Of a stretch of 22,905 nt of DNA, positions 1-22,905 are shown in pieces; position 1 is the stretch's first letter, and each line of letters begins with the position of its first letter. This stretch comes from a virus: positions 1 to 22,905 of IMG/VR virus record IMGVR_UViG_3300009495_001299; one strand, written 5' to 3'. The translations under genes and the position numbers were made by a program. The notes beneath the pieces were generated by a model that ran no database searches, had not been told where the DNA came from, and was given only the letters and a program-made list of their open reading frames with translations.

Positions 1-189
1 CAAGGGCATGTTGGGTTTTATATAGGCGAACACTTAGATAGCGATCGTTGGGTAATACTTGGTGGCAATCAAAGCAACAGTGTAAGATATGACTTATACA
101 ATCCTAAGCAAGCATTAGGTATAAGACGGTGGCCCCAGCAAGAAGACGTACCCGGAAGTATGCCAAGAATATTTGATAAATCTGAATAA
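1..189 (+). CDS. C-terminal part of a TIGR02594-like cell-wall hydrolase (probable endolysin)
   Basis: The open frame runs from the window edge to a TAA at 187-189 and encodes the last 62 residues; the 5' part lies outside. It begins with GHVGFYIGE, continues with VILGGNQ and ends in a GIRRWP segment. This GHVGF ... LGGNQ ... RWP pattern is the C-terminal half of the TIGR02594 family of phage and bacterial peptidoglycan hydrolases (NlpC/P60/CHAP-like fold), where the His of GHVGF belongs to the catalytic site. The catalytic Cys is expected upstream and cannot be seen. Two small membrane proteins follow, which fits a lysis block. A virion-associated wall hydrolase instead of a free endolysin is also possible. 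Confidence 0.75.
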   Translation, partial: QGHVGFYIGEHLDSDRWVILGGNQSNSVRYDLYNPKQALGIRRWPQQEDVPGSMPRIFDKSE

Positions 190-192
190 ATA
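185..192 (+). promoter_or_regulatory. T4-type late promoter box (AATAAATA)
   Basis: The octamer AATAAATA overlaps the stop codon of the upstream hydrolase and sits 26 bases before the next ATG. It matches the NATAAATA late motif of marine T4-like phages and the TATAAATA box of T4, read by a gp55-type sigma factor. The other three boxes in this window begin with G, so this one is slightly divergent. Confidence 0.5.
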
Positions 193-218
193 TACATAGT
201 TAACGAAAGAGGGCAACT

Positions 219-509
219 ATGTGGGATTTAATTGAACGACTTACGGGCGATACTTTGTGGATATATACAAGTATACTTGGAGCACTAGCAGGTGCTGCTT
301 TTCTAGCATATTTTAAAGATACAAGAGCAGGGCTTTGGTGCTATGCTAAACTAGATCAATTCTTAGACTTCTTAGTTGCAAGATGGGGATTGACTTGGTT
401 CGAGCAACCTACTGATGCATGGCGTAAAAAATACCCACATGTAACTAAAAAGATTGACGAGTTAGAAGCTCGTCTTGCTAAACTAGAGGGAAAGAAAAAT
501 GGCAAGTAA
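219..509 (+). CDS. Small membrane protein with C-terminal coiled coil (lysis-region protein)
   Basis: 96 residues. AGAGGG lies 5 bases before the ATG. Residues about 13-33 form one hydrophobic segment (LWIYTSILGALAGAAFLAYF). A soluble part rich in Trp and Tyr follows, and the last 20 residues or so (KIDELEARLAKLEGKKNGK) look like a short charged coiled coil. It overlaps the next gene by 11 bases and follows the cell-wall hydrolase and a late promoter, so it is probably expressed late. One membrane segment with a coiled tail fits a holin accessory or a small virion/membrane protein. I recognise the type from marine T4-like phages but know no assigned function. Confidence 0.8.
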   Translation: MWDLIERLTGDTLWIYTSILGALAGAAFLAYFKDTRAGLWCYAKLDQFLDFLVARWGLTWFEQPTDAWRKKYPHVTKKIDELEARLAKLEGKKNGK

Positions 510-831
510 ACAAGTAACTATGGATGCTGAAACAGCAGCCAAAATGGACACTAACGGAGACGGGCACATCTCTGCAGAAGAAGCAGCAATGGATCTTGAA
601 TTCAAGCGCAAGCGTTTAGAAGACAATGATGCAATGCGTGATGCACAGCGTCAAATGGCCTGGTTTGCATTATTTGGTATGCTACTATACCCATTCGCTG
701 TTGTAGCAGCAGTATTCATGGGACTTAACGAAGCAGCGACTACGTTAGGCGGAATGGCTCCTACATACTTTGTATCTGTAGCAGCTATCGTAGCAGCGTT
801 CTATGCTAAAGAAGCAGTAGTCAATAAGTAA
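499..831 (+). CDS. EF-hand membrane protein, holin-like candidate
   Basis: 110 residues; GAGGG 8 bases before the ATG supports the start. Residues 17-28 (DTNGDGHISAEE) are a canonical 12-residue EF-hand loop: D17, N19, D21, G22, I24, S25 and E28 fill positions 1, 3, 5, 6, 8, 9 and 12. A charged helix (residues 32-52) is followed by two membrane helices at about 54-75 and 84-103, with a short polar turn between. Small size, two membrane helices and position after a wall hydrolase suggest a holin or holin regulator; the single EF-hand suggests calcium binding. Similar proteins occur in marine T4-like phages, but I know of no proven function. A virion membrane-interaction protein is the main alternative. 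Confidence 0.8.
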   Translation: MASKQVTMDAETAAKMDTNGDGHISAEEAAMDLEFKRKRLEDNDAMRDAQRQMAWFALFGMLLYPFAVVAAVFMGLNEAATTLGGMAPTYFVSVAAIVAAFYAKEAVVNK

Positions 832-837
832 CAACAC

Positions 838-874
838 TAATAGTCCATGCGATAAGTAATTGTATGGACTATTA
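838..874 (+). promoter_or_regulatory. Hairpin covering the dnaJ start codon
   Basis: Bases 838-848 and 864-874 are a perfect 11-bp inverted repeat (TAATAGTCCAT / ATGGACTATTA). In RNA the stem can grow inward by four pairs (849-863 G-U, 850-862 C-G, 851-861 G-U, 852-860 A-U), leaving a 7-base loop. The dnaJ ATG (864-866) lies inside the 3' arm and no clear Shine-Dalgarno precedes it. The structure could repress dnaJ translation or act as a weak terminator for the upstream genes; there is no long T-tract, so terminator is the weaker reading. Confidence 0.6.
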
Positions 875-1679
875 TTCTACACTTGGCGTTGGCCGTAACG
901 CTACTCCGGAAGAAATAAAAAAAGCATATCGCAAACAAGCGATGGCGCACCATCCTGACCGAACAGGCGGAGATGATACACAGTTCAAACAGATTCAAGA
1001 AGCGTATGCTACACTAAGCGACACTAATAAAAAGCAACAATACGACAATCCGCAACCGACATTTAATGACGCATTCGGACGAAACTATGACGATATGTTT
1101 AATCAGATGTTTGGCGGACGAAATAGACGTATGCGTAATAAAGATATATTATGCACAGCACAAGTAGATTTAGTAGATATCATAAAAGGCAAACGACTTG
1201 ATATAGAATATAATCTACCGTCAGGTATATCTCAAACTGCAACAGTACAAGTGCCAGCTGGCATTGAAAATGCTGTAACAATGCGATACACAGGACTAGG
1301 CGATAATTCAATTCGACAAATGCCAAGAGGCGACTTATTGATAAAAATAATCATAAGACACCCTAAGGGCTGGGATCGAGAAGGTAACAATTTAATAACA
1401 ATGACCGACATAGATCCGTTCGAAGCAATGCTAGGATGTCGAAAAATAATTCGTACACTTGAAAATAAAACTCTACAACTTACTATACCGCCGGGGTGTC
1501 AGCCAGGACAAGTCTTTAGTATTAGTGACCATGGATTGATAAATCCGCACACTAGAAGACGAGGAAATATCTACGTAAAAATAAAATTAAATGTGCCGAA
1601 AGTGGATGACAACAGTGGTGAAAGTATGTTACAATATGTAAAGGAAGCACAAAATGAATATAGTAAAATACCCCGATGA
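864..1679 (+). CDS. DnaJ/CbpA-like Hsp40 co-chaperone
   Basis: 271 residues. The J domain (residues 1-65) starts right after Met with DYYSTLGV and carries HPD at 30-32, the tripeptide that stimulates DnaK ATPase. A short Phe/Asn/Arg/Gly-rich linker (FGRNYDDMFNQMFGGRNRR) follows, then both DnaJ C-terminal substrate-binding domains (about 85-250). There is no CxxCxGxG zinc finger, so it is a type II/CbpA-like protein. No DnaK is seen here, so it presumably recruits host DnaK, perhaps for virion assembly or to redirect chaperones. The J domain beginning at codon 2 fixes the start at 864 although no good ribosome site is visible; the start sits in a hairpin. It overlaps the deformylase gene by 26 bases. 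Confidence 0.95.
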   Translation: MDYYSTLGVGRNATPEEIKKAYRKQAMAHHPDRTGGDDTQFKQIQEAYATLSDTNKKQQYDNPQPTFNDAFGRNYDDMFNQMFGGRNRRMRNKDILCTAQVDLVDIIKGKRLDIEYNLPSGISQTATVQVPAGIENAVTMRYTGLGDNSIRQMPRGDLLIKIIIRHPKGWDREGNNLITMTDIDPFEAMLGCRKIIRTLENKTLQLTIPPGCQPGQVFSISDHGLINPHTRRRGNIYVKIKLNVPKVDDNSGESMLQYVKEAQNEYSKIPR

Positions 1680-2160
1680 ATGGCTAAACACTATTTGTGA
1701 GCCGTTTGACTTTGAGACTGATCCCGATCCAAAAGAACTGGTAAAGGAAATGATTGAAACAATGTACGAAGCTAACGGTATAGGATTAGCAGCACCACAA
1801 GTTAAGTACAACAAAGCATTGTTTGTATTTAAACCTGCTAATATTCCTGATCATACTGAGGCCATTGCAGTATTCAATCCTAGTATTATTAATGTAGGAA
1901 CTGGACTAGACACTGCAACAGAAGGTTGTTTAAGTCACCCAGGACTATTGTTAGATATTAAACGCCCTGACAGCGTAACTACAGAGTACCTTGATATTCA
2001 CGGACAGAAACGTGTATTGTTTTTACAAGGTATTGATGCACGATGTTTCCTACACGAATTCGATCACTTGTGTGGAACAGACTTTACCCATCGAGTAAGC
2101 AAATTAAAAAGAGATATAGCTCTAAAAAAACTAAAGAAAAGGAATAAGCAACATGGTTGA
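1654..2160 (+). CDS. def: Peptide deformylase
   Basis: 168 residues, the usual bacterial length (E. coli about 169). It removes the formyl group from N-terminal formyl-Met of new proteins. All three family motifs are intact: GIGLAAPQ at 42-49, EGCLS at 90-94 with metal ligand C92, and HEFDH at 134-138 with ligands H134 and H138 and catalytic E135. The enzyme should therefore be active. AAGGA about 8 bases before the ATG supports the start inside the end of dnaJ; the 3' end overlaps clpA by 8 bases. Peptide deformylases are known from marine cyanophages, where they are thought to keep protein maturation going late in infection. Here the gene lies between two other proteostasis genes, which suggests a joint role. 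Confidence 0.97.
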   Translation: MNIVKYPDEWLNTICEPFDFETDPDPKELVKEMIETMYEANGIGLAAPQVKYNKALFVFKPANIPDHTEAIAVFNPSIINVGTGLDTATEGCLSHPGLLLDIKRPDSVTTEYLDIHGQKRVLFLQGIDARCFLHEFDHLCGTDFTHRVSKLKRDIALKKLKKRNKQHG

Positions 2161-4399
2161 ACCAAGCGAAGCATTACAAATTGTATTTGATAAAGCAGTT
2201 GACGATGCGCAAAAGCTTCGACACGAATATGTAACACTAGAGCACTTGCTCTTTGCTATGATGTGCGAAGAAGAGTTTTCTAAACTCGTAGCAGAATATG
2301 GTGCAAACGTTGAATACATTAAAACTAACCTTGAGCAATACCTCAAGAAAGAGATCGAAAGCCTGCCCGGAACAGAACGTTACAAGCCGCAGAAAACAAG
2401 CGGAGTAGAGCGAGTTCTTAATAGAGCTTTTACACAAACTCTCTTTAACGGACGTAAAGAAATTACAATTGTTGACGTTTTCCTAAGTGCGCTACATGAA
2501 AAGAAAAGCTACGGCAATTACTTCTTAGAAAAGGCAGGAATTGAGAAAGACAAATTCCAAGCATTTGTTAGCCACTCTAGCTCAGAAGACGAGATTGACG
2601 AAGAAGTAGATGCAATTTTGCAAAAGGCACTTGATGCCTTTACTACAGACCTTAACTCGGAAGTAGTTAAAGGAAAAATTGATCCAGTTATCGGTCGAGG
2701 CGAAGAACTTGAAAGTATTGCACTTGCATTGGGTCGTCGTAATAAAAACAACGTATTGCTAGTAGGCGATCCGGGTGTTGGTAAAACTGCTATTGCAGAA
2801 GGACTTGCATATAATATTGAACAAGGTACTGTTCCAGAATTCTTAAAAGAATATGCAGTTTACAACCTAGATATTGGTAGTATGCTTGCAGGTTCGAAAT
2901 ACCGTGGAGACTTTGAAGAACGCTTCAAGATGGTTGTAAAAGCATTGCAGAAAAAAGGTAAGACTGTAATGTTCATTGATGAAGCACACATGATTAGTGG
3001 TGCAGGTGCAGGCGGCGGCAACAGTGCAAACGATCTTGCTAACATGCTGAAACCGGCACTGAGCAAAGGTACTATTAAAGTTGTTGCTTCAACTACATGG
3101 GAAGAGTATCGCAAGCACTTTGAAAAGGATCGTGCATTGATGCGTCGATTCCAACGTGTAACAGTTGACGAGCCTACTTCAGAAATGACTGTAAAAATTC
3201 TACAAGGTATTAGAAAATATTACGAAGAGTTTCACGGGGTTACTATTACATCAGAAGCTATTGATGCGGCAGTTAAACTTTCAGTCAAATATCAGTACGA
3301 TAAAAAATTGCCTGATAAAGCAATTGACTTACTTGACGTTGCATGTTCGCGCTTCAAATTGAAAGAAGCAACTGGCGAAACAATGGTAGTTGATGTTGAA
3401 CAGATCCAATACGAACTTTCTAAGATGGTTAATATTCCAGAAGAGACTGTTAAAGAAGCAGAAAGCGAAAGCCTTGCAAATCTTGACAAGAATATGAAAG
3501 CAGAAGTATTTGGCCAGGATGAAGCAATTGATCAAATCGTTGACAAGATCCATATTGCACAAGCAGGTCTAAAATCAGAAAACCGTCCAGTTGGTAGCTT
3601 TGTATTCATGGGTCCAACAGGTTGTGGTAAAACTGAAACTGCTAAACAGTTGAGCAAGCACTTGGGTATTCCATTAGTACGCTTTGACATGTCAGAGTTT
3701 ATGGAGAAACACTCAGTTGCTAAGTTTATTGGATCACCTCCAGGATATGTTGGTCACGAAGAAAACGCAGGCTTGTTGATTACTAAACTACAAGAAACAC
3801 CTAACTGCGTATTGTTGTTAGACGAGATTGAAAAAGCACACCCAGATGTTTCACAAATTCTACTACAGATTATGGACAATGGTTTTGTTACAGGTTCGAA
3901 CGGTAAAGTAGCAGATGCACGTAATGCAGTTCTTATTCTAACTACTAACTTAGGTGCAGCAGCAAGTGAACAAAATACAATCGGGTTTGGTAGTGACTCA
4001 AGAGATTACGAAGATGCAGAAATCAAACGCTTCTTTGCTCCAGAGTTTAGAAACAGACTTGACGGCATTATTACTTTTGACAAGTTAGGTAAAAATGTAA
4101 TGATGAAAATTGTTGGCAAGTTCTTGCTGGAACTTAAACAACAAGTAGTCGACAAGGATGTAACAATTAGTGTAACGGATGATGCACTTGACTTTTTAGT
4201 TGATAAAGGCTTTGATCCTAAGATGGGTGCAAGACCGTTGCAGCGTGTTATTGATCAAGACATTAAACGTCCACTATCTAAACTATTGTTGTTTGGTGAC
4301 CTTAAAGGTGGCGGAACAGTTGAAGTTGACATCAAAGATGATGCACTATTCTTGCGCACTAAAGTAACGATTGCGGAAGAAGCAGTTGTCGAATCCTAA
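2153..4399 (+). CDS. clpA: ClpA-type AAA+ unfoldase
   Basis: 748 residues, close to E. coli ClpA (758). Order: Clp N-terminal repeat domain (about 1-140), first AAA+ with Walker A GDPGVGKT (205-212) and Walker B/DEAH (276-279), second AAA+ with Walker A GPTGCGKT (487-494) and DE at 557-558, then the C-terminal small domain (MGARPLQRVI). The two ATPase rings are joined without the long middle domain of ClpB, so this is an unfoldase rather than a disaggregase. Between the second Walker B and the PEFRNRLD motif lies IGF (610-612), matching the ClpP-docking tripeptide of ClpA/ClpX. The phage protein may thus feed substrates to host ClpP. No ClpP or ClpS is seen nearby. It starts inside the end of def and is the last gene of the proteostasis run. 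Confidence 0.96.
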   Translation: MVEPSEALQIVFDKAVDDAQKLRHEYVTLEHLLFAMMCEEEFSKLVAEYGANVEYIKTNLEQYLKKEIESLPGTERYKPQKTSGVERVLNRAFTQTLFNGRKEITIVDVFLSALHEKKSYGNYFLEKAGIEKDKFQAFVSHSSSEDEIDEEVDAILQKALDAFTTDLNSEVVKGKIDPVIGRGEELESIALALGRRNKNNVLLVGDPGVGKTAIAEGLAYNIEQGTVPEFLKEYAVYNLDIGSMLAGSKYRGDFEERFKMVVKALQKKGKTVMFIDEAHMISGAGAGGGNSANDLANMLKPALSKGTIKVVASTTWEEYRKHFEKDRALMRRFQRVTVDEPTSEMTVKILQGIRKYYEEFHGVTITSEAIDAAVKLSVKYQYDKKLPDKAIDLLDVACSRFKLKEATGETMVVDVEQIQYELSKMVNIPEETVKEAESESLANLDKNMKAEVFGQDEAIDQIVDKIHIAQAGLKSENRPVGSFVFMGPTGCGKTETAKQLSKHLGIPLVRFDMSEFMEKHSVAKFIGSPPGYVGHEENAGLLITKLQETPNCVLLLDEIEKAHPDVSQILLQIMDNGFVTGSNGKVADARNAVLILTTNLGAAASEQNTIGFGSDSRDYEDAEIKRFFAPEFRNRLDGIITFDKLGKNVMMKIVGKFLLELKQQVVDKDVTISVTDDALDFLVDKGFDPKMGARPLQRVIDQDIKRPLSKLLLFGDLKGGGTVEVDIKDDALFLRTKVTIAEEAVVES

Positions 4400-5069
4400 C
4401 AACACTACTAAACTATTCTACGGCAAGTATACGTACAGACTAAGCGTATACTGTGTCGTAGCTAGTATATTTAGAAATAAAGATTTCAACTATGCAAAAT
4501 ACAAATTGGATAGTTGGAATCAAGACGTCGGTGACGGCCGTGTTCCTCAATTAGGAATTTACGGAACAGGTGACTCGATTCCAATAAGCGAGTTACACCT
4601 TGCTTTAAAACTACTAAACATCTTTAAAACGGCACCTACTGAGTTTACTTTAAGAATCGAAGGTCGAACTTTAAATATCTTTTCTAACGATATTACATGG
4701 TTAACGCAAGTAGAGACACTGTTAGGTGAAAGTGCATTAGAGTTAATTGGCCCTAAAAATTCTAAAATTGCTGAATACTTATTAAAAAATCCCAAGCATC
4801 AACTTGCAATTTTTAAAGGCTTTAGATACAAAGTAAAAACTAAGTTTGTAAGGAAAGACTGCTCCTCGTTTGGATCCTGGTGTCAAAACGTTAAAGGTGT
4901 AAAAATAAGTAAACAATTTCAAAAAGAACTTCTAGAAGATTCGTACTTGTCAGAAGGTAGAAATATTTACGTAAAGGATGAAAAAACCTTAAATATAGTT
5001 ACATTATTAATAGGAGAAGGTATACAAAGTATTACCTACTTAGTAGACCCCAACGAACTAGATATTTAA
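4386..5069 (+). CDS. Conserved phage protein of unknown function (TTG start)
   Basis: About 227 residues, no domain I can name. No ATG opens the frame. TTG 4386 has GGAAGAA 5-11 bases upstream and overlaps clpA by 14 bases; the longer TTG at 4371 adds five residues (MRKKQ) and looks less likely. Visible: a Tyr-rich N-terminus (KLFYGKYTYRLSVYCVVASIF), an alpha/beta-like middle (about 60-130) with a hydrophobic ELHLALKLLNIF helix, a basic patch around residues 145-165 (KGFRYKVKTKFVRKD) and a C-terminal beta/alpha region. There is no signal peptide or clear membrane segment. It lies between clpA and virion genes and is probably translationally coupled to clpA. The first late promoter of the fibre block begins 7 bases after its stop. 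Confidence 0.75.
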   Translation: MSNPNNTTKLFYGKYTYRLSVYCVVASIFRNKDFNYAKYKLDSWNQDVGDGRVPQLGIYGTGDSIPISELHLALKLLNIFKTAPTEFTLRIEGRTLNIFSNDITWLTQVETLLGESALELIGPKNSKIAEYLLKNPKHQLAIFKGFRYKVKTKFVRKDCSSFGSWCQNVKGVKISKQFQKELLEDSYLSEGRNIYVKDEKTLNIVTLLIGEGIQSITYLVDPNELDI

Positions 5070-5075
5070 AGTAAG

Positions 5076-5083
5076 GATAAATA
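5076..5083 (+). promoter_or_regulatory. T4-type late promoter box (GATAAATA)
   Basis: GATAAATA followed by CA, only 4 bases before the ATG at 5088. The surrounding sequence TTAAAGTAAGGATAAATACA is nearly identical to that at 6127, differing at one base. The match to the marine-myovirus late motif and its repetition before adjacent virion genes support the call. Confidence 0.7.
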
Positions 5084-5087
5084 CAGT

Positions 5088-5513
5088 ATGTCCAGTAGAA
5101 GCACAATATTACAACCATCAATTACATACGATGTACAACGAGTACTACCGTATATTACAGAGAAAATAGCCGGTGACGGGTATTTTGGAAGCGGTGACGG
5201 AAATCACACTGTTCAGTTTAGCTTAGATAGCTTTACTGGAAAGTTTCATGTCGAAGCAAGCATTGCAAATAATCCAACAGACAATGATTGGATTACTATT
5301 AAATTAGCAGAGCCAACAGTTAATACTACACAACTAACAGTATTAGCATCTGGCGCTGTTTCTCAAAGCGGAAATCTCGTAAGTGATATAGAATATACTG
5401 CATCTGAATCAAGTACAAAAATCTATAACTTTATAGGTAACTTTACTTGGGTTAGAGTTGTTGTTGAAAACTGGAACACAGGAACAGTAAACAGTATATT
5501 GTTAAATCACTGA
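5088..5513 (+). CDS. Probable small virion structural protein
   Basis: 141 residues, rich in Ser, Thr, Asn and Val in alternating patterns typical of beta-sandwich virion proteins. There is no signal peptide or membrane helix. It contains NPTDNDWITIKL and ends in a segment like a cellulose-/carbohydrate-binding jelly-roll strand pair (FIGNFTWVRVVVENWNTG). Its place directly before two tail/head fibre genes under the same type of late promoter argues for a structural role, possibly a fibre or decoration protein. The late box ends 4 bases before the ATG, so the transcript would carry almost no leader; AAGG 11 bases upstream is a poor ribosome site. Exact function is not known. Confidence 0.75.
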   Translation: MSSRSTILQPSITYDVQRVLPYITEKIAGDGYFGSGDGNHTVQFSLDSFTGKFHVEASIANNPTDNDWITIKLAEPTVNTTQLTVLASGAVSQSGNLVSDIEYTASESSTKIYNFIGNFTWVRVVVENWNTGTVNSILLNH

Positions 5514-5523
5514 GAGATGAGTA

Positions 5524-6120
5524 ATGGCTAAACAAACAATAAACATAGGTGCTTACGAATTTGATTTAGACGCAGATACTTTACGGGAAGCATTTAGTAA
5601 AGCAAACGACAATTTTGCAGAACTATACGCAAATGATGCGGCACCGACTAATGTTGATATGACATCTCAGACTCTCGGCCGTACTAACAGTCTTGGTCAA
5701 TGGATCCCGTTCATAGTAACTGATTCTATTCAATCAACTCTGCAAGATGAGATACCGGCAACTAATGTAGTAGGCGGTCTTATTGAAAAGACAGTTTACT
5801 CAAAACAGTTAAGTAGGTACACATCTGGTGGCGAACTCCTACTGACTTTATTGTGTAACACTGACGGCAATGATTTTTACACAACTAAAAAGTTTGTTTT
5901 TAGTAGAACTGCAACATCTACATTTAATGTAACTGAAATGGGCACTGCTGGTGCATCAGAAATCTATGATAGTATATTGATAGAAGAAAGGCTTGACGGA
6001 ACCGATCTGTATTTAGAAGTTACAGTCAAAGCACCTGATTCGGGATTACCATTTATTAGGGTTGTTGGGCAAATAACATATACTAGTGTACCAATATTCT
6101 TAACAGCGTCAGGATATTAA
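5524..6120 (+). CDS. Virion/fibre-associated protein with NDNFAELY repeat motif
   Basis: 198 residues. The N-terminus INIGAYEFDLDADTLREAF...KANDNFAELY matches the motif (DTLRxAFxKxNxNFxELY) at the start of many phage structural and fibre proteins of marine myoviruses. The rest (about 50-198) is Thr/Ser/Val-rich and beta-like, with FFTTKKF-type and LYLEVTVKAP strands. GAGATGAG just before the ATG serves as ribosome site; the gap to the upstream gene is only 10 bases. A structural role is inferred from the motif, composition and position between two other structural genes. A fibre or neck protein is likely; I cannot assign a T4 number. Confidence 0.8.
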   Translation: MAKQTINIGAYEFDLDADTLREAFSKANDNFAELYANDAAPTNVDMTSQTLGRTNSLGQWIPFIVTDSIQSTLQDEIPATNVVGGLIEKTVYSKQLSRYTSGGELLLTLLCNTDGNDFYTTKKFVFSRTATSTFNVTEMGTAGASEIYDSILIEERLDGTDLYLEVTVKAPDSGLPFIRVVGQITYTSVPIFLTASGY

Positions 6121-6126
6121 AGTAAC

Positions 6127-6134
6127 GATAAATA
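6127..6134 (+). promoter_or_regulatory. T4-type late promoter box (GATAAATA)
   Basis: GATAAATAC lies just after the stop of the upstream gene and 28 bases before the ATG at 6163, leaving a leader of about 20 bases with AGGAA at 6150-6154. Flanks TTAAAGTAACGATAAATACA repeat those of the 5076 box. This is the best-placed late promoter in the window and probably drives the long fibre gene and the head-protein genes after it. Confidence 0.75.
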
Positions 6135-6162
6135 CACATAGTATATTATAGGAAATACAGGA

Positions 6163-8943
6163 ATGGCAAATAAAGTACCGTTAATAGTCGATATAAACGA
6201 TAATAACAAAATAAAAGAATTACCAGTCGGCGATAATTTAGATTTAAGTGGAAGTGATATTTCACAAGTTGCTAACATAACTGCAACTGGAGTTATTAGA
6301 CAAGCAGGCTTACCTGTGAGTACGTTTAGTGGCGACTACAATGATATAAACGGATTACCAGTTATACCTTTTAGAACCAGTGATCTTGTTAATGACGGAG
6401 ACGGCGTACCGAATCTTACATTTATTACAGCAGCAGATGTTCCTCCTTTTTCCGATACTTTAAATGATGTTGTCCAGCGTGGCCAAACATCACTTGCTGG
6501 CATTATTATTGCTACTCCTACACAAGATATTGGGATTAGTGCATCGACACAAAATAATAACGTAGCAAACTTTACATTTAATAATACTAACGACCAGACT
6601 GACACTCCTGCATTATTAGCTCTTAAACATTCTGACCAAGCAATTGGTAAATTAGCTAACTTACAATATGACGGTAGAGATAATGCTGGTAACCAAGTAA
6701 CATACGGGCAGTTTGAAATGTCTGTATTGAATAACACTCAACTAGGACTAACATCACGTTATACGTTTCGAGTACGCGAAACAGGCGGCTTAGTTTCACC
6801 TTTACAAATTGCAGGGAGCGGAATTACAGTTACAGGAACAATGGATGGTAATGTTGTTTCTTCTGGAACAAGCACTTTTAATGATGTAGATATTGCTACA
6901 GCTGATATTACTTCTAGTTTAACTATGGGTTCGCTGTCTTTTAATGCAGTAACTAATACTATACAATCTGGTACAACTAGATTAAATATTGGTTCTAATA
7001 ATACTAACATTACTATTGGCGGCGCAGGAAACACTGGCATTGATATTGAAACTGCTAAAGTAAATGTTAGCGGTGTATTAGAAGTTGATGGTGATTTCAA
7101 AGCATCAACTTTTCCTTTAACAGCTAACTTTGAAAATGGTTTAAATATCCTAGGTAGCAATCCTAATTTTACAATTAGATCAGAAGACCAGTTTGCAAAC
7201 TACGGTTCTACAGCAAGTATTAAATTACAAAGTGACAGAAAAAATCCTCCAATTAACAATGACCATAGTACATTTAATGTTGTTGGGTTGACAGCACAGG
7301 ATGACTGGGCTTCATACAGAACAGTTGCTAGGATCAGAGTTGGTACTGAAGATGACGAATCGGTATTAGGTGCAAATCAAAGTTCATTCTTTTACAAGTT
7401 TGAAAAGTTTGATAACACCCATGTTCCGGTTAACACAGGCGACTATACAAGCATTCCATTTGTAGTTGGTTACAACAGTGAACCATCAGGTGCTAGTGGT
7501 GATGTATACAAAGCAACTATTGTCAACTTCTACAATGCACAAGATGACTTTATTGTACTTGGTGGCAGTGTAGATGGTAATGGTTTCCCAAATAAATTAC
7601 TTAAAGTAGATTATGCAACTGAAGTTGTTAGCACACATGCTGATGTTACTGTAGGCGGCGAACTTACTGTAAATGGTACTGGCAATTCAAGTGTTGCTGG
7701 CAGCTTAACTGTAACTGGTGATTTAATTGTTAACGGAACAACTACTACAGTTAACACAACTGAATTAGAAATTACTGATAAACTTATTACAGTTGCTAAT
7801 GGATCATTAAACGCTGCGGCAGCGACAGGAGCAGGCATCGAAGTTGACGCAGGTGTCGATGCTAATCCTAGTCTCACATATGTTAATGCAACAGACAGTT
7901 GGTCTTTTGATAGATCATTAGTTATAGCAGGAACCAACAGCGTAACAGCTACAACATTCTCAGGAGCATTATCAGGCAACGCTACAACAGCAACAACCTT
8001 ACAAACAACTCGTGCTATTAACGGTGTTAACTTTAATGGTAGTGCAAATATTACTATCAAAGCAGAAACTCCTAATGCATTCCAGGCAGGTACAGGTATC
8101 AGCTTTGGTGCAGGAGTTACTGAATGGACAGGCGATGCTGTAAGAACTATTGCTAATACTGATTTAGGTAGCGCACAGTCTATTATTAAAACCATTACTG
8201 TTGCTGATACTATCGGTTCATTTGTAATGGCAGAAACAGGAAGCTACAGTGTAAGTGGTAACGCAGACACATTTACATTTATTGGTAGCACAGCAATTGA
8301 TATTGACATCGATGCAACTAACGGTGCTATACAAATACTCAACACAGGTGTTACAGCTCTTACAACAGGAACTGGTCTAAGCACCAATTCAAGTGCTACT
8401 GGTGCAGTAAGTATTACTAACACTGACAGAGGTAGTGCGCAAGATATATTCAAAACTATTGCAGTTACAGGCTCAAACAGCATTGTTGCTGACAGTAATA
8501 GCGACACAGTTACATTTACAGGCGGCGCCGGAATTACGCTAACTGGCAATGCAACAACTGACACATTAACTATTGCAAACAGTGGTGTTACATCAGTTGC
8601 TGCTGGCAATTACATAAGTGTCGGTATTAGCGGAACCGATTACACTGTAACAAATACCGGACTTAACACAGTTACCGGAACTGCAAACGAAATTGAAGTC
8701 GGCACAAAGAGTGGCGGCAGTCAAGTAATTGGCCTTCCAAATAGTGTGCAAATTAATACACTAACTACTACAACACAGCTTAACAGTTCAGGCGCTACTA
8801 GAATAGGTAATGCTGTTACAGATACCTTACGTATTGATGCTGGTGTAGGACAAGGTGCAGGCCCAGTAGATGCTGTTACTCCAGCAGGGTATGTACAGGT
8901 AAGCATAAACGGCGCTACGGCATACTTGCCGTACTTCCAATAA
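6163..8943 (+). CDS. Long fibre-like virion protein
   Basis: 926 residues, the second-longest gene here after clpA-sized enzymes and the longest structural one. Near the N-terminus (about 50-75) is a GDYNDINGLPxIPxxTSDLVNDGDG stretch, like the short fibre repeats (YNDLxNKPxIP) of cyanophage and T4 gp37-like proteins. Around residues 523-547 VNGTTTTVNTTELEITDK and LITVANG form a signature I know from marine myovirus structural proteins. Residues 665-840 hold two copies of an about 88-residue repeat. The C-terminus ends GYVQVSINGATAYLPYFQ, a terminal motif of several such proteins. Composition is Thr/Asn/Gly/Ala rich, as in beta-helical trimeric fibres. It probably decorates the tail or head and may contact the host. 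AGGAA at 6150 supports the ATG. Confidence 0.85.
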   Translation: MANKVPLIVDINDNNKIKELPVGDNLDLSGSDISQVANITATGVIRQAGLPVSTFSGDYNDINGLPVIPFRTSDLVNDGDGVPNLTFITAADVPPFSDTLNDVVQRGQTSLAGIIIATPTQDIGISASTQNNNVANFTFNNTNDQTDTPALLALKHSDQAIGKLANLQYDGRDNAGNQVTYGQFEMSVLNNTQLGLTSRYTFRVRETGGLVSPLQIAGSGITVTGTMDGNVVSSGTSTFNDVDIATADITSSLTMGSLSFNAVTNTIQSGTTRLNIGSNNTNITIGGAGNTGIDIETAKVNVSGVLEVDGDFKASTFPLTANFENGLNILGSNPNFTIRSEDQFANYGSTASIKLQSDRKNPPINNDHSTFNVVGLTAQDDWASYRTVARIRVGTEDDESVLGANQSSFFYKFEKFDNTHVPVNTGDYTSIPFVVGYNSEPSGASGDVYKATIVNFYNAQDDFIVLGGSVDGNGFPNKLLKVDYATEVVSTHADVTVGGELTVNGTGNSSVAGSLTVTGDLIVNGTTTTVNTTELEITDKLITVANGSLNAAAATGAGIEVDAGVDANPSLTYVNATDSWSFDRSLVIAGTNSVTATTFSGALSGNATTATTLQTTRAINGVNFNGSANITIKAETPNAFQAGTGISFGAGVTEWTGDAVRTIANTDLGSAQSIIKTITVADTIGSFVMAETGSYSVSGNADTFTFIGSTAIDIDIDATNGAIQILNTGVTALTTGTGLSTNSSATGAVSITNTDRGSAQDIFKTIAVTGSNSIVADSNSDTVTFTGGAGITLTGNATTDTLTIANSGVTSVAAGNYISVGISGTDYTVTNTGLNTVTGTANEIEVGTKSGGSQVIGLPNSVQINTLTTTTQLNSSGATRIGNAVTDTLRIDAGVGQGAGPVDAVTPAGYVQVSINGATAYLPYFQ
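8155..8682 (+). repeat. Two copies of an about 88-residue repeat in the fibre gene
   Basis: Copy 1 begins at 8155 (NTDLGSAQSIIKTITV) and copy 2 at 8419 (NTDRGSAQDIFKTIAV), 264 bases apart. After the shared opening both show a DT(F/V)TF strand and NxGVTxxxxG before the next unit. Similarity is stronger in protein than in DNA, so this is an old duplication kept by selection. The end of copy 2 is approximate. Confidence 0.65.
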
Positions 8944-8953
8944 GGAATAAACA

Positions 8954-10078
8954 ATGGATAATTTTATTAGTATAGTATTTGACGAAAAGCCAGACAATAA
9001 ATTTAGCAGAACCTTTCTTGCTTGCTTCGAAAATCTAAATGAGTCATTACTAGAAGACGAAACCGACTATGTTGTTTTTGAATCAACTGGCAATAAAACT
9101 GTATATCGTATTGGCATTAGTGAATCACCAGACGATGCTGAAGCAGAAAAATTAGCAGATCATTTGTATACACATTTGTATACACAAGGTTATGATAACT
9201 TTGATATTGAGATAACCGCAAACAATTTATCAGAAAATACAAACATTGATATTATTAAAAGTCTAGTTGATCCAGCTGCACAACAAAGAATGTCACAAAG
9301 TCAAAGTGCAAAACGTGGCGGCAAAGATAAAGCATTAGCAAATCTAAAAAATGCACACATGTTTGATGATCCTATTAGCATGGTAAAGACAGCATTAAAC
9401 ATGGGTGCCACACCAGAAGAAGTTGCACAAAATCTTAGTCCTAAAGCAGATCTTAGCAAGGCAGCAACATCAGATCAAATAGCACAACAACGTGCAGACG
9501 ATCCTTTCTTACAAACAAACTACAGTGCAGAAGGTTTAGAAGAATCAAATCCTTTTACTGATGCACGTATGAACGCTATCAAAGCAGGCAAAGATACATT
9601 TACAGTTGACGGCAAAACATATAAAGTTACTGGAGATACTAGTGACGAAGAAGCTGCTGACGAAGAAACGCTTGATGAAAGACAACGCTTAGATCCCAAG
9701 TGCTGGAAAGGGTATCGCAAAGACGGTACTAAAATGAAAGACGGCGTGCGTGTAAACAACTGCGTCAAGGTAGGCGAAGGCGAGTACACCTGGGAAGGTG
9801 ACTTGGAAATGCTATACGACGATGAGGAAATGCTAGACGAAGCAGAGTACCAAGGACGCACAGTTAAACTAGGCAAGCCAATGCGTGGTGATGTTAAAAA
9901 GTTTAAAGTCTATGTAAAGAATCCAAAAGGAAATGTAGTTAAAGTAAACTTTGGTGATCCAGACATGCGCATTAAAAAGAGCAATCCTGCACGTAGACGC
10001 AGTTTCCGTGCAAGACACAATTGCGATAGTCCGGGACCAAGACATAAGGCAAGATATTGGAGTTGTAGAAAATGGTAA
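8954..10078 (+). CDS. Modular head/internal protein with two-cysteine basic modules
   Basis: 374 residues. An N-terminal alpha/beta domain (1-95) contains LNE|S at 28-30, a possible prohead-protease site. Then follow a Gln/Ala-rich helical stretch (about 105-185), a GLEESNPFTDARMNAI...FTVDGKTYKVTGD module (194-228), a module with C250 and C270 (LDPKCWKGYRKDGTKMKDG ... NNCVKV), and a very basic end (298-374) with C357 and C371 in RHNCDSPGPRHKARYWSCRKW-like order. I recognise these modules as recurrent in marine T4-like phages, in different combinations. Basic cysteine modules next to acidic linkers suggest a nucleic-acid-associated head or core protein. AGGA 8 bases before the ATG supports the start; its stop overlaps the next gene. 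Confidence 0.8.
   Translation: MDNFISIVFDEKPDNKFSRTFLACFENLNESLLEDETDYVVFESTGNKTVYRIGISESPDDAEAEKLADHLYTHLYTQGYDNFDIEITANNLSENTNIDIIKSLVDPAAQQRMSQSQSAKRGGKDKALANLKNAHMFDDPISMVKTALNMGATPEEVAQNLSPKADLSKAATSDQIAQQRADDPFLQTNYSAEGLEESNPFTDARMNAIKAGKDTFTVDGKTYKVTGDTSDEEAADEETLDERQRLDPKCWKGYRKDGTKMKDGVRVNNCVKVGEGEYTWEGDLEMLYDDEEMLDEAEYQGRTVKLGKPMRGDVKKFKVYVKNPKGNVVKVNFGDPDMRIKKSNPARRRSFRARHNCDSPGPRHKARYWSCRKW
9161..9184 (+). repeat. 12-bp tandem duplication (CATTTGTATACA x2)
   Basis: The unit occurs twice in a row, in frame, coding HLYTHLYT at residues 70-77 of the protein at 8954. Likely a recent slippage duplication. Confidence 0.9.
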
Positions 10079-10401
10079 AAATAGTAGAGTTTTTTAATAC
10101 TGAACAGGAATCAGAAAAAGCACGTTTTGACTACGACTTGGCAGACGACATTCATCAGTTTATGATTAATGATCCTGTGTTTTATCGTAGACATTATTTT
10201 CCAAAAGTAACTAGTATGTGCGATAAGCATAAAAAAGGAACTGAAATAAATCCTGCTAGTGAACTAAAAACAGTTATTCTAAATGCCTGCAATCAATATG
10301 TAGAAACATTTAAATTAAACGCAGACCCTGATACTTTACTAGACGAAAGAGAAGTAGAAGCAATTGCTGTTAAGATATATAATATAGAAACAGGTAGATA
10401 A
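10072..10401 (+). CDS. Conserved phage protein of unknown function
   Basis: 109 residues, mostly helical and charged, no signal peptide or membrane segment. It contains DDIHQFMINDPVFYRRHYFP at about residues 24-43, a motif I recall from marine T4-like phages at a similar place next to head genes. The C-terminal half has TLLDEREVEAIAVKIYNIE, probably a helix pair. It overlaps the preceding gene by 7 bases, which fits translational coupling, and is followed after one base by the nucleotidyltransferase gene. Its role is unknown; a small assembly or scaffold partner is a guess from context only. Confidence 0.75.
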   Translation: MVKIVEFFNTEQESEKARFDYDLADDIHQFMINDPVFYRRHYFPKVTSMCDKHKKGTEINPASELKTVILNACNQYVETFKLNADPDTLLDEREVEAIAVKIYNIETGR

Positions 10402-10402
10402 A

Positions 10403-11098
10403 ATGAAACTAAGAGAAATATTTAACAATGCTAGCAGTACATTATACGAAGCTGATACTCCTCAAGGAGTTGTTGTTGTATACGCAGGTCGCTTTCATCC
10501 TTTTCATAAAGGACACAAAGCGGTCTTTGATTCTGCTGTAAAAATATATGGTGTTGATAAATGTTTCATTGCTACTAGTGGCAAAGTTGACCCACCTAAA
10601 TCTCCTTTTACATTCGACGAAAAATTAAAAATGATTACACTGACAGGTATTGATCCTAGCAGAGTAGTGCAGTGTAGAGTACCTTACCAACCGCAAGAAA
10701 TACTCAGCAAGTATGATGCTACAACTACTGTTGCTAAATTCTTAGTAGGAGCAAAAGACATGGACTCAGATCCAAGATTCTCGTTTGCTCCTAAGAAAGA
10801 CGGATCGCCTAGTTACTTGCAAGACGCTGATGCAAATAGAGGAAACTTTGAAAGCCTTGATAAACATGCATACGTAATAACTGCGCCTACATTAAACTTT
10901 AAAGTGTTAGGACAGCCTGCTACAAGTGCAACCGAACTACGTGCGCAATACGCTTTACTAGACGATGATACAGCACGTAAATTTATACAAGACTTATTTG
11001 GCAACTTTAGTGAAGATGTAATGTCAATATTAGATAATAAACTAGGGCGACAAAATGCTCCTGTAGAACCAGATGGAGAAGAAAATGCTACTACGTGA
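10403..11098 (+). CDS. HxGH nucleotidyltransferase with N-terminal capsid-targeting-like peptide
   Basis: 231 residues. After a short leader, residues 23-38 read VVVVYAGRFHPFHKGH, with the nucleotide-binding HKGH at 35-38. SATELR at 175-180 corresponds to the ISSTxxR motif near the end of these folds. The family joins a nucleoside monophosphate to a phosphorylated partner (NadR/NMN adenylyltransferase, pantetheine-phosphate adenylyltransferase, cytidylyltransferases); the substrate cannot be read, though NMNAT-like is plausible. The leader MKLREIFNNASSTLYE|A resembles the T4 Alt/internal-protein capsid-targeting peptide, with a possible protease cut after E16 (LYE). If cut, the enzyme would be packaged and delivered into the host. 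Acidic Pro/Glu tail at the end. Its stop overlaps the next gene. Confidence 0.85.
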   Translation: MKLREIFNNASSTLYEADTPQGVVVVYAGRFHPFHKGHKAVFDSAVKIYGVDKCFIATSGKVDPPKSPFTFDEKLKMITLTGIDPSRVVQCRVPYQPQEILSKYDATTTVAKFLVGAKDMDSDPRFSFAPKKDGSPSYLQDADANRGNFESLDKHAYVITAPTLNFKVLGQPATSATELRAQYALLDDDTARKFIQDLFGNFSEDVMSILDNKLGRQNAPVEPDGEENATT

Positions 11099-12263
11099 AC
11101 TTTTTAATAGAAATCTAAACGAAGCTGAAGCACCTGACTATGTAGATAGTCTTAAAGCTATCGATACTACTGACAGCTTATGGAAACGTAGCAAACGTGG
11201 TAGTGTAAAATCAGACGAAGTAAAGGCTCTACAACAAGCATTAAACGATTTAGGATACGATGCAGGAACAGCAGATGGATGGTTTGGCAGACGCACAGCG
11301 GCGGCAGTTCGCAAGTTCCAAGAAGATAACGATTTAACAGTAGACGGTGATCCGGGTGCAAACACACTTTCTAAAATGAATGATAATATTGCAGACAAGT
11401 ACCCAGCAGAACCAGAAGCAGAACCAGAAGCAGAACTAGACGACATTGCAGAACCAACAGGTTCAGGTCGTGGCGATGGTGGTGCAGAAGTTGCAGCAAG
11501 ACGTGAAGAAGCAGCAAAGGCAGCAACCGAAAAGTTTGTTAGAGAAAAGGTTGCTGAACTAACTCGTATACGTAGAAACTATCCTGAAGACCAGCTGATA
11601 CGCAAGATAACAGCAGACGCAGTTGAACAAGGATTAAATGATGATTGGGCAGAAAACGGTGCTATGGCAGCATACATTGCAGAATTAGTTCCAACAGTTG
11701 ATAGAAATGACGCTGCTCCAGAAGTTGGTACTGCTGCTCCAACGTTGGGTCAACCGAGTGCTGGCAGCGACGATAGCGGTCCAAATATTCAAAGTGGCGA
11801 CAATGCTCCAGTGGATACGTCGGCTCCGGCAAGGCCGCAAGCACCTAGTATGGCTGACAGAAATATTGCTGCGCAAAAAACTGCGGCACAAATATCAGCC
11901 TTCCAGCAAGCATACGGTATGGGGACAGATGGCCAATTACCAACATTGTTCCGTGACAGATTCTTAAATCCTGCACTTGATACACTATCATTAAAAACTA
12001 TGAAGGAACTATCAGATGAACTTGCAGGAGAAATACCACAGGCTGTTGCTAGAGTTATTGTACAACGACTAGAAAGAACATACGGTAATACGCAAGAACT
12101 AACCCAAGCAGCACAAGAGATGCGCAGTGATACCGACCCTGAAATACGAGACCAGGTGCAAGCACTAGACTTGTTAATACCATTAATAACAAAACTAAAA
12201 CAAGATGCTGCTCGTAATGAAAGTGTAGAAATAGATAGAATAAGAATGTTAGCAGGTGTATAA
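11085..12263 (+). CDS. Peptidoglycan-binding internal/head protein
   Basis: 392 residues from ATG 11085, chosen because GGAGAAG lies just upstream; an ATG at 11073 adds four residues but has no clear site. The leader MLLRELFNRNLNE|A ends in LNE (residues 11-13), a T4-type prohead-protease site. Residues about 43-98 form a PG_binding_1 domain (VKALQQALNDLGYDAG ... DGWFGRRTAAAVRKFQ). Then come a PEAEPEAE linker, an Ala/Glu helical stretch, a Pro/Asp/Ser-rich linker and a helical C-terminus ending EIDRIRMLAGV. The domain binds peptidoglycan. With the cleavable leader it may be a virion protein that meets the wall during entry. It overlaps the nucleotidyltransferase by 14 bases and the next gene through TAATG. 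Confidence 0.85.
   Translation: MLLRELFNRNLNEAEAPDYVDSLKAIDTTDSLWKRSKRGSVKSDEVKALQQALNDLGYDAGTADGWFGRRTAAAVRKFQEDNDLTVDGDPGANTLSKMNDNIADKYPAEPEAEPEAELDDIAEPTGSGRGDGGAEVAARREEAAKAATEKFVREKVAELTRIRRNYPEDQLIRKITADAVEQGLNDDWAENGAMAAYIAELVPTVDRNDAAPEVGTAAPTLGQPSAGSDDSGPNIQSGDNAPVDTSAPARPQAPSMADRNIAAQKTAAQISAFQQAYGMGTDGQLPTLFRDRFLNPALDTLSLKTMKELSDELAGEIPQAVARVIVQRLERTYGNTQELTQAAQEMRSDTDPEIRDQVQALDLLIPLITKLKQDAARNESVEIDRIRMLAGV
11406..11427 (+). repeat. 22-bp exact repeat, copy 1 (Glu/Pro/Ala linker)
   Basis: This stretch coding the acidic Ala-Glu-Pro linker after the first peptidoglycan-binding domain is identical over 22 bases to 16063-16084 in the second peptidoglycan-binding gene. Confidence 0.8.
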
Positions 12264-12469
12264 TGGACTTAGACGATCTTCGTAGACTAGCTGGTATTAA
12301 TGAATTCAAAGGATACACTCCGTACGAAGGCAGTAACATAAGTATTACTGGAACTGAAAAAGCAGAAATACAACGCAAAGAAAATATTCGTCCTGGCGAC
12401 AAAGAATGGTTTGAACTTTGGTTTAGTAAGCCCTACTTAACTGGAACACAATTTAGAGGACGCAAATGA
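12263..12469 (+). CDS. Small protein with N-terminal LRRLAGINE motif
   Basis: 68 residues; ATG shares its A with the preceding stop (TAATG) and the stop overlaps the next gene, so it is embedded in the head-protein operon. MDLDDLRRLAGINE|F combines the xRxLAG(I/V) motif seen at the end of the upstream protein with an INE sequence (12-14) fitting the protease consensus. The remainder is charged and Tyr/Trp containing (DKEWFELWFSKPYLTG). No known domain. A small internal or scaffold-bound protein is likely from context. Confidence 0.75.
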   Translation: MDLDDLRRLAGINEFKGYTPYEGSNISITGTEKAEIQRKENIRPGDKEWFELWFSKPYLTGTQFRGRK

Positions 12470-13722
12470 GAATTGAAGATTTAGACGAAGGTGTAGGACG
12501 CATAGTAAAAGGTGTAAACACTACGCCAGACGTAGGTCCAAACCAAACAAGCATCGAAGCAGCAAAGTTTGGCTTTAAGGTAGACAAGGACGGACGTCCT
12601 CCTGTTATATCTAAAAAAGCAAAAAGCAATCCTAATACATTGTTTAACTTAGGTCTTGCTGAAGATACTTCACCACGTTTTACAGCACTGGAATGGGCTT
12701 GCATAGAAGGCGGTCACGATTTAAATGACTTACAAACACAGCGCAAAAAACCAGGGCGTATTTTTGAAGCATTGGAAGCATCATACAATAACCATGTAGG
12801 CCACGATGATAAACTATCTATGCCTGCTAATACACTTGTTATTGACACTCCTGGAGATCTAGACTGGTATAAATTAGGACAACACTTTCCTACACTTAAC
12901 AAAGCTGATCCTAGTGAGTTCGGACAAAGCGACAGTGACACAGTTATTAGTTTTCAAAGCGAAGAAGAAAAACAAGCATTTTTAAAGATAGCAGCAAAAT
13001 TAGGTCTTAAAATAAAAGACATTGGCGGCACTGCTACGCATCCTGAAATACACGGTGAAAACGTTACTGAAGCATTAGACAATCCGTATCCGTTTAATCT
13101 ACAAGGTCCAGACTCGTCGCACAATTTTGCAGCAACAGCAGAAACACCAAACGGTGTATTAAGAATGGACTTTGAAGCAATAGACTATGATGACTTTGGT
13201 ATTGACTTTGCAGTTGGTAAGAGCATGGGTAAAACAGAAGCAGGCGATGAGTTTAGAGTATTCGCTACTGTAGTTGCAATGATGAACAAGTGGATAAGTG
13301 TAGTAGGCATTGAACACGTAGAGAGTTTTGATTTTGGTGCTAACAAAGGCGAACATGCCAGTGATGGTAGAGCAAAACTATACACAAGATTTGCTAAAAA
13401 ACTTGCTGATCAACTAGGTTGGAAGTTAGAACAAACCACCACAGCGAACCGAGATACAGCATTTTTCAAACTAACTAATCCTAAGCCAGTACCACGTGAT
13501 GACGATCATTGGGACAACTTAGAAGATAATCCAGATTTAGAAGAAAACTTTGCTGACGGTAAAAAAAAGGGTAAAAGCAGACCAGGACGAGTAAAGAAGT
13601 CTGGTGCTAGTTGCAATGGCAGTGTTACAGCATTACGCAAACGTGCTAAAAATGCAAGTGGCGAAAAGGCTAAGATGTACCACTGGTGTGCTAATATGAA
13701 ATCAGGTAAGAAGAAGAAATGA
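12466..13722 (+). CDS. Modular head/internal protein with basic C-terminal two-cysteine module
   Basis: 418 residues. GAGGACGC 5 bases upstream and an ATGA overlap support the start. The leader MRIEDLDE|G (LDE at 6-8) fits a prohead-protease site. Residues about 20-200 contain FGFKVDKDGRPP, a WACIEGGHDL segment, TLVIDTPGDLDWYKL and IGGTATHPEIHG. A second module starts at VTEALDNPYPF (about 200) and runs to about 345, an alpha/beta domain I recall from T4-like marine phage structural proteins. The last 57 residues are strongly basic with C383 and C408 (GASCNGSVTALRKR ... KMYHWCANMKSGKKKK). The basic tail suggests packaged-DNA contact; this is inference. Confidence 0.8.
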   Translation: MRIEDLDEGVGRIVKGVNTTPDVGPNQTSIEAAKFGFKVDKDGRPPVISKKAKSNPNTLFNLGLAEDTSPRFTALEWACIEGGHDLNDLQTQRKKPGRIFEALEASYNNHVGHDDKLSMPANTLVIDTPGDLDWYKLGQHFPTLNKADPSEFGQSDSDTVISFQSEEEKQAFLKIAAKLGLKIKDIGGTATHPEIHGENVTEALDNPYPFNLQGPDSSHNFAATAETPNGVLRMDFEAIDYDDFGIDFAVGKSMGKTEAGDEFRVFATVVAMMNKWISVVGIEHVESFDFGANKGEHASDGRAKLYTRFAKKLADQLGWKLEQTTTANRDTAFFKLTNPKPVPRDDDHWDNLEDNPDLEENFADGKKKGKSRPGRVKKSGASCNGSVTALRKRAKNASGEKAKMYHWCANMKSGKKKK

Positions 13723-13871
13723 CTCAACTAGAACTAGAACACTACATAGCAAAGTATAAAGAACACGAAGCACGTAGAGCTAGTACTAATGAACGTAATG
13801 ACTATTGGAGGCGCTACCAAGAACGCAAAAACTATACTCCGCCAACAGCAGCAAGATACGAACACGGATAA
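13719..13871 (+). CDS. Small basic protein, 50 residues
   Basis: ATG overlaps the preceding stop (ATGA). The product starts MTQLELEHYIAKYKEHEARR and continues as a charged helix with RNDYWRRYQERKNYTPP, ending AARYEHG. The strong helix, Arg/Tyr/Trp content and precise coupling make it a credible gene despite its length. No known family. It may be a small internal DNA-associated protein; that is a guess. Confidence 0.65.
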   Translation: MTQLELEHYIAKYKEHEARRASTNERNDYWRRYQERKNYTPPTAARYEHG

Positions 13872-13882
13872 GGAATAAGATT

Positions 13883-14113
13883 ATGAAAATGTCGGACATA
13901 ATAAAAGAAGATGCAACAGCAGGCGCTACTGTTTCAGGAAATATAGCAACTGTTGCTAATCCTATTCAAGCAAAAGCTAAAATTAAACGTGATAAAAATG
14001 GTGTTCCACAAGCGCCACAGCGTAAAAATGCAGATGGTACCGTTGTAAATGCATTAGATACAAACGATACCTTTATGGGCAGTAAGCCTAAAGTAGTAAA
14101 ACGTACCAGTTAA
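13883..14113 (+). CDS. Small internal/head protein with IKE leader
   Basis: 76 residues from ATG 13883, with AGGAA 8 bases upstream; a longer reading from 13805 would run through the preceding gene and has no ribosome site. MKMSDIIKE|DATAGATVSGNIATV holds IKE at 7-9, fitting a T4-type protease site, and ATAGAT(V/S)SGNIATV is a stretch I recall from marine phage head proteins. The rest is basic and Asn/Thr rich, without known domain, ending in a lysine-rich tail (KPKVVKRTS). It is the last gene before the late promoter at 14125. Confidence 0.75.
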   Translation: MKMSDIIKEDATAGATVSGNIATVANPIQAKAKIKRDKNGVPQAPQRKNADGTVVNALDTNDTFMGSKPKVVKRTS

Positions 14114-14124
14114 CTTCTATCAAT

Positions 14125-14132
14125 GATAAATA
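14125..14132 (+). promoter_or_regulatory. T4-type late promoter box (GATAAATA)
   Basis: GATAAATAC, identical in its 9 bases to the boxes at 5076 and 6127, lies between two genes and 25 bases before the ATG at 14158. The expected start near 14138 leaves a leader of about 20 bases with TAGGAG at 14145-14150. It lies within the left arm of a perfect palindrome. Confidence 0.75.
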
Positions 14133-14146
14133 CTTTAAAGTATTTA
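14127..14146. repeat. 20-bp perfect palindrome overlapping a late promoter
   Basis: TAAATACTTTAAAGTATTTA reads the same on both strands. It covers most of the late promoter box and ends next to the ribosome site of the gene at 14158. It could be an operator for a dimeric protein, or form an 8-bp hairpin at the 5' end of the late transcript. Confidence 0.8.
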
Positions 14147-14157
14147 GGAGCAACCGA

Positions 14158-14682
14158 ATGACTAAAAAAGTAAATGAAGGCCACTTAGGCGATATGGCTC
14201 ATGCAGTAGAGCGTGACCATGAAGTGCAAATGGCCCGTGCCGAATTGTACAAAATTGCAAAATATGCAATCAAACTACACGAAATGCTTAAAGGTGTTAG
14301 TGAAGCAGAAGGCATTGAAGGCTGGCAGCAGTCAAAAATAACCAAAGCAGCAGATTATATTGGTTCAGTATATCATGCCATGGACTACGAAACTAAGTTT
14401 CAAGAAGGTATGGCAGAAGGCAAATATAAATCAGATGCGCAACGCAAAGCAGTACATGCAGCAAAAGCAGATAAAAAAGAATCAACAGTTGATTACAAGT
14501 CAAAGTTAGGCAAAGTTTTAGAATCAAAACTAGCAGAGAAGCTAACAGTTGCCGACGGTGTTGAAGCCTGGATTAAAGACTTTGAAGTATCAAACGCTCC
14601 ACAGTTTCAAGGCAAGTCAAAAGAAAAACGTAAAGAAATGGCAATTGCTGCATTTAAATCTGCAGAAAGTGGCGGCAAGTAA
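14158..14682 (+). CDS. Modular helical head/internal protein
   Basis: 174 residues, TAGGAG 7 bases upstream. The leader MTKKVNE|GHLGDMAHA has VNE, a weaker fit to the protease consensus (Val for Leu/Ile). Three modules I know from marine T4-like phage proteins follow: a helical DHEVQMARAELYKIAKYAIK ... GIEGWQQSKITKAADYIGSV unit (20-78), a GKYKSDAQRKAVHAAKADK unit (88-106), and GVEAWIKDFEVSNAPQFQGKSKEKRKEMAIAAFKS (134-168). No enzyme motif. Its own late promoter suggests high expression. Probably a core/scaffold or internal head protein; TAATG couples it to the next gene. Confidence 0.8.
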   Translation: MTKKVNEGHLGDMAHAVERDHEVQMARAELYKIAKYAIKLHEMLKGVSEAEGIEGWQQSKITKAADYIGSVYHAMDYETKFQEGMAEGKYKSDAQRKAVHAAKADKKESTVDYKSKLGKVLESKLAEKLTVADGVEAWIKDFEVSNAPQFQGKSKEKRKEMAIAAFKSAESGGK

Positions 14683-15293
14683 TGGACTTCTACGCAATGA
14701 GTAATTTAATGAAGGACCTTATTCCTTCTGATCCTGAGGCAGATAGAAATGCTCTATTAGCTGCCGCTGGTAAACCACTCGGCAATGTTCCTGTTACTAA
14801 AGACTATGTTAACGAAAGTGCCCAAGTTGCTCCGGGCAGTTTACCTTTAGATTTGGATCTCAGCAGTCTTGCTGCATTAGCCGGTGTTGCTAGCCCTAAA
14901 AGAACTGTAGTTACAGAAGCTCCTGAAGAAGACGCAGTTTTAAAATCGTTAGTTCCAGGCATTTCAAGAACAAAGAAAGATGTAGGTTCTGAAGATTCAA
15001 TAGTAATGGTACAAAACGCTATACGCAAAGCAATGGATGGGGAAGTTATGACCCAGCAACAACGTAATGCATTTGCACCGTATGCTAAAATGTTAGAGCG
15101 TATATTAGAAGAACCTAGACTAGCTACTATGTTAGATAACATAATGAAACTAGCAAACAAACAAGATGCTGTCAATGAACCGTCTCAGGAAGAAGAACCA
15201 GAAGTTAGTGCAGAGCCTGCACCAAAAGAATCAATAACAGCTATGCTAAAAAGACAATTACAAGATCATATGGAGAAAAACAACAATGGCTAA
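14682..15293 (+). CDS. Head/core-associated protein of unknown function
   Basis: 203 residues, start overlapping the previous stop (TAATG); an ATG five codons later (14697) is possible but lacks a ribosome site. Segments: a helical N-terminus (AMSNLMKDLIPSDPEADRN), an LPLDLDLSSLAALAGV stretch (about 55-70) resembling the RxLAG(I/V) motif of neighbours, a helical middle (about 108-160, MTQQQRNAFAPYAKMLERIL), an acidic Glu/Pro linker (SQEEEPEVSAEPAPKE) and a basic terminal helix (ITAMLKRQLQDHMEK). No known domain. Alternating helices and acidic linker suit a scaffold-type protein; inferred from context. Confidence 0.75.
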   Translation: MDFYAMSNLMKDLIPSDPEADRNALLAAAGKPLGNVPVTKDYVNESAQVAPGSLPLDLDLSSLAALAGVASPKRTVVTEAPEEDAVLKSLVPGISRTKKDVGSEDSIVMVQNAIRKAMDGEVMTQQQRNAFAPYAKMLERILEEPRLATMLDNIMKLANKQDAVNEPSQEEEPEVSAEPAPKESITAMLKRQLQDHMEKNNNG

Positions 15294-17058
15294 CATGCGC
15301 AAACTTATCGAATCAGTAGACAAGACATTGAATGAGGGCAAATACGGACCACATGGTCGAGCAGTAGATGCAGGCATTGAAAAATATCTAACGCAACTAG
15401 GTGACGAGCCAACAGTTGAAGAAATTTATGCAGCACGAAAGGATTTAATATCCGAGTTAGAAGACGCCGGTGAAACCGGTATGTTTGTAAATTCGTCGTA
15501 TATTAGTAGACAATTTATCGGTGCTGTTGCAGAAAAATTAGAATTGCCGGGGCTATTCTCTAATACTGGCTCGAGCTTTGTTGATGTAGAAAAAGATGAC
15601 GCAGGACGTTATAGATCGTATGCTAATGGTAGTAGAGCGGCAGCAGAAGAGCTTGCACAAAAAGGTTATTTGTCAGATAGAGCTGCTGAGAAATTAGGCG
15701 TTACTAATATCTTAGGTATGGAATTTGGCGATGCTAATAGCGATGATGCTAATGCGGTTCGTAACACACAAACAATGGCATCAGGTCGCAGAAATGTTCG
15801 TAGAGAAGTTGCTCGTTTTATGGAACTACTAGCCAAACGCAACGTAGTGAGTGACGGCATTGTTTATGAATCAGCACTAGCACGATTGCTAACAGAAGCA
15901 CTTTCAGATGCAGAAGAAGCTGAATTCCAAGAATTACTTGCTAAAGTACAATCATTGGATCCTGCTAGTTATGATGATGAAGAAACTAAAACAGCAGTAC
16001 AAGCAGCAGTTGATGCAGCTAAAAATATCGAAACTCCAGCAGCACAAACAACAACAACAGCAGCAGAACCAGAAGCAGAACCAGCAGCAACATCAGAACC
16101 AGCAAGCGGCAACACAGATAATGCACTAGCGAAATTTGCAGACTCTGGTAAAGGTGGCTTAGCAAACGATCCAGACGAAGTAGCAGCTATTAAAGAGCTA
16201 CAACAACGTCTAACTGCACTTGGTTGGGAATTAGATGTTGACGGCAAATACGGACCAGCAACTAAACGAGCAGTATCGGGCTTCCAAACAATGATGGGTG
16301 CAACTGCTGACGGAGATGCAGGTCCAGAAACTATTAAAGCAATTGTTAAAGCTGAATCTATTCCGGGTATTAGAGAATTTTACAATGACACTAATGAATT
16401 AATAGCATTAATTGATAAGGGTGCATTGTATACGGAATCTGCTAACAGCGAACGTAGGGAAGATGATGCTAACATTAGCTATACAACGCCTTATGATCAG
16501 TTTAGCCAAGGAAACACTCGAACATTACAAAATAATTCTATAGATTTTCGTTCGTTAATTAGCCTTGTAGAAAACAGTTTATTAGAAGCAGTTAGTGAAC
16601 AAGAACAAGCTCGTGCATTAGAATTGTATAACAAACATAAGACAAAATATGTTGCAGGGAATACTGAAGCAGATTATATGGCCGGCATGCCAAAAACTTT
16701 CCAGGACAGAATCAATAAAGTAAACCAATGGACTAAAACTGACGCAATATCAAACGCACCAGCATCACAAGATCAACGAGCTGCTGGGTCTTTCACATCA
16801 GCTGACCCAGTACAAGACGGCGAACCGCGTCCTACAGAAAGCGGTGTGCAAGGTGATTATGCGAAAGCAGCATGGGATGCATTATATGACGGTTATTTAG
16901 ATCCAGCCACTGGCAACGTGATAGAAGGCGGCAAAGTACCTGCTAGACCAGCTGCTCCAACACCGCAGCAACTCCAAGGCGGTTCCCCAGATAATACTAC
17001 GATTTGGGATAGAAGATGGGCAGCTACTCACAATGCAGACGGAACTCCAAAAGGATAA
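15286..17058 (+). CDS. Large peptidoglycan-binding internal/head protein
   Basis: 590 residues. GGAG 10 bases before the ATG; overlap with the previous gene is 8 bases. Leader MANMRKLIESVDKTLNE|G (LNE at 15-17) fits a T4-type protease site. Residues 20-215 are an unknown helical domain with GPHGRAVDAGIEKYL and SSYISRQFIGAV. An Ala/Thr/Glu/Pro linker (about 245-275) shares 22 identical bases with the linker of the gene at 11085. A PG_binding_1 domain lies at about 300-353 (IKELQQRLTALGWELDVDG...YGPATKRAVSGFQ). The C-terminal third is hydrophilic with another possible LLE|A site (about 434). It may be a packaged wall-binding protein used in entry or a structural component. No catalytic motif is visible. 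Confidence 0.85.
   Translation: MANMRKLIESVDKTLNEGKYGPHGRAVDAGIEKYLTQLGDEPTVEEIYAARKDLISELEDAGETGMFVNSSYISRQFIGAVAEKLELPGLFSNTGSSFVDVEKDDAGRYRSYANGSRAAAEELAQKGYLSDRAAEKLGVTNILGMEFGDANSDDANAVRNTQTMASGRRNVRREVARFMELLAKRNVVSDGIVYESALARLLTEALSDAEEAEFQELLAKVQSLDPASYDDEETKTAVQAAVDAAKNIETPAAQTTTTAAEPEAEPAATSEPASGNTDNALAKFADSGKGGLANDPDEVAAIKELQQRLTALGWELDVDGKYGPATKRAVSGFQTMMGATADGDAGPETIKAIVKAESIPGIREFYNDTNELIALIDKGALYTESANSERREDDANISYTTPYDQFSQGNTRTLQNNSIDFRSLISLVENSLLEAVSEQEQARALELYNKHKTKYVAGNTEADYMAGMPKTFQDRINKVNQWTKTDAISNAPASQDQRAAGSFTSADPVQDGEPRPTESGVQGDYAKAAWDALYDGYLDPATGNVIEGGKVPARPAAPTPQQLQGGSPDNTTIWDRRWAATHNADGTPKG
16063..16084 (+). repeat. 22-bp exact repeat, copy 2 (Glu/Pro/Ala linker)
   Basis: Identical over 22 bases to 11406-11427 and in the same kind of linker next to a peptidoglycan-binding domain, here before the domain instead of after it. 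Confidence 0.8.
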
Positions 17059-17062
17059 TCAA

Positions 17063-17527
17063 ATGAATGTATACGATATAGTTGAATCAGAAATAACTGA
17101 ATATGTGAAAGGCGGTTCGGGAGCAGGATCAAGAATTTCTCCCGAACGTATGGCAGAATTAGATTTGAATGTCACAGGCAACTGGCACGTATACGGCTCT
17201 GATACTTCTGCATGGGAATATAGTCCTGCTGCATTAAAAGAGTTATGGCAAGACGGTATGGAACAGCACATTAGATATACATTCAATATAGATCCTGATT
17301 CTGAGCAAGGCAAAGAACTTGCTGTAAAAATCATGACTTGGCTCAATACTACCACCGGTGGCCAAACTTCTAAGCAGAATATTATTAATGCATTTAAATT
17401 TGTGTCTGAACAAGACGGCGAAAACGGCACCGATCCTATCAAACATAATGAAGCTCTTGGATTAATGATGAATATGTTGCTACTGATTAACGATGCCATA
17501 GAGCGTGTTGTTAATAATCAAGACTAA
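17063..17527 (+). CDS. Last gene of the head/internal block, unknown function
   Basis: 154 residues from ATG 17063, with AAGGA about 8 bases upstream; an earlier in-frame ATG at 17033 lies inside the preceding gene without a site. Leader MNVYDIVESEITE|Y has ITE at 11-13, fitting the protease consensus. Then come a Gly/Ser turn (KGGSGAGSRISPERM), a WHVYGSDTSAWEYSP segment and helices with MTWLNTTTGGQTSKQNIINAF and LGLMMNMLLLINDAIERV. No known domain. It closes the late block; the next gene has its own sigma-70-type promoter. Confidence 0.75.
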   Translation: MNVYDIVESEITEYVKGGSGAGSRISPERMAELDLNVTGNWHVYGSDTSAWEYSPAALKELWQDGMEQHIRYTFNIDPDSEQGKELAVKIMTWLNTTTGGQTSKQNIINAFKFVSEQDGENGTDPIKHNEALGLMMNMLLLINDAIERVVNNQD

Positions 17528-17537
17528 CCATTTTAGG

Positions 17538-17566
17538 TTGACTTCCTTCTAAATCTATTATATAAT
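17538..17566 (+). promoter_or_regulatory. Sigma-70 promoter (TTGACT, 17-bp spacer, TATAAT)
   Basis: TTGACT at 17538-17543 and a perfect TATAAT at 17561-17566 are separated by exactly 17 bases, one mismatch from the full consensus. It lies in the only sizeable intergenic gap (17528-17599). The start would fall near 17573, leaving a leader of about 27 bases with AGGAG before dsbA. It would be read by unmodified host polymerase, so early expression of the dsbA to polymerase unit is expected. Confidence 0.85.
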
Positions 17567-17599
17567 AGTTACATAACTAATAAAACAGGAGTGTGACCT

Positions 17600-17860
17600 A
17601 TGAGCGACCGTACCTATGGTGCAGAAGAAAAAGCAAAACTTGAACGTCTAGTTAAGGAAGGTGTAACAGTATTGCAAGAAATTGAAGACCTTAATGCAGG
17701 TCTTAAAGATACAGTCAAAGCAGTAGCAGAAGAACTTGATATTAAGCCTGCTCTTATCAACAAAGCAATTAAAGTTGCACAGAAACGTGACTGGGATAAG
17801 CATTACGATGCATTTGACGATCTCGAAACATTGATTACTACCCTAGGATACGATAAGTGA
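17600..17860 (+). CDS. dsbA: DsbA-like double-stranded DNA-binding transcription protein
   Basis: 86 residues, all helical and charged. It fits the T4 DsbA family (phage dsDNA-binding protein, unrelated to the thiol oxidoreductase of that name) in size and pattern: an N-terminal helix, EEIEDL-like EIEDLNAGLKDTVKAVAEEL, then IKPALINKAIKVAQK and an acidic end. T4 DsbA binds DNA near late promoters and aids late transcription. AGGAG 8 bases upstream is a strong ribosome site. It is the first gene behind the sigma-70 promoter, and its stop overlaps the GTG of the next gene. The call rests on remembered family likeness, not a search. Confidence 0.75.
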   Translation: MSDRTYGAEEKAKLERLVKEGVTVLQEIEDLNAGLKDTVKAVAEELDIKPALINKAIKVAQKRDWDKHYDAFDDLETLITTLGYDK

Positions 17861-18093
17861 TAAAGTCACAAGAAACCATGAAGTGGATTGGCACAGTACT
17901 CTTTTTTATTGCTGCCATCTTACTTTCTAGTAATTTTGAATATAGTAAGTGGGGCTTTGTTGTTTTTGCAATGGCCCACGTACTACTCAGTTCGCTGTTC
18001 TTTTACTTAAAAGATAAGCCGATGTTTGTTCAAAATTTTGTGTTTCTGTTTGTAGATCTCTACGGAATCTACAACTATTTCATAGCAGGTTAG
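17857..18093 (+). CDS. Small three-helix membrane protein (GTG start)
   Basis: 78 residues from GTG 17857, which overlaps the dsbA stop and has AGGA 8 bases upstream; ATG 17878 (MKWIGTV) is a shorter option without a good site. Three hydrophobic helices at about 8-25 (MKWIGTVLFFIAAILLSSNF), 30-50 (WGFVVFAMAHVLLSSLFFYL) and 57-77 (FVQNFVFLFVDLYGIYNYFI). No signal peptide or known catalytic motif. The layout and the NxVFLFVDLYGIYNYF ending resemble small SWEET/PnuC-like helix bundles, but this is only suggestive. A second three-helix protein follows directly, so the two may act as partners. Confidence 0.75.
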   Translation: MIKSQETMKWIGTVLFFIAAILLSSNFEYSKWGFVVFAMAHVLLSSLFFYLKDKPMFVQNFVFLFVDLYGIYNYFIAG

Positions 18094-18094
18094 A

Positions 18095-18367
18095 ATGGCG
18101 TATGATTACGGGTGGAGTGATTTTGTAGGCAACTTAGGAGTCTTATTATTAATAAGCACGTTTGCTATGTTGCAGTTTGATAAGATTGACTCTAAAGGCT
18201 TTTGGTATAGTTTTAATAATTTAGTAGTTGCAATGCTACTAATGATTAATCTATACTTTAAGCCTAACTTGTCCAGTATCATTATTGAAGTGTTTTGGAT
18301 ACTACTAAGTATTTATGGACTAGTAAATTATTACAAATCTCGTTCTAGAGAACATGAAGACGGTTAA
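18095..18367 (+). CDS. CBU_0592-like small membrane protein
   Basis: 90 residues with three membrane helices at about 10-27, 36-54 and 60-80, then a polar basic end (KSRSREHEDG). The pattern VGNLGVLLLISTFAMLQFDKIDSKGFWYSFNN followed by IIIEVFWILLSIYGLVNYY matches the CBU_0592 family of bacterial small membrane proteins as I remember it (function unknown). It starts one base after its partner gene ends. Two consecutive three-helix proteins placed between dsbA and the DNA polymerase suggest an early membrane function, such as transport or envelope change. Confidence 0.75.
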   Translation: MAYDYGWSDFVGNLGVLLLISTFAMLQFDKIDSKGFWYSFNNLVVAMLLMINLYFKPNLSSIIIEVFWILLSIYGLVNYYKSRSREHEDG

Positions 18368-18395
18368 GTTGGCCAGAAGCAACAAGGAGAATTAA

Positions 18396-21086
18396 ATGCC
18401 ATACGTAGACGCGATGTTTGATCGCGATCAAGATATTATCCGTGTCGTAGAACGACGCGATGGTAAAAGGACTTATACAGAGTACCCTGCAAAATATACA
18501 TTCTATTACAAAGACCCTAAGGGCAAGTACAAGAGTGTGTACGGTGATCCACTAAGTCGTATTGTGTGCAAGAACACAAAGGACTTCCGCAAAGAAGTTG
18601 CTATCAACAGAGACAAAGAACTGTTTGAAAGTGATATTAATCCTATCTTCCAGTGTCTAAGTGAAAACTATCTTAATCAAGATGCTCCTAAACTAAACGT
18701 AGCTTTTTGGGATATTGAAACGGACTTTGACCCAGAGCGAGGGTTTGCTCCAGTTGAAGATCCGTTTATGCCAATCACTGCTATTACAGTATGTTTGCAG
18801 TGGCTTGATAGTATGCTGGTTACTGTAGCAATGCCTCCTAAAGGAATACCGTTAGAAGAAGCAACCGCAATGTGTAAAGCACGTTGGGGCGATAGTGTTG
18901 TACTGTTTCCGAACAATAAAGAAGGTGAAGGACAAATGCTTAATATGTTCTTAGACCTTATTGAGGATGCGGACATTCACAGTGGTTGGAACAGTGAAGG
19001 ATACGATGTTCCTTACACTGTTAACCGTATTAAACGTGTACTGAGTAGTGACGACACAAGACGTTTTAACCTCTGGAGTCAAAAGCCTAAACGGCGCGAG
19101 TATGAAAAGTTTGGCAAGCTAAGTGAAACATATGACACAATTGGTCGTGTACACTTAGATTATCTTAACTTGTATCGCAAATACACATATGAAGAACGTC
19201 ATACATATCGACTAGACGCTATTGGTGAAATCGAAGTAGGCGAAAACAAAACAGTTTATGAAGGCACACTTGATCAGTTGTACAACAATGATTTTGAAAA
19301 GTTTATTGAATACAACATTCAAGACGTTGCACTACTAGATAAAATTGATAAGAAGCTACGTTTTATTGACTTGTCAAGCGAACTAGCACACGCTAACACA
19401 GTGTTGCTACAAACTACAATGGGCGCTGTAGCTGTTACAGAACAAGCTATTGTTAACGAAGCACATCACAGAGGTTTGCAAGTTCCTAATAGACAAAAGC
19501 GAGATGACGAAGCTACACAGGCAGCTGGTGCGTATGTTGCGTTTCCTAAAAAAGGCTTGCACAAGTGGATTGGTTCAATGGACTTGAACTCACTGTATCC
19601 GTCAGTGATTCGTGCGCTGAACATGGCTCCAGAAACTGTAGTAGGACAGATCCGTCCTGAGATTAGTGATGCTCGTGTAACAGAAGATATGGGACTAAAG
19701 AAACAGAGCTTTGCTGGTAGCTGGGAAGGACGCTTTGCTACTGAAGAATACGAAGCAGTTATGGAACAGCGTAAAGACATTGCTCTTACTATTGACTGGG
19801 AAGACGGACGTTCAGATGTACTAAGTGGCGCAGAGATTTACAAGCTAATCTTTGATAGCCACATGCCGTGGATGCTAAGTGCTAACGGTACAATCTTTAC
19901 TACAGAGTTTGAAGGTGTTATTCCGGGTATTCTAAAGCGTTGGTACAGCGAACGTAAAGATTTGCAGAAGATGCTAAAGAAAGCAAAAGAAGCAGGAAAT
20001 GCTATTGAGATTGAATACTGGGATAAGCGTCAGCTAGTTAAGAAGATTAACTTGAACAGTTTGTATGGTGCCATTCTTAACCCTGGTTGTAGATTCTTTG
20101 ATAAGCGTATCGGACAATCAACCACACTAACTGGACGTACTATTGTTAAGCACATGAGTGCAGAAGTAAACAAAGTTATTACAGGCACATATGATCACGT
20201 AGGCGAAGCTGTTATCTACGGCGATACTGACTCTGTGTACTTTAGTGCTTGGCCTACGCTACGCAAAGAAGTAGAGGCAGGTAATATTCCGTGGACTAAA
20301 GAAAACGTTATTACACTGTATGATCAAGTATCAGAAGCAGCAAATGCAACTTTTCCAGACATGATGGCACAAGCGTTTCACTGTCCAAAGAGTCGATCAG
20401 ATGTTATTGCAGCAGGTCGAGAGATTGTTGCCGAAAGCGGACTGTTTATTACTAAGAAGCGTTATGCGGCATTAGTTACTGACATCGAAGGCTTTAGAAC
20501 AGACGTAGACGGTAAGCCTGGCAAAGTAAAAGCTATGGGCTTAGACTTGCGTAGATCAGATACTCCTGTGTTTATGCAAGAGTTTTTGAGCGAACTATTG
20601 CTTATGGTACTTACAGGCAAACCGCAAGAAGATGTACTTGAACGTATCACTGTATTCCGTAAGGAGTTTAGTGAGCGCCCTGGTTGGGAGAAAGGTTCGC
20701 CTAAACGTGCAAACAAAGTCGGACACTACAGACGCTTAGAAGAGAAGCAAGGTAAAGCTAACATGCCTGGACACGTTCGTGCAAGTCTTAACTGGAATAC
20801 ACTTAAACGTATGAATGGTGACAAGTATTCGCAAGAGATTGTAGACGGTATGAAAGTTATCGTTTGTAAGCTCAAGCAGAATCCATTAGGATACACAAGT
20901 GTTGCGTATCCAACAGACGAATTGCGTATGCCAGAATGGTTCAAAGAACTTCCGTTTGATGATGCAGCAATGGCAGAAACAATTATTGATAATAAGTTAG
21001 ACAACTTGATTGGTGTGCTTAACTATCCATTAGAAGATACTAAGCGTCACAATACATTTACAAGTTTGTTTGACTTTGGAGACTAA
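18396..21086 (+). CDS. 43: Family B DNA polymerase, T4 gp43 type
   Basis: 896 residues (T4 gp43 is 898). It replicates the phage genome and proofreads. Exonuclease motifs: FWDIETDF with D106 and E108, an NSEGYD element near residue 200, and YNIQD before the palm. Polymerase motifs: DLNSLYPS starting at D396 (motif A), KxxxNSLYG with K549/K550 and N554-G558 (motif B), and YGDTDS with D610 and D612 (motif C). All key residues are present, so it should be active. AAGGAG at 18384-18389 is the strongest ribosome site in the window. No split, intein or frameshift is seen. The C-terminus FTSLFDFGD resembles the T4 clamp-binding tail. Confidence 0.98.
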   Translation: MPYVDAMFDRDQDIIRVVERRDGKRTYTEYPAKYTFYYKDPKGKYKSVYGDPLSRIVCKNTKDFRKEVAINRDKELFESDINPIFQCLSENYLNQDAPKLNVAFWDIETDFDPERGFAPVEDPFMPITAITVCLQWLDSMLVTVAMPPKGIPLEEATAMCKARWGDSVVLFPNNKEGEGQMLNMFLDLIEDADIHSGWNSEGYDVPYTVNRIKRVLSSDDTRRFNLWSQKPKRREYEKFGKLSETYDTIGRVHLDYLNLYRKYTYEERHTYRLDAIGEIEVGENKTVYEGTLDQLYNNDFEKFIEYNIQDVALLDKIDKKLRFIDLSSELAHANTVLLQTTMGAVAVTEQAIVNEAHHRGLQVPNRQKRDDEATQAAGAYVAFPKKGLHKWIGSMDLNSLYPSVIRALNMAPETVVGQIRPEISDARVTEDMGLKKQSFAGSWEGRFATEEYEAVMEQRKDIALTIDWEDGRSDVLSGAEIYKLIFDSHMPWMLSANGTIFTTEFEGVIPGILKRWYSERKDLQKMLKKAKEAGNAIEIEYWDKRQLVKKINLNSLYGAILNPGCRFFDKRIGQSTTLTGRTIVKHMSAEVNKVITGTYDHVGEAVIYGDTDSVYFSAWPTLRKEVEAGNIPWTKENVITLYDQVSEAANATFPDMMAQAFHCPKSRSDVIAAGREIVAESGLFITKKRYAALVTDIEGFRTDVDGKPGKVKAMGLDLRRSDTPVFMQEFLSELLLMVLTGKPQEDVLERITVFRKEFSERPGWEKGSPKRANKVGHYRRLEEKQGKANMPGHVRASLNWNTLKRMNGDKYSQEIVDGMKVIVCKLKQNPLGYTSVAYPTDELRMPEWFKELPFDDAAMAETIIDNKLDNLIGVLNYPLEDTKRHNTFTSLFDFGD

Positions 21087-21087
21087 A

Positions 21088-21258
21088 ATGAAAATTAAAT
21101 TAGAAATAGAGTTAGATACAGACAAACAAACGGATCTTGATTTAGTTGACGATCTTATGGACGAGTTGGCTAGCTTTCGAGAAATTTTAGAAACTAAACA
21201 ACAAAACCTAAATAAAAGACCAGCTAACACAAACAGAAAACCTAAGGCGAAAACATAA
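21088..21258 (+). CDS. Small acidic/basic protein of unknown function
   Basis: 56 residues from ATG 21088 with GGAG 6 bases upstream; an in-frame TTG at 21070 lies inside the polymerase gene and looks wrong. The product begins MKIKLEIELDTDKQTDLDL, continues as an acidic helix (VDDLMDELASFREILETKQ) and ends in a basic Asn/Lys tail. No known domain. Its place directly after DNA polymerase, coupled by TAATG to the cytidylyltransferase, suggests real expression. Confidence 0.65.
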   Translation: MKIKLEIELDTDKQTDLDLVDDLMDELASFREILETKQQNLNKRPANTNRKPKAKT

Positions 21259-21674
21259 TGAAGGTAGGATTTACTTGTAGTACGTTTGATTTGTTACATG
21301 CAGGTCATGTGCAAATGTTGCGTGAAGCAAAAGAACAATGCGACTATTTGATCTGCGGATTACAAGTAGATCCTAGCATTGACCGTGCAGAGAAGAACGC
21401 TCCTATACAAACTGTTGTGGAGCGTTACACTCAGCTAAAAGCAGTTAAGTATGTTGACGAAATTATCCCCTATGGTACAGAAGACGACCTAGAAGATATC
21501 TTGACAATGTACAATATTCATGTTAGAATATTAGGAGAGGAGTATCGTGACAAAGACTTTACAGGTAAAGATATTTGTAGACGGCGCGATATTGACTTAC
21601 ATTTTAACAAGCGTGATCACCGTTTTAGCTCAAGTGATTTACGCAAGCGAGTAGCAGAAAGCGAAAACAAATGA
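21258..21674 (+). CDS. TagD-like cytidylyltransferase
   Basis: 138 residues, the size of B. subtilis TagD (129). The fold starts FTCSTFDLLHAGHVQML with nucleotide-binding HAGH at 14-17 and ends with RFSSSDLRKR (122-131), the counterpart of the ISSTxxR motif. These enzymes use CTP (or ATP) to activate a phosphorylated alcohol or sugar, e.g. glycerol-3-phosphate to CDP-glycerol. VVERYTQLKAVKYVDEIIPYG in the middle is typical. The following phosphomannomutase and epimerase genes point to sugar or glycan activation. Substrate is not determined; an ADP-heptose-type or RfaE-like role is possible. Confidence 0.85.
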   Translation: MKVGFTCSTFDLLHAGHVQMLREAKEQCDYLICGLQVDPSIDRAEKNAPIQTVVERYTQLKAVKYVDEIIPYGTEDDLEDILTMYNIHVRILGEEYRDKDFTGKDICRRRDIDLHFNKRDHRFSSSDLRKRVAESENK

Positions 21675-21823
21675 GTAAAGCATTTTGGCTGGGTGGAATA
21701 CTAACTGGTTTAGGTGTTGGAATAGCACTAGGCAATTATGCACACCCTTATGAAGTGTGCAAGCGTATGTACAATACCCCAGAAGACATTGCAGAATGTG
21801 TTTGGATTAAGGAGAAACAGTGA
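21671..21823 (+). CDS. Small membrane or secreted protein, 50 residues
   Basis: Its ATG overlaps the upstream stop (ATGA). MSKAFWLGGILTGLGVGIAL is a Gly-rich hydrophobic helix like a membrane anchor or signal peptide, followed by GNYAHPYEVCKRMYNTPEDI and AECVWIKEKQ with two cysteines. The coupling to both neighbours and typical membrane-anchor start make it credible. No family recognised. Confidence 0.65.
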   Translation: MSKAFWLGGILTGLGVGIALGNYAHPYEVCKRMYNTPEDIAECVWIKEKQ

Positions 21824-21984
21824 TGTGGACTCTTTTTATTATTAGTACAGTTATTGGACTAGACGAACCTAAAGTAACACGCTATGCAGAGTATGCTACT
21901 GCACTAGAATGTCAGCAGGCTTGGTACAAAGTAACTTCAGAATTTACACAAGACGAAATAGCATTTTGCGAGGGACCTAAATGA
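21823..21984 (+). CDS. Small cysteine-containing protein, 53 residues
   Basis: The ATG overlaps the previous stop (TGATG) and GGAG lies about 8 bases upstream. MWTLFIISTVIGLDEPKV is a short hydrophobic start, then YAEYATALECQQAWYKVTSEFTQDE and AFCEGPK. Two cysteines with an Ala/Tyr-rich helix recall small exported phage proteins, but I recognise no family. It overlaps the mutase gene by 4 bases (ATGA). Confidence 0.6.
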   Translation: MWTLFIISTVIGLDEPKVTRYAEYATALECQQAWYKVTSEFTQDEIAFCEGPK

Positions 21985-22691
21985 ATAAGTTTATATTTGA
22001 TGTAGACGGAACACTAACACCTAGCCGCAAAGGCATGGATGGAGAGTTTCAAGGTTACTTCTTAGACTTTTGTTATGCAAATGAAGTTTACTTGGTTACA
22101 GGCAGCGACTATCCAAAAACATTAGAGCAAGTCGGTCCTGATGTTTGCGAAGCAGTAACACGTATCTACAACTGTAATGGCAATGACGTATGGGAAAAAG
22201 GTGTAAACATTCGTACTAATGATTGGATTATTTCTGAAGAAGTACACGAATGGCTAGCTAATAAGCTAACCGAAAGTGCTTACACAGTACGCACAGGACT
22301 GCACTTTGAACATCGGCCAGGGCTTGTTAACTTTAGTATAGTTGGACGCAATGCTGATAACGAACAGCGAGCAGAATATGTTGTGTATGACGAGTTGTCT
22401 GATGAACGGAATATTATTGCTAAAGGGTTTAATCTAAAGTTTCCTGACTTACAAGCTACTGTTGGTGGCGAAACTGGTATTGATATTAGTCCTATAGGAT
22501 TTGACAAAAGTCAGATTGTTGAAGATTTTGATGAGGAAGACACACTATACTTCGTTGGAGATAGAATGGATCCCGATGGCAACGACTATCCGCTTTCATT
22601 AGAAGTAGATGTAGCAAAGCCGGTAACACGATGGCAAGAAACTTTTGAATACTTGCAATCATTACAAGAAACAGGAGTAGCAGCAGAATGA
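21981..22691 (+). CDS. Eukaryotic-type phosphomannomutase (HAD superfamily)
   Basis: 236 residues, near the length of human PMM2 (246). HAD motif I is FIFDVDGTLTPSR with D7 (nucleophile) and D9. HRPGLVNFSIVGR (111-123) corresponds to the RxGMLNVSPIGR substrate motif of PMM2-type enzymes, GGETGIDISPIGFDK (162-176) to GGxxSxDVFPxGWDK, and FVGDRMDPDGND (191-202) to the FFGDKTxxGGND metal motif. It would interconvert mannose-6-phosphate and mannose-1-phosphate for GDP-mannose, or a related sugar phosphate. Such alpha-PMMs are mainly eukaryotic and uncommon in bacteria. It overlaps neighbours on both sides, so it sits in one sugar-activation unit. Confidence 0.88.
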   Translation: MNKFIFDVDGTLTPSRKGMDGEFQGYFLDFCYANEVYLVTGSDYPKTLEQVGPDVCEAVTRIYNCNGNDVWEKGVNIRTNDWIISEEVHEWLANKLTESAYTVRTGLHFEHRPGLVNFSIVGRNADNEQRAEYVVYDELSDERNIIAKGFNLKFPDLQATVGGETGIDISPIGFDKSQIVEDFDEEDTLYFVGDRMDPDGNDYPLSLEVDVAKPVTRWQETFEYLQSLQETGVAAE

Positions 22692-22905
22692 AGATTTTAC
22701 TAACAGGCCATCGAGGTTTTATAGGATCAAGTTTATTAAAAGCACTTAATCTAAATCACACAGTTACAGGTATTGATTTGCAAGACGGAGTTGATTTATT
22801 AACTTGTGATTTTCCAAATATTGATTTTGATTTAATTATACATTTAGCAGGACGCTCGGGTGTACGCGAAAGTCTAAAGGATCCTGCAGCATATTGGATG
22901 AATAA
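22688..22905 (+). CDS. N-terminal part of a sugar-nucleotide epimerase/dehydratase (extended SDR)
   Basis: The frame opens at ATG 22688, overlapping the mutase stop (ATGA), and stays open to the window end: 72 residues seen. MKILLTGHRGFIGSSLLKAL is the Rossmann GxxGxxG NAD(P)-binding start. DLIIHLAGRSGVRESLKDPAAYW is the HLAG...VxxSxxxP strand-helix typical of NAD-dependent epimerase/dehydratase enzymes (UDP-galactose 4-epimerase, GDP-fucose synthase, GDP-mannose dehydratase). Catalytic YxxxK lies outside. With the upstream mutase and cytidylyltransferase it suggests nucleotide-sugar production. Confidence 0.9.
   Translation, partial: MKILLTGHRGFIGSSLLKALNLNHTVTGIDLQDGVDLLTCDFPNIDFDLIIHLAGRSGVRESLKDPAAYWMN

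Follow-up and report, generated by a model that had tools for sequence, protein, structure and literature searches.

The window, by which we mean the whole 22.9-kb virus record analysed here, carries the following features in and around its ClpA-type gene.

185..192, + strand: AATAAATA, candidate T4-type late promoter into the 219-4399 gene run (consensus match only)
219..509, + strand: small conserved ORF, 96 aa, the first gene behind the ATAAATA motif at 185
499..831, + strand: small ORF, 110 aa, with an EF-hand-like stretch, ending 33 nt before DnaJ
864..1679, + strand: DnaJ-like J-protein, 271 aa, J domain with HPD plus DnaJ_C (Pfam DnaJ 80 bits, DnaJ_C 104 bits)
1654..2160, + strand: peptide deformylase (PDF), 168 aa (Pfam 146.8 bits; GIGLAAPQ, EGCLS and HEFDH)
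2153..4399, + strand: ClpA-type two-ring AAA+ unfoldase, 748 aa (Pfam, NCBIfam, PHROG 4871, phmmer, Foldseek)
3980..3988, + strand: codons of I610-G611-F612, the ClpP-docking tripeptide (aligned on E. coli IGL; [IV]GF in 81/81)
5076..5083, + strand: GATAAATA, candidate late promoter of the virion-related gene 5088-5513 (63/63 loci)

A phage ClpA and its gene neighbourhood

The 748-aa protein is a phage ClpA and a member of an already known family. A sequence-only reading had described it as a ClpA-class protein with an N-domain, both Walker A/B pairs and no ClpB middle domain, and this description was confirmed by Pfam, motif and phmmer analyses. The Clp_N domain scored 33.8 bits against a cut-off of 20.7, and the further Pfam domains (AAA, AAA_lid_9, AAA_2 and D2-small) make up two AAA+ modules with lids. 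Walker A motifs are present at 205-212 (GDPGVGKT) and 487-494 (GPTGCGKT), Walker B residues at D276/E277 and D557/E558, and pore loops at 249-252 (KYRG) and 531-534 (GYVG). Residues 7-727 are collinear with residues 5-735 of E. coli ClpA with small gaps only, and there is thus no ClpB middle-domain insert. The protein therefore has the make-up of Hsp100 class I (ClpA), namely an N-domain, two AAA+ modules, D2-small and no ClpB/Hsp104 middle domain, together with a ClpP-docking tripeptide of the form [ILV]G[LF] in D2 (IGF, 610-612); the marks of a ClpB disaggregase (a middle domain and no ClpP loop) were not found in it.

The best solved relatives were E. coli ClpA structures (1ksf, 6uqo and 7uiv), and the phrog_4871 profile matched over its full length (821.9 bits, residues 6-738 on profile positions 10-758 of 764). 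The top NCBIfam model was the bacterial ClpA equivalog TIGR02639, whose 891 bits lie below the curated cut-off of 993; the protein is therefore filed as phage ClpA-like and not as the bacterial equivalog. An AlphaFold2 model, built from an alignment of loci-derived rows only (mean pLDDT 78.8, pTM 0.48), matched ClpA and ClpC chains in Foldseek, its domain arrangement being only moderately confident.

Full-length ClpA had been thought uncommon in phages, a view refuted by the counts in GenBank phage, IMG/VR and PHROG data and by published cases. A tblastn search of the GenBank phage collection matched 178 records, a minority of them mislabelled bacterial contigs, and 58 covered at least 80% of the query. 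IMG/VR yielded at least 305 related stretches, of which 80 were kept (68-89% identity). Most RaK2-like phages reportedly have a highly conserved ClpA, and Agrobacterium phage Atu_ph07 encodes ClpX, ClpA, ClpB, ClpP, ClpS and DnaJ (Attai et al. 2018, PMC6102473); ClpP, ClpS, ClpA and ClpX have also been discussed for jumbo phages (Iyer et al. 2021, PMC7824862). The best cultured match, 'Acinetobacter phage MD-2021a', was rejected as a close phage relative on account of its bacterial gene context: its ClpA has argC, clpS and aroF as neighbours and groups with Acinetobacter ClpA in the tree. The MD-2021a records (L256, CAKLQF020000008.1), with their argC, clpS-clpA and aroF context, are apparently mislabelled host contigs, and several Listeria, Staphylococcus and Enterococcus 'phage' matches may likewise be mislabelled.

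A phylogeny against bacterial ClpA, which the sequence-only reading had called for, placed the window ClpA among phage ClpAs. Its viral clade forms one group (support 100) and is joined with the PA5oct, Phosso/Atu_ph07 and RaK2-like ClpAs (99), apart from 27 bacterial rows; because of long branches, the deeper placement is tentative. Recent theft from a host is unsupported, as the top bacterial matches are 43-47% identical and the viral clade is a single group. The DNA polymerase neighbours agree with the ClpA tree (Phosso 49%, Atu_ph07 45%, then Vibrio 2.275.O and RaK2-like phages), and from both we conclude that the window derives from a jumbo-type T4-related phage lineage. Rhizobiales are the hosts of the two cultured relatives nearest to it, so that one might guess at an alphaproteobacterial host. 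Near the DNA polymerase gene, the window also encodes a cytidylyltransferase-like protein (138 aa, 21258-21674) and, close to it, a HAD/phosphomannomutase-like protein (236 aa, 21981-22691).

The genes of the run overlap in the window, PDF beginning before DnaJ ends, and ClpA before PDF ends. Among the loci (L001-L080 and the window) with at least 1.6 kb of sequence upstream of ClpA, DnaJ is immediately upstream of ClpA, with or without PDF between them, in 70 of 70, and PDF intervenes in 53 of these. A homologue of the 96-aa ORF precedes ClpA in 51 viral loci. The DnaJ-ClpA adjacency persists where PDF has been lost and extends to distant jumbo phages: Phosso has the order DnaJ-PDF-ClpA, and Atu_ph07 and PA5oct have DnaJ-ClpA. 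In RaK2, 121Q, Munch, Vibrio 2.275.O and an Erwinia phage, ClpA is found without DnaJ, amid tail or structural genes. Among the papers covered by a literature search, none was found on the DnaJ-PDF-ClpA combination in marine phages.

Bacterial DnaJ works with DnaK and ClpB, and we know of no direct DnaJ-to-ClpA client pairing in bacteria. DnaK was not found in the contigs longer than 120 kb of nine relatives; therefore, should the J-protein require a partner, host DnaK would fill this role. It is also conceivable, if rather doubtful, that DnaJ and ClpA work together as a dedicated machine of the phage, in which the J-protein would hand aggregating or misfolded clients directly to ClpA (with ClpP). 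The strict DnaJ-ClpA gene linkage provides a testable hint of an undescribed cooperation and is the most interesting by-product of our analysis.

The ClpP-docking loop

The IGF at residues 610-612 had been proposed to occupy the ClpP-docking position, and in the phmmer alignment it indeed falls in register with the IGL of E. coli ClpA and not outside the docking loop. Across the window and 80 viral relatives (n=81), 72 have IGF as the tripeptide and nine have VGF; G611 and F612 are invariant in all 81, though the Gly position uses all four of its codons and the Phe position both, while positions 603-605, 607, 609 and 614-618 of the surrounding loop vary. Since G and F remain unchanged despite synonymous codon change within a varying loop, the tripeptide is under purifying selection and, judged by its codons, is kept beyond what mere similarity would give. 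Residues 608-620 have pLDDT values below 50 in the AlphaFold2 model and are predicted to be disordered, as expected for the flexible loop (residues 610-628) that cryo-EM has shown to seat in the ClpP clefts (PMC9663308, PMC7707817). The idea that IGF marks ClpX-like docking was rejected, as IGF is the commonest docking tripeptide among the sampled proteobacterial ClpAs (54/80).

Such retention is not automatic in phages, since the ClpAs of RaK2-like and some other jumbo phages have drifted: the tripeptide is IGV in RaK2 and Vibrio phage 2.275.O, IGM in 121Q, VGM in the Erwinia phage and MNM in Munch. An uncultured 735-kb phage has QGM, and PA5oct, Phosso and Atu_ph07 retain IGF. These alignments show that loss of the classical motif is possible in a phage ClpA, and that it has not happened in the window's family. 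The entries with drifted loops are L258, L260, L262, L263, L264 and L265 (RaK2-like and some other jumbo phages); RaK2 itself encodes a divergent ClpP although its tripeptide has drifted. Taken together, the sequence data support well that the window ClpA docks on ClpP, and we consider such docking very probable.

Promoter motifs and the choice of ClpP

The NATAAATA motif, which we take to be akin to the T4 late promoter TATAAATA, is expected by chance at about 0.03 per 120 bp. It was found upstream of the next virion-related gene (the homologue of 5088-5513) in 63 of 63 loci and upstream of the first gene of the upstream run (the 96-aa ORF) in 30 of 50, and an ATAAATA-type motif was never found directly before DnaJ, PDF or ClpA in the loci examined. 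From this distribution, GATAAATAC looks like a late promoter of the window's phage lineage. Because the motif precedes the flanking units and not the three genes themselves, the ClpA run is most likely transcribed by read-through from the candidate promoter at 185, and ClpA is probably expressed late. A window-wide enrichment of TATAAATA was rejected: with one mismatch allowed, 39 copies were found against 50 expected, so that the informative part is the position upstream of certain genes only. A scan of 1-6200 for sigma-70-like promoters (15 found, 18.1 expected by shuffling) gave no information. On the + strand of the window, NATAAATA motifs lie at 185, 5076, 6127 and 14125, all four 12-36 nt before a start codon.

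No ClpP gene was found in the window. The earlier statement that none is encoded here is thus true of the window but says little, since the record is a fragment, covering only 22.9 kb of a jumbo-type phage. Among 45 relative contigs, ClpP is present in five (G006, G015, G038, G040 and G043) and ClpS in three (G006, G030 and G040), G006 and G040 having both. In these phage ClpPs the Ser-His-Asp triad is intact and the cleft, in which position Y60 is changed, is still mostly hydrophobic, and the phage ClpSs keep the N-degron pocket (N34, D35, D36, T38, P39, M40, V43 and H66), with cleft and pocket numbers as we presume them from the E. coli proteins. The window N-domain retains equivalents of E23, E28, T81 and R86, which we take to serve ClpS binding via the N-domain in E. 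coli ClpA; E23/E28-type residues are general to the fold. An Hsp20 gene precedes each ClpS gene (L087, L088 and L089, from G040, G030 and G006, respectively), and in the long contigs of nine relatives Hsp20 and ClpS are adjacent and occur only together. Shortly after Hsp20-ClpS in these three loci lies an ORF that, from reading its translation, is presumably heme-oxygenase-like.

These genes weaken the view that the partner must be host ClpP, since some relatives carry ClpP/ClpS and the window is a fragment; what stands is that the loop is selected, also in large relatives without ClpP. The partner might instead be the phage's own ClpP (with ClpS), encoded beyond the 22.9-kb fragment, in which case host ClpP would be unneeded. 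Besides the contig counts above, the PA5oct-like phages and Phosso, which carry ClpA, ClpP and ClpS, are in line with this, as is Atu_ph07 (PMC6102473). However, the long contigs whose DNA polymerase is closest to the window's (G014, 236 kb, 87%; G046, 257 kb, 86%; G012, 135 kb, 86%), which are of uncertain completeness, have ClpA, and neither ClpP nor ClpS was found in them or in the 45-kb contig of the closest ClpA relative, L001; we regard an own ClpP as the partner as rather unlikely. The largest relatives without ClpP that keep the loop are G014, G046 and G030 (330 kb), for which host ClpP would be the simplest docking partner. ClpA with an intact loop is kept both with and without a phage ClpP; this favours the host partner without settling the matter, and for the window ClpA host ClpP appears, on balance, the likelier partner.

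Function and comparison with known systems

The explanation that we favour, with moderate confidence, is a late-expressed DnaJ-(PDF)-ClpA unfoldase that would dock ClpP, the host's where the phage has none, for late protein turnover and quality control. ClpA would be translated within the gene run, probably read through from the late promoter, and six subunits would form a double-ring motor through whose pore proteins are threaded. The [IV]GF loops, carried by the D2 ring, would then seat in the hydrophobic clefts of the ClpP ring, where the unfolded chain would be degraded. The partner would be host ClpP in lineages without their own, and elsewhere could be phage ClpP, with phage ClpS as an adaptor. 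The likely task would be the late-infection turnover of misfolded or aggregating late proteins, amino-acid recycling and possibly the degradation of host ClpAP substrates, with the neighbouring J-protein bringing clients or providing a link to host DnaK. Against this explanation, the window's phage may carry its own ClpP further along, and the late promoter is a consensus match to a motif that is not enriched window-wide.

In every phage lineage inspected, ClpA has virion genes as neighbours, an arrangement that would also suit a chaperone of virion assembly. As such a ClpP-free unfoldase, ClpA would remodel large tail and fibre proteins with the J-protein, a role in assembly that has been proposed for jumbo-phage ClpA/ClpX (PMC7824862). 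The tail or structural genes beside ClpA in the window, RaK2, 121Q, Munch, the Erwinia phage and PA5oct, the strict DnaJ linkage and the drifted RaK2-like loops all point in this direction. Nevertheless, a chaperone acting without ClpP would not need the docking G and F, which are invariant under synonymous change, and the protein lacks the ClpB middle domain for DnaK coupling; we thus consider this role unlikely for the window ClpA. The redirection of host ClpP to specific defence or regulatory proteins, which had also been suggested, would require only docking and an altered N-domain, and the viral N-domains do show fixed changes against the sampled bacteria (E. coli positions 77, 80, 84, 85 and 89), but it seems improbable, as the clade is old, widely kept and not fast-changing, and as the virion genes around the gene run, with their late-type promoter motifs, speak mildly against an early role in countering defence, phage takeover genes usually being early.

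Turnover through ClpP remains our preferred reading, and it relates to known systems as follows. E. coli ClpA resembles the window's over its whole length (45% identity), with the same domains and the loop in register, but it has IGL rather than IGF and is a bacterial protein encoded next to clpS. In Atu_ph07, as in the window, DnaJ adjoins ClpA (gp293 and gp292, respectively) and the loop is IGF, whereas PDF does not intervene and ClpX, ClpB, ClpP and ClpS are also encoded (PMC6102473). Sinorhizobium phage Phosso, the top DNA polymerase match (49%), has the same three genes in the same order; it differs in its size of 469 kb, in encoding a ClpP and a ClpS itself and in its ClpA, which is only 44% identical to the window's.

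More broadly, the phage 'ATP-dependent protease' family phrog_4871 (RaK2, 121Q, Munch, PA5oct, Atu_ph07 and Phosso) likewise consists of two-ring full-length ClpAs, from large, T4-related phages; the window ClpA groups with them and not with the sampled bacteria, at 35-45% identity to the cultured members. Our analysis describes a large clade of mostly uncultured phages in which what looks like a working ClpP-docking unfoldase is kept, and it reveals variation among relatives in the possession of a ClpP and ClpS of their own. The window's family retains a strict [IV]GF, in contrast to the drifted loops of the RaK2-like members of phrog_4871, and the two thus offer a natural comparison for asking whether a phage ClpA acts via ClpP or as a chaperone.
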